Shown: piece after piece, positions 1-64,000 of the stretch
How the letters are laid out: the number at the start of each line of letters is the position of its first letter
Position numbering within the stretch: position 1 is the first letter of the stretch
NCBI GenBank assembly: GCA_951812335.1
Contig: OX638293.1
Location: 1,906,731-1,970,730 of the forward strand
Direction of reading: 5' to 3'
Source: Rhodothermales bacterium
Lineage (GTDB): Bacteria; Bacteroidota; Rhodothermia; Rhodothermales; VXPQ01
DNA length: 64,000 nucleotides
The notes under the pieces: model-generated
The model's database searches: none
The model's input: the letters and a program-made list of their open reading frames with translations, nothing else
Told to the model about the DNA's origin: nothing
Program-made: the position numbers and the translations under genes

Positions 1-581
1 GCTGATCCGTCATTGTTCAACACCATTGTGGCATCCATCCACTCCCTGTTCGGACCGCGCCATTTTTTACGTAATTCAGGGATCAACCCCGTCTTGAGTT
101 GCTTGAAGTGTTTCTCGGCCTCTCGAAGTCGCTGCTTGTATTGTTCTGAATTCCTGACACGATTTTTTTCCGCAGCGCTCATGCCGCGAATTTTGGTTTC
201 CGCCTTGATATTCCGAACCATTGCATCTGCAGATTCAAGTTCTTGAAGCTGCGATCTGCCAGTCGCAATTCCAAGCCGCAATGAAGCAAATCTGGGCCCT
301 TGAGAAGATTCGATCGGAGAAAGTCCACGATCATTGTCTTGGAAAAAACCCGATCCTTTATTCCAAGGCGATACGATAGGCGTTGGTTGATAGGCATGAA
401 GGAAAAAGTTTATGAGATCCCTCTGGGATAGCGAGCTTGCCAGCCGAAAGCGATCCCCATCCCACCAACCGCGTGCCTCATTGTCTACCTGTTCGGAAAC
501 GAGCCGAAGAATACCGATGGCCTTCAGATAATGCGCCAAGGGGGTCGGTGCGCAGCCGTCGAGTTGATGTACGTGAATCAT
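1..581 (-). CDS. csx17: Csx17, type I-G CRISPR large-subunit protein (partial, N-terminal part)
   Basis: The reading frame is open from an ATG at 581 to the left edge, giving about 193 residues with no stop. The N-terminus GCAPTPLAHYLKAIGILR, followed by an EARGWW segment and YQPTPIVSPWNKGSGFF, matches my recollection of the Csx17 (Cas8-like) subunit that defines type I-G, formerly I-U. In this family the protein is thought to form the large subunit of the crRNA-guided complex. Its ATG overlaps the stop of the upstream Fic domain as ATGA, so the two are probably translationally coupled. The rest of csx17, and presumably csb1 and csb2, lie beyond the left edge. Short open frames on the other strand here are shadows. 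Confidence 0.87.
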   Translation of the reverse strand, partial: MIHVHQLDGCAPTPLAHYLKAIGILRLVSEQVDNEARGWWDGDRFRLASSLSQRDLINFFLHAYQPTPIVSPWNKGSGFFQDNDRGLSPIESSQGPRFASLRLGIATGRSQLQELESADAMVRNIKAETKIRGMSAAEKNRVRNSEQYKQRLREAEKHFKQLKTGLIPELRKKWRGPNREWMDATMVLNNDGS

Positions 582-1120
582 TTTGGCGTCCCTCGCAGGC
601 GCTGTCGCCAGATTGCGGCCAAGGGTTTCGGGTTTTGCTGATCATACGCGTGTAAGGCGCTAAAGTAGCGCCGAGCTTCTTCTGACGATGATGCAGCTGG
701 ATCAATCACAGGCAGATCAAGCCGATACAACAATTCGATGATAAGCAAGCGGGAAACTCGCCCGTTGAAATCCTCGAACGGATGAATATGCAGGAAGCGC
801 CCCTCTGCAAATGCAAGGTCGTAAATGTGCTGTTCGCTGATATTGTCGCTTGGATTCTTCAAGCGCTCCTCGAGATCTTTAACATAATTGTGCATCATCA
901 TGGGAACCTGCCAGTACGGCGGTGCTTGGTGTTTACCGACGCGCACATTTCGAAGACGCCAACGCCCAGCCATATTTGGCGTCAAGTCTGCACAAATACT
1001 CCGGTGCAGTTCAAGTAGAAGAGCGTGAATGGGAATATCCGCGAATGCCCGGTTGAAAATGCCGAGTTCAGTGTCAGCAACGCGTTTCGCTAACAAGGGA
1101 GCGAGTTCCCGGTAGCTCAG
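578..1120 (-). CDS. fic: Fic-domain protein (probable AMP-transferase toxin) inside the CRISPR operon
   Basis: This segment carries the Fic motif HPFEDFNGR (consensus HPFx(D/E)GN(G/K)R, with F at the usual glycine position). The histidine is residue 1100 of the long Cas3 frame, followed by VSRLLIIELLYRLDLP. Fic enzymes of this type transfer AMP to protein targets; VbhT-like toxins hit gyrase/topoisomerase IV, and the target here is unknown. A separate start could be CTG at 1120, which overlaps the antitoxin stop as CTGA, TTG at 1096, or ATG at 1186. None has a clear ribosome site, so coupling to the antitoxin or to Cas3 is likely. The stop TGA at 578 overlaps the csx17 ATG. Domain identity is firm; the exact start is not. 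Confidence 0.82.
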   Translation of the reverse strand: MSYRELAPLLAKRVADTELGIFNRAFADIPIHALLLELHRSICADLTPNMAGRWRLRNVRVGKHQAPPYWQVPMMMHNYVKDLEERLKNPSDNISEQHIYDLAFAEGRFLHIHPFEDFNGRVSRLLIIELLYRLDLPVIDPAASSSEEARRYFSALHAYDQQNPKPLAAIWRQRLRGTPK

Positions 1121-4081
1121 GATTCCGAAGGACGTTTCGACATAGCGCGTGGCTGAATATGGCGGGATAGTTGTTCCCGAATCCATTCCTCGTCCACCGG
1201 CTCGCCCTCCATCGCCATCGAGTTGGCGACGTGTCGGGGAATCGCTTCCAGATGACGGCGACGGCGTTCCTCCAGTGGGAGTTTGCGCCAGCGCTCGACG
1301 GCCTCTATCCAATCTGTGTTTGACATCGTTATTCTCCTGATTCTGCAACAATGTATCGAGAATCGTTTGTTCCGAGGCGCGCTGATCGGCAGAACGCAGC
1401 AGCGCCTCCAGCCAAGCCAATGTAAACGGCCCCAAGTGTTCAACGAGGGACAACACGCGTTCGATCCAACTACGGCCGGTTCGGGGGTGTAATCCCGTTT
1501 CCGACGGTGAGAGATCAAGGCGCGTGGGCGGCAGTAGGTTTAAATCACCGTCGGCGTTAAGCAGCGGGATTGATGGTAGAACGTCCCCTTCCTGAACGCC
1601 TCGGATTCGCGGCCGGGAACTCTCTGCCTTTTGGTCGGCAGGACTTGCATGCCATGCCATCCTGACCTTGCCGTGATGTGCACAGACCAGATAGGCGAGA
1701 AGGTCGAACTTGCTAGGGCTCAGGCCGAGAATTTCTTGCTCTATAGGTGTGGGACTGGCATCGCTTGATTGCTTCTTTTCTGTTTCAAGTCCCTCGCCCA
1801 TAGCCTCAAACCACTCTCCCCATGGCCCCAGAAGCGCCGGATGCTCCCGGTCATGCCGCTGCAGGACCCCGAACAGCCCAAGAGTGCTTGCCAACTCATG
1901 CCGGAATCCACGCCGCTGATCTTCTGCGTCAATGCAGTACATATTACTGACGTTGCATGGCCAGGCTTTGTCCGGCGCCTTGGCTATGTCGTCTCTGGCA
2001 GGCCGATCATTCGCCTGAATGGATCCCTGGAATGCAGGATGGCTCTTTCCGAGATCGTGCCATCGTCCGGCCAGATGCATTAAAGGCGCATGCGCTGGCG
2101 CCAATTCCTTCGCTATACGATGTGCTAAATCGCCGACTTGTTTTCCATGTAGGGCGATTGTTTGCCAATCGCTCAATATGCTCAAGGACTCGTCGTCCTC
2201 GGTATCGTCCGCATGATTCTCAGGGGCGAACGCCCGAACCCGCCGCTCGTCGAGTCGCCAACCGTCGTCATTGCGATGCCAGCACGGACGGTTCTCGTAT
2301 CTCGAGTCGTCCGCTATTTCTACCGGCACCACCGGATCGCACGATTTCGGGCTCCATCCGCAATCGCGACGATAGCCTCCAACACGACTTTCCACTAATA
2401 GCGTCTGTCCGGGATGTATATCTTGGCGCTTCGCAAGGCGCCACTTGCGGTCCAGCCAATCCCAAATCCACGCTCGGACATCCGGCTTCAAGTTTTCCGA
2501 TTTTGATGATTTGCACAGCCACTCGCGCGCCTTCAGGAAGGGTACGGAGCAGAGTTCGTCTCGCGTTGGCTTCAAGGTTGGCGACGGAGCATCGTCATCG
2601 ATCTTGGCCCAGAACACCTGTACATCCCGTTCGTCGCCTGACCGGATGAAGCGGCTGATATCGATGTCCGCTCCCGACAGATCGGGCGTGGTGTCGAAGA
2701 GTTCGTCCAGCTCGTGGCGCAGCAGCAGGTGTCGGGGATCATAGGGGTAGAGTCGCGGCAACAAGGGGCGATTATTTTCCTCAAAGGCTTCGAGATGGAT
2801 CGGCCCAACGTCGGATAGCGTGCCGCAGGCTTCGCGGGCAGCATCAAGTTCGCCCTTTGAATAAGGCGCTGCCTTCTTGTCATCTTTGTGTTCAAAATCG
2901 GCAATGAGAATTCTTCCCTCGCCGCCCCAGCGTGCACAGCGCCCGAAGCGTTGCACAAGACTTGGCCAGGGTGCGAGTTCCGTGACCAGAAGCGAAGCCG
3001 AAAAATCAACGCCTGCCTCGATGACCTGAGTGGAAACAATGATGCGGTTTATTTCCGGACCGCAGGCATCCCGATTCAGGAACTCCTTGCGCCAGGTCAC
3101 GCGTTCGGTTGGACGAAATCGACTGTGCACCAAGCGAATGTCTGTGCAAGCCTCCTTCAATGCCTTATCCTTGCGCAATTCCGTCCAAACTCCAAGCGCC
3201 CGTTCGACCGTATTCAATACAACCAGCGTTGGTCCCGCACTTGCTCTGTCCGTGTGGCAGTGACGCTTGGCGACCTCTTTGGCAAGCCATTTTGCGTCTT
3301 TCGCTGTAGTTATTTCACAATGCTTTGCAACATCGTCCCATAAATGCCCATGTCGGTTTTTACGGGCAATTCGAAAGGTTTTCTGCGTCAGTTCTTTGGC
3401 GAGATCGCCAGTATCCGGGCTCTTTTCCAGCCAACCGGCTTGCAAGGTGGCGCTCATCCACCAAGTGAAGCAAGGGCGAAGGGACTTATTGGCCTTCATA
3501 TCCTCGCCTCGAAACGTCTGGAGTTGCGCCGAGTTCGCCAGACCGACATCCATAAGTTGCACTTCGTCCATAATCCAAAGCGCATCCTGATTCAGTAGTC
3601 CAAACTCCATGGGCCAGCGCGCCCGCGGGCTGGCATAGCCTCGGTTCATGGCGCGGGACAGCAGCATATCCTGAGTGCCGATCAGCACGGAATGACTTTC
3701 CGGGTAGAGATGCCATCGACCGGCATCGGCGCCACCCATCAGCAGGTGAACGCCCACCTTGTTGTCATGTACGTCTTCGCCGTCCCAGAGAAGGTCGAGA
3801 TGTTCAAGCGCTGATCGGACTTCGCTTTCCGTTTGCTCGACAAGCACACGCATTGGCAGGCACCACACGAGACGACGTGGCCAATTGTCGTTGCCGTTTT
3901 GAACGCGATGCCAGAGCCAAGTTGCAAACACCCCCAAGGTTTTGCCGAACCCGGTCGGTATACGGACCAGGCGGTTTTTACATGCGGAAGGCTCGGACAA
4001 TTCGTATTGCCAAGGATAAGGATGACGGTGTTTTCCGCCGCTTAGCTGTTTGAAGTACTGATCAAACTCCATGAACCCCAA
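578..4081 (-). CDS. cas3: Cas3 helicase-nuclease, open frame continuing into a Fic domain
   Basis: Residues 1-910 are Cas3, which unwinds and degrades target DNA. Walker A PTGFGKT is at 42-48, DEVQ at 172-175, SAT at 210-212 and QRFGRCAR at 377-384. A C-terminal HD domain has HD at 675-676 (GRWHDLGKS); helicase first and HD second is the order I know from type I-G Cas3. Cas3 similarity fades after LRSADQRASE near residue 904. The frame then stays open through about 70 G/R/S/P-rich residues that are the out-of-frame reading of the nested antitoxin gene, and enters a Fic domain (988-1167). The start is TTG at 4081 or ATG at 4072; no strong ribosome site separates them. Whether a Cas3-Fic fusion is really made, or Fic starts internally, cannot be told from sequence. 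Confidence 0.9.
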   Translation of the reverse strand: MGFMEFDQYFKQLSGGKHRHPYPWQYELSEPSACKNRLVRIPTGFGKTLGVFATWLWHRVQNGNDNWPRRLVWCLPMRVLVEQTESEVRSALEHLDLLWDGEDVHDNKVGVHLLMGGADAGRWHLYPESHSVLIGTQDMLLSRAMNRGYASPRARWPMEFGLLNQDALWIMDEVQLMDVGLANSAQLQTFRGEDMKANKSLRPCFTWWMSATLQAGWLEKSPDTGDLAKELTQKTFRIARKNRHGHLWDDVAKHCEITTAKDAKWLAKEVAKRHCHTDRASAGPTLVVLNTVERALGVWTELRKDKALKEACTDIRLVHSRFRPTERVTWRKEFLNRDACGPEINRIIVSTQVIEAGVDFSASLLVTELAPWPSLVQRFGRCARWGGEGRILIADFEHKDDKKAAPYSKGELDAAREACGTLSDVGPIHLEAFEENNRPLLPRLYPYDPRHLLLRHELDELFDTTPDLSGADIDISRFIRSGDERDVQVFWAKIDDDAPSPTLKPTRDELCSVPFLKAREWLCKSSKSENLKPDVRAWIWDWLDRKWRLAKRQDIHPGQTLLVESRVGGYRRDCGWSPKSCDPVVPVEIADDSRYENRPCWHRNDDGWRLDERRVRAFAPENHADDTEDDESLSILSDWQTIALHGKQVGDLAHRIAKELAPAHAPLMHLAGRWHDLGKSHPAFQGSIQANDRPARDDIAKAPDKAWPCNVSNMYCIDAEDQRRGFRHELASTLGLFGVLQRHDREHPALLGPWGEWFEAMGEGLETEKKQSSDASPTPIEQEILGLSPSKFDLLAYLVCAHHGKVRMAWHASPADQKAESSRPRIRGVQEGDVLPSIPLLNADGDLNLLPPTRLDLSPSETGLHPRTGRSWIERVLSLVEHLGPFTLAWLEALLRSADQRASEQTILDTLLQNQENNDVKHRLDRGRRALAQTPTGGTPSPSSGSDSPTRRQLDGDGGRAGGRGMDSGTTIPPYSATRYVETSFGILSYRELAPLLAKRVADTELGIFNRAFADIPIHALLLELHRSICADLTPNMAGRWRLRNVRVGKHQAPPYWQVPMMMHNYVKDLEERLKNPSDNISEQHIYDLAFAEGRFLHIHPFEDFNGRVSRLLIIELLYRLDLPVIDPAASSSEEARRYFSALHAYDQQNPKPLAAIWRQRLRGTPK
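1117..1326 (-). CDS. VbhA-like antitoxin nested in the cas3-fic frame
   Basis: This 69-residue frame starts at ATG 1326, six bases after a strong ribosome site (AGGAGA), and ends with TGA at 1117. It contains SMAMEG near residues 36-41, matching the (S/T)xxxE(G/N) inhibition motif by which VbhA-type antitoxins place a glutamate in the active site of Fic enzymes and block ATP binding. An arginine-rich stretch (EERRRRHLEA) precedes it. The gene sits entirely inside the longer Cas3-Fic open frame, in a different phase, exactly between the end of Cas3 similarity and the Fic domain. The motif, ribosome site and position immediately before a Fic domain together make a real antitoxin likely. Confidence 0.83.
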   Translation of the reverse strand: MSNTDWIEAVERWRKLPLEERRRRHLEAIPRHVANSMAMEGEPVDEEWIREQLSRHIQPRAMSKRPSES

Positions 4082-4225
4082 CCATTCTTCTGTCGAACGG
4101 ATGTCTATCTATGCGAATACCACGCGAGATATATTCAGACAGCCTCGCAATCGAAGATTAGCATTTCCCAGTGCGCCCGCGCTGATTCCATGCAGAAAAT
4201 GTCGAAAAACAAGCCTTTAATCTCT

Positions 4226-4321
4226 CTATGCGCCAGTATCGCCCTCAATTACTTCACCCGCAACCTCAGCCATCTCCCTTTTGCTCCGCCGCAGCAAGCC
4301 GATTTCGTATGGCGTCAGCAT
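4226..4321 (-). CDS. 31-residue microprotein overlapping the phosphoribosyltransferase 3' end (copy 1)
   Basis: A short frame beginning MLTPYEIGLLRRSKREMAEV starts inside the last codons of the phosphoribosyltransferase and ends with an acidic tail. A second copy lies at 5041-5172. Between the copies, in this 3' half, I count about eight changes at third positions of this frame, four at first and none at second, the pattern expected if this frame is translated and selected. No strong ribosome site is visible, so it may depend on coupling. The function is unknown, and a pure overlap artefact remains possible. Confidence 0.4.
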   Translation of the reverse strand: MLTPYEIGLLRRSKREMAEVAGEVIEGDTGA

Positions 4322-5009
4322 CCGGGGAGCGGGCGAGATACCGAGCCTCCGATTGAGTAAGGCAGTCGAAGGAGTGACCGAAGCGCTTCTGCCACCACTT
4401 TTCGAAATCCGGCCCGTGTTTTTCGCGGAGTTCATATAGTTGTTCTCTGGAAGGGTTCAGTTTAGCAGAGTACGGTTTACCTGTTAGCGCAACGGCGCCG
4501 ACAACCCGGCCTCCTTGATGTTCGACCCAACCGCGCAGGTTAGCCAGCGTTCCGCCTTGTCCGACGAAATCATCCACCATGATGTAGCCGCGTTCTTTAC
4601 GTACGCTACCCTTGAATCGGGCTTGACGAGCAAGGCGACCGTATCCGTCCGCACCCGTGTGATGGACGATATTTGCCTGTACGACCGTAGTCTCGAAAGC
4701 GATCCCCAGTTTATCGCCGAGAAACGTCGCCAATGCGATCGGAATGGCATTGACGCCGCCGCGCTCGTAGGCATGAGCACTGACAAATACAGGTGCGCTT
4801 CCCTCATTGATTGGCCCGATCAGCGTTCGCACCGCATCGATGCCTGGTCTATCGACCAGAGCACGAACAAGCTTCGTTGCAGCCTCTGCATCGCCCGCTT
4901 TCGCGGCGGGATACTCCGGATGCCTCTTCGTATCGGATTCGGCGACCAACAAGACAACATCCGGAAAATCTTGCCAAGTGATCCTTGGAGGAGGAGAGAG
5001 AGGATTCAC
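4266..5009 (-). CDS. Phosphoribosyltransferase-like protein upstream of cas3
   Basis: This 247-residue protein has a type I phosphoribosyltransferase fold signature: IMVDDFVGQGGTLANL near residue 140 resembles the PRPP-binding loop, with acidic DD before the glycine/threonine turn, and an FVSAHAYERGG segment precedes it. The start is GTG at 5009, with a GAGG about 13 bases upstream; an in-frame ATG alternative near the start is not evident. It is on the cas3 strand, 185 bp upstream, so it may be transcribed with the minus-strand cas genes. The nucleotide or base substrate is not predictable. It differs from the orotate enzyme at 20.3 kb. A nucleotide-modifying accessory defence role is possible but is inference. 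Confidence 0.7.
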   Translation of the reverse strand: MNPLSPPPRITWQDFPDVVLLVAESDTKRHPEYPAAKAGDAEAATKLVRALVDRPGIDAVRTLIGPINEGSAPVFVSAHAYERGGVNAIPIALATFLGDKLGIAFETTVVQANIVHHTGADGYGRLARQARFKGSVRKERGYIMVDDFVGQGGTLANLRGWVEHQGGRVVGAVALTGKPYSAKLNPSREQLYELREKHGPDFEKWWQKRFGHSFDCLTQSEARYLARSPDADAIRNRLAAAEQKGDG

Positions 5010-5040
5010 AGGGGCTCTGCCTCATCTGGTCCACACGGGA

Positions 5041-5172
5041 TTATTTCTCTTCGACGACCGGGTCTGCATCGGAATCGCCGCCATCGGAATGCGCAGCAAG
5101 CGCTTCTTTCGCAACCTCGGCCATCTCCCTTTTGCTGCGCCGCAGCAAGCCGATTTCGTACGGCGTCAGCAT
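5041..5172 (-). CDS. 43-residue microprotein, second copy of the 4226-4321 frame
   Basis: It starts with the same residues, MLTPYEIGLLRRSKREMAEV, as copy 1 and then diverges into an acidic tail ending DADPVVEEK. It lies just upstream of the phosphoribosyltransferase start, inside a duplicated 3'-end segment. No function is known. Conservation between the copies falls mainly on third positions of this frame. Confidence 0.35.
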   Translation of the reverse strand: MLTPYEIGLLRRSKREMAEVAKEALAAHSDGGDSDADPVVEEK

Positions 5173-5290
5173 CCGGGAAGCGGGCGAGACGCCGATCCTT
5201 CGCTTGAGCAGGGCGGTCGAAGGAGTGAGCGGACTGTCTCCGGCGCCGCTTTTCAAGGTCCGGTCCGTGTTTTTGACGGAGTTCATGCTG
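5097..5290 (-). pseudogene. Duplicated 3' end of the phosphoribosyltransferase gene
   Basis: About 190 bp here align without gaps to 4249-4440, the end of the intact gene. Read in the phosphoribosyltransferase phase it gives ELRQKHGPDLEK against ELREKHGPDFEK in the intact copy, and later PDADAVRNRLAAAQQKGDG against PDADAIRNRLAAAEQKGDG, but the middle is scrambled and the stop is lost. It is therefore a decayed tail of a second phosphoribosyltransferase copy. The intact gene is bracketed by direct copies of its own 3' end. Confidence 0.65.
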
Positions 5291-5334
5291 TTGCGTACAA
5301 TTCGGGTAATCGCAGCAATTTCAATATAGCCGCC

Positions 5335-7044
5335 ATGAACGAAGGTTCCCAATTCTCTCTTGCCCTGCCCCCACCGCCTGCTTCCGGTGAAACTCCCCTG
5401 ATTCCCGCCCGCATGGTCAACGAATGGGTCTATTGCCCGAGGCTCGCCTATCTGGAGTGGGTTGAAAACGAATGGGCCGACAGCGGGGATACCGCCGCCG
5501 GGAAGCGTGTGCATGCCCGCGTGGATGAAGGAAGGGGGGATTTCCCCGCGCCGGACGAACTTGGTGAAGAAACGATCAAAGGCCGTTCCGTAACCATGTC
5601 TTCGGAGCGGCTTGGCGTCATCGCCAAAATGGATGTCGTGGAGGCGGACGACGGCACGGTAATGCCTATAGACTACAAGACAGGGAAACGTCCTCATGTT
5701 GCCGCCGGAGCCTATGAACCGGAACGGGTGCAAGTCTGCGTGCAGGGCATGATTCTCGAAGATAATGGATACAAGGTTTCTCGCGGGGCCTTGTGGTATG
5801 CCGGTTCGCGCGAGCGGGTACCGGTTTTTTTCGACGAGGAATTGCGTGCGCGAACCATGGAGGCTATTGCAGGGCTGCGCTACGCCGCCTCCTCTGCCCG
5901 TCGTCCGCCCCCCCTGGAAGACAGTCCCAAGTGTCCGCGTTGTTCTCTGGCGGGTATTTGTCTTCCGGACGAAACCAATCTCTTTCGCAAGGGACTAGCG
6001 AATCTGCGTCCGTTGAACCCGTCCGACGATCCAGCCCTGCCCCTGTATGTGCAAACGCCGGGGGCAAGGCTGCGGAAGCGAGGGGAGAGGCTCGTCGTCG
6101 AAACCGAGGTGAAGAAGGTGGAAGTACCGATGATCGATGTCTCGCAGGTTGCATTATTCGGGGCGGTTTCGGTAACGACTCCCGCGCTCCATGCTCTTAT
6201 GCGCGCCGAAATACCGGTTTCGTGGTTTTCCATGGGCGGCTGGCTGCTTGGACACACCATCGGAACCGGTAACGGCAACGTTACGACCCGCGAAGCTCAA
6301 TACCGATTCGCTTTCGACGCCAGGAGATGCCTCGTCCTGGCGCAAGGCCTGATCGAAGCGAAGGTTCGGAATACGCGCACCATGCTGCGGCGGAACTGGA
6401 GAGCAGAGCCGGAAGAGCGGGAAGAAGCACTGATCCGTCTTCAGCGTATGGCGAAGCGGGCTGCCAGAACGAAAGACGCTCAGCAACTGCTCGGGATTGA
6501 AGGAGAAGCGGCGGCCGTGTATTTCGGCCACTTCGAAAGCATGCTTGCAACGGAAATCAGAGAGCGGTTTCCGGCATTTGCCTTTGAAAAACGCAACAGG
6601 CGTCCGCCGCCGGATCCCGTCAATGCAATGCTTTCGTTTGCCTATGCACTTCTTACAAGGGCTTTCGCAACAACCATTTCTGCTACGGGGCTTGATCCCT
6701 ACATGGGCTTCTATCACCGCCCCCGTCATGGACGCCCTGCACTGGCGCTTGATCTGATGGAGCCTTTCCGGCCTATAATTGCCGATTCATGCGTCATCCA
6801 GTCGATCAACAATGGCGAGATAAAGGCCAGCGATTTTATCCTGAACGGTCCTTCCTGTGCCCTTAAATCCGGTGGACGCAAAGCGGTAATTGCCGCTTTC
6901 GAGCGCCGTATGGACCAGGAAACGACACATCCCTTTTTCGGATATCGCGTCTCCATGCGCCGCTTGATTGAAGTCCAGGCTCGACTGCTGACTCGGTACT
7001 TTCAGGGAGAAATGTCCACGTATCCTCACTATCTTCCCAGATGA
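5335..7044 (+). CDS. cas4-cas1: Cas4-Cas1 fusion, CRISPR adaptation protein
   Basis: This 569-residue protein joins two adaptation enzymes. Residues 1-230 are Cas4, a RecB-like nuclease with an iron-sulphur site: cysteine 34 (VYCPR), nuclease residues D100 and D113/K115 (IDYKTG), and cysteines 200, 203 and 209. Cas4 trims prespacers and helps choose the PAM. Residues 236-569 are Cas1 integrase, with E389 (GIEGEAA), H461 (FYHRPRHGR) and D473/E476 (LDLMEPFRP) as metal ligands. The fusion is typical of type I-G. The start at 5335 fits the Cas4 N-terminus; the same frame is open further upstream but that part overlaps the duplicated tail on the other strand. It is followed four bases later by cas2. 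Confidence 0.95.
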   Translation: MNEGSQFSLALPPPPASGETPLIPARMVNEWVYCPRLAYLEWVENEWADSGDTAAGKRVHARVDEGRGDFPAPDELGEETIKGRSVTMSSERLGVIAKMDVVEADDGTVMPIDYKTGKRPHVAAGAYEPERVQVCVQGMILEDNGYKVSRGALWYAGSRERVPVFFDEELRARTMEAIAGLRYAASSARRPPPLEDSPKCPRCSLAGICLPDETNLFRKGLANLRPLNPSDDPALPLYVQTPGARLRKRGERLVVETEVKKVEVPMIDVSQVALFGAVSVTTPALHALMRAEIPVSWFSMGGWLLGHTIGTGNGNVTTREAQYRFAFDARRCLVLAQGLIEAKVRNTRTMLRRNWRAEPEEREEALIRLQRMAKRAARTKDAQQLLGIEGEAAAVYFGHFESMLATEIRERFPAFAFEKRNRRPPPDPVNAMLSFAYALLTRAFATTISATGLDPYMGFYHRPRHGRPALALDLMEPFRPIIADSCVIQSINNGEIKASDFILNGPSCALKSGGRKAVIAAFERRMDQETTHPFFGYRVSMRRLIEVQARLLTRYFQGEMSTYPHYLPR

Positions 7045-7048
7045 CTTC

Positions 7049-7342
7049 ATGGCCACCGAGCGACTTTACATCGTAACGTACGATATTACAGAACCCAAAC
7101 GCTGGCGCAAAGTATTCAAAGCCATGAAGGGATACGGTCATTGGTTGCAGCTATCGGTTTTCCAGTGTCGGTTGACCGCACGACGTCATGCGGAGATGGC
7201 CGCTCGTCTGGAGTCCTTGATCAAGCCGTCGGAGGATCATGTCCTTATCATCGATATCGGACTTGTGGAACGAGTTTCCCCGCGAGTCGAGAGTTTGGGT
7301 AAGGTATACGAAACGCCAACTCGTCAGGCAGTGATTGTTTAG
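7049..7342 (+). CDS. cas2: Cas2, CRISPR adaptation nuclease-fold protein
   Basis: This 97-residue protein begins with the Cas2 strand LYIVTYDITEPKRWRKVFK (the YD aspartate is the conserved metal position), followed by GYGHWLQLSVFQC and an IIDIG strand, as in Cas2 of full length. Cas2 dimers bridge Cas1 dimers in the spacer-integration complex. It lies four bases after cas4-cas1 and about 950 bp before the first repeat, with a broken TnpB gene between. Confidence 0.95.
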   Translation: MATERLYIVTYDITEPKRWRKVFKAMKGYGHWLQLSVFQCRLTARRHAEMAARLESLIKPSEDHVLIIDIGLVERVSPRVESLGKVYETPTRQAVIV

Positions 7343-7402
7343 GGGTTTATAGCGAATAGTCGACATGCAACATTTCCGAGATTTTTTGATATAACTCTTT
7401 TC

Positions 7403-8000
7403 ATGACAAGAGTTTACACATATCGTATCGAAAAACCGACGGCAACGAAACATCGCCGGCTGGAGACATTCTTCACGCACCTGACATGGCTGTACAATCA
7501 GGGCGTGGAGTATTGCCGCGCACAGTATGCCGAAGGCGAAAAGACTCCTTCGTATTACGATCTGTGCAAGTGGTTAACCGGCAAGCGGGGCGAAGATACC
7601 CGAACGGGGCAGTGGAATGTGCCGTGCCAACGTTCGGTTCCGGACCGCGCCCGCCGCGGGTACGACAAGTTTTTCCGAGATCGCAAGGGATTGCCCCGGT
7701 TCAAGTCTTTCGACCGGGGCGTGAGGTCGTTCGAGGCGGAAGCGGCGAAGCCGCGCAAGCGCCCGAATGGTGGGCATTACGTGCAGATCAAGGGTTTGGG
7801 CAGGCTGTCGTTTACGGATCGGCGCGGCGTACTGGATGCCGCCACCGTGAAGATCGTCCGCATTGTCCGGACTCCGTTGCATCTGCGGCTACATAGCGGA
7901 CCGGGATGTACATGCGGCGCGAAATATCCGTCGCAAGGGCTTTCCCTTGCACCGGGCGGGACTATCCCCGGTGCGTCAGGCGGAGGCAGTTACCCCTTAA
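7403..8000 (+). pseudogene. tnpB: TnpB (IS200/IS605 family), internally deleted
   Basis: The first 160 residues are an intact TnpB N-terminus: RIEKPTATKHRRLETFF, LTWLYNQGVEYCRAQY, SVPDRARRGYDKFF, RKGLPRFKSF. After VRIVRTPLH (about 7885) the sequence jumps in another phase to ADRDVHAARNIRRKG, the last RuvC aspartate region of TnpB, ending with TAA at 7998. The region that would hold the first two RuvC catalytic residues and the zinc ribbon, roughly 200 residues, is gone. The in-phase frame continues spuriously to 8062. TnpB is an RNA-guided nuclease of IS605-type elements; this copy cannot cut. It sits between cas2 and the CRISPR leader. Confidence 0.8.
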
Positions 8001-8048
8001 GATCGCCTTCCGGCAGCAAGGGTATGGCGCAGAATCGTAGCGATGTCA
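8001..8048 (+). mobile_element. Probable IS605-type right end / guide-RNA scaffold remnant
   Basis: Immediately after the TnpB stop, a GC-rich stretch ends GAATCGTAGCGATGTCAAC. IS200/IS605 right ends often finish in a similar TCAA(C) just before the target-derived guide. No tnpA is present nearby. The call rests on position and this short ending only. Confidence 0.35.
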
Positions 8049-8291
8049 ACTATTTGCTGTAAGTCCCATTGTTTAACGAGGGAAAGCAAAGCGCCTTGCG
8101 GATCGCGAGGACTTTAATGGGCAAATAATAATGGACAGTGCTCGCTTTATCATAACGCCTTGGTATCCAAAGAGATATGCCGTTCATTTTACGATTGGCC
8201 ATAAAAATTCGTATCATTATCGGTGTTCTTGCCCAAAGCGCTCGCAATATGTCCTGAAGGGCTATCCCCCGCAAGAAGATAGCCATAGGCC
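8049..8291 (+). promoter_or_regulatory. CRISPR leader region
   Basis: This 243-bp AT-rich stretch precedes the first perfect repeat on the cas2 side; the far end of the array carries the altered repeat. The side nearest the adaptation genes is therefore the leader, and the array is transcribed rightwards. Two short open frames here are not convincing genes. No promoter boxes could be fixed by eye. Confidence 0.65.
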
Positions 8292-9810
8292 GTTTTCCGG
8301 AGCCTTAGTGCTCCGGCCTCATTGAAGCTGTCATCGTTTCGTCTTGCTAGGTTGCGTTTGAGTAACGTTTTCCGGAGCCTTAGTGCTCCGGCCTCATTGA
8401 AGCTCGAGCGCGTAGCCTCGCAGCTGCCTCGAGCGCCAGTGTTTTCCGGAGCCTTAGTGCTCCGGCCTCATTGAAGCACATCCTACACCACCGCTACACA
8501 GGCGTGGCGGTCAAGTTTTCCGGAGCCTTAGTGCTCCGGCCTCATTGAAGCGCTCTGTGCCGTGTTTTGACTAAACACAAAGTATACGTTTTCCGGAGCC
8601 TTAGTGCTCCGGCCTCATTGAAGCCATGGCTATGGCATGAGAACACCGAGGAAACACTACACGTTTTCCGGAGCCTTAGTGCTCCGGCCTCATTGAAGCG
8701 ATAAATATAGGCCCCCTATCATCCCCCTGTATGCGGCGTTTTCCGGAGCCTTAGTGCTCCGGCCTCATTGAAGCTCCGTCAGCTCCGCCGCTTCATCGTA
8801 CGTTCCATCCTGTTTTCCGGAGCCTTAGTGCTCCGGCCTCATTGAAGCTGCAAGCGTTCGGCCTCATAGACTCCCGCATGGCCGCGTTTTCCGGAGCCTT
8901 AGTGCTCCGGCCTCATTGAAGCATGTCAGTTCTTGCCCTCAAACTCGCAAAACCAGTAGTTTTCCGGAGCCTTAGTGCTCCGGCCTCATTGAAGCGTAGC
9001 CAATGCAGCGCAATAGATAGGAGGGCATATCGTTTTCCGGAGCCTTAGTGCTCCGGCCTCATTGAAGCATTAATGGGATAGATGCAATTCTTGGCGCTCT
9101 TGAAGCGTTTTCCGGAGCCTTAGTGCTCCGGCCTCATTGAAGCCCCGTGTTTTGCCGAATTTACTGGGAGGTAAGCCCCGTTTTCCGGAGCCTTAGTGCT
9201 CCGGCCTCATTGAAGCAACCCCGGTAATTACCTCTATTGGGGCGGGGAAAGGTGTTTTCCGGAGCCTTAGTGCTCCGGCCTCATTGAAGCGTGCATGCGA
9301 TACCGCTTTTCTCAGGCGGAGCCAAACGTTTTCCGGAGCCTTAGTGCTCCGGCCTCATTGAAGCCGCCCGTGTCGATCAATGCACTGCCCTAATAGGGGT
9401 GTTTTCCGGAGCCTTAGTGCTCCGGCCTCATTGAAGCCTGTTTGGGCTTACTTCAATATCATCAGGTGGAATAAGTTTTCCGGAGCCTTAGTGCTCCGGC
9501 CTCATTGAAGCCTTTTCCGGCGCGTGCAGCCGGGACCGGTCGTATATGCTTTTCCGGAGCCTTAGTGCTCCGGCCTCATTGAAGCGCCGCCCCGAATCGT
9601 ATGGTGCGCGAGGAGGTCATCCGCGTTTTCCGGAGCCTTAGTGCTCCGGCCTCATTGAAGCAAGTTGATGGCGGCGGTCACCGCATCCCGATGCCTGTGT
9701 TTTCCGGAGCCTTAGTGCTCCGGCCTCATTGAAGCGAAGCTGCCGGCGGGTATCGTGCGATAGAGCCCCAGGGTTTTCCGGAGCCTTAGTGCTCCGGAAA
9801 ACATTGAAGC
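8292..9810 (+). CRISPR. CRISPR array, 21 repeats and 20 spacers, type I-G repeat
   Basis: The 37-bp repeat starts GTTTTCCGGAGCCTTAGTGC and ends TCCGGCCTCATTGAAGC. CCGGAGC and GCTCCGG form a perfect 7-bp stem with a 6-base loop. Repeats start at 8292, 8367, 8441, 8515, 8588, 8663, 8738, 8812, 8886, 8959, 9032, 9107, 9180, 9254, 9328, 9401, 9475, 9549, 9625, 9699 and 9773. Spacers are 36-39 bp and all differ. The repeat at 9549 begins with C instead of G. The last repeat is altered: its CCTC is replaced so that the first 30 bases form a perfect palindrome. The ending CATTGAAGC is what I know from type I-G repeats, agreeing with csx17 and cas4-cas1. No spacer visibly matches elsewhere in the window. 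Confidence 0.98.
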
Positions 9811-10001
9811 CTTCCACTCTGCGGCATGACCGACAGTCGTTACGTCCTTCGTTCAAGGCAAAAGCACTCCGTCGCGACTCGGGCTGCGCCACCGTAGTCA
9901 ATCCGTATCGTTTATCTCCACTCTTGAACCTCTATTAGCCTATAGCATACACCGCTTTCCACAAGCAGCGCCCATTATCGAGACACACGAATATTCACCC
10001 C

Positions 10002-10472
10002 CTACTCCCGCCCCTTAAACAAAACATACGCGGCGAAGGCGCGCCGCTCTGCGAGCGATTCCGCCTCGAAATTCCTGATAGCGTTTTCCGCTTCGTTAAT
10101 CCTCTGAATCGCTTGCGATTTTCGAAATCCGGCGTCTGGAGCGTAATCCGCCCGGTGGCGTTGTTCCTGCATGCGGGCGAACGTCTCGGCGAATACGCGG
10201 ATGTGTGCCGAAAACCGTTTGAGGCTTTCTTTATCGCTGCATCGTGCTTTAGCGGAACGGTGATTCAGCGCCCGATAGGTCAATGTCCAGGTATCCGACC
10301 CGCGACCTGCATGAAGACCGCCTATTAACGTATCCGCGCATGAACCTGCAAGGCAGTGGAACATGGCGTAGTACGCCGTACTGACGGCGCGTTGGAGATT
10401 GGTGTTTCTCGGTTTCCCCTGCCCGGTTGGAATCAATTCCCGCGCCGTCTTGATAAAACTCTCCGGATTCAT
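10002..10472 (-). CDS. HEPN-domain protein, candidate toxin or RNase
   Basis: This 156-residue protein has the HEPN helical pattern: AVSTAYYAMFHCLAG near residue 30 and a later HRADYAPD, the R..ADY signature of UPF0332/HEPN proteins. HEPN proteins are often metal-independent RNases in toxin-antitoxin and defence systems, or partners of nucleotidyltransferase antitoxins. It follows the small acidic gene at 10574-10912 on the same strand, separated by about 100 bp, and lies just beyond the CRISPR array. No nucleotidyltransferase is adjacent, so a type VII MNT-HEPN pair is not supported. The role is inference. Confidence 0.75.
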   Translation of the reverse strand: MNPESFIKTARELIPTGQGKPRNTNLQRAVSTAYYAMFHCLAGSCADTLIGGLHAGRGSDTWTLTYRALNHRSAKARCSDKESLKRFSAHIRVFAETFARMQEQRHRADYAPDAGFRKSQAIQRINEAENAIRNFEAESLAERRAFAAYVLFKGRE

Positions 10473-10573
10473 AGGTCTAATATCTTTAGCCGTATAGAAT
10501 TATCTATAACTATTTATAACATATTCGGCTATTCGACGAAAAAACGGGGGAGAGGCCGCCACAGCCGCCTTCT

Positions 10574-10912
10574 TTACGCCTCTTCTGCCCAATCGGGGAT
10601 GTCGTACGCCGGATCCTCCCACTCGGACTTTTCGATGAACGAAGTGATCGGGTAAGCGGTTATACCGAGTTTCTCCAGTTCGGGATCGATGAATTCGAAC
10701 ATCCTTACCGTCCAGGCAGGATCGAGATTGTCCTGGTCGCCATCGAAAATAATCTGTATCCAGAGGATTTCGTCCCCGTCCTGGTCGAGATCGGGTTTAA
10801 CGATGATGGGATCGAAGGTGAATTCTTCAGGGCTGAAGCGTTTCGCAAGAGCCCGGGCCACAATGTTACTGACCTTGTCCAGGTCCTGCTCCGATATTTT
10901 TGTTCCGATCAT
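10574..10912 (-). CDS. Small acidic protein paired with the HEPN gene
   Basis: This 112-residue, strongly acidic protein (DLDQDGDEILW, FDGDQDNLDPAW, DIPDWAEEA at the end) has no membrane segment or signal peptide. I do not recognise a named family. It precedes the HEPN gene on the same strand, so the two probably form a transcription unit; an antitoxin or partner role is a guess from this arrangement and its acidity. Confidence 0.6.
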   Translation of the reverse strand: MIGTKISEQDLDKVSNIVARALAKRFSPEEFTFDPIIVKPDLDQDGDEILWIQIIFDGDQDNLDPAWTVRMFEFIDPELEKLGITAYPITSFIEKSEWEDPAYDIPDWAEEA

Positions 10913-11113
10913 GATGCTCCCCTCGTAGCTGCATTTTCCAGTAAGAGGTTTCGGTAAGAGGGCACAAGGCGACGACTTGTCGCGCTGCCCTTGCTTGTCC
11001 TATCGAAAAATTACGGATGCCTGCGTTTTCGGTTCCTTCTTCTCGACCTTGTTACAATCAGACCGGAAATTGGACGCAATCCCTTCTGTGCAAGATGTCT
11101 CGCCGCCCCGATG

Positions 11114-11169
11114 GCAAGCACCTGCCCAACCCTGAAAACCTCTCGCGCCTTCTGGCTCGCAACCTCGGC
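11114..11169 (-). pseudogene. Isolated copy of the tatD 3' end
   Basis: About 56 bp resemble the end of tatD at 12496-12551 (roughly 80% by eye). Read on the minus strand it gives AEVASQKAREVFRVG against AEVTSRTAEEVFGIG in tatD; the tatD stop TAG is CAG here. There is no more of the gene upstream. The fragment and the intact gene lie in the same orientation and bracket the MITE-like element and the cyclase gene. Confidence 0.55.
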
Positions 11170-11214
11170 AACAAAGGCGGTTTGGGTTGATTGGACAGAC
11201 TTTCGTCGAATTTA

Positions 11215-11466
11215 AGGATACTCTGATCAAAACCACTGCGCTCAGCACGTCACGTCCGCAACGTACGGTCACATTCCAGCGTTGAGATCAGCGGGAACTA
11301 CTGCGGATTTTGGGCATTGCGGACGTGACGCGCCCTTCGGGAGGCTGCGAGAAGCACGCTGGCCGCGTCATTCCTCATTATGTGGGACCTGCCACATTGC
11401 TTCGTCATTCCTTGCCAGCGCACCCCTTTCAGCCTCTGGGCTTTGCGGACTTAATCAGAGTATCCT
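11215..11466. repeat. MITE-like element, copy 1 (252 bp)
   Basis: It is bounded by AGGATACTCTGATC on the left and its inverse AATCAGAGTATCCT on the right. The interior closely matches the reverse complement of 27461-27715, including GACGCGCCCTTCGGGAGGC and CATTATGTGGGACCTGCCAC. It has no coding capacity. The flanks suggest a TA or TTAA duplication. Confidence 0.75.
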
Positions 11467-11519
11467 TAAGGTATACTGTTGCGACCTTGTTCCGACCCAA
11501 TCAACCAGAGGAGATCCAT

Positions 11520-11585
11520 GCCGAGGCGTACCCGCAGAACCCACTCTCCTTCGTCCGAGGCGAAGGTAGCCCTTGCCGCACTCAT
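11520..11585 (+). mobile_element. IS3-family orfA start fused in frame to the cyclase gene
   Basis: The codons for RRTHSPSSEAKVALAAL match the well-known N-terminus of IS3-family OrfA. The DNA is about 85% identical over 45 bp to the minus strand near 56.3 kb, where the same remnant reads SRTHSPSFEAKATLAAV. The insertion sequence itself is gone. Confidence 0.5.
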
Positions 11586-12378
11586 CACGGCCCTTCTCGC
11601 CACGGGGTGTCTGCAGGAGGCCCCGCCCCCTGACCACACCGCCGTCTTCACCGGCGGCGCGGGCTCATGGGTCGAACTCTCCCACGCCTTCGGACCCTCC
11701 ACAATCTACTGGCCCACCGACACGGCAGGCTTCCAGCTCACCGAACTGGCGTACGGCAACACGGACGCCGGCTACTTCTACGCGTCGTACTCCTTCGCCT
11801 CGGCCGAGCACGGCGGCACCCACCTCGACGCGCCGATCCACTTCGCGGAGGGGCGCATGACGGCGGACGAGATCCCGCTATCGAGCCTCATTACGACGGT
11901 GTCGGTGGTCGATGTCTCGGCCGCGGCCGACGCCGATCCCGACTATCTGCTGTCGGTCGAGGATCTTACCGCGTGGGAGGCTGAGCACGGCCAGATCGCC
12001 GATGGCGCCGCGCTGCTCGTCCGAACGGGGTGGTCGTCGCGCTGGGATGACCGCACCGCCTACCTGGGCACGGATCTCACCGGTCCCGAGGCTGTGCCCG
12101 AACTGCACTTTCCAGGGATCGGCCCGGAGGCCGCACAGTGGCTGGTGGACAACCGCAGCGTTGCGGCGGTCGGGATCGACACGCCCAGCATCGACTACGG
12201 CCAGTCGAGCGACTACCGCACACACGTGATCCTGTACAGCGCGAACATCGTGGGGTTCGAGAACCTGACGAACCTGGACGCGCTGCCGGCGACGGGCGCC
12301 GGGATCGTGGCGTTGCCGATGAAAATCGTGGGGGGAAGTGGGGGGCCGCTGAGGATTGTGGGGTGGGTGCCGGAGTGA
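11520..12378 (+). CDS. Cyclase-family (kynurenine formamidase-like) lipoprotein
   Basis: This 286-residue protein carries HGGTHLDAPIHF near residue 101, the metal-binding HxGTHxDxPxHF motif of the cyclase family (PF04199), whose members hydrolyse N-formylkynurenine or related amides. The start at 11520 follows a strong AGAGGAGA ribosome site. Residues 16-31 look like a lipoprotein signal (ALAALITALLATGC with a weak lipobox), so the enzyme is probably exported and lipid-anchored. The first 22 codons resemble the start of IS3-family orfA (RRTHSPSSEAKVALAAL). Third positions are visibly richer in G/C than in the neighbouring genes, suggesting transfer. It is flanked by a MITE-like element and by two copies of the tatD end. 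Confidence 0.8.
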
Positions 12379-12503
12379 CGAACCCGCCATCATGACCGTA
12401 CGTTGCACCCGAGGTTCAAAATTTTAACTATGTAGGCTGGCAATTGTCAATAAAGCTTTGAGCAAGGCGCGTATTGACGAAACCGGAGAGTGTCTGCAAG
12501 CAC

Positions 12504-13283
12504 CTACCCAATCCCGAAAACCTCCTCCGCCGTCCGGCTCGTAACCTCGGCCGCCTCTTCCAGCGACACCCCTTTTTCCAGAGCCACTCGTTCCGCCACA
12601 AAGCGTACATAGGCAGGCTCGTTTCGCTTGCCCCGGTACGGTGCAGGCGCAAGCCAGGGCGCATCGGTTTCGAGCACGATCCGTTCCAGCGGAATGCTGC
12701 GCACGCACTCGGCCAGACCGGCATTCTTGAAGGTTACGATACCCCCGATGCCGACCACAAACCCAGCCCGGACGATGCGCGCGGCCTCTTCGGGCGTACC
12801 CGTGAAGCAGTGAAACACGCCTCGCCGGCCGTACATCTCCTTTGAATCCCCCCATTCCTCCTCGACAATCCGGATCAGATCGCCGAAGGCTTCCCGATTG
12901 TGAAAAACGACAGGCAGTTTCCGCTCCCTTGCCAGCCGGATGTGCAGGCGCAGAAATTCCTGTTGCCGCTCGTCGAAGGAGCGGTCCCAATAGTAATCGA
13001 GGCCGGATTCTCCTACCGCCACTACATGCGGATCGTCGCATAGCGCTGCCACCGCATCGGAATCCGAAGAGGTCGCCTCTTTGGTTTCCGTCGGGTGCAG
13101 GGCGGCCATGGCGTACAAGCCGTCAAACCGCTCGCATAACTCCAGGGCGCGATGCACGGACGGCACGTCGATAGCAGGCAGCAATATTCGCGTTACGCCG
13201 GCCTCGCGGGCCCGGTCGATCGCGGCTTCCAGATCGTCTTCGAACCGGTCGAGATACAGATGTGCATGCGTATCGATAAGCAT
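12504..13283 (-). CDS. tatD: TatD-family metal-dependent hydrolase/DNase
   Basis: This 259-residue protein starts MLIDTHAHL (metal-binding HxH), with AALHPTE, GESGLDYYW, VFHNREAF, GVFHCFTG and LETDAPWLAP in TatD order. TatD proteins are two-metal 3'-5' DNases or aminoacyl-tRNA deacylase-like hydrolases of the cytoplasm. The length is normal. The 3' end is duplicated at 11114-11169. Confidence 0.95.
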   Translation of the reverse strand: MLIDTHAHLYLDRFEDDLEAAIDRAREAGVTRILLPAIDVPSVHRALELCERFDGLYAMAALHPTETKEATSSDSDAVAALCDDPHVVAVGESGLDYYWDRSFDERQQEFLRLHIRLARERKLPVVFHNREAFGDLIRIVEEEWGDSKEMYGRRGVFHCFTGTPEEAARIVRAGFVVGIGGIVTFKNAGLAECVRSIPLERIVLETDAPWLAPAPYRGKRNEPAYVRFVAERVALEKGVSLEEAAEVTSRTAEEVFGIG

Positions 13284-13599
13284 GGCCAGACCGAAAGAAT
13301 GGGCGTGTCAACGTGCGTCTGCGAACGAAGCCCGCAGGCCCGGGATCCCTGAGCGGCCATTGCCTGTCCCGTTCCTCTCTTGAGTTCGAGTTGTCTTTGT
13401 AAAGGCCGTTTCCCCTGTGGAGCAATATCGAGCCATGCCGGATAATCGCGGGAGAGCCTTCCTTCCGGAACCTCTCGACCTCGTGTTCATTGATCCAAAC
13501 GGGTCTTTACCTTAAAAGAGGAGAGCGAAAATCCCCCGGATGGCCATGAGGCCATGATCGGGCGTGCTGGAAGCATCTCCGCGACACGTTAGCGATTTA
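13284..13599. other. Non-coding stretch between tatD and the SpoIID-like gene
   Basis: This is a divergent intergenic region of about 316 bp and probably holds promoters for both neighbours. I see no RNA gene, repeat or clear promoter boxes in it. Confidence 0.4.
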
Positions 13600-14994
13600 A
13601 TGACTCCCCTGTTGTACTCCATCCTGCCGTACAAAGCAGCGATCCTGCTTCTGGCGCTTTATACCCTGCCGGCACAAGCCCAGGACGTGCGAATACGCCT
13701 TCTCGACAGGCAGGCGCCCACAAGCATTACGCTTTCCGCATACGAGGGCGTCGTACGGCTTCACGCCGGGGAGTATACCGATGCCCTTCTGGAGATGGAG
13801 ACCGGGCAGACCGTGCTGATCTCCCCATACGGACCCTCGAACGAACTCCGGGTATCGTCGGAAGCGCTCACCTTGTACACGGAGACTCTTCGCGCCGAAC
13901 CGGTGGACGGCGCCTCTTTCGGTATCGAGACGCGAGACGATAAGGCCGCGCAGGCATCCAGACGATACACAGGGAATCTGCTTATTTCAACGGATCAAAA
14001 CGACGAGGGATTAAAACTGATCAACGCAGTCCCGCTCGAAGCCTATGTAGCCTCCGTCGTATCCACGGAATACGGCCTCGACGACCTGGAAGGATCGAAG
14101 GCCATGGCCGTACTGGCCCGCACCTACGTACTGAACGCGCCGGGTAAATACGGACCGGACTACGATCTCGTAGACGACACCCGCTCCCAGGTATACCGGG
14201 GAGAGGACGTAATTCTTCCTCTGGCTCTCGAAGCGGCCCGCCTTACGGAAGGGGAGGTGATGACCTGGCGCGGGAAGCCCATTCAGGCCGTCTATCATTC
14301 CTCCAGCGGCGGCCACACGGCCGACAACGAATCCGTATGGTCAAGCTCGCCGGTTCCTTACCTGCGGGGCAAACCCGATCCGTATGGCAAACAGTCGCCC
14401 CATGCCGAATGGGTGTCCCGCGTTCCGCGCCCGAAACTGCTCGCCGAACTGGGCAAGAAATTCGGTGGGGAAGTCATTGGATTTCTACTGGACGAGCGCA
14501 GTCCGGATGGCCGGGTCGCCTCGGTCTCCCTACTCATGCAGAACGGGCACCGGCGTTCCGTCGCCGGAAACGAATTCCGCCTGGTCGTCATCTGGCATTT
14601 CGGGCCGCGGTCGCTTCGCAGCATGCGGTTCGACGCCGAGCGGCAAGGCAACGAATACGTCTTTACCGGACAGGGATACGGCCACGGCGTCGGGTTGAGC
14701 CAATGGGGCGCACACGATATGGCGAAGCGCGGCATGTCCTATAAAGAGATTCTGGATTTCTACTATACCGGCGCCACGCTATCCCGTCTCGAGGAAACGG
14801 ATGCGCCGCCAGCCACCCGGTATTCGTCCGGCGCCATTGTCGGGAAGGCGCCTGTCGACACGGCTGTCGAAGAGAGTCCGTTGCCGCCTGTCGAGACGGT
14901 TTCGGAAAAGGAGAATCCGGAAAACCCGGTGGAAACTGCCGAGACCCCGGAAAATGCCCGATCACCGGCACAGACTCGCAGGGTCGGCTGGTAA
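13600..14994 (+). CDS. SpoIID/LytB-domain secreted protein
   Basis: A signal peptide (AAILLLALYTLPAQAQ) favours the ATG at 13600 over the in-frame GTG at 13564; the product is 464 residues. The SpoIID/LytB core is clear: VPLEAYVASVVSTEYG, KAMAVLARTYVLN, YHSSSGGHTADNESVW, and GQGYGHGVGLSQWGAHDMA near the end. SpoIID proteins are lytic transglycosylases acting on denuded glycan; outside spore formers they are presumed to remodel peptidoglycan. The last 80 residues are a low-complexity Pro/Glu/Thr tail. Confidence 0.9.
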   Translation: MTPLLYSILPYKAAILLLALYTLPAQAQDVRIRLLDRQAPTSITLSAYEGVVRLHAGEYTDALLEMETGQTVLISPYGPSNELRVSSEALTLYTETLRAEPVDGASFGIETRDDKAAQASRRYTGNLLISTDQNDEGLKLINAVPLEAYVASVVSTEYGLDDLEGSKAMAVLARTYVLNAPGKYGPDYDLVDDTRSQVYRGEDVILPLALEAARLTEGEVMTWRGKPIQAVYHSSSGGHTADNESVWSSSPVPYLRGKPDPYGKQSPHAEWVSRVPRPKLLAELGKKFGGEVIGFLLDERSPDGRVASVSLLMQNGHRRSVAGNEFRLVVIWHFGPRSLRSMRFDAERQGNEYVFTGQGYGHGVGLSQWGAHDMAKRGMSYKEILDFYYTGATLSRLEETDAPPATRYSSGAIVGKAPVDTAVEESPLPPVETVSEKENPENPVETAETPENARSPAQTRRVGW

Positions 14995-15185
14995 CGTCCC
15001 GGGGTCAGGCGCCTGTATTACTACATTTCTGTACAGGGGTTTTCTCGATTCCGGCATTACGAAGATTCAATGAAGGAGGAGTCGGGTTCAGGCGTTTTTC
15101 TTTTCTTGCGTTATCGGTAGGTTTCTACCCTTGAACGAAGTCCATATATCGCAACAAATATCGACCGAAAACACCTTATCGTATC

Positions 15186-16196
15186 ATGGCGCGACCGGTT
15201 ACTTTATTTACGGGACAATGGGCCGATATGCCCCTGGAAACGCTCGCAGAGAAGGCTTCCGAGTGGGGATACGATGGCCTCGAACTGGCCTGTTGGGGAG
15301 ATCATTTCGAGGTGGACAAGGCATTGGCGGACGACGGCTATTGCCAGGGCCGGCACGATCTGCTTGCGAAGTACGGGCTCAAAGTCTGGGCCATCAGCAA
15401 TCATCTGGTAGGCCAGGCGGTATGCGACCTCATTGACGAGCGCCACGAGGCCATTCTGCCCCCGCATGTCTGGGGAGACGGCGATCCGGAAGGCGTGCGC
15501 ACCCGCGCCGCAGCAGAACTTGCGAATACGGCCCGAGCAGCCGCCAGGCTCGGCGTACCGGTCGTGAACGGCTTTACCGGAAGCTCTATCTGGCACTTGC
15601 TCTATTCCTTTCCGCCCAACAAGCCGGGCATGATCGACCGGGGGTATGAGGATTTCGCAAACCGGTTCAACCCGATTCTGGATGTTTTCGACGAGGAGGG
15701 TATCCGGTTCGCACTGGAGGTGCATCCCACGGAGATCGCCTTCGATATCGCCAGCGCCCGGCGCGCTCTCGACGCATTGGGGAACAGGGAAGCCTTCGGA
15801 TTCAACTACGATCCCAGCCACCTCGGGTATCAGGGCGTGGATTATGTCCGCTTCATCGACGCGTTCCCGGATCGCATCTACCATGCGCATATCAAGGACG
15901 TGTGGTGGTCGGAGACGCCCGCCGCAGGCGGCGTGTTCGGGGGGCATCTCGACTTCGGACATCCGGACCGGTACTGGGATTTCCGTTCGGTAGGCCGGGG
16001 AGCGATCAATTTCGAGGAAATCATCCGGGCGCTGAACCGGATCGGCTACCAGGGCCCGCTCAGCATCGAATGGGAGGACAGCGGCATGGAAAGGGAGCAG
16101 GGTGCCGCCGAGGCGTGCGCTTTCACGAAGGATATCGATTTCGAGCAACCCGGCGCAGCATTCGACTCCGCTTTTTCCAAGGACGAACAAGCCTGA
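15186..16196 (+). CDS. Sugar phosphate isomerase/epimerase (TIM barrel)
   Basis: This 336-residue protein is of the AP-endonuclease-2-like sugar isomerase family. Metal ligands appear in order: [22 protein letters not shown] and SIEWEDSG. The substrate cannot be told; tagatose-epimerase-like or inosose-type enzymes have this shape. It is followed three bases later by a small membrane protein gene, so the two are probably co-transcribed. Confidence 0.88.
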
Positions 16197-16199
16197 TTC

Positions 16200-16511
16200 A
16201 TGCGGATCGCCAATGCGGTTGCCCTGCTGTTCTTCGTCGCCTGGGGGGCATTTCAGCACAATGACCCGGATGCGCTGGCTTGGATAGGGGTATACGGCGC
16301 AGCCGCAATTCACTGCGCGCTCTTCGCATTGGGGCGATTTCCCCGTTCGCTGGCCTTTGCCTATATGGCGCTATGCGTCGTCTGGGCAGGGATCCTGCTG
16401 GGAATTCTCGTAGCCGGCGGCGAGGGAGCGTTTTCGGAGACGGCCCGGGAAGCCTACGGGCTCCTCATCTGCGCAGGCTGGGTTTTTGTGTTGTACAGGG
16501 AGAGTGGGTAG
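16200..16511 (+). CDS. Small membrane protein, TMEM220-like
   Basis: This 103-residue protein has about four hydrophobic segments and the early motif NDPDALAWIGVYG, which I associate with the TMEM220 family of unknown function. It starts three bases after the upstream isomerase stop. Confidence 0.7.
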   Translation: MRIANAVALLFFVAWGAFQHNDPDALAWIGVYGAAAIHCALFALGRFPRSLAFAYMALCVVWAGILLGILVAGGEGAFSETAREAYGLLICAGWVFVLYRESG

Positions 16512-16520
16512 GGGGGTGTT

Positions 16521-16541
16521 CCGCCGTTTCACGAACGGCGG
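16521..16541. terminator. Bidirectional terminator between convergent genes
   Basis: CCGCCGTT and AACGGCGG form an 8-bp stem around a 5-base loop, followed by CTTTCTG on the plus strand. It lies between the ends of the TMEM220-like gene and sua5 and overlaps the last codons of sua5. Confidence 0.65.
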
Positions 16542-17515
16542 CTTTCTGCACTCCCTTGTGCCGCCCGTTGCAGGCGGTCCATGATGGCTGTACCTATCCC
16601 GGTCGGTTCCACGATCTGACAGTAGATAGTCTCCACGCCTGCCGCGTCGCATCGCCGCATGAAATCGAAGAGACGGTGTGCGTACGCTTCGGGGGTGGTA
16701 ACCCTTTCCACGAGGCGCCAGCGCCCTCCTGAGTCGCTCTGCGCATCTTCTCCGGGGAATTCCATCCCGATATACCCCGCTGTTTCCCGGGGTGGAATGG
16801 AGGGCGACTTATCGACCAGCACCACACGGGCCACTGGCGCATAATGCCGGTGCCGCATACCGGGGCTGCGGGGAGTATCGCCCGGATCATGCTGAGGTCC
16901 TTGCATATCCGGAACCACTTCGCGGAGCGCTTCCAGCGTAACGCCTCCGGTTCGTAATACGCGAGGAATATCCGTCGTGCAGTCGACGACCGTCGATTCC
17001 AGCCCGACAACCGATGGTTCGCCCCGCAGCACGCAGGAAATTCGCCCGTCGAGGTCTTCCAGCACCGCCTGCCAGGTGGTAGGGCTTGGCCGTCCCGAGC
17101 GATTGGCCGAGGGCGCCGCTACGGGACACGCGCATACCCGCAGAAACGCCTGCGCTTCCTTGTTCTCCGGTGCGCGCACAGCGATCGTATCGAGGTCCGC
17201 AGTGACAACCAGAGGCACGTCTGTATGTTTGGGGAGCACAAGGGTCAGCGGCCCTGGAAAAAAGCGTTCTGCGAGGCGCTGGGCGATCCTCGACGAGAAA
17301 TCCGCAACCCGGTCCGCCTCTCCAACATCAGCAATATGCGCGATAAGCGGATTGTCCGCAGGCCGTCCCTTGGCTTCGAATATCTTCCGAACCGCCGCAG
17401 CGTTGAAGGCGTCTGCCCCCAACCCGTATACCGTTTCAGTGGGAAAAGCGGCGGTTTCGCCGGACAGAATGAACGAAGCGGCTTCCTCGGGAGAATCTGT
17501 GACGATGGTCTTCAT
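16529..17515 (-). CDS. sua5: L-threonylcarbamoyladenylate synthase (Sua5/YrdC family)
   Basis: The YrdC domain is clear: FPTETVYGLGADA, KGRPADNPLIAHI, FFPGPLTLVL, CPVAAPSANRSGRPSPT and SPGMRHRHYAP (start of the Sua5 C-terminal domain). The enzyme makes threonylcarbamoyl-AMP for tRNA t6A37. The preferred start is ATG at 17515 (MKTIVTDSPEEA). An in-frame GTG at 17536 directly abuts the dnaK stop and could be used. It is the second gene of a dnaK-sua5 unit. The total length, with both domains, is normal. Confidence 0.93.
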   Translation of the reverse strand: MKTIVTDSPEEAASFILSGETAAFPTETVYGLGADAFNAAAVRKIFEAKGRPADNPLIAHIADVGEADRVADFSSRIAQRLAERFFPGPLTLVLPKHTDVPLVVTADLDTIAVRAPENKEAQAFLRVCACPVAAPSANRSGRPSPTTWQAVLEDLDGRISCVLRGEPSVVGLESTVVDCTTDIPRVLRTGGVTLEALREVVPDMQGPQHDPGDTPRSPGMRHRHYAPVARVVLVDKSPSIPPRETAGYIGMEFPGEDAQSDSGGRWRLVERVTTPEAYAHRLFDFMRRCDAAGVETIYCQIVEPTGIGTAIMDRLQRAAQGSAESRRS

Positions 17516-17536
17516 GGGGAAGACATACGAATCCAC

Positions 17537-19477
17537 CTACTTATGATTCGTCCCCGGCGACTCCTCGTCCTCGTCGATCACTTCAAAATCGGCATCTACG
17601 GAGCCGTCTCCTGCGGCTTCTTCCTGGTCCGCTCCGGCGCCTGCGTTCGCTTCCTCCTGTGCAGCGGCGGCTTGCTGCGCCTTGTACATGTCCTCAGCGG
17701 CTTCGCCCCAGGCCTGGTTAAGCTGCTCCAGCGCCGAGTCCAGATCGGGGGCCTCGTCATTCTTGCGCACTTCCTTGAGTCGCTCGAGCGCCGCCTCGAC
17801 CTTCGCCTTCTTTTCGGCAGGAATCTTGTCCCCGTAATCCTTCAGGTTCTTCTCCGTGGAGTACGCAAGCGAATCGGCCTGATTCCGCTTCTCGACCTGC
17901 TCTCGCTTCTTTTCGTCCTCCTCGGCGTGCGCCTTCGCATCCTGGCGCATTTTCTCGATCTCCTGGTCGGAGAGTCCGCTGGAGGCCTCGATACGGATGT
18001 TCTGCTTCTTGCCGGTTGCATTGTCCTTGGCGGTTACGTCAAGGATTCCGTTCGCATCGATATCGAAGGTGACCTCGATTTGCGGGATGCCTCGAGGCGC
18101 CGGAGGAATGCCGTCCAGATGAAAGCGCCCGATCGTACGATTGGCGACGGCCATCTGGCGATCTCCCTGGAGCACATGGATTTCCACGGAGGTCTGGCTG
18201 TCCGAAGCCGTGGAGAAAATCTCGCTCTTCTTTGTGGGAATGGTCGTGTTGGCGGCGATAAGCGAAGTCATTATCCCCCCGAGCGTTTCGATGCCGAGGT
18301 TGAGCGGGGTTACGTCGAGCAACAGCACGTCGCTGACGTCCCCGGAAAGTACGCCGCCCTGAACGGCTGCTCCCACGGCCACTACCTCGTCCGGATTTAC
18401 CGAACGGTTGGGTTTTTTGCCGAAAAAATCCTCAACCACCTCTTGAATCTTCGGAAGGCGCGTCGAACCGCCGACAAGGATAACCTCGTCGATATCGTCC
18501 CTTGAAACCCCGGCGTCCTTGAGCGCTTTTTCCATGGGGGGGATGGTGCGCTCGACCAGATCGTCCACCAGTTTCTCGAACGCAGCCCGCGTGACGTCGA
18601 GCGCCAGGTGCTTCGGCCCGTCTTCCGTGGCGGTGATGAAGGGCAGATTGATGTTCGTCTGCGTTTGCCCGGAGAGTTCGATCTTCGCCTTCTCCGCGGC
18701 CTCTTTTAGCCGCTGCAGGGCCATGCGGTCCTTGCGCAGGTCGATACCTTCCTGCTTCTGAAATTCGTCGGCGACGTAGTCGATCAGTCGCTGATCGAAA
18801 TCGTCGCCTCCAAGATGCGTGTCGCCGTAGGTCGCCTTTACCTCGAAAACACCGTCGCCGAGTTCGAGAATCGAGATGTCGTATGTGCCCCCGCCCAGAT
18901 CGTATACGGCAACGATTTCGTCTTCTTTTTCCTTCTTGTCAAGGCCGTAGGCCAGCGCCGCCGCCGTCGGTTCGTTGATGATGCGCCGCACATTCAGTCC
19001 GGCGATCTCGCCGGCTTCTTTCGTGGCCTTGCGCTGTGCGTCGTTGAAGTATGCGGGTACCGTGACGACGGCCTCGGTCACCTTTTCGCCAAGATAGTCT
19101 TCCGCGGTCTGCTTTAGTTTCTGGAGAACCATCGCCGAGATTTCCTGCGGCGTGTACACCCGGTCGTTCACCTTGACGCGGGCCGTATTGTTGTCGCCGC
19201 GGATCACTTCGTACGGAACGGTCCTGATCTCGCTTTCGACTTCGCCAAACTGGCGTCCCATGAAGCGCTTGATCGAAGCGATCGTATTTTGCGGATTCGT
19301 AATCGCTTGCCGCTTGGCGGGCATACCTACAAGTCGTTCGCCATCCTTCTTGTAGGCAACGACCGACGGCGTGGTGCGCGCGCCTTCGGGGTTGGTGATT
19401 ACGGCGGGTTCTCCGCCTTCCATCACAGAGACGACCGAATTCGTGGTTCCGAGGTCAATTCCAATAATCTTTCCCAT
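17537..19477 (-). CDS. dnaK: Chaperone DnaK (Hsp70)
   Basis: The 646-residue protein starts [18 protein letters not shown] and contains [40 protein letters not shown] and the EEVL-like acidic C-terminus (DEDEES). It is an ATP-driven folding chaperone of the cytoplasm. No dnaJ or grpE lies next to it. The start at 19477 fits the family exactly. Confidence 0.98.
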
Positions 19478-19529
19478 AACGAGTATTTCGCTACCTTGCA
19501 GGTCTTTATTTTACGATGGCGCAAATTTG

Positions 19530-19544
19530 GTGTCCGCAGGACAC
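19530..19544. promoter_or_regulatory. Palindrome upstream of dnaK
   Basis: GTGTCC GCA GGACAC is a perfect 6-bp inverted repeat about 55 bp upstream of the dnaK start. It does not match the CIRCE element. It may be a repressor site; the assignment is weak. Confidence 0.3.
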
Positions 19545-19703
19545 TATCAAGAATGATGCCGGAGTTCATTCTCCGCCATAATGACAGGCTCTGCGGCGGA
19601 CATTGCGCCGCCTGGCGGCGCTCCATACGCATTCGGATATGCATATGATTCGATACGGAAAGCATCTTACGGATGATAGCGCAGGGCGCTGGCAGGGAGG
19701 AAA

Positions 19704-20282
19704 ATGAAACATCTTCCCAACGCGCTTACGATCATACGGATACTGATGACTCCGGTGGTTCTTATCCTGTTGTACGGCAACGCATTACCGGGTTTGGCTA
19801 TTGCGTTGATTTTATTTCTTCTTGCGGCGGCTTCCGATTATCTGGACGGGAAAATTGCCCGGAAATTCGAAGCCCGGTCCGAGCTTGGGCAGGTGCTCGA
19901 TCCGCTTGCCGACAAAGTGCTGATCCTGGGCGCCTTCGTGATGCTTTGTGTGATCGTTCCCGAGTTTGTACCATGGTGGGGCGTGGCGCTCATCGGATTG
20001 CGCGATATATCGGTGACCTGGCTGCGCTCGCATTCCCCGGTATCCGGTGGCGATGGCGGTGGGTTTACGTTGCCTGTCGCCAAGGGAAAGACAGTCAGCC
20101 AGATTGCATATCTGAGTGGGATACTGACCCTTTTGACGTTCGAGAAACTGGAGGGGGTTGCCGGAGCCTGGTCAAGGTGGATACTCGATACGCCTATCCC
20201 GCTTGCAGCCTTTTTACTGGTCGTTGCGTTTACACTGTGGACCGGATGGATATACCTGTTCAGAGAAAAGCGTACCGGATAG
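19704..20282 (+). CDS. pgsA: CDP-diacylglycerol-glycerol-3-phosphate phosphatidyltransferase-like enzyme
   Basis: This 192-residue membrane protein has the CDP-alcohol phosphatidyltransferase motif: SDYLDGKIARKFEARSELG followed by QVLDPLADKVL, with its DG, AR, G, D, D spacing. It has about six membrane segments. It probably makes phosphatidylglycerol phosphate at the inner membrane. A GGGAGG site precedes the ATG. It heads the run pgsA-pyrE-cinA-recA. Confidence 0.87.
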   Translation: MKHLPNALTIIRILMTPVVLILLYGNALPGLAIALILFLLAAASDYLDGKIARKFEARSELGQVLDPLADKVLILGAFVMLCVIVPEFVPWWGVALIGLRDISVTWLRSHSPVSGGDGGGFTLPVAKGKTVSQIAYLSGILTLLTFEKLEGVAGAWSRWILDTPIPLAAFLLVVAFTLWTGWIYLFREKRTG

Positions 20283-20313
20283 GGGCGTGACGCTGCCCAA
20301 GCCTGAATTTTTC

Positions 20314-20982
20314 ATGGAAACGAATACGAAAAACGAAGCGGGCCGTTTGTTTGCACGGCAAGTGGCGGAACACCTGCTTGACGTGCAGGCCATTCGCTTC
20401 GCACCGGACGAGCCGTTTACCCTTGCGTCCGGTTTGCTCGCGCCGGTCTATTGCGACAACCGCCTGCTCCTTTCCAGTCCGGCTGCGCGACGCACCGTAC
20501 GAGACGGATTCGTGCACGTATGGAAAGAGCAGGGACTGCACGCAGATGTGATCACGGGGACGGCCACCGCCGGCATTCCCCACGCGGCATGGCTTGCGGA
20601 CATTCTGGAAATGCCGATGGCGTATGCGCGGGCGCAATCGAAAGAGCACGGGCGCCGCTGCCGTATAGAGGGGGGGAGTATCGCGGGCCGGACAACGATC
20701 GTGGTAGAGGATCTGATTTCGACAGGCGGTTCCTCCTGTGCCGTCGTGGAAGCGCTGCGCGATGCCGGGGCCGAGGTACAAGCGATCCTCGCCATATTTT
20801 CTCACGGATTCGCTGCCGCCCGCCAAAACTTCGAAAAGATAAAGATTCCCCTGTATGTGTTGACCGGCCTGGACGTGCTGTTGGCGGCGGCGCAGGAACG
20901 GGAAAAGCTGTCCGGAGCGGCGGTCCGGACGATTCTGGATTGGCGGGCCGATCCGGAAGGCTGGTCGATCCGGCATAAATAA
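20314..20982 (+). CDS. pyrE: Orotate phosphoribosyltransferase
   Basis: The protein is 222 residues from the ATG at 20314 (an upstream GTG at 20287 is possible). FTLASGLLAPVYCDNR and the PRPP loop TTIVVEDLISTGGSS fit PyrE. It converts orotate and PRPP to OMP in pyrimidine synthesis. It is 31 bp downstream of pgsA and 14 bp before cinA. Confidence 0.92.
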   Translation: METNTKNEAGRLFARQVAEHLLDVQAIRFAPDEPFTLASGLLAPVYCDNRLLLSSPAARRTVRDGFVHVWKEQGLHADVITGTATAGIPHAAWLADILEMPMAYARAQSKEHGRRCRIEGGSIAGRTTIVVEDLISTGGSSCAVVEALRDAGAEVQAILAIFSHGFAAARQNFEKIKIPLYVLTGLDVLLAAAQEREKLSGAAVRTILDWRADPEGWSIRHK

Positions 20983-20996
20983 ATGTTTTGGGAAGT

Positions 20997-22259
20997 ATGC
21001 AGGCCACCGTGCTGACCATTGGCGACGAACTGCTTATCGGGCAGGTACGCGATACGAATGCTGCCTGGCTTGGAGAGCAGTTGACGCTGGCGGGTGTGAT
21101 CTTGCGCCGTGTGGTAACTGTCGGAGACGATGAGAAAACATTGCAATCCGAGCTCCGCCAGAGTCTGGCCGAAAGCGATCTGGTCGTTACGACGGGCGGC
21201 CTTGGGCCTACCGATGACGACAAAACACGCGAGGCGGTTGCGGGTCTGTTCGGAGTCGAAATGGCGTTTCAGGAAAATATTCTGGACGATATCCGGGGGC
21301 GGTTCAAGCTGCGAAGGCGGTCGATGCCGGAAAGCAACCGCTCTCAGGCCATGGTTCCTGCGGGGTTCGAGGTCTTGTCCAACCGACTGGGGACTGCGCC
21401 GGGGTTGTGGCACGAAACCAAACAAGGAGAAGCGGCAGCAAGCATGCTGGCCGTATTGCCCGGTGTGCCGTACGAAATGAAACATCTTTTTACGGAGGAG
21501 GTCCTGCCGCGAGTGCGGCGCCGGGGAGGATTGCACAATATCGTACATCGAACACTGCGTACGGCAGGCATCGGGGAATCCAGTCTTCAGGAAACGGTGG
21601 GAGATTTGTCCGGCGTGCTTTCGGACAATCTCCGGCTTGCCTGGTTGCCTGGCCCCGGGGGAGTGCGCTTGCGCATGACCGCATTTGGCAGGAACCGGGA
21701 AGAGGCCGACGATCGCATAGCGCAACTGGAAGCGTGTCTGCGGGATCGAATCGGTGCGTATGTATATGGGGCGAACGACGAGACGCTCGAAGAAATCGTA
21801 GGGCGCATGCTCCGGGATCGCTCTCTGACCGTGGCGGTGGCGGAAAGCTGCACGGGGGGATACGTGGCGCATGCGCTTACGAATATCCCCGGATCGTCCG
21901 CATACGTGGCGGGTGGGATAGTAGCCTATTCGAACCCGGCAAAGATGGATTTGCTCGGCGTATCGCCGGAGGCGCTCCGGCAACATGGCGCCGTGAGTGA
22001 AGTGGTTGCGATGCAGATGGCCGAAGGGGTGAGGCGGCGCCTCGGCGCGGATCTGGGTCTTTCGACAACCGGGGTGGCCGGGCCTGCTGGGGGTACATCG
22101 GAAAAACCGGTGGGTACGGCGTGGATCGGATATGCCGATACGGGTGGCGTCGCAGCGCACCGGTTACAGCTTGTGCGAGACCGCATGCTCAACAAGCAAC
22201 TGACCGCTACATTTTTGATGGAAAGGGTGCGAAAAAATCTGCTGGCAGGGCGCCCATAA
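20997..22259 (+). CDS. cinA: CinA-family nicotinamide mononucleotide deamidase
   Basis: At 420 residues it has the full two-domain architecture: an N-terminal MoaB-like domain (TIGDELLIGQVRDTN, TTGGLGPTDDDKTREAV) and a C-terminal amidase (VAVAESCTGGYVAHALTNIPG, STTGVAGPAGGT, KPVGTAWIGYA). It recycles NMN or clears damaged pyridine nucleotides. cinA before recA is a common arrangement. ATG 20997 is preferred over TTG 20988. Confidence 0.95.
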   Translation: MQATVLTIGDELLIGQVRDTNAAWLGEQLTLAGVILRRVVTVGDDEKTLQSELRQSLAESDLVVTTGGLGPTDDDKTREAVAGLFGVEMAFQENILDDIRGRFKLRRRSMPESNRSQAMVPAGFEVLSNRLGTAPGLWHETKQGEAAASMLAVLPGVPYEMKHLFTEEVLPRVRRRGGLHNIVHRTLRTAGIGESSLQETVGDLSGVLSDNLRLAWLPGPGGVRLRMTAFGRNREEADDRIAQLEACLRDRIGAYVYGANDETLEEIVGRMLRDRSLTVAVAESCTGGYVAHALTNIPGSSAYVAGGIVAYSNPAKMDLLGVSPEALRQHGAVSEVVAMQMAEGVRRRLGADLGLSTTGVAGPAGGTSEKPVGTAWIGYADTGGVAAHRLQLVRDRMLNKQLTATFLMERVRKNLLAGRP

Positions 22260-22340
22260 TGGTTACGAATTGCGTATTGTATGTGTCTGTGGGGGGCAGC
22301 AGGAAATAAATTGGAATCAAAGACCTTGCGTATGTATATT

Positions 22341-22363
22341 GTATATGTACATCGCACATATAC
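22341..22363. promoter_or_regulatory. Inverted repeat in the recA promoter region, candidate SOS operator
   Basis: GTATATGT and ACATATAC form a perfect 8-bp inverted repeat with a 7-base spacer, 22 bp upstream of the recA ATG, in an AT-rich stretch. Its place suggests a LexA-type operator, but the sequence is not a known LexA box to me. Confidence 0.45.
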
Positions 22364-22384
22364 ACATAAACGACTAACGTCATC

Positions 22385-23428
22385 ATGACCCCCAACGACT
22401 CAGGGACAAACAGAGCTCTCGACCTGGCCGTGAAGCAAATCGAGAAGCAATACGGGAAAGGCGCGGTGATGCGTATGAGCGATGCGCCTGTCGCTCGCAT
22501 CGAGTCGATTTCCACGGGATCGCTCGCATTGGACGCCGCGCTGGGCGTGGGCGGAGTGCCTCGCGGACGCGTCATAGAGATTTACGGACCTGAGTCGTCG
22601 GGCAAGACTACGCTGGCCACGCATATTATCGCAGAGGCGCAGGCAGCGGGCGGCATGTGCGCTTTCATCGACGCCGAGCATGCATTCGACATCAATTACG
22701 CCGAAAAACTCGGCGTAAAGGTGGACAATATGCTGGTTTCGCAACCGGATACCGGGGAGCAGGCGCTCAATATATGCGATATGCTCATACGTAGTGGAGG
22801 GTTGGACGTCGTAGTGATCGACTCGGTAGCGGCGCTTGTTCCCCAGGCCGAGATCGAGGGAGAAATGAGCGATCAGCAGGTGGGGCTTCAGGCTCGGCTG
22901 ATGAGCAAGGCGCTGCGAAAGCTGACCGGTACGATTAGCCGCACCCGGACCTCGCTCATTTTCATCAACCAGATCCGCGAAAAAATCGGGGTCATGTTCG
23001 GAAATCCGGAAACGACCTCCGGCGGGCGGGCGCTCAAGTTTTATTCGTCCGTGCGGATGGATATTCGTCGTATCGGGGCTATCAAGGAGGGCACAGAGGT
23101 GGTCGGTAACCGGACGCGCGTGAAGATCGTGAAGAACAAGACGGCGCCGCCCTTCCGGCAAGCCGAATTCGACATTATCTATGGAGAGGGCATTTCGGGT
23201 CTCGGCGAGTTGATCGATCTGGGTTGTGCATGCAAAATCATGCAGAAATCCGGTTCCTGGTATGCGTACGGCAAAGAATCCATAGGACAGGGACGGGAAG
23301 CCACCAAGGAGTGGCTGCGAGAGCACGAGAAGGAACGCGAAGAAATCAAGCAGAGGATCCGCGAGGAATTGGGGATGGTTCCGGAAGAGGGTGAGAAGGT
23401 TTCTTCAAACGATGTTTCGGCCTCATAG
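22385..23428 (+). CDS. recA: RecA recombinase
   Basis: The 347-residue protein includes [14 protein letters not shown] (Walker A), [38 protein letters not shown] and [15 protein letters not shown]. It forms filaments on single-stranded DNA for recombination and SOS induction. The length is standard and the start is clear. Confidence 0.98.
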
Positions 23429-24001
23429 AGATATTCGGGAACGGAGCATAGAGACAGTGAATCTGTGTCAAAAGGTTTTTTGCGTCCTGGTCTGCCCATT
23501 GGGCGGCTGGTGGCGGTTTGCCAACAGCTATCGCCCGCATTTCGCTAACGAACTATCCATTTCGGCGTCAGCGCTACCGGTGCGCTCGCCCTGCAGCGGA
23601 TCGTCTGGAATCCATGGTGGATGCTCGCCTGTGGCCGTTGCCCACGTATTCCGCAATACTTTACAGGCGACAATGATCGCTATGCGGTTTTATCCCCGGA
23701 TTGTATAGACAGGCGATAACGGTCATGATCCCATCCTATCGGGGTTTTGTCGCTGTGCAGGGCGGGGGTGAACAGCCTCTGACGCTACCCCCGCTTGTCC
23801 TTGTCGAATAAAATCGCCAAAACCTAACGATAAAATCGGTCTGGAGTTTTATTTTCTGATCCATTCCCGGGCCAATATCGTCATGTACTCTGCCGGTGGC
23901 CATCCCGGTCGCCACAAGATATAGTATGACGTGGACGGTAAGATAAAGCGAATCTGCTCAAGGGTTTTTTATGCTTTGGGCAACCAGTTAAGGGATACGA
24001 C
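23429..24001. other. Non-coding stretch between recA and the NCS2 permease
   Basis: These 573 bp contain no convincing reading frame. A GC-rich hairpin (GGGGGTGAACAG... TACCCCC) lies near 23766-23790. I see no purine riboswitch core ahead of the permease. Confidence 0.45.
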
Positions 24002-25744
24002 ATGACCACGGACAAGACAAACCCTCTTTCAAGCGTTCGTTACCAGGCCGATGAATCGCCTCCCGCCACGCTTTCCTTCGGTCTTGGATTTCAGCTCGCC
24101 GTGCTTTGTATATCCGGCATCGTGTTTACCCCGATGATCGTGATCCGGGCTGCCGGAGGGACTGAAACCTTCTTGTCCTGGGCCGTTTTTGCCGCGGTCA
24201 TGATCAGCGGGCTGACGACGATACTGCAGGCAGTCCGATTCGGCCGGATCGGTGCGGGCTATGTGCTGCTGATGGGAACCTCCGGGGCTTTTATCGCCGT
24301 GTGCATCACAGCCCTTGTCGAGGGCGGTCCGGCCATGCTCGCCACGCTGGTCATCATTTCCGCGCTTTTCCAGTTCGCGCTCGCGGCGCGTCTCTCGCTC
24401 TTCCGGCGCATCCTGACTCCAACCGTCACCGGGACCGTAGTCATGCTGATAGCGGTGACGGTGATGCCGATCATTTTCGACATGTTGAACGATGTGCCGG
24501 AGGGGTCTCCAGCCATGGCCGCCCCGATGACTGCTCTTGCAACCATACTGTGCATTAGCGGCATTGCTCTGAAAGCGAAGGGTACCTTGCGTCTCTGGGC
24601 GCCGGTCATCGGAGTGGTCCTGGGCTCTGTAGTCGGCGGATTCTACGGTCTTTATGATACCGTCCGCATTGGAGAAGCTTCATGGCTCGGCTTTCCGGAG
24701 AGCGGCTGGCCGGCAATGGATCTTTCGTTCGGACCGGTTTTCTGGACGCTGCTTCCGGCATTCGTGTTCGTGACCCTGATCGGCGCCATCGAAACGGTTG
24801 GGGATGCCGTCGCCATTCAACGTGTTTCCTGGCGTAACCCTCGGGCGGTGGATTTCCGGGCAGTGCAGGGCGCGGTAGCTGCGGACGGGTTGGGCAATTT
24901 GTTGTCCGGGCTTGCGGGGACTGTTCCGAACACGACCTATTCAACGAGCGTAGCGGTCACCGAACTTACAGGGGTTGGGGCGCGCAGGGTCGGCATTGCC
25001 GTGGGGATAATATTTCTTGTGCTGGCTTTTCTTCCCAAAGCGCTTGCCGGGGTCCTGGCGATACCGAGTCCTGTTGCCGCGGCTTACATCGCCATCCTTC
25101 TGGCGATGCTCTTCGTGGTCGGTATGCGTATCGTTGTTCAGGACGGGGTCGATTATCGGAAGGGCCTTGTGGTCGGCGTTGCATTCTGGGCCGGAGTCGG
25201 CTTCCAGAACGGCGTGATATTTCCGGAATACTTTGCGGAGTTTGCAGGCGGCATTCTGCAGAACGGCATGACGGCAGGGGGGCTCGTGGCCATCCTTATG
25301 ACCCTGTTCATGGAGTTGACGGAACGCCGGCCCAGCCGGATGGAGGCAGCATTCGACATATCCGCCTTGCCGGAAATACGGAAATTTCTTGTGACGTTCA
25401 CGTCCCGCAGCGGCTGGGACAGGGCCATGGGAGAGCGCCTTGAGGCCGCCGCCGAAGAAACGTTGCTTACGCTGTTCGACCGGGACGAGGGCAAGGAGAA
25501 AGATGAACAGCGGCGCCTGCGTCTGGCTGCGCGCAAGGAGAGCGACGAAGCGATTCTGGAATTTGTCGCCTCGGCCGGGGAGGAAAATCTTCAGGATCGG
25601 ATGGCGCTGCTTGGCGAACAAGCCGCGGGAGCGCCGGTCGAGCGAGAAATTTCGCTTCGGTTACTGCGGCACGTCGCGTCCTCGGTCCATCATCAGATAT
25701 ATCATAACACCGATATCGTGACGGTCCATGTGAAAACCCCGTGA
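24002..25744 (+). CDS. NCS2-type purine/xanthine permease with ATPase-like C-terminal domain
   Basis: Residues 1-440 are a nucleobase:cation symporter-2 family transporter with about 12-14 membrane segments and the motif LIGAIETVGDAVAIQR. Residues 455-580 form a soluble tail (RLEAAAEETLLTLFD, then SLRLLRHVASSVHHQIYHNTD) resembling a histidine-kinase/anti-sigma-type ATPase fold. Fusion of the two is uncommon; I recall similar proteins in other marine bacteria. The substrate is probably xanthine, uric acid or uracil. It stands alone, with a truncated DUF2231 gene after it. Confidence 0.82.
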   Translation: MTTDKTNPLSSVRYQADESPPATLSFGLGFQLAVLCISGIVFTPMIVIRAAGGTETFLSWAVFAAVMISGLTTILQAVRFGRIGAGYVLLMGTSGAFIAVCITALVEGGPAMLATLVIISALFQFALAARLSLFRRILTPTVTGTVVMLIAVTVMPIIFDMLNDVPEGSPAMAAPMTALATILCISGIALKAKGTLRLWAPVIGVVLGSVVGGFYGLYDTVRIGEASWLGFPESGWPAMDLSFGPVFWTLLPAFVFVTLIGAIETVGDAVAIQRVSWRNPRAVDFRAVQGAVAADGLGNLLSGLAGTVPNTTYSTSVAVTELTGVGARRVGIAVGIIFLVLAFLPKALAGVLAIPSPVAAAYIAILLAMLFVVGMRIVVQDGVDYRKGLVVGVAFWAGVGFQNGVIFPEYFAEFAGGILQNGMTAGGLVAILMTLFMELTERRPSRMEAAFDISALPEIRKFLVTFTSRSGWDRAMGERLEAAAEETLLTLFDRDEGKEKDEQRRLRLAARKESDEAILEFVASAGEENLQDRMALLGEQAAGAPVEREISLRLLRHVASSVHHQIYHNTDIVTVHVKTP

Positions 25745-25793
25745 TCCCGGCGCGGCAACACATAGCAGAAGCGCTCGAAAAGCATAGCGTACA

Positions 25794-25885
25794 ATGGAAG
25801 CCCTGACGGAATCCTGGGTCGTTCACTTCCTGGGACGGCTGCATCCGTTGGCGGTGCATTTTCCCATCGGTCTGCTCGGTAGCAA
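25794..25885 (+). pseudogene. Head fragment of a DUF2231-type membrane protein gene
   Basis: The first 28 codons, including HFLGRLHPLAVHFPIGLL, are the typical start of DUF2231 or cytochrome-linked membrane proteins. The expected membrane helices are missing, and the frame runs into the 3' end of the ammonium transporter gene on the other strand. The body of the gene has been deleted. Confidence 0.6.
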
Positions 25886-25933
25886 GCGGCCCTGCTCGAT
25901 CTGCCCACCGGACCGCTTCTTCCTATCCAACAC

Positions 25934-27364
25934 TCACTCGTCGTCGTCCATATCGGGAATGACGACGAATTCCGGATAGGCCTCGATACCCAGTTCCGCC
26001 ACGTCCTGACCCAGCCCCTCGACGGACAACGAGATACGGACCCCGATCGTTTTGTCGATAGCCATCCATGTCAGCCAGGAGGCTCCAAATGCGAAAACAG
26101 CAACGGCCAGAATACCGACAAGTTGCACCCCCAGGTTGCCGCCGGCTACAATGCAGACCGCAAGCGTTCCCCAGACGCCGGCAAACAAGTGAGCAGGCAC
26201 TGCACCGACCACATCGTCGATTTTGAGGCGTTCCATGACCTTCAGCCCAAGAACGCACAGGCAGCCGCCTACCGCACCGATGACCACGGCCCATTGATGC
26301 GCAACGATATCGGGACCGGCCGTGATCGCCACCAGACCCGCGATGGCTCCGTTCAGGCTGGCCAGCAGGTCGACCCGTCCGAAAAGGGGGCGCGACAGAA
26401 AAATGGCGGCTATGAAGCCTGCGGCGCCCGCAAGGTTGGTGTTAGCAAGAATATTACTGATCGCTACGGCATCGACCACGCCGCTCAGGGCCAGTTGCGA
26501 ACCTCCGTTAAAACCGAACCAGCCGAGCCACAGGATGAAGACACCCAGCGTCACGGCGGGCACATTCGATGGCGGAGTGATCTTGATCTCGCCGTTCTTT
26601 CGGAATTTACCCCTTCGTGCGCCGACGATGAGCACGCCGGCAAGCGCCGCCCAGCCACCGGTCGAGTGCACGATCGTCGATCCGGCAAAATCCTGGAAGC
26701 CCATTTCTGCAAGCCATCCGCCGCCCCATGTCCAGGCTCCGATAATTGGGTAGATGACTGTCGTCAGCACGGCAATGAAGATAAAGAAGGACCATAATTT
26801 TACTCGCTCGGCCAGTGCGCCCGACACGATGGAGGCGGTCGTCCCCACAAACACCATCTGAAAGAACCAGCTCGACATAACCGAACTGCCGTTCCCAAGC
26901 ACTTCGGAAGCAGCGTCGCCCTGTCCGCCAAGAAGAGCAATCTCATGTTCGGATGTACCGTAAAACAATTTTAAGGAGCCGAACCAACTGCCCGGTTCGA
27001 CACCGACATACATGATATTGTAACCGATCAGATAGAACGTCAGTCCGGCGATTGAATAGAGACCCACATTCTTCAGGCAAATCACAGAAGCGTTTTTGGT
27101 TCGTACGGAACCGGCCTCCAGCATGGTGAAGCCTGCACACATCCACATTACCAGCGCACCCCAGACAAGAAAGGAAAAACTGTTCAGGACAAACTGGACT
27201 TCCTCCCCTAGGGCGGTTTGCGCTTGCGCGGTGGAAACGGCGAAGAAAAAAATGGCTCCGAGACCACTCAGACCGATTGCAAGCCGCCGCGCCATTTTAT
27301 TAGAAATATCGAATTTTTCGAGTTGCACTTCAGATTCCCCTCGTTCGATTGAGGCTGGTTCCAT
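25934..27364 (-). CDS. amt: Ammonium transporter (Amt family)
   Basis: From the ATG at 27364 the protein has 476 residues, with an N-terminal hydrophobic segment ending AVSTAQAQ that looks like a cleaved signal, then about 11 membrane helices. Amt features are LVMWMCAGFTMLEAG, FQDFAGSTIVHSTGGWAAL (conserved Asp and first His) and VPAHLFAGVWGT. It conducts ammonium across the inner membrane. No glnK/glnB is adjacent. The C-terminus is acidic (DMDDDE). Confidence 0.93.
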   Translation of the reverse strand: MEPASIERGESEVQLEKFDISNKMARRLAIGLSGLGAIFFFAVSTAQAQTALGEEVQFVLNSFSFLVWGALVMWMCAGFTMLEAGSVRTKNASVICLKNVGLYSIAGLTFYLIGYNIMYVGVEPGSWFGSLKLFYGTSEHEIALLGGQGDAASEVLGNGSSVMSSWFFQMVFVGTTASIVSGALAERVKLWSFFIFIAVLTTVIYPIIGAWTWGGGWLAEMGFQDFAGSTIVHSTGGWAALAGVLIVGARRGKFRKNGEIKITPPSNVPAVTLGVFILWLGWFGFNGGSQLALSGVVDAVAISNILANTNLAGAAGFIAAIFLSRPLFGRVDLLASLNGAIAGLVAITAGPDIVAHQWAVVIGAVGGCLCVLGLKVMERLKIDDVVGAVPAHLFAGVWGTLAVCIVAGGNLGVQLVGILAVAVFAFGASWLTWMAIDKTIGVRISLSVEGLGQDVAELGIEAYPEFVVIPDMDDDE

Positions 27365-27460
27365 ACTGCTATAGCCAATCCTTAAGGAAATATACCGGCT
27401 ATGATTTCGAAGGTACAAATAGGGAACACCCGCCTGCAAGTGCTGGAAAAAAATATCTAC

Positions 27461-27715
27461 AGGATACTCTTATTAAGTCCGCAAAGCTCGGAGGCTGCGA
27501 GGGGTGCGCCGGCAAGGAATGACGAAGCAGTGTGGCAGGTCCCACATAATGAGGAATGACGCAGCCAGCGTGCCCCTCGCAGCCTCCCGAAGGGCGCGTC
27601 ACGTCGGCGACACCCCGAATTCGCAGTGTTTCTCCTGATTCCGACGATGGAGTCATAACGTCCTGTCCGCACGAACGTGACGTGCGGAGCGAAGCGGTTT
27701 TAATCAGAATATCCT
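27461..27715. repeat. MITE-like element, copy 2 (255 bp)
   Basis: It is bounded by AGGATACTCTTATT and AATCAGAATATCCT, inverse to each other with one mismatch. It contains GGAGGCTGCGAGGGG and its inverse about 100 bp apart, and matches copy 1 in reverse orientation. It lies between amt and the initiator tRNA. Confidence 0.75.
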
Positions 27716-27745
27716 GCAGGCAATGGTACGATGGGGTGCGGGGAC

Positions 27746-27780
27746 AAAAAAACCGACACCCCCTGTTGGGAATGCCGGTT
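27746..27780 (-). terminator. Rho-independent terminator after the initiator tRNA
   Basis: On the minus strand ACCGGCA and TGTCGGT form a stem followed by a run of seven T, just downstream of the tRNA. Confidence 0.75.
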
Positions 27781-27787
27781 TCTGCTG

Positions 27788-27860
27788 TAGCGGGGGCGGG
27801 ATTTGAACCCGCGACCTCCGGGTTATGAGCCCGGTGAGCTACCAGCTGCTCCACCCCGCG
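27788..27860 (-). tRNA. Initiator tRNA-Met (CAT)
   Basis: The 73-base cloverleaf has anticodon loop CTCATAA. Initiator features are present: three G-C pairs at the foot of the anticodon stem (CCGGG/CCCGG), A11-T24 in the D stem (GAGC/GCTC), and no pair at position 1-72 (C opposite T). CCA is not encoded. Confidence 0.95.
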
Positions 27861-28080
27861 ATGTGATTATGCAGTAATGTAGCCCGCATTGTACGGATTT
27901 GTTCCGGCAAGGACAAGAAATCAGCGATTTTGTCGTTATGGACATGTCGGCGGCGACGCCCGGAATTTGGCATGCACTCTCTTTATGCGGTGGAACATAG
28001 GAGAAACGGGAAACGGAACCCCTCGATTCGCCGCACCGTAAGGCTCGTCGACACGTTGTTTTCATGCACTCGGTACACGC

Positions 28081-28767
28081 ATGCCCTTTTCTTATTTTAC
28101 CCCTGCAACGTTTCGGTTTCTCGATGACTTGGGGGCAAACAACGATCGGGACTGGTTTCAGGCCAACAAGAGCCGCTATGAGGGAGAGGTGAAAGACCCG
28201 GCGCTGCGGTTCATTGCGGATTTTGCGCCGCACCTGCAGGAAATCAGCCCGCATTTCCGAGCCGATCCGAGGGCCAACGGCGGTTCGCTCTTCCGTATCC
28301 ACCGGGACACACGCTTTTCCAAAGACAAGAGCCCGTACAAGACCCACACGGGCATCCACTTTCGCCACGAGTCGGCCAAAGATGCGCACACCCCCGGTTT
28401 TTACCTGCATATCGAGCCGGGAGGATCCTTTGCGGGTTGCGGCATATGGCGCCCCGGCTCGCCGACGTTGACCATGATCCGTCAGGCAATCACGGACGAC
28501 CCGGATGCATGGGTGCAGGCGCGGGACGACGCAGGCTTCCGCGTAGCGTTCGAGTTATCCGGCGATTCGCTGAAGAGGGCGCCACGGGGCATCGATCCGG
28601 AGCATCCGATGATCGAAGATCTGAAGCGCAAGGATTTTATCGGGGTGACATCGCTTGTGGACGATGCGGTCGTTTCGGACAGATTTCTCGACGATTTTGC
28701 GGCGTTGTGCCGGAACGCATCCCCCTTCCAGCACTGGTTGTGCGAGGCGTTGGGGGCAGCGTACTGA
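28081..28767 (+). CDS. DUF2461-domain protein
   Basis: At 228 residues it shows the DUF2461 pattern: FRFLDDLGANNDRDWFQANK, LFRIHRDTRFSKDKSPYKTH and a central GGSFAGCGIWRP. The function is unknown. The start at 28081 has the typical first residues for the family. It is the first gene after the tRNA, in the opposite direction. Confidence 0.88.
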   Translation: MPFSYFTPATFRFLDDLGANNDRDWFQANKSRYEGEVKDPALRFIADFAPHLQEISPHFRADPRANGGSLFRIHRDTRFSKDKSPYKTHTGIHFRHESAKDAHTPGFYLHIEPGGSFAGCGIWRPGSPTLTMIRQAITDDPDAWVQARDDAGFRVAFELSGDSLKRAPRGIDPEHPMIEDLKRKDFIGVTSLVDDAVVSDRFLDDFAALCRNASPFQHWLCEALGAAY

Positions 28768-28991
28768 GGATGTGGGTATTGTAGCCGGGATTAAGGAAAT
28801 GCACAAAAAACAACACACACGGAGATGGCTTGCGGCCCTGATCGGGGTAGCCGCAGGCCGGCCAAGGTTCCGATGACGCTACCGTTCGCGTTCAGGTTGA
28901 AGTGAAGACGTCCGCACATATACTCATTACCCAAACGCAATAACCTAGCAGCACCCGCCATCCGGTAGCCGAAAACATCTTTAGAAAAACC

Positions 28992-30107
28992 ATGGACGCA
29001 ACGGAAAACGGCAACGCGGCCGCGGAGATGATTCGCACGGAAACGACAATAGTCATTGCCCTGGCCATCCTTGCGGCGCTTGCCGTAAAAATCCCGGCGC
29101 TGTTCGGGCTGGAGATGCACGAGGGAAGCGAAGTGTTCTATGCACGCAACGTCAGCCTTTTCGTGCTGCCGTTTCTCGCCGGGTATTTTGCATGGAAGCA
29201 CACCCTTGGCGTCCGGAACTGCCTGTGGATAGCGGCGCCGTTTGCGGCGGCAGCCGTTCTCGTCAACGTATTCCCGTTCGAGCCGGAAGCCGCCACCGAA
29301 CTCCTGACTATTCTGCACCTGCCCATAGCACTTTGGCTGGCCATCGGAATCGCTTATGCGGGGGGAGCGTGGGGGGATAGTGCCAGGCGCATGAATTTTG
29401 TCCGATTCTCCGGCGAATTTTTCATTTACTATGTGCTTATTGCGCTGGGCGGCATTGTCCTGACGGCCCTTACAATGTTCATGTTCACCGCTATCGGCCT
29501 GGCCCCCGAATGGTTCGTGACGAACTGGCTTATCCCTTGCGGGGCGCTTGGAGCCGTCCTCATAGCCGCCTGGCTGGTGGAAACGAAGCAGAACATCATG
29601 GCGAACTTCGCGCCGCTGCTGACCAGCCTGTTCACGCCGCTTTTCGCGATCGTGCTACTCGTTTTTCTGGGGTCCATGCTATGGACCGGGAATAACATCA
29701 GCATGGAGCGCGAAGCGCTCATCGGATGCGACCTGCTGCTCGTGGTGGTTCTCGGCCTGCTTCTTTACGCCGTGTCGGCGCGGGATCCCGAGAAAAAGCC
29801 AGGCGTGTTCGACATCTTTCAACTGGTGCTTGTGGTCTCGGCCCTGATCGTGGACGTTGTGGCGCTAACGGCCATCGTGGCTCGCATATCGGAATTCGGG
29901 TTCAGTCCGAACAAGGTGGCTGCGCTGGGCATGAACCTTATCCTGCTGGTCAATCTTGCCTGGTCGGCCTGGCTGTATGTGCGATTCCTGCGGGGCGCCG
30001 GGTCGTTCACCGCCCTGGAGCGCTGGCAGACCGACTACCTCCCGGTGTATGCTGTCTGGGCAGGGCTCGTCGTGGTCGCGTTTCCGCCGCTGTTCGGATA
30101 TGTATAG
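28992..30107 (+). CDS. DUF4153-like multi-pass membrane protein
   Basis: The 371-residue protein has around ten hydrophobic helices, starting with a charged N-terminus. Segments such as FIYYVLIALGGIVLTAL and the loop VSARDPEKKPGVFD resemble DUF4153 proteins. The function is unknown. Confidence 0.65.
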   Translation: MDATENGNAAAEMIRTETTIVIALAILAALAVKIPALFGLEMHEGSEVFYARNVSLFVLPFLAGYFAWKHTLGVRNCLWIAAPFAAAAVLVNVFPFEPEAATELLTILHLPIALWLAIGIAYAGGAWGDSARRMNFVRFSGEFFIYYVLIALGGIVLTALTMFMFTAIGLAPEWFVTNWLIPCGALGAVLIAAWLVETKQNIMANFAPLLTSLFTPLFAIVLLVFLGSMLWTGNNISMEREALIGCDLLLVVVLGLLLYAVSARDPEKKPGVFDIFQLVLVVSALIVDVVALTAIVARISEFGFSPNKVAALGMNLILLVNLAWSAWLYVRFLRGAGSFTALERWQTDYLPVYAVWAGLVVVAFPPLFGYV

Positions 30108-30260
30108 GATACATCCCGCACCCTTATCGCCGCCGGGCCCCGGCGACTCCTCTTCTTAACCGCTTATTCGCTGCCATTCCGCTGCACAGGAACCGGGTAT
30201 TTCCGAAATTATACCGGACTGTTTTTTGTGCACTATTCCGGGCTTTTCCCGGCTCCTTCC

Positions 30261-31472
30261 ATGGCGGTTCTGCACCCGTTTCGCGCTCTTCGTCCCGTTC
30301 CCGACAAGGCGGCGGAGGTGGCTTCCGTGCCCTACGATGTCGTCGATACGGAGGAAGCCCGCGCCCTTGCCGAAGGGCGCCCGCTGAGCTTTTTGCACGT
30401 CGTCCGCCCGGAGATCGACCTGCCGGTGGACGCCGACGAATATGCTCCGGCAACGTATGAACGCGGCGCCGCCAACCTGCAGGCATTCGCTCGAAATGGC
30501 GCCTGGGTGCAGGACGAGTCGTCCGTATACATCTATCGCCTGGAAATGGACGGACGGGCGCAGACCGGCGTATTCGGGTGTGTATCCGTGGAGGAATACG
30601 ACAATGGGACTATCCTGAAACACGAGAAAACACGCCCGAAAAAAGAGACAGACCGTGTCCGCCATATCGTGACCCAACAGGCGCATGCCGAACCGGTTAT
30701 GATGACCTACCGGAACACGGATCGAATCGATGCTTTGGTTGTCTCCGAGACGGCTTCGGCGCCGCTCTACGATTTCACGGCAGAGGATGGCGTTCGGCAT
30801 ACGATCTGGAAAACGGAGCAGCAGGAAGAACTGGTGAGTGCTTTCGAGCGCGTAGAGTACCTGTATATTTCGGATGGGCACCATCGGTGTGCGGCAGCCT
30901 CGCGGGCGGCGGCGGAGATGCGCGAAGCGTCTGCCGGGCTACCGGAGGCGGAATTCTTCCCGGCGGTGCTGTTTCCCATGAGCGAACTGCGCATTCTCGC
31001 CTATAACCGCATCGTACGCAAACTGCCCGCCCACGCAGACGAGTTTCTAAATACGCTCGTCGCCCGATTTGCTTTGTCGGTGCATTCCGGAGAGAAAACG
31101 CCTGCCGAATCGGGCAGGGTATGTTTGTACCTGAATGGGCGGTGGCATACGATGTTGCTTCCGGCGACAGAACGCAGCGAGGTGGCCGACACACTCGATG
31201 TCGCGCGGCTCAGCGAGCATCTGCTGGAGCCCGAGTTCGGTATCGTGGATCAGCGTCTGGATCCGAACATCGACTTCGTAGGAGGCATTCGCGGTACGGG
31301 CGAACTGGAACGGCTGGTCGATTTCGGGCGGGCGGAACTGGCTATTTCCATGTATCCGACCAGTGTAGAGGAACTGCTCGCCGTGTCGAATGCGGGTCTG
31401 CTCATGCCGCCTAAATCCACATGGTTCGAACCGAAGCTCCGCAGCGGGCTGCTGGTGCATCTGTTCGAATAG
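30261..31472 (+). CDS. DUF1015-domain protein
   Basis: From the ATG at 30261 the protein is 403 residues. HPFRALRPVPDKAAEVASVP near the start and YISDGHHRCAAAS in the middle are DUF1015 signatures. The function is unknown, but the gene is commonly found beside serine-pathway genes, as here before serC. Confidence 0.9.
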   Translation: MAVLHPFRALRPVPDKAAEVASVPYDVVDTEEARALAEGRPLSFLHVVRPEIDLPVDADEYAPATYERGAANLQAFARNGAWVQDESSVYIYRLEMDGRAQTGVFGCVSVEEYDNGTILKHEKTRPKKETDRVRHIVTQQAHAEPVMMTYRNTDRIDALVVSETASAPLYDFTAEDGVRHTIWKTEQQEELVSAFERVEYLYISDGHHRCAAASRAAAEMREASAGLPEAEFFPAVLFPMSELRILAYNRIVRKLPAHADEFLNTLVARFALSVHSGEKTPAESGRVCLYLNGRWHTMLLPATERSEVADTLDVARLSEHLLEPEFGIVDQRLDPNIDFVGGIRGTGELERLVDFGRAELAISMYPTSVEELLAVSNAGLLMPPKSTWFEPKLRSGLLVHLFE

Positions 31473-31560
31473 AACCGAATCTCTCTCGTTCTCTTGCCGT
31501 AGCACTGTTTTTTTTCCGAAGGCTACGGCTCCTTGATAATCTCTTCGCCTGTACCCTGCC

Positions 31561-32631
31561 ATGCGCTTGCATAACTTTTCCGCCGGCCCCGGGGCGCTTC
31601 CGGAAGCCGTACTGCTGGAAATGAAAGAAGAACTCCCGGCGTATGGCGACCTTGGCGCCTCCGTCCTTGAGATCAGTCACCGTTCGGCGGCCTATACGCA
31701 GATCGAACAGGACGCCAAAGAACGCATTCGACGTCTCCTGAACATCGGCAACGAATGGCATGTGCTCTTCCTGCAAGGGGGGGCCTCCATGCAGTTTCAC
31801 CAGATACCGCTGAATTTCCGGGGAGAGGAGGTGTCGGCGGATTATGTGGTGACGGGCCGATGGGCGGCGAATGCACTGAAAGAAGCGCAGCGTACGGGTA
31901 AGGCGCGGGCAGCGGCATCGAGCAAGGATCGTAATTTTGCATACATTCCGGAAGTAAACGCATGGGATATCGACCCCGAGGCGGCATACTTGCATATGAC
32001 CTCGAACAACACGGTAGTGGGAACGCAATTCGAAGAGGTTCCGCAGGTCGATCCGCCCATCGTATGCGATGCGTCCAGCGATTTCCTGAGCCGTCCGATC
32101 GACATGGAAAGCCACTCGTTGATCTATGCGGGTGCGCAAAAGAATATCGGACCGGCGGGCGCCACGGTCGTACTGGTGCACGACCCTTTTCTGCAACGCC
32201 GCAATGAATCGCTGCCCGTTATTCTGGATTACGGGATACATGCGGCGAAACTGTACAACACGCCTCCCGTATTCGCCGTATACCTCATAGGCAAGGTGCT
32301 GGCATGGCTGGAAGCGCAGGGGGGACTTGCGGCCGTCGAAGAAATCAACGAACAAAAGGCCGGCAAACTGTATGCCCGGATCGACCGGACGGATTTCTAC
32401 CGCGGGACAGCGCATAAAGACGCCCGCTCGCGGATGAATGTGACGTTCCGCCTGCCCTCGGAAGACCTGGAAGCCCGTTTTCTGTCCGAAGCGCACAATC
32501 GGGGATTGCTGGCATTGAAAGGACACCGTTCGGTGGGGGGGATGCGCGCCTCTTTATACAATGCCTGCCAGGAAGAGTCTGTAGATGCACTCGTTGCCTT
32601 TATGGACGATTTCGAGAGAGAACGCGGGTGA
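31561..32631 (+). CDS. serC: Phosphoserine aminotransferase
   Basis: At 356 residues it has NFSAGPGALPEAVL, FLQGGASMQFHQIPLN, CDASSDFLSRPID, the PLP lysine in YAGAQKNIGPAG, and HRSVGGMRASLYNA. It converts 3-phosphohydroxypyruvate to phosphoserine, and may also act in pyridoxal phosphate synthesis. It is 88 bp after the DUF1015 gene. Confidence 0.96.
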   Translation: MRLHNFSAGPGALPEAVLLEMKEELPAYGDLGASVLEISHRSAAYTQIEQDAKERIRRLLNIGNEWHVLFLQGGASMQFHQIPLNFRGEEVSADYVVTGRWAANALKEAQRTGKARAAASSKDRNFAYIPEVNAWDIDPEAAYLHMTSNNTVVGTQFEEVPQVDPPIVCDASSDFLSRPIDMESHSLIYAGAQKNIGPAGATVVLVHDPFLQRRNESLPVILDYGIHAAKLYNTPPVFAVYLIGKVLAWLEAQGGLAAVEEINEQKAGKLYARIDRTDFYRGTAHKDARSRMNVTFRLPSEDLEARFLSEAHNRGLLALKGHRSVGGMRASLYNACQEESVDALVAFMDDFERERG

Positions 32632-32722
32632 TCTACGATGGTCTTCGTATATTCCGGGTGTCTCATGCACAGGGGCATATCGCTCGCACTGCCTGCATGA
32701 CAGAATCTTTATTCGGGAGCGT

Positions 32723-33856
32723 ATGGCGTTAACCATTGGGGTTCCAAAGGAGACCGCTGCCGGCGAACGGCGTGTGGCTATCGTTCCCGAGGTAGTTCGC
32801 AAGCTTGTAACCCAAGGATTCGAGGTCGTCGTGGAAGCGGGGGCCGGCGAGGCGGCATATTTTACCGATGACGCATTCCGTGAGGCCGGCGCGCGCATAG
32901 GCACATGCAGCGAAGCGCTCGGCGCCGACATCGTCCTGAAAGCGACTCCACCCTTGAAACCCGAGATCGGGAAGATGAAGCCCGGTAGCCTCTTTCTGGG
33001 CCTGCTGGATCCGCTGGGTATGCCTGCATTATGCCTGGAGTTGGCCAATCGCTCCGTGACGGCGCTTAGCATGGAGTTGGCGCCCCGGATATCTCGCGCG
33101 CAAAAGATGGATGCGCTCTCCGCCATGAGCAGTGTGGCCGGGTATGAAGCCGTGTTGCAGGCCGCCGCGGCATTGCCCCGGTTTTTTCCACTTCTGACCA
33201 CGGCGGCAGGTACTTTGAAGCCGGCGAATGTGCTGGTGCTGGGGGCGGGTGTTGCGGGCCTGCAGGCCATCGCCACGGCAAGGCGGCTCGGAGCCCGTGT
33301 GTCTGCCTACGATATTCGCGATGCAGCGCAAGAGGAAGTCCGCAGTCTCGGCGCAAAGTTCGTGGAATTGGTTTTCGAAACGCAACAGGACGCCGATACG
33401 GGCGGATATGCTACGGCGTTGACCGCAGAGAAGGCAGCGCAACAAACGGCCCTGCTGGTTCCGCACATTGCAGCGGCGGATGTGGTGATCTCGACGGCGC
33501 TTGTGCCGGGCCGTCCTGCTCCCATCCTCGTCACCGACGAAGCCTTACAAGCCATGAAACCTGGATCTGTGGTGATCGATCTCGCGGCGCCGGGCGGGGG
33601 CAACTGCACAGCTACGAAACCGGGAAAAACCGTTACGTCGCATGACGTACGTATTTTCGGCCCGCTCGATCTACCGTCGAAAGCACCTGTCGATGCCAGC
33701 GCCATGTACGCCCGCACGCTGTTTGCTGTCCTTACGGAATTTTCCGACGGCGAGGCGTTCCGCCCGAATTTCGAGGACGAGATTTTCAAGGGTATGTGCG
33801 TGACGCACGAAGGACAAGTCGTACACGAACGTATCCGCACCCTGCTCGATACATAG
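32723..33856 (+). CDS. pntAA: NAD(P) transhydrogenase subunit alpha part 1
   Basis: The 377-residue soluble NAD-binding subunit (domain I) starts LTIGVPKETAAGERRVAIVP and has the Rossmann motif VLVLGAGVAGLQAIATARRLGA and VIDLAAPGGGNC. The ATG at 32723 fits the family; the frame is open earlier but that part overlaps serC. It is the first of three genes encoding a proton-translocating transhydrogenase in split form. Confidence 0.95.
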   Translation: MALTIGVPKETAAGERRVAIVPEVVRKLVTQGFEVVVEAGAGEAAYFTDDAFREAGARIGTCSEALGADIVLKATPPLKPEIGKMKPGSLFLGLLDPLGMPALCLELANRSVTALSMELAPRISRAQKMDALSAMSSVAGYEAVLQAAAALPRFFPLLTTAAGTLKPANVLVLGAGVAGLQAIATARRLGARVSAYDIRDAAQEEVRSLGAKFVELVFETQQDADTGGYATALTAEKAAQQTALLVPHIAAADVVISTALVPGRPAPILVTDEALQAMKPGSVVIDLAAPGGGNCTATKPGKTVTSHDVRIFGPLDLPSKAPVDASAMYARTLFAVLTEFSDGEAFRPNFEDEIFKGMCVTHEGQVVHERIRTLLDT

Positions 33857-33881
33857 CGTATTCCCAATCCGGTTCATTCCG

Positions 33882-34187
33882 ATGCTGAGCAATCTGGTCA
33901 TATTCATCCTGGCGGCATTCATCGGGTTCGAGGTAATCAGCAAGGTGCCGCAGACCTTGCACACGCCACTCATGTCCGGCACGAATGCGATCAGCGGCAT
34001 TACCATTGTAGGAGCCCTTGTGGCGACCGGCATGATCGAGAGCCCCTGGGCCAAATGGATTGGCTTTGCGGCGCTTATCGTCGCCACGATCAACGTGGTC
34101 GGAGGTTTTCTCGTCACGGATCGGATGCTGCAAATGTTCAAGCCGAAGCGGCGCGACAGCAAGGAACCTTCCAGTAACGCTGCCTGA
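33882..34187 (+). CDS. pntAB: NAD(P) transhydrogenase subunit alpha part 2
   Basis: This 101-residue membrane protein with three helices is the membrane part of the alpha subunit (FIGFEVISKVPQTLHTPLMS, GTNAISGITIVGA). It sits 26 bp after pntAA and 12 bp before pntB. Confidence 0.95.
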   Translation: MLSNLVIFILAAFIGFEVISKVPQTLHTPLMSGTNAISGITIVGALVATGMIESPWAKWIGFAALIVATINVVGGFLVTDRMLQMFKPKRRDSKEPSSNAA

Positions 34188-34199
34188 CGCTTCGCTCCC

Positions 34200-35672
34200 A
34201 TGCAGAACATTATCCTACTGGCTTACCTCGGCGCTGCCGTGCTCTTCATTCTGGGCATGAAACGGCTGCAATCCCCGGCCACGGCCCGTACGGGAAACAG
34301 GCTTGCCGCCATCGGCATGTTGATTGCCGTCGCGGCGACGCTGTTGCAGCAGCGGATTCTTTCCCCGGTGGAGATGATCGGCGGATTCGTGGTCGGCGCG
34401 GCCGTAGGGATGTTGCTGGCGCGGCGGGTGGCCATGACCAGCATGCCGGAGCTGGTTGCGGTATTCAACGGTTTCGGGGGCTTGGCGTCCGCACTGGTGG
34501 CAGGCGGAGAAATTGCGCGCTATCTGTCCGTTGAGCCGGGAGGCGGTGCAGTGGCTCAAGTCGCCCAGTCCATGGCGGCGCTGGCGCCGCTCGACGTACC
34601 GGAGGCAATCACCGTCGTGCTGTGTATTCTGATCGGCACGATCACGTTTTCGGGAAGTTTTGTCGCGTTCGGCAAGCTGGGCGGGCACCTGAGCGGTAAT
34701 CCCGTTTCGTTTCCGGGCATGCGCGTACTCACGGTACTGGCGGCGCTGGGTGCACTCGGGGCCGGCGGATACCTGATCTACGGGGCAGGCGGCTCGTTTG
34801 AGGCGATGGATATGCAAGCCATTATGTGGGGCGCCTTGGCGCTCGGCTTCCTTTCGCTGGTATTGGGCATTTTCCTCGTCATTCCCATTGGAGGAGCGGA
34901 CATGCCCGTCGTGGTGGCGCTTCTGAATGCCTATTCGGGGCTTGCCGCAGCGGCCACCGGGTTCATGCTCGATAACACGGCGCTTATTGTAAGCGGCGCG
35001 CTGGTCGGTGCATCGGGACTTATCCTGACCTCCATTATGTGCGAAGCAATGAACCGGTCGTTGCTAAACGTACTCCTGGGCGGCTTTGGCGGGGACAACG
35101 ATGGAGGCGGCCCGGCGGTGGAAGGCGCCCGGCCCGACCTGACGGTGCAGGAAACGTCGGTCGAAGATGTGGCCATCCAGTTGACGTATGCCGAGCAGGT
35201 GATCGTTGTGCCCGGCTATGGCATGGCTGTAGCCCAGGCACAGCATCAGGTTCGAGAACTGTCGGATATGCTGCAAGCCCAGGGCGTTACCGTGAAATAC
35301 GCTATTCATCCGGTGGCCGGCCGCATGCCCGGACATATGAATGTATTGCTTGCAGAGGCGGACGTGCCGTACGACCAACTCTACGAAATGGACGATATCA
35401 ATAGCGAATTCGGCATGACGGATGTGTCTCTCGTGATTGGGGCCAACGATGTGGTGAACCCATCGGCGCGTACGGACAAGGCCAGCCCTATCTACGGCAT
35501 GCCCATTCTGGATGTGGATCGTTCCGGCACAGTGGTGGTGCTAAAACGCAGCCTGCGCCCCGGCTATTCCGGCATCGATAACATGTTGTTCTATCACGAT
35601 AACACACGCATGCTTTTCGGAGATGCGAAAGACTCGCTGGCAAAACTTGTAGCGGCCGTAAAAAATCTGTAG
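34200..35672 (+). CDS. pntB: NAD(P) transhydrogenase subunit beta
   Basis: The 490-residue protein has about eight membrane helices and then the NADP-binding domain III (IVVPGYGMAVAQAQHQV, HPVAGRMPGHMNVLLAEA, VIGANDVVNP). With PntAA and PntAB it couples proton flow to NADPH formation in the inner membrane. Confidence 0.96.
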   Translation: MQNIILLAYLGAAVLFILGMKRLQSPATARTGNRLAAIGMLIAVAATLLQQRILSPVEMIGGFVVGAAVGMLLARRVAMTSMPELVAVFNGFGGLASALVAGGEIARYLSVEPGGGAVAQVAQSMAALAPLDVPEAITVVLCILIGTITFSGSFVAFGKLGGHLSGNPVSFPGMRVLTVLAALGALGAGGYLIYGAGGSFEAMDMQAIMWGALALGFLSLVLGIFLVIPIGGADMPVVVALLNAYSGLAAAATGFMLDNTALIVSGALVGASGLILTSIMCEAMNRSLLNVLLGGFGGDNDGGGPAVEGARPDLTVQETSVEDVAIQLTYAEQVIVVPGYGMAVAQAQHQVRELSDMLQAQGVTVKYAIHPVAGRMPGHMNVLLAEADVPYDQLYEMDDINSEFGMTDVSLVIGANDVVNPSARTDKASPIYGMPILDVDRSGTVVVLKRSLRPGYSGIDNMLFYHDNTRMLFGDAKDSLAKLVAAVKNL

Positions 35673-35687
35673 GCGGCTCCAGAAGCG

Positions 35688-35734
35688 TCATTCCCGGGAA
35701 TGCAGCGCTTCAATGACCGGATGGAGTACGCTCC
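35688..35734 (-). pseudogene. Isolated copy of the tesA 3' end
   Basis: Forty-seven base pairs match 38215-38261, the end of the tesA-like gene, with two mismatches. They encode WSVLHPVIEALHSRE plus stop, against WSVLYPVMEALHSRE. Similarity begins exactly at the stop codon and ends abruptly. The fragment and the intact gene, in the same orientation, bracket the symporter-lyase pair. Confidence 0.8.
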
Positions 35735-35736
35735 AT

Positions 35737-37257
35737 TCAAATAGTCACTTCCCCAACATCTTTCTTCTGCTCCCTTCTTGCAATCCGGCTACTCAGCCAA
35801 CCTGTAGCAACACACGTCAGCGTCCCGATTGCGCCGAAAAGCAAGCCATTGATCGACGTAAAAAAGGTGCAGTACGCGAGTGCAGCGGCAGACGCCAGGG
35901 CGCCAATCCACGCATGCAAGGCAGTGGTTCGGCGTGTGAAGATGCCCAGAATAAACAGGCCGCCAAGAGTGCCGAGGAAAAGGCCGGTGATATCCAGAAA
36001 CAGGCCCCAGAGCGCTCGCAGATCCAGGGTACTGATGAGCATTGCACTAACTGTACCAAGGATACCCAGGACGAATACAATCCACTGGGCAAGGCCGAGC
36101 CACTGTTTCTCTTCCCGATCCGGTCGGAAGCGCTTGAAAAAGTCGGTGGTGACCGCAGTCGTGATGGAATGAATCGAAGAATCGAGGCTGGACATGGCGG
36201 CGGCAAACACCCCGGCAATAACCAGACCGCCCAGACCGGCGGGCATTTCCCTGACGATGAACCAGGGCAATAGCTGATCGGGTCTTTCGAGGGTAATGAG
36301 TTGATCCGGAAAGTGCCGATAAAAGACAAAGAGCGCTGTGCCAAGAAAGAAGAACAGGATGGATGCCGGCACAGCAAGCAAAGCACCTGTCCAGATAGCA
36401 TTGCGCGCGGATTGCTCGGTCGGGGTGGTCATATACCGTTGCACGACCGCCTGATCCGTTGTGTAAGGTAGCAGGTTTGTAAAAACCATCCCGAAAAGGA
36501 TGACGAATAGCGAATCACTGTACAGGTCCCAGCCAGGATTAATTAGGTTCCACTTGTCATGCTCGGCGGCTTCCGTAATGATCTGCCCAAATCCGCCGGG
36601 AATATCTGCAGCGATGATGCCCAGTGCAGCGAGCGCTCCGCCGATCAGTACGACGACCTGAATCACATCGGTCCAGATAACGGCTTCCATTCCGCCCAGT
36701 ACGGTGTAGAGCGTACTCAGCAACCCCATGAGAGCGATGCACAGAAAGAGATGCAAGCCCGTTACAGCGCTCAGCGCAAGGGCCGGCAGCAGCAAAACGA
36801 TGCCCATTCTCCCCAGTTGAAACAGGATAAACGAAGCAGAGCCGAGCAAACGCAATGAGACGTCGAAGCGGTTTTCAAGATATTCGTAGGCGCTTGTGAC
36901 GCGAAGCTTTCGGTAAAAAGGCAGGAAAAAGAAGATGACGATCGGGGCAATAAGCGGGATGCCCATATTGACCAGGAAGCGTGTCCAGTCGCTGGCGTAG
37001 GCGGTTGCAGGAATAGAGAGATAGGTGATGGCCGAGAGCATGGTTGCAAAGATGCTCAGGCCTGCTGCCCACCACGGCATTCGTCCTCCGGCGAGAAAGA
37101 AATCCTGCGCCGTACCGGTTCGCCGGGAAAAGTAAATGCCCATGGCAACGAGCAAGGCGATGTAAACGCCCAGCACTATGCCGTTTACGGGCCCAAAGGA
37201 GCTGGCTTCCTGCGCCAGACCGGTGATCAGGAAGTGTGTCAAGGCTTCATGGTTCAT
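35737..37257 (-). CDS. Sodium:solute symporter (SSS family), probable sialic acid transporter
   Basis: From the ATG at 37257 the protein has 506 residues and about 13 membrane helices, with SSS features such as FFLAGGRMPWWAAGLSIFAT and GLGGLVIAGVFAAAMSSLDS. It overlaps the stop of the upstream lyase by one base (TAATG), so the two are coupled. With a neuraminate-lyase-like partner the substrate is probably N-acetylneuraminate or a related sugar acid; that is inference from context. Confidence 0.88.
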   Translation of the reverse strand: MNHEALTHFLITGLAQEASSFGPVNGIVLGVYIALLVAMGIYFSRRTGTAQDFFLAGGRMPWWAAGLSIFATMLSAITYLSIPATAYASDWTRFLVNMGIPLIAPIVIFFFLPFYRKLRVTSAYEYLENRFDVSLRLLGSASFILFQLGRMGIVLLLPALALSAVTGLHLFLCIALMGLLSTLYTVLGGMEAVIWTDVIQVVVLIGGALAALGIIAADIPGGFGQIITEAAEHDKWNLINPGWDLYSDSLFVILFGMVFTNLLPYTTDQAVVQRYMTTPTEQSARNAIWTGALLAVPASILFFFLGTALFVFYRHFPDQLITLERPDQLLPWFIVREMPAGLGGLVIAGVFAAAMSSLDSSIHSITTAVTTDFFKRFRPDREEKQWLGLAQWIVFVLGILGTVSAMLISTLDLRALWGLFLDITGLFLGTLGGLFILGIFTRRTTALHAWIGALASAAALAYCTFFTSINGLLFGAIGTLTCVATGWLSSRIARREQKKDVGEVTI

Positions 37258-38177
37258 TACGATGGACGCTGCAGATCGACGTTTTCGAAAATAGCCAACG
37301 CCCTGACCTCTTCGTAAAGAGACTGTTTCCGGTTGGCGGAAAGCGGCGTCAGCGGCAGCCTGACTTCGCCGCAATCGACGCCGCGCATGGCCATGATAGC
37401 TTTGCCGGCCCGGATTACGCCGTGTTTAAGCAACACTTCGACAAGAGCTACCGCGTGGTCGGCAAAGCGCCGGGCCGTTTCCATATCTCCCTGTTTAAAT
37501 GCTTCCATCATCCATACATAATTCGGCGCCGCGTAGTTGTAGGTGCTGCCCACAGCCCCTTCCGCTCCCATCGCCAGCGCGCCCAGGAGCATCTCGTCCG
37601 ACCCGAAAAGCATCGTATACCGGCCGGATTCCATCGCCGTACAGCGGTGGAATTGCATCAAGTCGCTTGCCGAAAACTTGACGCCCGACAGGGTGGGTAT
37701 GCGCTTGCCGCCGACACGCAAAAATTCGGGCATGGACAGGTTAACGCCGGTCATGGAGGGGATGTGGTAGTAGAAAAAGGGCAACGCCGGCGCTGCTTCG
37801 GCAACAGCTGCGCAATACTCGACCAGGCCATCGAGGGAGTCCGGCTTGAAAAACGAAGGAGCAAGCGCCGCGATGCCGTGCGCCCGGATCGATTGGGCGT
37901 GCTTGGCCAATCTGCGTGCTTCATATACGCTGTTGTGGCCTGCGTGTACGATAACAGGCAATTTGCCTCCGGCATGAGCGACCCATTGCTCTGCCAGTAA
38001 CATGCGTTCATCCACGGTCAAAGAGGCGCCTTCTCCCGTTGTACCGCAGATAAAAACACCGGCAACTCCTTCTTTTTGCAGATGATCGACCATATCCGGG
38101 ACGATGCCGGGGTTTACGCTGCCATCCGGGTGCATAGGAGTGTACGGAGCTGCGATCAGGCCGGTAAGTTTTTCCAT
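37257..38177 (-). CDS. nanA: N-acetylneuraminate lyase-like aldolase (DapA/NanA family)
   Basis: At 306 residues it has the family motifs FICGTTGEGASLT, FYYHIPSMTGVNL (catalytic Tyr region, closer to NanA than DapA) and LSGVKFSASDL with the Schiff-base lysine. NanA splits sialic acid into N-acetylmannosamine and pyruvate. It is followed by the symporter with a one-base overlap. A DHDPS-like or other keto-acid aldolase function cannot be excluded. Confidence 0.83.
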   Translation of the reverse strand: MEKLTGLIAAPYTPMHPDGSVNPGIVPDMVDHLQKEGVAGVFICGTTGEGASLTVDERMLLAEQWVAHAGGKLPVIVHAGHNSVYEARRLAKHAQSIRAHGIAALAPSFFKPDSLDGLVEYCAAVAEAAPALPFFYYHIPSMTGVNLSMPEFLRVGGKRIPTLSGVKFSASDLMQFHRCTAMESGRYTMLFGSDEMLLGALAMGAEGAVGSTYNYAAPNYVWMMEAFKQGDMETARRFADHAVALVEVLLKHGVIRAGKAIMAMRGVDCGEVRLPLTPLSANRKQSLYEEVRALAIFENVDLQRPS

Positions 38178-38214
38178 ATCGGGCTATTGTGTATCTGTAT
38201 GGAGCGTCATGCTC

Positions 38215-38964
38215 TCATTCCCGGGAATGCAGCGCTTCCATGACCGGATAGAGTACGCTCCAGACGTTTTCCGCAACGATCCGATGCCCGGATTCGTTCG
38301 GATGGATGCCGTCCATCTGCATGAGAGAATCCACGCCCCCTACGCCCTCGAGAAGAAAGGGAATCAGGTGGGTATTTTCCATACTGGTCAGCGTCGGGTA
38401 GATTTTCTGGAATGCCCGGGTGTAGTCCTGTCCGAGATTGGGCGGAATTTGCATACCGGCAAGAATAATCTCCATGTTCGGGTTCGCGGTGCGCGCCTTC
38501 TCGATAATCGCCTGCAGGTTGCTTTGCGTAACCTCTACCGGGATACCCCGTAAACCATCGTTCCCGCCTAACTCCAGCACAAGGATACGCACCGGATACT
38601 GTTGCAAATACCAGTCTATGCGCCGCAAACCTCCCGCGCTCGTCTCTCCGCTTAATCCGGCATTAATCGCCCGCACATCCCAGTCCAGGGAATCCATGCG
38701 ATGTTGTATGAGTGCAGGAAAAGCGCTTGCGGGATCGACCCCTGCTCCTGCAGAAAGGCTGTTGCCCAGAAAGAGAACGATCGTAGCCGGCTTTTCCGCA
38801 TTTTCTGTGTGCTCCGCGCCTTGGCTATCGTTTTGCCTCACCGCAGAGGAGACATTATTCCCGTCCGGAGCAGTCGTTCCGGTTCCCGTGTCCGTATCCC
38901 GGGATCCGCAGGCGAGGCACAGAACAGGAATGCAGGCAAGCAGGTATAGTTTGCCGATTTTCAT
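38215..38964 (-). CDS. tesA: Arylesterase/lysophospholipase, SGNH hydrolase (TesA-like lipoprotein)
   Basis: From the ATG at 38964 the 249-residue protein has a lipoprotein signal (LLACIPVLCLAC) and an acidic/Thr-rich linker, then the SGNH blocks: FLGNSLSAGAG (catalytic Ser), INAGLSGETSAGG, LELGGNDGLRG (Asn) and DGIHPNESGH (Asp/His). It cleaves acyl or aryl esters, probably in the periplasm. It is divergent from the ybbA-like gene, as in the E. coli tesA-ybbAP locus. Confidence 0.92.
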   Translation of the reverse strand: MKIGKLYLLACIPVLCLACGSRDTDTGTGTTAPDGNNVSSAVRQNDSQGAEHTENAEKPATIVLFLGNSLSAGAGVDPASAFPALIQHRMDSLDWDVRAINAGLSGETSAGGLRRIDWYLQQYPVRILVLELGGNDGLRGIPVEVTQSNLQAIIEKARTANPNMEIILAGMQIPPNLGQDYTRAFQKIYPTLTSMENTHLIPFLLEGVGGVDSLMQMDGIHPNESGHRIVAENVWSVLYPVMEALHSRE

Positions 38965-39070
38965 GTATCGTGAGCAATGCCCTTGCATGGATGCAAGGCA
39001 TACATAAACAAAACGAGGCCTATTTCCAGCAAACCCGTGGGAAGGAGGGCCTGTTTCAGAGAAATTTCGA

Positions 39071-39757
39071 ATGGCTTCCATTCTTTCCGTCCGCAACCTT
39101 ACCAAGACCTACCAGAGCGGCAACCGGTTACTGACCGTGCTGCATGACGTATCCTTCGATTTGCGTCGAGGAGAAACATGCGCAGTGGTTGGCCCCTCCG
39201 GTTCCGGCAAAACCACGTTACTGGGTCTGTGCGCCGGGTTGGACCGGGCCACTTCGGGAAGCGTGGATTTGTCCGGCGAACGACTCGGCGCCATGTCGGA
39301 GGATGCGCTGGCGAGGCTTCGGAACCGGGAAGTCGGATTCATTTTCCAGACATTCCAGCTGATTCCTACGCTGACGGCGCTTGAAAATGTAATGGTCCCG
39401 GCGGAACTGCGAGGCCAAAAGGGGCCCCGCGAGCGAGCAAGCGAATTGCTCGACCAAGTGGGGCTTGGGGAGCGGATGTCTCATTATCCTGCACAGTTAT
39501 CCGGGGGCGAACAGCAACGGGTATCTATTGCGCGGGCGTTTGTAAACCGGCCGGCGATGCTGTTCGCCGACGAACCGACCGGCAACCTGGATACCGATAC
39601 GGGTGCTACGATCGAGGAACTTGTTTTCGAAATAAACGAGACCGCAGGTACCGCCTTGCTGCTTGTGACACACAATCACGAACTGGCGCAGCGCACCGGC
39701 CGCATCATCCGGCTTCGAGGCGGAAACATCGTCTCGGATACCTTGACGCGAGCCTGA
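39071..39757 (+). CDS. ybbA: ABC transporter ATPase, YbbA/LolD-like
   Basis: The 228-residue ATPase has Walker [15 protein letters not shown]-loop [14 protein letters not shown], signature [15 protein letters not shown] and Walker [13 protein letters not shown]. It is the energiser of a MacB/Lol-type exporter with the permease that follows 33 bp later. Confidence 0.95.
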
Positions 39758-39790
39758 TCGGCGTTCCTGTAAACCTGAGCGGACGATACA

Positions 39791-42310
39791 ATGCCCAATC
39801 CCTGGATATTCAGGATGGCGTGGCGAGACAGTCGGGGCAGCCGGCGGCAGCTCGCGCTCTTTTTGTCTTCGATGATCGTCGGCGTCGCTGCCCTGGTGGC
39901 CATTTCGTCGTTCGGGAGCAATCTCCGGAAGGTGGTGGACGACGAGTCGAAGACGTTGCTGGGGGCCGATCTCGTGTTCGAATCCGGGCGTCCGTTCGGA
40001 GAGACAATGGAGGCGGCCATCGACTCTATCGGAGGAGCGCAGTCCCGGCTCATTTCATTTCCTTCGATGGCCTGGTTTCCTGCCGGGGAGCAGTCCCGCC
40101 TGATGACCGTGCGGGCTGTCGAGGGGAAGTTTCCCTTCTATGGGGACATAGAAACCACGCCCGCCAGCGCAGCCGATGGCTGGCTTGCCGACGGAGGCGC
40201 TCTGGTGGACGCGGCGGTTATGCGGCTTTTCAACGTGCAGCCTGGCGACAGCGTGCGCATCGGGCGGTATTTCTACCCTGTGGCAGGGCGCATCGACAGG
40301 ATGCCGAGCGAAAACCAGATGATGTCGTTCTTCAGCCCGCGCGTGTACATCCCTGCCGCCAGACTCGATTCGACCCTGCTCTCGCGGGGCAGCCAGGCCG
40401 ATTACGAGTTGGCCTTCCGGTTCGACGATGGGAGGGATGTCGAAGCGCTTGTCGAAAACATCGGCCTGTTCTTGCGCGAAGAGGAAGTGCGATACGACAC
40501 GGTGGAAGAGGTCCGTGAAAGCTGGGATGAGGGATTGACCAATCTGTATCGATTTCTGAATGTGGTCGCCTTTGTTGCCGTGCTGCTGGGAGGTATCGGG
40601 GTTGCCGGCGCCATCCATGTGTACGTACGCCGTCGGCTCGCAACGATCGCAGTGCTCCGGTGCCTTGGGGCAGGGACCCGGCAGACATTCTCCGTATATG
40701 CGGTGCAGACGATCGCGATGGGATTGGCAAGCAGCGTGACAGGCGCCATGCTCGGCATAGGGGTACAGATGCTTGTACCGGTCGCATTGAGCGACTTTCT
40801 CCCCGTAGACGTACCTTTCATGGTTTCCTGGGGATCTCTTGGAGCGGGAATGACCCTTGGGGTTGGAGTAACTGCTGCCTTTGCCCTTTTTCCGCTTGTC
40901 TCCATTCGGCGCATATCCCCCTTGCTGACACTGCGCTCGACGGTAGAGATCGGGCAAACCAGCCTGAAAGACCCCCTCTGGTGGATCGTTTTCGGAGTTG
41001 TTGCAACAGGTATCACGACTTTTTCCGTAGCCAATGCGCCTTCGCCCGGAATCGGACTGGGATATGTAGTAGCGCTGACCGCGGTCTTTGGAACCCTTCT
41101 GGTCACAGCCAAGGGAATTATCTGGGCTGCGCGCCGCTTCTTCCCGTCAAGGTGGAGCTACATATGGCGGCAAGGGCTGGCTAACTTGTTTCGGCCGGAT
41201 AACCAGACGAACACGCTCATACTATCGCTGGGACTGGGCGCCTTTATTATCGGCACGCTTTTTGGCATTCAGCGAACGCTGCTGGCCCAACTCGAAGTGT
41301 CCGAGGCCCGCCAACTGCCCAATATCGTATTGTTCGATATACAACCCGATGAGATCGATCCGGTTACGCGAATTGTGCAGGGCAAGGAATTGCCTGTGCT
41401 CGATAGCGTGCCTATCGTAAGTATGCGTCTCGCCTCGGTGAACGGGCGCACGGTGAGCGCAATGCGGGCAGACTCGACGGCAACCTGGGCGCACCGGCGC
41501 GAATACCGGGTAACATACAGGGATTATCTGACCGAATCGGAAAAAGTGGTTGAAGGCGTCTTTATCGGAGAGGCGGATCCGAACGATCCGGTGGCCCCCG
41601 TGTCTCTTGACCAGGATATTGCCCGGGATCTGGACGTCGGGATAGGGGACAGCCTCACGTTCAATGTACAGGGACAGTTAATCCCGACTCGGGTTGCCAG
41701 CCTGCGCGAGGTGGAATGGCGGCGTATGGGCACGAATTTTTTTGTGGTGTTCCCTGCAGGCGTACTGGAAAATATTCCCCGGTTTTACGTGCTACTCAGC
41801 CGGACGGAAAACGGAGAACAGGCAGCCGGGTTGCAGCGGGCTGTGTTGGGCGGTTATCCTTCGGTTTCCGTGATCGATCTCTCGCTTGTCCTGAGCACAT
41901 TCGACACTATATTCTCCAGAATATCGTTTGTGGTCCGCTTTATGGCGTCCTTTAGCATTCTAACGGGAGTAATTGTGTTGATCGGCGCCGTAGTAGTAAG
42001 CAGGGTGCAACGGCGGCGTGAAAGCGTCTTGCTGAAAACGCTGGGGGCTTCGCAATCCGAAGTGCTCCGGATCATGACCGTCGAGTATCTTTTTCTTGGC
42101 TTCTTTGCGGCATTGACGGGCCTCGCGCTTTCCTTTGCATCCGTTTGGGCGTTTTCAGCCTTCGTATTCGACACGAGCTTCAGGCCCGATGTCGTTGCAA
42201 CGCTTGTGTTATTGGGCGCAGTACCTTTCCTGACGGTAGCCATCGGACTTGTAAACAGCCGAGGCATTTACCGGCGCTCTCCACTGGATGTGCTGCGTAC
42301 AGATATGTAG
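39791..42310 (+). CDS. ybbP: ABC transporter permease, YbbP/FtsX family
   Basis: This 839-residue membrane protein has an N-terminal helix, a periplasmic MacB-like domain, FtsX-type helices near residues 255-375, a second periplasmic part and a second FtsX domain at the C-terminus, as in YbbP. It probably exports or extracts lipids or lipoproteins with the YbbA-like ATPase and the divergent TesA-like esterase. Its stop codon TAG overlaps the first bases of a MITE-like element. Confidence 0.9.
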   Translation: MPNPWIFRMAWRDSRGSRRQLALFLSSMIVGVAALVAISSFGSNLRKVVDDESKTLLGADLVFESGRPFGETMEAAIDSIGGAQSRLISFPSMAWFPAGEQSRLMTVRAVEGKFPFYGDIETTPASAADGWLADGGALVDAAVMRLFNVQPGDSVRIGRYFYPVAGRIDRMPSENQMMSFFSPRVYIPAARLDSTLLSRGSQADYELAFRFDDGRDVEALVENIGLFLREEEVRYDTVEEVRESWDEGLTNLYRFLNVVAFVAVLLGGIGVAGAIHVYVRRRLATIAVLRCLGAGTRQTFSVYAVQTIAMGLASSVTGAMLGIGVQMLVPVALSDFLPVDVPFMVSWGSLGAGMTLGVGVTAAFALFPLVSIRRISPLLTLRSTVEIGQTSLKDPLWWIVFGVVATGITTFSVANAPSPGIGLGYVVALTAVFGTLLVTAKGIIWAARRFFPSRWSYIWRQGLANLFRPDNQTNTLILSLGLGAFIIGTLFGIQRTLLAQLEVSEARQLPNIVLFDIQPDEIDPVTRIVQGKELPVLDSVPIVSMRLASVNGRTVSAMRADSTATWAHRREYRVTYRDYLTESEKVVEGVFIGEADPNDPVAPVSLDQDIARDLDVGIGDSLTFNVQGQLIPTRVASLREVEWRRMGTNFFVVFPAGVLENIPRFYVLLSRTENGEQAAGLQRAVLGGYPSVSVIDLSLVLSTFDTIFSRISFVVRFMASFSILTGVIVLIGAVVVSRVQRRRESVLLKTLGASQSEVLRIMTVEYLFLGFFAALTGLALSFASVWAFSAFVFDTSFRPDVVATLVLLGAVPFLTVAIGLVNSRGIYRRSPLDVLRTDM

Positions 42311-42396
42311 GATACTCTGATCGAACCCGCTTCGTCATTCCTTGCCGGCGCACTCCTCGCAACCTCCGAGTTTTCCGAACTTAATCAGAGTACCCT
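42309..42396. repeat. MITE-like element, copy 3 (88 bp, internally deleted)
   Basis: It starts AGGATACTCTGATC and ends AATCAGAGTACCCT, with an interior (CGTCATTCCTTGCCGGCGCA, then CTCGCAACCTCCGAG) matching the right part of copies 1 and 2. The left 160 bp are missing. The first base of the element is inside the ybbP stop codon. Confidence 0.75.
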
Positions 42397-42439
42397 GTAA
42401 CAATCCACCACTTGTTGGCCGGTTTTTTCGGTAAAAGTA

Positions 42440-43165
42440 ATGGCAGGACTCGCAGACATGGAAGCAATTTCCCGCAATGTGCTCAGTATCCGGGCGCGTA
42501 TTGCGGATGCATGTCGCCGGGCGGATCGTTCGCCCGACGAGATTACGCTCATTGCCGTATCCAAGACCTTTTCCATGGCGGCTGTGGAAGCGGCAATCAG
42601 AGCCGGGGTATGCCATTTCGGCGAGAATCGTGTGCAGGAACTGGCGACAAAGTGCACAGAAGCCCCGGGACATTGGAGGGGCGGGAACAGGACATGGCAC
42701 ATGATCGGGCATTTGCAGCGCAATAAGGCCAGGGATGTTGTTCGATTTGCGGATTTTTTTCATGCGCTGGACAGCTCCCGGCTGGCCAGGGCATTGAACG
42801 AACGAGCCGAAACGGAAGAACGGGTGTTGCCCTGCCTGGTGCAGGTCAATATTTCCGGCGAAGTCAGTAAATTCGGGCTACATCCCGACGAAGTAGCGCC
42901 GCTGTTTGACGAGGTGGCCCGCTGCGAACGTATCCGCGTAGAAGGCCTGATGGCCATGACATCGCTCCATGCCGGGCCGGATAAAATTCGCCGCGAGTTC
43001 CGGAACATGCGCACCCTGTTCGACGCCTTCCCGACACAGATCGCCCCGAATATCTCCATGCAACAGCTCTCCATGGGTATGAGCCGGGATTTTGAAGAGG
43101 CGATCGAAGAGGGAGCTACCCATGTGCGGATCGGAAGCGCCCTGTTTGGAGAGCGGATTCGATAA
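42440..43165 (+). CDS. yggS: YggS/PROSC-family PLP homeostasis protein
   Basis: At 241 residues it has the PLP lysine in LIAVSKTFSM, HFGENRVQE, WHMIGHLQRNKA, VNISGEVSKFG and SMGMSRDFEEAIEEGAT. It binds pyridoxal phosphate and helps control its level. An alternative ATG is at 42458. divIVA follows, as in many genomes. Confidence 0.94.
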   Translation: MAGLADMEAISRNVLSIRARIADACRRADRSPDEITLIAVSKTFSMAAVEAAIRAGVCHFGENRVQELATKCTEAPGHWRGGNRTWHMIGHLQRNKARDVVRFADFFHALDSSRLARALNERAETEERVLPCLVQVNISGEVSKFGLHPDEVAPLFDEVARCERIRVEGLMAMTSLHAGPDKIRREFRNMRTLFDAFPTQIAPNISMQQLSMGMSRDFEEAIEEGATHVRIGSALFGERIR

Positions 43166-43308
43166 AAACCTCGATACCATCCATTTCGTCCGGTATCCTT
43201 ACCATGTGCCGGGAAAAATTCAGTATCTTGCATCGATAATACGGCGATCGTCCTTACGATATCTGCGGACGCACGATCCTGATTCCCCGGCATAAAGCGT
43301 GTTGCGTC

Positions 43309-44040
43309 ATGAAACTAACCCCGCTCGACATACGGAAGCAGGAATTTTCCCGCAAGTTCCGAGGCTACGATCCGGAGGAAGTACGCCCGTTTTTACAAAT
43401 GGTAGCTACACAGTGGGGGGAAATCAGGGACGAGCACCAGGGGCTCGACAGCAAATTGGGCGAGCTGCGAGCCAAACTCGAGCACTACGAGAAAGTAGAG
43501 GAGGCCCTTGAGGAGGCGTTACGCATCACGCGAGAGTCGTCCGAAGAAACGATGCGAAATGCAGAGGAGAAAGCCAAGGCAACCGTAGAGAAAGCGGAAA
43601 TCGAAGCGCGGGAGATAGAAGACCATGCACGGCAGACCGTCAATGAGATTCGCCGGCAAGCATCCGGGTTGAACGATTACCGCCTGGAGCTTATCGCCAG
43701 GCTTCGCGCTCTGCTCATGTCTGAAACCGAACTGCTGGCGCGCTACGAAGAGCATGCCTCGGTAGTTCTGAACAAACTGTATGCGGTTAGTGAAGGCGAA
43801 GCAAAAACCGAGGCGCCCACGGGCAAAACGGCCAAAGGGAAATCCGCTGCCCGCAGGAAAAAGGAAACCGCACAAACAACGGATGCACGCACTAAAGCAA
43901 CGTCGGATAAGGCGCCCGGTGCACAAAAAATCGAAGAAATCCCGGAGACGGAAGATGAGAGAGAAGGAGAATCCGGTAGCGATAAGGATTCGTCATCGGA
44001 TATCCGGCACATCCGTCGCATTTTGAGCGATCTCGATTAA
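43309..44040 (+). CDS. divIVA: DivIVA-family coiled-coil protein
   Basis: The N-terminus KLTPLDIRKQEFSRKFRGYD is the DivIVA membrane-binding motif. Residues 35-150 are a long charged coiled coil, and the tail (from about 165) is low-complexity Lys/Glu/Thr. DivIVA proteins mark curved membrane or poles and recruit division or growth proteins. Confidence 0.92.
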   Translation: MKLTPLDIRKQEFSRKFRGYDPEEVRPFLQMVATQWGEIRDEHQGLDSKLGELRAKLEHYEKVEEALEEALRITRESSEETMRNAEEKAKATVEKAEIEAREIEDHARQTVNEIRRQASGLNDYRLELIARLRALLMSETELLARYEEHASVVLNKLYAVSEGEAKTEAPTGKTAKGKSAARRKKETAQTTDARTKATSDKAPGAQKIEEIPETEDEREGESGSDKDSSSDIRHIRRILSDLD

Positions 44041-44045
44041 AAAAC

Positions 44046-44068
44046 GAGGCGGGGTACAGCACCGCCTC
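44046..44068 (+). terminator. Hairpin after divIVA, possible terminator
   Basis: GAGGCGG and CCGCCTC form a 7-bp stem just after the divIVA stop. There is no T run after it, so termination is uncertain. Confidence 0.4.
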
Positions 44069-44097
44069 AGTACTGGCTACCTGAAACCTGACTGATT

Positions 44098-44934
44098 ATG
44101 TTTGACGCCCTTGCATATCGCCGAAGCGTGGAAACCGCTGCCGAAGCCATTCGCGCACGGACCGGCCTGTCGCCCCGGATCGGGTTGATCCTGGGAACAG
44201 GCCTCGGCGAACTTGCAGAGAAGATCGAGGCCGAGACTATCGTTCCTTATGAAGAAATTCCCGGGTTTCCCCTGTCTACGGTCGAGTCTCATCCGGGCCG
44301 TTTGCTGATAGGTACGCTGGCCGGCGTTCCGGTGTATGCTCTGCAAGGCCGTTTCCACTTGTATGAAGGATATGACGCCCAAACCGTCGTGTTTCCCGTT
44401 CGGGTATTCGGTGTCCTTGGCGTTGATACGCTGCTTATCTCCAATGCGGCCGGCGGTATGAACCCCGTGTACAGAAAGGGAGAATTGATGTTGTTATCGG
44501 ATCATATCAATTTCCAGAACGCCAACCCCCTGATCGGTCCGAATATCGACGATTGGGGAGCGCGGTTTCCGGATATGAGCGCACCCTATGACGAGGCGTT
44601 GCAACAACTGGCGGAAGAAAAGGCTCTTGAGGCGGGCATCAAACTGCACCGGGGCGTATACGTGTCGGTTACGGGCCCGAATCTGGAAACGAGGGCGGAA
44701 TACCGGATGCTTCGTGCATGGGGTGCGGATGTGGTGGGAATGAGTACCGTTCCCGAGGTGATTGCGGCTCGTCATATGGATATGCGCGTTCTGGCCATCT
44801 CGGTTGTAACCGACGAATGTTTTCCCGATGCGCTCGAGGCCGTTTCTCTTGCAGAAATTATTGCCGCCGCAGGAAAGGCGGAACCCCTCTTGACTCGGCT
44901 CGTGTCGGCAATCGTATCGGCAATCGGCGCATGA
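44098..44934 (+). CDS. Purine nucleoside phosphorylase
   Basis: At 278 residues it is a trimeric-type PNP: LILGTGLGELAEKI, SHPGRLLIGTLAG, ALQGRFHLYEGYD, ISNAAGGMNP, VTGPNLETRAEYRMLR and GMSTVPEVIAARH. It splits inosine and guanosine with phosphate for purine salvage. Confidence 0.95.
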   Translation: MFDALAYRRSVETAAEAIRARTGLSPRIGLILGTGLGELAEKIEAETIVPYEEIPGFPLSTVESHPGRLLIGTLAGVPVYALQGRFHLYEGYDAQTVVFPVRVFGVLGVDTLLISNAAGGMNPVYRKGELMLLSDHINFQNANPLIGPNIDDWGARFPDMSAPYDEALQQLAEEKALEAGIKLHRGVYVSVTGPNLETRAEYRMLRAWGADVVGMSTVPEVIAARHMDMRVLAISVVTDECFPDALEAVSLAEIIAAAGKAEPLLTRLVSAIVSAIGA

Positions 44935-44974
44935 GGGCGCATTCCACCCGCCATGCCGTGTCGGCTCCCCATCC

Positions 44975-47900
44975 ATGCCCAGGTTTGAAGAAGTAAAGCG
45001 ATTCGATCACGCTGCGCTGGAACGCGAGGTGTTGACCTGGTGGGAGCAGCGCCGCATTTTCGAAAAAAGCGTACGCGAGCGGGCAAATCGCAAGGCCTTC
45101 ACGTTCTATGAAGGCCCACCCACCGCAAACGGGCGCCCCGGCATTCATCATGTGATGGCGCGAACCATCAAGGATGTGTTCTGCCGGTACAAAACGATGA
45201 AGGGCTTCTATGTGGAACGCAAGGCCGGCTGGGACACGCATGGTCTTCCTGTCGAGATTGAGGTGGAAAAGGCGCTTGGTCTGGCGGGACGCGAAGACAT
45301 CGAGCGATACGGAGTCGGCAAATACAACGAAAAATGCCGCGAAAGCGTCCTGCGATACAAGGAGGTGTGGGACGACTTGACGAAAAAGATGGGATATTGG
45401 GTCGATCTGGACAATCCCTACGTCACCTTCGAAAACAGGTATATCGAAACGGAATGGTGGCTCCTCAAGAAAATTTACGAAAAGGGACTGCTGTACAAGG
45501 GACACAAAATTCAGTGGTACAGCCCTGGTTCAGGGACGGTACTTTCGTCCCACGAAGTCAGCCTCGGGTATGAGGAGGTGCAAGATCCCTCCGTCTATGT
45601 ACGGTTCCCCGTGCGAGATGAAGAGAACACAGCCTTTCTGGCGTGGACGACTACGCCGTGGACGCTCATTTCCAATACGGCGCTTGCGGTCGGCGGCGGC
45701 ATCGAATATGTGAAAGTACGCCTGGGTAATGCCTCCGGAGACGAAGAGTGTCTGATCCTTGCGGAAGAGCGCCTGGATGTGCTGGATACCGTCTATGAAA
45801 TTATCCGACGATTTCAGGGCAAGGATATCGTGGGTATGACCTACGCCCCTGTCTTCCCGTATTTCCTCGACGAGGGCGGCAAGCAGGGAGCCTGGCGCGT
45901 GGTGGAAGCGGATTTCGTATCCACAGAAGAGGGGACGGGCATTGTGCACCTTGCCCCGGCTTTCGGCGCAGATGACCATGCTATCGGGCAAAAGGAGGGG
46001 TTGCCCCTGTTCAATCCGGTGGATGCCGGGGGGCGCTTCACGGATCAGATCCCTCTTGTTAGCGGACAGTGGTTCAAGGAAGCCGATAAGCCGATCGTAC
46101 GGGACTTGCGGGATCGCGGTATGCTGTACAAGCAGGAAACGCACCTTCACAATTACCCGCACGACTGGCGAAAGGGGACGCCGCTCTTGAATTATCCGGT
46201 AGAAAGCTGGTTCGTTCGGACGACGGCGATTAAAGACCGGATGATTGCGCTCAACGATACGATCAATTGGCAGCCATCGGCCATGGGTACGGGCCGTTTT
46301 GGCGAATGGCTGAAGAACAATGTGGACTGGGCGCTGAGTCGCCGCAGATACTGGGGGACTCCGCTTCCGATCTGGCAGTCGGACAAGAAAGGCTCCGACT
46401 ATATAGAGGTGATTGGATCTATAGCGGAGCTGCGGGAGAAGTGTGGAGCCCAGCTTCCGGAGAACGACAAGGATATCGATTTGCACCGGCCGTTCGTGGA
46501 TACCCTGACCTGGCCTGCGCCGGATGGCGGAACGATGCGCCGCGTGCCGGAAGTAATCGACGTATGGTTCGATTCGGGATCTATGCCGTTTGCGCAGTGG
46601 CATTACCCATTCGAGAACGGGGAAAAATTAGCGCGGCATTTCCCGGCCGATTTTATTGCAGAGGGTATTGACCAGACCAGGGGATGGTTCTACACCATGC
46701 ATGTGCTGGCGGCGGCTGTTATGGACTCGGTGGCCTACGAAAATGTCGTTGTCAACGGGCTTGTTCTCGATGAGAACGGGGAAAAGATGTCCAAATCCCG
46801 AGGCAATGCGGTGGATCCGTTCGAGACGATCGCACGTTACGGGGCCGATACCGTGCGCTGGTACATGATGAGCAACTCGCCGCCGTGGGAAAACATCAAG
46901 TTTTCCGAACGCGGTTTGGGCGATACGCTCCGGAAGTTTTTCGGTACGCTCGGAAATGTCTATGCCTTTTTCGCTACCTATGCCAATATAGATGGCTTTG
47001 CGTACGAAGAAGCCCGTATTCCCGTGAACGAGCGCCCCGAGCTGGATCGCTGGATCGTGAGCTTGCTGCACAGTACGGTTGGCAAGGTGGATGAGGCATA
47101 CCATACCTACGATCCGACACGGGCCGCACGCGGGATAGAGCAATTCGTCGAAGAACTTTCCAACTGGTACATTCGCAGATCGCGACGGCGGTTCTGGAAA
47201 GAGGCGGATACCAGCAAAGACAAGGAGGCAGCTTACCAGACCGTGTACGAGTGTCTGGCGACCATTACCGCCATGATGGCCCCGATCGCGCCGTTTTTCA
47301 GCGACTGGCTGCATCGTGCTCTGGAGGCCGGTACCGGGAGCGAAGAATGTGAATCCGTACATCTGGCGTTTTTTCCAAAACCGGTCGAGAATGAAATCGA
47401 CCAGGATCTTGAACGCCGGATGGCGCTGGCCCGAACCATTTCGTCTATTGCCCTTTCGATGCGAAACCGGAGCGAAATCAATGTACGGCAACCGCTTTCC
47501 CGGATTCTGGTCGTTACCGGGGAGCATGTCTCCGAAAGCGACATAGAGCAGGTTCGCGCCATTATCCTCGACGAGATTAATATCCGGGCTATCGAGTACA
47601 TCCCCGGCTCGAGCGGAATTGTGAAGCGTTCGGCCCGCCCCGATTTCAAGCGGCTGGGGCCCCGTCTTGGGAAATGGATGAAACCGGTCGACAGGGCGGT
47701 CCGGACGCTTGACGATGAGCAGATCGGCAGGTATGTACAAGAAGGAACGATTACCATCGAGGTGGGGAACCAGCGTATTGAACTGGGCGCCGGAGACATT
47801 GAAGTAACAAGTGAAGAGGTTGCCGGGTGGCTTGTAGGTCAGGAAAACGACCTAACGGTAGCGCTGGACACGACACTTACTGAAGAACTGATCGCCGAGG

Positions 47901-48160
47901 GACAGGCCAGAGAAATCGTCAACCGCATGCAGAATCTGCGAAAGGGGAATAATTTTGAGGTAACGGACCGTATTTTGGTCGAGTACCATACTACAGGGCG
48001 TTTGTCCGGGGTTATTCGCCGACACGGCGCCTGGATACGGAACGAGACACTGGCGCTGGAGTTTAATGCGACTCAAACACCGGATGGAGATATCGTTGAT
48101 ACCTTCCGTATCGGAGAAGAGATGCTCCGCGTGGGTGTCCGTCGTATCGAAAATTCATAA
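44975..48160 (+). CDS. ileS: Isoleucyl-tRNA synthetase, eukaryote-like type
   Basis: At 1061 residues it has FYEGPPTANGRPGIHHVMAR (HIGH region written HHVM), AGWDTHGLPVEIEVEKALG, an editing domain, WFDSGSMPFAQWHYPF and KMSKSRGN. The HHV form of the HIGH motif and the overall pattern fit the type often insensitive to mupirocin; that link is from family knowledge. It attaches Ile to its tRNA. The start at 44975 matches the family. Confidence 0.97.
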   Translation: MPRFEEVKRFDHAALEREVLTWWEQRRIFEKSVRERANRKAFTFYEGPPTANGRPGIHHVMARTIKDVFCRYKTMKGFYVERKAGWDTHGLPVEIEVEKALGLAGREDIERYGVGKYNEKCRESVLRYKEVWDDLTKKMGYWVDLDNPYVTFENRYIETEWWLLKKIYEKGLLYKGHKIQWYSPGSGTVLSSHEVSLGYEEVQDPSVYVRFPVRDEENTAFLAWTTTPWTLISNTALAVGGGIEYVKVRLGNASGDEECLILAEERLDVLDTVYEIIRRFQGKDIVGMTYAPVFPYFLDEGGKQGAWRVVEADFVSTEEGTGIVHLAPAFGADDHAIGQKEGLPLFNPVDAGGRFTDQIPLVSGQWFKEADKPIVRDLRDRGMLYKQETHLHNYPHDWRKGTPLLNYPVESWFVRTTAIKDRMIALNDTINWQPSAMGTGRFGEWLKNNVDWALSRRRYWGTPLPIWQSDKKGSDYIEVIGSIAELREKCGAQLPENDKDIDLHRPFVDTLTWPAPDGGTMRRVPEVIDVWFDSGSMPFAQWHYPFENGEKLARHFPADFIAEGIDQTRGWFYTMHVLAAAVMDSVAYENVVVNGLVLDENGEKMSKSRGNAVDPFETIARYGADTVRWYMMSNSPPWENIKFSERGLGDTLRKFFGTLGNVYAFFATYANIDGFAYEEARIPVNERPELDRWIVSLLHSTVGKVDEAYHTYDPTRAARGIEQFVEELSNWYIRRSRRRFWKEADTSKDKEAAYQTVYECLATITAMMAPIAPFFSDWLHRALEAGTGSEECESVHLAFFPKPVENEIDQDLERRMALARTISSIALSMRNRSEINVRQPLSRILVVTGEHVSESDIEQVRAIILDEINIRAIEYIPGSSGIVKRSARPDFKRLGPRLGKWMKPVDRAVRTLDDEQIGRYVQEGTITIEVGNQRIELGAGDIEVTSEEVAGWLVGQENDLTVALDTTLTEELIAEGQAREIVNRMQNLRKGNNFEVTDRILVEYHTTGRLSGVIRRHGAWIRNETLALEFNATQTPDGDIVDTFRIGEEMLRVGVRRIENS

Positions 48161-48235
48161 CAAAACAAACGCGGTTCTGTATATCCAGGATATGGAGAAA
48201 GCCGTTGGGGAATGTTTCCCGCAGTGTACTTGGGC

Positions 48236-48694
48236 ATGGCTGTAAAAAAATCAACTCGTAAAAGATCGGCGTCGGCGACCAGCAATGAAGAAGCGGGCGC
48301 CACGCAAGCTGAAGCCCGAACGAACACATGGTTTTCGGACGAAGATTTCGATCATTTCAAGCAAATCATCCTGTCGCGGCGCATGGAAGCCGTTGAGGAC
48401 ATCGATCGAATGCGCATACAATTGGACGATGTGCGAGAGCAGGCCGAAAACGATACTGCGTACAGTTTTCACATGGCCGATGCGGGAACCGACGCCATGG
48501 AACGCGAAAAGCTGTATCTGATGATGGCGCGCCAGAAGAAATACGTGGGATACCTCGATCGCGCGCTGGAGCGTATCAGGAACAGAACCTACGGGATATG
48601 CAGGGTAACCGGCAAAGCCATTTCCAGGGAACGCCTGGAGGTCGTGCCGCACACGGAGATGTCGATAGAGGCCAAGGCAAAGCAAAAGGGGTAG
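48236..48694 (+). CDS. TraR/DksA-family regulator
   Basis: From the ATG at 48236 it is 152 residues: a basic N-terminus, then a coiled coil (RMRIQLDDVREQAEND) and a degenerate finger GICRVTGKAISRERL with one cysteine instead of four, as in DksA-like proteins of Bacteroidota. It probably binds in the RNA polymerase secondary channel. It lies between ileS and lspA. Confidence 0.88.
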   Translation: MAVKKSTRKRSASATSNEEAGATQAEARTNTWFSDEDFDHFKQIILSRRMEAVEDIDRMRIQLDDVREQAENDTAYSFHMADAGTDAMEREKLYLMMARQKKYVGYLDRALERIRNRTYGICRVTGKAISRERLEVVPHTEMSIEAKAKQKG

Positions 48695-48727
48695 GCCGAT
48701 ACCGGGTGGCGGTCCAGGTATACGATT

Positions 48728-49342
48728 ATGATACGCGTCCTCTGGATTTCTGGCCTTGTCATCCTTCTTGACCAGTCAACCAAACTGCTCGTGCTGCGCA
48801 CGATGTATCGCGGCCAGCAGATTCCTGTCCTTGGCGACTGGTTGAAACTCACGTTCACGGAGAATCCTGGTATGGCGTTCGGCATTACGCCGGGACCAAC
48901 ATCTCTCGTGACCGTGTTTTCCATGCTGGCGACGGCTCTGATCGTATTCTATCTCTACCGCGTCCGTCACGATTACTACCTGTATCGGGCAAGTCTGGCG
49001 CTTATTCTAGGGGGTGCTGTCGGCAACATTGTCGATCGCGTTTTCTACGGGGATACGTTGCTTTTCGGCAAAGTAGTCGATTTTATTCACGTGAACCTAT
49101 GGAGTGGATTTCTGCCCGAATCCATACCCATTATCGGCGGCATGTATATTTCGCTGTTCCCGATATGGAATGTGGCCGATATGGCTATCGTATGTGGGGT
49201 GACCGGTATTATTGTATTACACAAAAAATGCACCCGCTACGCAAGCGAACGGGAGGAAGGCGAAGCGGTCAAAGAGGGCGCGGAAGAAACGACCGAGACC
49301 CCGGAAACGGTCCTCGATCAAGGCGTTTCCACCACAGAATAG
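48728..49342 (+). CDS. lspA: Lipoprotein signal peptidase (signal peptidase II)
   Basis: The 204-residue membrane protein has LLDQSTKLLVL, FTENPGMAFG, GGAVGNIVDRVFYG and FPIWNVADMAIV, the last two carrying the catalytic aspartates. It cleaves signal peptides of prolipoproteins. The last 45 residues are an acidic tail. It probably forms an operon with the TraR/DksA gene. Confidence 0.95.
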   Translation: MIRVLWISGLVILLDQSTKLLVLRTMYRGQQIPVLGDWLKLTFTENPGMAFGITPGPTSLVTVFSMLATALIVFYLYRVRHDYYLYRASLALILGGAVGNIVDRVFYGDTLLFGKVVDFIHVNLWSGFLPESIPIIGGMYISLFPIWNVADMAIVCGVTGIIVLHKKCTRYASEREEGEAVKEGAEETTETPETVLDQGVSTTE

Positions 49343-49398
49343 TGCAACCGGAACCCGTCGGGACGATTCCCGAAGGTTCATTCTGACAAGGTACGTAC

Positions 49399-51207
<1,809 letters not shown>

Positions 51208-51228
51208 CGACTGGACGGGGAAAATTCG

Positions 51229-52041
51229 ATGAGTAGCATACGAATCCTTGCATTGCTATGGATATCGTTTCCGTCAGGGAGTGCGGTATGGAGCGCCATG
51301 AACGCCGCAGGTCAATCGGTCGAGTCAACCAAAACGCTGCTCGAGATGTATCAAGATGCTCGCCTGCGCACAGAAGCGCAAAACCTCCTTTTGCGCCGGG
51401 GCCTGCGCGTTGCGCCATTGCCGCTGGAGCGGGTTCCCTGGGTAAGCGAGTCGATACGAGAACAGATGGCCGTATTTCATGCGCTACGGTATCCGACGTT
51501 ACCTCCTCTGGTGAGTAGCGTGCGTCTGACCCCCGCATCCGAAGCGGACGTATTTGAAGAAGCATTCCGGAACACGCAGTGGACGTACCTCGGAAGCAAC
51601 GAGCGCATACCCGTCGATACGATGCTGACGAAGGAACTAAGGGCCATGCTGGAAGCGTACTTTGGCGCCCCCACCGGCACCGTTGTAGAGCAGGTCGACG
51701 CAGGGGAGGCTGCTTTCGAATATATCCAGTTCGAATACCGGTTTGTCCTGAACGACACCATTCCCCTGATTCTCGTAGATGTCAACGGCCCCTTCGAAAG
51801 GGGGGTGGTGACTATGACGGATCGGAAATACCGGAACCTTTTGCCAAAACTCAAACGCGCCCTGCTGCATCCTGTGCTGGATGAAGCCGTACACGCACCC
51901 TACGCGGATTATTACTATATGAGCGCCCTGGAATCCTGGTTTTTAACCGGCTTCGACGGGGAACGCTTTTTCCTCGAAGGAATACCCCCGCCAAATATGG
52001 AACGAGGCCGCCCATCTTACGATATGACGCCTGATCGCTAA
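51229..52041 (+). CDS. Hypothetical protein with hydrophobic N-terminus
   Basis: This 270-residue protein starts with a hydrophobic segment ([18 protein letters not shown]) that may be a signal or anchor. The rest is soluble and mixed alpha/beta ([19 protein letters not shown]). I do not recognise a family. It sits between lepA and lepB on the same strand, with short gaps, so it may belong to the same unit. Confidence 0.7.
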
Positions 52042-52069
52042 CGCAGGAATCAACCCACCGGATACTATT

Positions 52070-53200
52070 TTGGCAGCATCTCCAACAGGCCGAAAAAAAC
52101 GCCGCGCATCGAAAAACGATCGCCTGGCCCGCATGGCTTCCTCTCCGGCCGGAAAAAAGCGTTCCGCCGAGGGGCCCAAACGTAAAAGCGCACTCAGGGA
52201 ATGGACGGATGCATTCGTATTCATCCTTGTGGTCATGCTGATCGTGAGAACGCTCCTTTTCGATCTTTTCAGGATTCCAACGCCCTCCATGGAGAAGAGC
52301 CTGCTTGTCGGGGATTATCTCTTCGTCTCGAAAATACACTACGGCACAAGGACGCCCATAACACTCGGCATTCCTTTCACGCCTGTCTACATAAAGGATT
52401 TCCGCTTGCCTAATACCCGGTTTCCCGGCTTCGCCAGGGTAAAACGAGGAGACGCCATCGTATTCAATTTTCCTCCGGATGACCACCCGATAGATCGCAA
52501 GACACACTATATCAAGCGTGTAGTAGGAATGCCGGGAGAGGCTTTGGAGGTCATCGATAAGGTAGTCCACGTCGATGGCGATGCACTACCCCTGCACAAG
52601 AATATGCAGCAGTATTGGGATGTGCACAAAAATGACCCGCGTATGCATCTTTCCGGCGCCGCGCTCCGGGAACTGGGAGTATCCGAGTTCCAGGCAATGT
52701 CGGACATGAGTGTGGTCCGGGTGCAAGCTACCGGTGAGGCCGCGGAAACCATAGCAGGATGGTCATGGATCGACCGCGTCGAGCCGTCTATTGTGCCGGA
52801 CGACGCCGGATACTACGATATGGCGATGTACCCGCCGGGACGAGGGTATACGCCCGATAATTTTGGGCCGATAACCATTCCCGCCGAGGGGGTCGCCATT
52901 ACGCTGACGGATGATAACTGGGCTATCTATGCACCTGCTATTTCCCGGTACGAGGGGCTTGCAATCCGACAGACGAACGATGGCGCCTTCGAGGTGGATG
53001 GGAAACCCGTTACCTCGTATACGTTCCGACAGGATTATTATTTTGTGATGGGAGATAACAGGGACAATTCGGAAGACAGCCGCTTCTGGGGCTTCGTACC
53101 CATGGATCACATCGTGGGTAAGGCCGTGCTGATCTACTTTTCCTGGGATGGAGACACGATGCTACCCCGCTTCGGAAGACTCTTCAGCTTTATCGATTAG
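52070..53200 (+). CDS. lepB: Signal peptidase I, long form
   Basis: One hydrophobic helix ([17 protein letters not shown]) is followed by the catalytic Ser in [15 protein letters not shown] and the Lys region [13 protein letters not shown], then an insertion of about 150 residues and the C-terminal box [20 protein letters not shown]. It cleaves signal peptides. The longer form is usual in Bacteroidota relatives. The frame starts with TTG at 52070; ATG 52133 is an alternative. Its last 39 bp overlap the opposite gene. Confidence 0.93.
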
Positions 53201-54169
53201 CGATGGCTCCGGTCCGTTTTTTTCGGATCGAAGCCTGTCGAAACGTTTCTGCTGCGCTGTGCCCGGCGGCACATCGTACGGATGGTTCGGTAATTCAACC
53301 TGCTTGAGCACCGGTGTTTTTCCGGCGAGGAAGGGAACGGGAGCGTTTTCGGGGTCTTGTCCGATGACAAGCACCGTGGTTCCCTGCTTGATAATGCGGT
53401 AGCCTTCATATCCAGAGTCGACCCGGCTGTTGTCCACCCGCCAGGGATTAGCCCACTCGTAGATCCATTTCGCGTCGGTCTCTACCAGCCGAACGCACCC
53501 GTGGCTGGTGGGGCCGCCCGTCGGCATGGGATACTGGTGAACGTGTATCCCCCGGGGATTGTGAAAATTAAATACCCAGTACATTTCCCAGCGTTCGCCG
53601 GGCGGACTCAGCGTGGATATACGGTACTCTGTTTTCCAGTTGAAGTTGAAACGACCTTGCGGGGTCGGGCTGGACGGCGTTCCCGTATTGACAATACCCC
53701 ACCGCGCCAGTTCCCCATATTCATAAGCGGCCCAAGCCTGTACGGTTTTGTGGATGACAAATAGTTTGTCGAATTCCCTTGCTCCCGGATACTGTAACGG
53801 AAACGGAGCATAGGCTCTGAAATCTGTCTCGAATTGTCGGGGAACGACCAGGGTATCGCCGATCTGTACGGTACCCATCAGCCGGCGATTCAGAAGTTCA
53901 ACCAGTTTGGAACGGGCATGGCCCCGCTTTGCGTCCCCCTGGCCCATGATCTTGTAAAAACTGTTGCGGGCAAGGACTGTGCTTTCCCTGCCGTCGCCCA
54001 ATACAAAATAATCGTACTCTACCTCCGGAAGTTCAGCCACTTTCTCGACGCGGTACTTCTCCAGCACATCTTCAATGTCCTGCTGGTTAATGTAGGACTG
54101 TGCCGAGACAGCATCGCTCCCGGTCATGAGCAGGAGCACACCAAGGAGTCGTTTATGGACAAAAGCCAT
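53162..54169 (-). CDS. L,D-transpeptidase (YkuD domain), secreted
   Basis: From the ATG at 54169 it has a signal peptide ([17 protein letters not shown]) and a YkuD domain with [20 protein letters not shown], containing the catalytic cysteine. It probably cross-links peptidoglycan or attaches proteins to it. The length is about 335 residues. It is the last gene of a minus-strand unit with the K+ channel and the conserved protein at 55257. Its 3' end overlaps lepB by 39 bp. Confidence 0.92.
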
Positions 54170-54199
54170 TAGATCCAGGCACAACGTGCCAAATCGTGT

Positions 54200-55240
54200 T
54201 CATGAATGAGATGTGACGGGCGTCCCGTGTAGTTCGCGCAGGCGCCGGATGACCTCCGAGTGTCCGAGCACGATAAGAATATCCTGTGCCCGAATGGCAT
54301 CCCGGGCATTCGGATTGAAGCGCATTTTCCGAGTGGCTCCGTCTATAACCGCAATAACGATCAAGTCGAACTGTTGCCTGAAATTACTTTGCGCCAGGGA
54401 TTTGCCAATGATCCCGGCGTCTTCCCGTATCGTTACCTCGTCCATTGCCCGGTCGAGCGATTCTGCCTGAAATATCTCGTCCATGAACCGATCGACGTGG
54501 GGCCGAAGAATAACCTGCGCCATGCGCCTGGCGCCTATCTCGTCGGGCGCAATGGCTTTATTTGCCCCGGCATGAAGAAGTTTTCGCGCATTTATCCGTG
54601 AGTTTGCGCGGGCAAGAATAAACAAGTCTTTCCGGATTTCGCGCGCGGTAAGGCTGACGAAGACATTCGTGCTATCTTCGGGCGTCGCAAGAATCAGGCC
54701 CTTTGCCGATCTCAGAGCCGCTGCATTCAGGGTTCTTTCGTCTTCGGCATCTCCCTCGACGAACGGAATCCCTTCTTCGCGTAACAATTCGATCTCGTCC
54801 CCGGCCCGGTCGATAACCACGAACGTCTCTTCGGCTCTGATCAGGTCCTTGGCGATACGTTTCCCTACTCGACCGTATCCGCAAATGATATAATGGTTCT
54901 TCATCCGACCGATTTGTCTTTTCATATGGCTTTCCCTGAGACTGCGACCGACCAGAAGCACCTGTGCGCTACGCCCCGCGATATACGCAACGGCGCCGAT
55001 GCCGAAAAAGGCGATAAGAATCGTGAAAAAACGGCCGGTCGTTGAAAGTTCGTGTATTTCGCCGAACCCAATGGTGGTCAGAGTAATGAAGGTGAAATAC
55101 AATCCATCCATCCAGTTCCATCCCTCGATCAGAATGTACCCCGCCGTACCCGTAGCGATAAGCGCGCACAGGAAAAGCGAAACGACAACGATTTCCCGGA
55201 CAGTGGCTTCAAGCCAGGTAAAGGGGCTACGTACAGCCAT
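54200..55240 (-). CDS. Potassium channel with RCK (TrkA-N/TrkA-C) domains
   Basis: The 346-residue protein has two membrane helices around the selectivity filter TTIGFGEIHE, then an RCK domain (ICGYGRVGKRIAKDLI, VIDRAGDEIELL) and a TrkA-C domain (IGKSLAQSNFRQQFDLIVIA). It is a ligand-gated K+ channel of the MthK type. Confidence 0.94.
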   Translation of the reverse strand: MAVRSPFTWLEATVREIVVVSLFLCALIATGTAGYILIEGWNWMDGLYFTFITLTTIGFGEIHELSTTGRFFTILIAFFGIGAVAYIAGRSAQVLLVGRSLRESHMKRQIGRMKNHYIICGYGRVGKRIAKDLIRAEETFVVIDRAGDEIELLREEGIPFVEGDAEDERTLNAAALRSAKGLILATPEDSTNVFVSLTAREIRKDLFILARANSRINARKLLHAGANKAIAPDEIGARRMAQVILRPHVDRFMDEIFQAESLDRAMDEVTIREDAGIIGKSLAQSNFRQQFDLIVIAVIDGATRKMRFNPNARDAIRAQDILIVLGHSEVIRRLRELHGTPVTSHS

Positions 55241-55256
55241 ACCAGGGCGGGAATGT

Positions 55257-55781
55257 CTATCGAATGGTGCACGGCAAAGAAAATGCCTGGCGATGCCAGG
55301 TGGCGCCTGCCGGTTGTTCGAACCTACCGGCCCTCATATCTCCGAGCCACTGCACCCCAAAATCGAACACAGCGGTCTCCATATGCACCTCACCGGCGTC
55401 GATACATGCTCTAAATTGCGACCGGGATACGGAGCGGATAGCCTGGTTGGCGTCCCGGTAATGCACCAGCAACGACGACAACCATTCAATGCCCAGTTCG
55501 GCGCGGGCCTTATCGAGCGCATGAACGGATGCGTCGATGCCGCATCCGGAAATATCTCCGCCCGGAATATGACCGGCTATCACGGCAAACCGACTCTCGA
55601 GCATACCCGCACCGCTCTCTACGGAGCGGCCATGTGACGCCCAGGAGGCGCAGAACTCCTGCAGGATTTCGATTACCCTGTTTTCTTCGAGTTCATTCAG
55701 GTCGCGATCCGCCGCGTATATCCAAATGCGCGCATCGTCTGGCAGATGGCTGAATGGATCGGGGAGAGCGTGTTCGATCAT
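55257..55781 (-). CDS. Conserved hypothetical protein
   Basis: The 174-residue protein begins ALPDPFSHLPDDARIWIYAA and has FAVIAGHIPGGDISGCGIDASVH. I recall similar proteins in Bacteroidota, sometimes labelled ABC transporter ATPase, but no Walker motifs are present. The function is unknown. It starts the unit with the K+ channel, 16 bp downstream. Confidence 0.75.
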   Translation of the reverse strand: MIEHALPDPFSHLPDDARIWIYAADRDLNELEENRVIEILQEFCASWASHGRSVESGAGMLESRFAVIAGHIPGGDISGCGIDASVHALDKARAELGIEWLSSLLVHYRDANQAIRSVSRSQFRACIDAGEVHMETAVFDFGVQWLGDMRAGRFEQPAGATWHRQAFSLPCTIR

Positions 55782-56149
55782 ATGCGCATATACGGATGTT
55801 GCATGTATTTATCGTACAGATACGTTTTTATACGGAACACGTTCGCCATAGCAGGTTTTCCGGCCGTCGGGTATTAGAAATGGTCCGCAAAAACCGGACA
55901 GTTTTTACACGGTTTTAAGCGTAGCGGTGCTTCGGATAGATGCTCGAAGGACCATAAGGCGCATCGTACGACACGGCTTCCGACGATACGAACGCCTTGC
56001 GCCTGGAGCAACCGGAGATCGTCTCATAGGGCTTGAGCCGCCTTAAAATCTATGCCGTGTTTGGGGAAATTGCGCTCGCTTTCTCTGGGATCGGATTCGA
56101 ATTGCATAACGATACAGGGAGATTAAGTGCGCCTGCAATTCACCATTTT
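55782..56149. other. Non-coding stretch before the palindrome array
   Basis: No convincing reading frame, RNA or repeat was seen here. A region near 55980-56060 reads like a fragment of coding sequence with stops, possibly an old mobile-element remnant, but I cannot name it. Confidence 0.35.
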
Positions 56150-56220
56150 GAGTAAAAAATACTCCTAAAAAGAGTAGAAATTACTCCTAAAAGGTATAAA
56201 AATTACTCAAAAAGGATAAA
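56150..56220. promoter_or_regulatory. Array of GAGTA-N5-TACTC palindromes
   Basis: GAGTA-AAAAA-TACTC at 56150-56164 and GAGTA-GAAAT-TACTC at 56172-56186 are perfect palindromes exactly 22 bp apart. A third, degraded unit follows 22 bp on (TACTC at 56204). The stretch is very AT-rich against its surroundings. It looks like a multi-dimer operator, about 330 bp upstream of the large secreted protein gene. Confidence 0.45.
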
Positions 56221-56238
56221 AACGGATCATTGGTAGCC

Positions 56239-56330
56239 CGGCGAATTCCGCCGACGCGCTGTCGCTGCGCACGGCGGCAAGGGTTGCCTTCGCCTCGAAC
56301 GAAGGACTGTGGGTTCGGGACATCGCGGGC
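56239..56330 (-). mobile_element. IS3-family orfA start remnant
   Basis: On the minus strand an ATG is followed by SRTHSPSFEAKATLAAV, the typical OrfA start; it then degenerates within about 15 codons. The DNA matches the first codons of the cyclase gene at 11.5 kb. A copy of GGGAGGCTGCGAGGGGCA, also found inside the MITE-like elements, lies next to it. Confidence 0.5.
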
Positions 56331-56545
56331 GGGAAGTGGCCTTTGGGAGGCTGCGAGGGGCATTTCGGGCAGCGGCCCGAGATCGTGTAATAGCCGAACT
56401 CTTCGAACACAACGAGGGGCGCCTCACCAGACGCTTGACAACAGAAAAGCGGCGCCCTGCCTTGCCGCACAGTGAAAATACTTCTCGCAACTTTTATGTA
56501 TAATTCCCTTGGCAAAGATGTGGTAATCCATCTCACAGGAAGCGG

Positions 56546-59500
56546 ATGCACAGGACGAAGCGGCGACGGCGATACGCCCTCTGCAATACGTCGGTGAGGT
56601 TTTTCAATATCTGTGCGTTATTGCTCGGCGTCCTGTTGCTTACCGGGCTGAGCCCCGTCCCTTCGCCCGCCACATTCAAAGCGCTCGTCTTCTCGAAAAC
56701 GGTTGGCTTCCGCCATGCCTCCATACCCAATGGCATCGCTGCAGTACGCGACTTGGCCACACAAGAGGGCTTCGCCGTAGATGCTACCGAAGACGCTGCC
56801 GCTTTCACCGACGCCAACCTCGCGCAATACCAGGTCGTTATCTTCCTCAACACCACCGGCGACGTGCTGAATACCGTGCAGCAAGCTGCCTTCGAGCGTT
56901 TCATTCGCGCCGGTAAAGGCTACGTCGGGGTTCATTCGGCAGCGGATACCGAATACAATTGGCCATTCTACGGCGGCCTGGTAGGAGCTTATTTCCAGAG
57001 CCATCCTGCCATTCGGACAGCGACCGTAAAGGTGGCCGATGCCGTGCATCCCTCGACAGAGATGCTGCCCAAACGCTGGCAACGTACAGACGAATGGTAC
57101 AACTTCCGGCACAACCCGCGCGGCGAGGTGCATGTGCTGGCCACCCTTGATGAGTCATCCTACACAGGCGGCGGCATGGGAAGAGACCACCCGATTATGT
57201 GGTGCCACGACTATGAAGGGGGGCGATCCTGGTATACTGCCGGAGGACACACAGAGGGGAGTTACAGCGAGCCGGCGTATCGCGAACACCTGCTGCAGGG
57301 CATTCGATACGCCGCCGGGATGGCGCCGGGCGATTGCGGCGCCACCGTCAACGGGTATTTCGAGAAGGCGATCCTCGATGCCAATACAGACAACCCGATG
57401 GACCTGGCCGTAGCGCCGGACGGACGCGTTTTCTTCGTGGAGCGAGCGGGCACGCTACGCCTGTATACGCCAGGTACCGGGCTCACCACCACCGTGGCGG
57501 CCCTGCCCGTCGTAACGAGTAACGAAGACGGTCTTCTCGGCATTGTGCTCGACCCGGACTTTGCCGATAACGGCTGGATATACCTCTTCTATTCGCCTGC
57601 CGGCGACGTGGCGAAGCAGCATGTTTCGCGTTTTACGCTGGTCGGTAATCGGCTGGACCTGGCTTCTGAGCAGGTGCTCCTGGAGATTCCGGTGCAACGC
57701 GAACAGTGTTGCCATTCCGCAGGATCGATGGTATTCGATGGTGCAGGCAACCTCTTTGTCGCCACAGGGGACAACACGAATCCATTCGAGTCGGATGGAT
57801 TCGCACCGATCGACGAGCGCCGCGGCCGGGCGGCGTGGGATGCGCAAGGAACGTCAGGCAACATGAACGACCTGCGGGGCAAAATACTGCGTATCGCCCC
57901 GCAAGCCGACGGCAGCTACACGATCCCTGCCGGCAACCTTTTCCCGGCCGACGGATCTGCAGGACGTCCCGAGATCTACGTGATGGGCGTACGTAATCCT
58001 TTTCGCATCGCCTTCGACACGGAGACCGACCGGCTCTATTGGGGCGACATAGGCCCTGACGCCGGCGCACCGCTATCGAGCCGTGGCCCCGAAGGACTCG
58101 ACGAATGGAATCGGACGCGCACGGCCGGCAACTATGGCTGGCCTTATTGCATTGGCCAGAACCGGGCCTACGTGGATTACAACTTCGCCACCGGCGCATC
58201 CGGTGCGCCGTTCAACTGCAACGCTCCCGTCAACAATTCGCCTAACAACACAGGCGGGGTCGATCTGCCGCCTGCGAAGCCGGCGTGGATATGGTATCCC
58301 TACGCTCCCTCGTCCACATTTCCGGCCCTTAACGATGGCGTGGGGCGCGCGGCGATGTCCGGACCGGTGTATCACTTCGACCCCGACCTTGACTCCAAAA
58401 CCAGGCTCCCCGCTTACTACGACGACACCGTCTTTATCTTTGAATGGTCCCGGAACTGGATCCGCGAGGTGAAGCTCGACGACGACGGCGAGATACTTGT
58501 CATCAATCCCTTTGCGGAAGATATCGAACTGCTGCGGCCTATTACGATGAAAGCCGGACCGGATGGAGCGCTTTACCTGTTGGAGTGGGGTACAGGTTTT
58601 GGCGGCGACAACAACGACTCGAAGCTCGTGCGTATCGACTATGTGCGCGGCACGCGCGCGCCGGTAGCCGTTCTTAGCGCCGAGCCGACTTCCGGGCCCG
58701 TGCCGCTAACCGTGCAATTCTCCAGCAGAGACTCCTTTGACCCCGATCCGGACGACAGGCTTACCTTTTCCTGGGATCTCGACGGCGACGGTACGGAGGA
58801 CGCTACGGACCCGAATCCTGTCTACACCTACAACACGCCAGGCACATTCACCGCCCGGTTGACGGTTACCGACGCCACCGATAACAAGGCAACGGCGTCG
58901 GTCGATATCATCGCAGGGAATACCAGGCCCTCGATCGCGCTCACGGACCCCGTGGACGGCGGTTTCTTCGACTGGGGCGACCGGGTGGCGTTTGCCTTCA
59001 GCGTGAACGACGCAGAGGATGGCGCTACCGCAGACGGTACGCTCGGCTGCGACGAGACGATCTTCCAGCCCTTTATCGGCCACAACGATCACAGTCATCC
59101 GCTCGACCAGTTCAATGCCTGTGAAGGCGTGATGGCAATTATCGACGCCCACGGCGGGCCTGCCGACAACCTGTTTTATATCGTCGAGGCCAGCTATACC
59201 GACAGCGGAGTAGGCAGCGCGGGTGCGCTCACAGCACGGACGCAGCATATCCTGCATCCTAAACGCCTTGAGGCCGAGCACTTCACGACGAATCATGGCG
59301 TCCTGCTCGAAAGAAGCGGTGACGTGCTGGGCGGGGGGCAAAACATTGGCTACATCGAACACGGCGATTATGTCTCCTGGACGCCCGTCAACCTGAAAAA
59401 CATCGGATTTGTCACATTCCGTGTCGCCTCGGCAGGGTTCGGCGGACGCATCGAAATACGCATCGATAGCCCCGACGGACCGCTTATCGGCAAAACGCAC

Positions 59501-60403
59501 GTAGAGCCGACGGGGGACTGGCAGCGCTACCGCGACGTAACGGCGGCGCTCACCGATCCGGGCGGAACGCATGAGCTCTTCCTTGTCTTCAAAAACAATC
59601 CGGGCGAAGACGGCCTTTTCAATGTCAACTGGATGGATTTTCATGGACCGGGGGTGGCGCTGGACCCCGGGGAACCGGAGGGGCTCCTTGCGATGTACTA
59701 CGACGCGATCGATTTTACCGGGGAGCCTGCAGAGCGCGTCGATGCGCAGATCAACTTCAACTGGGCCGGGGATGCACCGTTGGCAAACCTGAGCAGCGAG
59801 ACATTCAGCGTACAATGGACAGGCTCCGTCGAGGCCCAACATAACGAGAGGTATACGTTCTACGCCACTACCGGCAACAGGGATGGGGTCCGCCTGTGGA
59901 TCGACGAAATGCTTGTCATTGATCAGTGGAGGAATCGGGCTGCCACCGAGGCGAGTAGTCCACCTATCCAGTTGGAAGCCCATCGGGATTACGCCGTCCG
60001 GATGGACTATTTCAAGGATAGCGGATTGGCCCAGGCGCATTTGCTTTGGAGCAGCGTCTCTACACGCAAAGCCGTCGTACCCGCGCGCGTGCTGACCCCC
60101 GCCCCTGCGATAACATCGATCAGGGACGATGAACTGCCTCAGCAGCCACTGCTCACGTCGATTCATCCGAATCCGCTACGGCAGCACGGGACCATCACGT
60201 TTACCCTGCCCGCCTCGGAATGGGTAACGCTGGAAGTCTTCGACATGCTGGGACGGCGCGTAACTACCCTGCTCGACGAGCAACGCGGGCCGGGCATTCA
60301 CCAAACAGCATTAACGACAGAGCAGTGGGCAAGCGGCGCCTACCTGTGCCGCCTTACTACACCGTCAGGTACGGCGACGAAACGTTTCGTATTGCTTCCT
60401 TGA
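56546..60403 (+). CDS. Secreted ThuA / glucose-sorbosone dehydrogenase protein with T9SS sorting tail
   Basis: This 1285-residue multidomain protein has an N-terminal signal (ALLLGVLLLTGL), a ThuA-like domain (about 45-265: FSKTVGFRHASIP, GKGYVGVHSAADTEYNWPFY), a PQQ-type glucose/sorbosone dehydrogenase propeller (285-680: NPMDLAVAPDGRVFFVER), a PKD domain (690-775: FSWDLDGDGTEDA), a CBM6-like domain (925-1050), a PA14 domain (1065-1185) and a type IX sorting tail (SIHPNPLRQHGTITF, LCRLTTPSGTATKRFVLLP). It is probably exported and surface-bound to act on sugars or glycans. It stands alone. Confidence 0.92.
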   Translation: MHRTKRRRRYALCNTSVRFFNICALLLGVLLLTGLSPVPSPATFKALVFSKTVGFRHASIPNGIAAVRDLATQEGFAVDATEDAAAFTDANLAQYQVVIFLNTTGDVLNTVQQAAFERFIRAGKGYVGVHSAADTEYNWPFYGGLVGAYFQSHPAIRTATVKVADAVHPSTEMLPKRWQRTDEWYNFRHNPRGEVHVLATLDESSYTGGGMGRDHPIMWCHDYEGGRSWYTAGGHTEGSYSEPAYREHLLQGIRYAAGMAPGDCGATVNGYFEKAILDANTDNPMDLAVAPDGRVFFVERAGTLRLYTPGTGLTTTVAALPVVTSNEDGLLGIVLDPDFADNGWIYLFYSPAGDVAKQHVSRFTLVGNRLDLASEQVLLEIPVQREQCCHSAGSMVFDGAGNLFVATGDNTNPFESDGFAPIDERRGRAAWDAQGTSGNMNDLRGKILRIAPQADGSYTIPAGNLFPADGSAGRPEIYVMGVRNPFRIAFDTETDRLYWGDIGPDAGAPLSSRGPEGLDEWNRTRTAGNYGWPYCIGQNRAYVDYNFATGASGAPFNCNAPVNNSPNNTGGVDLPPAKPAWIWYPYAPSSTFPALNDGVGRAAMSGPVYHFDPDLDSKTRLPAYYDDTVFIFEWSRNWIREVKLDDDGEILVINPFAEDIELLRPITMKAGPDGALYLLEWGTGFGGDNNDSKLVRIDYVRGTRAPVAVLSAEPTSGPVPLTVQFSSRDSFDPDPDDRLTFSWDLDGDGTEDATDPNPVYTYNTPGTFTARLTVTDATDNKATASVDIIAGNTRPSIALTDPVDGGFFDWGDRVAFAFSVNDAEDGATADGTLGCDETIFQPFIGHNDHSHPLDQFNACEGVMAIIDAHGGPADNLFYIVEASYTDSGVGSAGALTARTQHILHPKRLEAEHFTTNHGVLLERSGDVLGGGQNIGYIEHGDYVSWTPVNLKNIGFVTFRVASAGFGGRIEIRIDSPDGPLIGKTHVEPTGDWQRYRDVTAALTDPGGTHELFLVFKNNPGEDGLFNVNWMDFHGPGVALDPGEPEGLLAMYYDAIDFTGEPAERVDAQINFNWAGDAPLANLSSETFSVQWTGSVEAQHNERYTFYATTGNRDGVRLWIDEMLVIDQWRNRAATEASSPPIQLEAHRDYAVRMDYFKDSGLAQAHLLWSSVSTRKAVVPARVLTPAPAITSIRDDELPQQPLLTSIHPNPLRQHGTITFTLPASEWVTLEVFDMLGRRVTTLLDEQRGPGIHQTALTTEQWASGAYLCRLTTPSGTATKRFVLLP

Positions 60404-60487
60404 ACGTTGTTCGGAAAGGGAGGAGGGGTTGCCCTGACGCAAAGGCCCGCTATTACCATCTAAAGGATACTTAAAATCGCTTTACCA

Positions 60488-61264
60488 ATGGATCTCGAAT
60501 TAGGAAACAAGGTTGCGATCGTTACAGGATCGAGCCGGGGTATAGGAAAATACATTGCCAAACGCCTTGCGACGGAAGGATGCCGCCTCACGATATGCGC
60601 CCGGGGTGGCGAGCGCCTTAGGGAAACGACGGCGGAACTGGAAAAGGAGGGAGCGTCGGTGTTGGCGTTGGAGGCAGATCTTTCCGGGAAAAATGTGCCG
60701 CTGGATATTGTCAACCGGACCGTCGAACGGTTCGGGCAACTGGATATTCTGGTGAGCAATGTGGGGGGTAACCGCCGGAAGCCATTCGAAGACACTACAG
60801 ACGACGATTGGGAAAGTGTGCTCGACGTCAATCTCAGGGCGCATGTGCGATCGGGGCGCGCCGCGGCACCGCACATGAAGGCCGCGGGGGGAGGGGCCAT
60901 CCTTTTTGTGGCGTCCATTTTTGGGCGAGAAGCAGGAGGCGCCGGGCTCTCTATCTACAACGCCACGAAATCGGCCCTGATAAGCACGGCAAAGATCATG
61001 GCGCTCGAACTGGCCCCGGCCGGCATTCGCGTGAACAGCATAGCCCCGGGATCCATCCGGTTTCCAGGGGGGAGTTGGGACCGGCGCGTCCGCGAACAGC
61101 CGGAACAGATGAAGGCGTTCGTGGCGGAGAACCTTCCCGTCGGGCGCTTCGGAAAGGCGGAAGAGGTGGCGGACGTGGCGGCCTTTCTCGTTTCGGCGCG
61201 GGCAAGCCTGGTAACAGGCGCCTGTCTCAATGTGGACGGGGGACAGTCCCGGTCGCTCATCTGA
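60488..61264 (+). CDS. Short-chain dehydrogenase/reductase
   Basis: At 258 residues it has TGSSRGIGKYIAKRLA, VSNVGGNRRK, the YNATKSA catalytic pair (Tyr/Lys) and a C-terminal GACLNVDGGQ. It is an SDR oxidoreductase of unknown substrate, similar to 3-oxoacyl-ACP reductase-like enzymes. It is convergent with the next gene. Confidence 0.92.
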   Translation: MDLELGNKVAIVTGSSRGIGKYIAKRLATEGCRLTICARGGERLRETTAELEKEGASVLALEADLSGKNVPLDIVNRTVERFGQLDILVSNVGGNRRKPFEDTTDDDWESVLDVNLRAHVRSGRAAAPHMKAAGGGAILFVASIFGREAGGAGLSIYNATKSALISTAKIMALELAPAGIRVNSIAPGSIRFPGGSWDRRVREQPEQMKAFVAENLPVGRFGKAEEVADVAAFLVSARASLVTGACLNVDGGQSRSLI

Positions 61265-61290
61265 AGGATACCGTTCCGGGTGCTATCCTT
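61265..61290. terminator. Hairpin between convergent genes
   Basis: AAGGATA and TATCCTT form a 7-bp stem just after the SDR stop and before the end of the YjbQ-like gene on the other strand. There is no T run. Confidence 0.35.
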
Positions 61291-61300
61291 ACAGGGTACA

Positions 61301-62365
61301 TCAGGTGCATTCCCTGAGCGTGGCGGTCACGGTGCGGCTCCCGCGCAGCGATTTTTTCCACTGGACAAGAATGGGGCTCTGGTATCTGCCCTGCAAAATG
61401 GACCCGCTCTCCTCCGGATGACCGTTACATACCACCAGAAAGCGAACGGATTGCTTCATGCCCAGAAAGTGCGACGCCGGCGCAGTGAATAACCGGTTGA
61501 CCGTCCGGTCGGTGAACAATTTGCTGAACCCGGGAACGTTAAGGGTTCTGTTTACCATCCGAATGAAGTCGTACTTGACGTACTGCCAGGTTTTACCGGG
61601 GATCGCCAACGGATTACGGAAAAGATACTGCCCGCCTGCTGCTGCATACTGCATCGGGTTTTTCAACACCGAGGCCAGGTCATGCTGCATCAATAGCGTT
61701 TCGTACTCGTTGACTGTGAGTCCCGCTCCGGGCTGGTTGGGATCCAACTCGAATTCTATCCATCCTTTTTCAATCCCGTGCCGACGAATGAGGTCCTGGG
61801 ATTTTTCGAACAGACCGATTTGCTCGTCCTTTAGATTGATCGAATCAATGTCCTGATCGGAGGATGGCGCCTCGATCTCGAACCGGTCTACAAGGCGATC
61901 CTTGTTGAAGCCAACGACCGTAGACAACCGGCGGCGCGCCTGATTTTTGTGATTTACCCCATCCAGGTCTACAAAGTAAACGGGCTGATCCCGCTCGTTG
62001 CGATAGGATACGCAACTTTGGAGACCGGAACTGATAAAGCTGAGATGTGAATCGGCGTTGGGGGGCTCATTTTCCCGTTCTTCTTCCGTCAACTCCGTGC
62101 GCAGGGACATATTGTCATGCTGATAACTTTTTCCTGGCGGAAAAAGCTTCTGAAATGTGCGCAGAAAAGCGTGTATGGAATCCAGACTGTGATTCAATCG
62201 CTGCGCCAGTCCCTGGTCGATATAGCCACCGGTGGTATGATGGGAACAGTAGAGGGTCCGGTCGTATTCGTCAAGGACATCTCCGTAACGCTCGCGGATA
62301 CATTGCTGCACGTTGATAACAGCAAAACGAGTCGCCGGCGTTAACTCGATCTTGAGTTCAGTCAT
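61301..62365 (-). CDS. YjbQ/UPF0047-like domain protein, extended
   Basis: From the ATG at 62365 the protein has 354 residues. The N-terminal 160 residues resemble UPF0047/YjbQ: CSHHTTGGYIDQGLAQRL, an NADSHLSFISSGLQSCVSY segment and VYFVDLDG. YjbQ proteins show weak thiamine phosphate synthase activity. The C-terminal 190 residues are unlike anything I can name. It is longer than a usual YjbQ (about 140). Confidence 0.6.
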   Translation of the reverse strand: MTELKIELTPATRFAVINVQQCIRERYGDVLDEYDRTLYCSHHTTGGYIDQGLAQRLNHSLDSIHAFLRTFQKLFPPGKSYQHDNMSLRTELTEEERENEPPNADSHLSFISSGLQSCVSYRNERDQPVYFVDLDGVNHKNQARRRLSTVVGFNKDRLVDRFEIEAPSSDQDIDSINLKDEQIGLFEKSQDLIRRHGIEKGWIEFELDPNQPGAGLTVNEYETLLMQHDLASVLKNPMQYAAAGGQYLFRNPLAIPGKTWQYVKYDFIRMVNRTLNVPGFSKLFTDRTVNRLFTAPASHFLGMKQSVRFLVVCNGHPEESGSILQGRYQSPILVQWKKSLRGSRTVTATLRECT

Positions 62366-62524
62366 GGGATTATACGAGCATGGGATTATGCGGGGAGACA
62401 AATACTTCCCATGGATTGTGTAGCAGGTAAGGATGCAACGCGGAAGTGCAGCCAGTCACCCCGGCAACGCAAGCAATGTCCGCAGGTTTCCTGCGCAAGG
62501 TTTTTCAATACCTCTCCCTGATTT

Positions 62525-63013
62525 TCAATCCATCGAAAACGGTGAATCCGGCTGATCCTCATACCGGATCTCGTCCACCGGCTCGCCTTTGCTCTCTCCT
62601 GCATAGAGCCGGTTCGGGCAATTTACGATCCAGGCGCCTTCCGCACCCACGTTACGGTAGGCATGTACAACCCCCGGCGGAACGAGGATTGCAGCAGGGC
62701 GATCGGCGCCGAATTCTTCCCGAAAACGACACCCGAAAGAGGGGGAATCGGCACGTGTATCCCAGAGATACAGTTGGAAGGCGCCACTAAAAAAAAGAAA
62801 CAGGTCTGTTTGCGCCACATGTTCGTGCGGCCCGCGAACCACTCCGGGGTGCGTCAAGGAAACGTATCCCATCCGAGGATGCACAACTTCAGGCAGTTCG
62901 TCGCATCGGAAGAACTCGGCCAGCCAGCCGCGATCGTCTTCGTAAAATCGGAGCGGATGGATCTCGCAGCCGTTTATTTCACCTTGCTTCCAGGAAGGAA
63001 ATGCTGTACTCAC
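62525..63013 (-). CDS. rfbC: dTDP-4-dehydrorhamnose 3,5-epimerase-like protein
   Basis: At 162 residues it shows a cupin/RfbC fold: HPLRFYEDDRGWLAEFFR, TLTHPGVVRGPHEH-like histidines (VSLTHPGVVRGPHEHV) and an ILVPPGVVHAYRN strand. Its ATG overlaps the rfbA stop (ATGA). It acts in dTDP-L-rhamnose or related deoxysugar synthesis for surface polysaccharide. Confidence 0.85.
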   Translation of the reverse strand: MSTAFPSWKQGEINGCEIHPLRFYEDDRGWLAEFFRCDELPEVVHPRMGYVSLTHPGVVRGPHEHVAQTDLFLFFSGAFQLYLWDTRADSPSFGCRFREEFGADRPAAILVPPGVVHAYRNVGAEGAWIVNCPNRLYAGESKGEPVDEIRYEDQPDSPFSMD

Positions 63014-63783
63014 TGCGTATTCAAGGATAAAAGTTCTTCATAAACGAGTTCACGGGCCAATTCATTCGCCTCGTGCCACCCACCCATCGTGCCTGCATCT
63101 CCCCACCAGCTGTTCAGCACACCCCAGGAAAGCCGACCTTCCTGGATGTAGGCATTGCTCACATCGCTGATTTCGTATTCTCCACGCCCGCTTGGGGACA
63201 GTCCCGCAATTACGTCAAATACGCCGGCGTCGTAAAAATAGAGGCCGGTCACGCAATAGTTACTTGGGGGAGCGGAGGGTTTTTCGATAATCTCGACAAT
63301 CCGGTCGCCTTCGAAACGAGGGACGCCATAGCGTTCCGGGTCGGGCACTTCTTTTAGCAATACCCGGGCTCCTGCGCCATCCGCCGCCAGTTGCCGCCGA
63401 AACGCGGTAACCTGATTACCGATATCTTCTCCTATGATGTTGTCTCCGAGAATGACAAGCAGGGGATTGTCCGCCGTGAACGATGCACAGAGTGCAAGGG
63501 CCTGTGCAATGCCGCCGGGTTCGTCCTGCACACGAAAGGTCAGATCAAGCCCGAGATCGCGCCCGCTTCCCAGAAGGTTCACCACATCTCCCATATGTTC
63601 AGGGCTTGTAACCACAGCCACTTCCCGAATACCCGCCCGACGCATTCGCACCAACGGATGGAAAATCATCGGATAACGGCCTACCGGGAGCAAATGCTTG
63701 TTGGTAATCCTTGTCAGCGGATACAAACGGCTTCCCAGTCCGCCGGCTAAAAGAACGCCCTTCAGAGGTTGATCTGCGGACAT
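63010..63783 (-). CDS. rfbA: Glucose-1-phosphate thymidylyltransferase-like enzyme
   Basis: At 257 residues it has the nucleotidyltransferase motif GVLLAGGLGSRLYPLTRITN and KHLLPVGRYPMI, then VILGDNIIGED and YCVTGLYFYDAGV. It makes dTDP-glucose. It is somewhat shorter than the typical enzyme (about 290), lacking the C-terminal part. It overlaps rfbC by four bases. Confidence 0.9.
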   Translation of the reverse strand: MSADQPLKGVLLAGGLGSRLYPLTRITNKHLLPVGRYPMIFHPLVRMRRAGIREVAVVTSPEHMGDVVNLLGSGRDLGLDLTFRVQDEPGGIAQALALCASFTADNPLLVILGDNIIGEDIGNQVTAFRRQLAADGAGARVLLKEVPDPERYGVPRFEGDRIVEIIEKPSAPPSNYCVTGLYFYDAGVFDVIAGLSPSGRGEYEISDVSNAYIQEGRLSWGVLNSWWGDAGTMGGWHEANELARELVYEELLSLNTQ

Positions 63784-63809
63784 GTAATCAGGATGTATAA
63801 CAGGATGGG

Positions 63810-64000
63810 TTACGTTCGGGCCGCATACTGCTCGTTATACCATGTACGCCATGATTCGTCGAGAACGGTCTTTAACCACTCCTCATTCTCCAGATACCAG
63901 GCAATGGTGGTATCGATCCCCTGCAGAAGATCGTGCCGAGGGCGCCAACCGAGTTCGCTTCGCACTTTCGAGGTGTCCATGGCATAGCGGTAATCGTGAC
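63810..64000 (-). CDS. rfbB: dTDP-glucose 4,6-dehydratase (partial, C-terminal end)
   Basis: The frame enters from the right edge and ends with TAA at 63810. RYAMDTSKVRSELGWRP and the final WYNEQY match the C-terminus of RfbB. It is the first gene of the rfbB-rfbA-rfbC run on the minus strand; most of it is outside the window. Confidence 0.9.
   Translation of the reverse strand, partial: HDYRYAMDTSKVRSELGWRPRHDLLQGIDTTIAWYLENEEWLKTVLDESWRTWYNEQYAART

Follow-up and report, generated by a model that had tools for sequence, protein, structure and literature searches.

In the genome of a Rhodothermales bacterium (G000), a cassette of two genes, predicted to encode a sodium/solute symporter and an N-acetylneuraminate lyase, is bracketed by two direct copies of the end of the adjacent gene tesA. 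Our comparison of relatives indicates that the extra copy was very probably gained later than the cassette, and in the lineage of G000 only. The locus would probably reflect two unrelated and superimposed events, a clade-wide gain of the cassette and then, only in G000, the rewriting of a spacer by a copied tesA end. These conclusions derive from sequence comparisons within a family of six genomes, all from one genus, with one genome compared per species. Coordinates refer to the window, i.e., the whole 64,000-nt stretch of G000 that was analyzed.

The tesA End Is Present Twice

The left neighbor of the cassette, convergent with it, is a pntB-like ORF for a transhydrogenase beta subunit (34200–35672, + strand), whose adjacency to tesA is conserved in empty sites. 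It is followed by a 15-nt spacer, GCGGCTCCAGAAGCG (35673–35687), the first 10 nt of which agree with the sequence flanking pntB in relatives that have the cassette, and by a 48-nt copy of the tesA end (35688–35735, − strand). The cassette itself, delimited by ORF, domain and homology searches, comprises on the − strand the genes for a symporter of 506 aa (35737–37257) and for a lyase of 306 aa (37257–38177). A second spacer, of 37 nt (38178–38214), runs from the lyase start to the stop of the tesA-like gene (38215–38964, − strand), which by domain search encodes a TesA-like GDSL/SGNH hydrolase of 249 aa with a lipoprotein-like N terminus.

The two copies of the direct repeat, 35688–35735 and 38215–38262, are identical in 46 of 48 nt and lie 2527 nt apart from start to start. 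The first-pass annotation had reported a 47-bp copy with two mismatches; the repeat is real and the number of mismatches correct, while its length is 48 nt. The right copy, the putative source, is the last 48 nt of the tesA-like gene on the − strand, with the complement of the stop codon, TCA, at 38215–38217 and a coding end that reads WSVLYPVMEALHSRE-stop; the left copy translates as WSVLHPVIEALHSRE-stop, begins 15 nt past the pntB stop and finishes 1 nt short of the complement of the symporter stop (35737–35739). A repeat search of the window allowing up to three mismatches retrieved only these two sites (shuffling expectation, 0.00), the 15-mer TCATTCCCGGGAATG occurs twice in the 2,686,407-base (2.69-Mb) genome, both times in the repeat copies, and the number of 46/48 matches expected by chance over the whole genome is about 2e-17. 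With two copies genome-wide, the 48-mer is not a dispersed repeat or a member of a REP-like family.

A hairpin region that includes the left copy is predicted between the two convergent genes. Folding of this region is modest (z −2.5 on the + strand and −0.75 on the cassette strand) and a terminator scan lists no intrinsic terminator there, so that this possible function was discarded. The copy places a predicted hairpin in the convergent spacer, and any role that this might have is a by-product.

A search of the genome for other gene-end copies bracketing genes had been suggested; we found no other near-identical, non-tandem pair of this kind in 264 contiguous kb (the window and the adjoining 100 kb to its left and right). 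The remaining repeats in these 264 kb are a dispersed element, a near-identical pair of 991 bp, a CRISPR array and tandem duplications. The CRISPR array (8292–9735) contains 20 repeats matching Rfam CRISPR-DR16. Beside it, the segment at 9993–10983 (991 bp), which is probably an insertion sequence, is 98.8% identical to a copy located about 15.5 kb upstream, outside the window.

The Lyase-Symporter Pair

The genes between the copies had been described as of the sialic acid type, and homology searches bear this out. The lyase contains PF00701, and a search of solved structures ranks three N-acetylneuraminate lyases (NALs) or putative NALs first (5afd, 6h4e, and 6arh; E 3.2e-84 with the N-acetylneuraminate lyase 5afd), far ahead of DapA; we assign it to this class on its DHDPS/NAL fold and on NAL, rather than DapA, being the best match, with NCBIfam scores that fall under the equivalog cut-offs. 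The symporter belongs to the SSF family (PF00474) and among solved structures is closest to 5nv9 (phmmer E 4.5e-107 vs. 1.4e-52 for the next), labeled "putative sodium:solute symporter" in the structure table and which we take to be SiaT from Proteus mirabilis. Its family and this closest relationship to a solved SiaT-type symporter place it in the SiaT type. The predicted role of the pair, sialic acid uptake and cleavage, is well supported by homology. Consistent with it, the homologs in the order-level relative G016 lie in a cluster with ORFs for a BNR-repeat protein, a fused kelch-symporter and an N-acylglucosamine 2-epimerase-like protein, and the G013 symporter likewise has a kelch-like part fused at its N terminus (domain names in these two genomes were read off the sequences rather than taken from a domain scan).

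The cassette shares with SiaT/NanA-type pairs the combination of a Na+/solute symporter and an N-acetylneuraminate lyase, with 5nv9 and 5afd as best solved matches. It differs from SiaT/NanA-type uptake clusters in having only two genes, without a fused kelch domain or an adjacent epimerase or sialidase; elsewhere, the G000 genome has a gene of the epimerase family and another that is weakly sialidase-like. Among the congeners tested (G005 outside the set), all have a gene of the GlcNAc 2-epimerase family, with or without the cassette, and NanE was not found in any. A sialidase-like BNR match above cut-off, to a 410-residue protein, occurs in the carriers G000, G003, and G004 (L222, L221, and L223) and in neither of the cassette-less congeners G001 and G002, a pattern that is no more than suggestive. 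Carriage of the cassette by plasmids was discarded, as records in the plasmid set gave only short matches and none matched more than 4% of the cassette stretch.

Empty Sites and Cassette-Bearing Relatives

In the congeners G001 and G002, tesA comes directly after pntB, the stops being separated by about 14 nt, and four genomes of other families (G016, G012, G009, and G028) also show this adjacency without the cassette, just as the first-pass annotation had anticipated for relatives lacking the cassette. These empty junctions indicate that the cassette is an insertion, which, from its distribution, would have been gained on the stem of G000, G003, G004, and G005, or else lost in G001 and G002.

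The other carriers are G003, G004, and G005 (contig JANQSQ010000048.1, L076). In all of them pntB adjoins the symporter; the complete order pntB-symporter-lyase-tesA is found in G003 and G004, and the contig of G005 stops inside the symporter. The tesA-end copy is absent beside the symporter in these three carriers (3/3). The pntB/symporter spacer of G005 has 26 nt (GCGGCGCCAGTACAGGCAGAGTATCC), the spacer of G003 aligns with it and has in addition a short hairpin, and in that of G004 both ends are preserved, with about 60 nt of unrelated sequence inserted between them. Since the spacers of G005 and G003 align and G004 shares both ends, the ancestral spacer would have been short and copy-free. 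Unrelated inserts sit at the same spot in G003 and G004, and the pntB/symporter spacer appears as a site rewritten separately in three lineages.

Further candidates were rejected. The spacers of G003 and G004 resemble tesA ends no more than shuffled sequences do (p 0.5–0.8), leaving no signal of an eroded copy; the G004 tail GGAGTATCCTTAAA is likewise not an eroded copy, and corresponds instead to the terminal repeat of a dispersed element. The G004 insert, evaluated as another templated copy, has no convincing source (a 30-nt match of 83% inside tesA, E 0.03).

The dispersed element defines a MITE-like family, about 260 bp in length, whose inverted ends are TTTAAGGATACTC...GAGTATCCTTAAA (window 11212–11469; L225–L254) and which is also present in congeners; its ends, with one mismatch at most, were found 46 times in G000 vs. 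0 control matches. The end of the ancestral spacer contains the terminal-repeat motif of this family. In G005 (L076, 6770–6800) and G004 (L063, 4137–4229) the symporter stop codon overlaps the terminal repeat, and therefore a remnant of the element abuts the 3′ edge of the cassette.

Age of the Copy

The quartet ((G000,G004),(G003,G005)) is favored by 286 sites vs. 16 and 23 in the flanking 6.7 kb, and by 63 sites vs. 3 and 2 in the cassette (symporter). Because cassette and flanks give one quartet tree, the cassette would have been inherited by the whole clade; together with the copy-free ancestral spacer, this dates the origin of the copy, in G000, to after the split from G004. Between the copy and its own gene there are 2 differences in 48 positions, and the match of the copy to the tesA end of G004 is only 90%. 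From the two differences and the tesA rates, and assuming that the copy evolves at the synonymous rate, its age would amount to a fraction of about 0.23 of the time elapsed from the G000/G004 split (95% range 0.03–0.81). The recent event that had been postulated from the near identity of the repeats is thus that of the copy, dated very roughly to a quarter of that time, and not that of the cassette, which is older.

As originally noticed, similarity without gaps begins at the stop codon. Compared with tesA from G003, however, the match of the left copy runs 5 further bases beyond the stop (TGACGCT), and ACGCT also occurs in tesA from G000, 8 nt further on, so that the apparent start of similarity exactly at the stop may be due to a small indel. 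The diagnostic bases of the copy conflict: CAT (His) and the post-stop ACGCT are common to tesA from G003 and not to the G000 and G004 genes, whereas CTG is common to G000 alone, and they do not settle the source of the copy.

In two blocks of the window, 36100–38440 and 56000–59000, G000 and G004 are closer than in adjacent sequence, suggesting allelic exchange between congeneric lineages.

Possible Origins of the Copy

We propose that the ancestor of G000, G003, G004, and G005 would have gained the lyase-symporter pair between the convergent pntB and tesA genes, with no duplication surviving at either edge, and that the pair would then have been inherited with its flanks. Subsequently, in G000 only, the ancestral spacer would have lost about 16 nt and received in their place about 53 nt from the tesA end, copied over a distance of 2.5 kb. 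As to mechanism, we lean toward a short ectopic templated insertion, most likely by a template switch during repair or replication. The first 10 nt of the G000 spacer are ancestral and are followed by about 53 nt of tesA-end sequence, in the same orientation as the source and reaching to 1 nt from the symporter stop, and the template is intact; copying of this stretch in one template-switch or ectopic-repair event is the simplest single event. Breakage at the MITE-like element could, conjecturally, have opened the spacer to repair. Several points count against this proposal: the CAT and ACGCT shared with tesA from G003 mean that the source allele may predate the G000 and G004 genes; the 15 nt from the pntB stop to the copied tesA stop resemble the 14 nt of empty sites, which would suit a remnant of a cassette-less allele; the right junction of the copy shows no clear microhomology; and each species is represented by one genome.

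The copy could also be the scar of a tandem duplication in G000 of the symporter, the lyase and the tesA end, followed by loss of the first symporter and lyase so that a tesA end was left beside pntB. We consider this possible, at a clearly lower probability: the junction of the tesA end and the symporter stop (CTCCA/TTCA) is as expected of a tandem-duplication joint, and the 10-nt remnant on the pntB side followed by AAGCG resembles a deletion joint, but two events are required, no intermediate is seen, and a single template switch gives the same sequence.

It is unlikely that the left copy is the own tesA end of a cassette-less G000 allele that recombined with a cassette-bearing relative near G004. 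Besides the geometry reminiscent of empty sites, this explanation draws on an excess of G000-G004 similarity in a block at about 36.1/36.6–38.44 kb, which ranks top of 110 windows, and on G000-G004 dS values of 0.23–0.28 in the symporter, lyase and tesA genes vs. 0.33–0.41 in larger flanking genes. The log-likelihood gain of the block is 17 against 10.2 for the best of 60 shuffles, which ignore autocorrelation. However, a second block at about 56–59 kb shows the same excess, pntA2 has a dS of 0.24, the estimated left breakpoint falls inside the symporter and not at the copy, and the internal branch of the quartet is alike in cassette and flank. Similarly unlikely is a broader version in which the cassette would have been repeatedly lost and regained at this locus by recombination between related species, the spacer recording each exchange and the copy being what is left of a cassette-less allele.

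Finally, the first-pass reading of the copy as an integration footprint, i.e., as the attachment-site duplicate of a cassette that entered at the tesA end carrying its own gene-end copy, is very improbable: direct repeats in the expected orientation do enclose the two added genes and nothing else, and empty sites exist, but all three other cassette-bearing congeners lack the duplicate, the very observation named beforehand as refuting it, and two of them keep the short conserved spacer, the lyase and symporter are the sole ORFs between the repeats, confirming the reported absence of an integrase or other recombinase gene, the plasmid set contains no extensive match, the copy is younger than the cassette, and to rescue this reading two lineages would each have to have lost the copy precisely and independently, or G000 to have re-acquired it on its own.

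Comparison With Known Systems

Genomic islands integrate at the 3′ ends of genes, such as those for tRNAs, icd and guaA. The locus of G000 resembles these islands in that a direct repeat of the gene end brackets the added genes and in that relatives have an unoccupied site where the gene end is single and intact (G001, G002, G009, G012, G016, and G028); it differs in the lack of an integrase and in that insert-bearing relatives have no repeat, which is found at both edges only in G000. The templated insertion that we favor resembles short insertions by template switching (MMBIR-type; e.g., PMC8421209, on human cells) in that a few tens of nucleotides from close by would have been copied into a spacer that was rewritten, with the difference that the mechanism is here deduced from one junction only. 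For bacteria, literature searches on gene-end islands and on templated insertion returned nothing directly usable.

The locus shows, as a worked example, how misleading a gene-end duplicate around an insertion can be: in one genome it has the look of an attachment scar, and three relatives reveal its later origin. No new system is implied. The rearrangement is an ordinary local one, next to catabolic genes that form a pair of a known type. For the Rhodothermales, our comparison documents a sialic acid uptake and lyase pair that was gained, or lost in sister species, inside a single genus.
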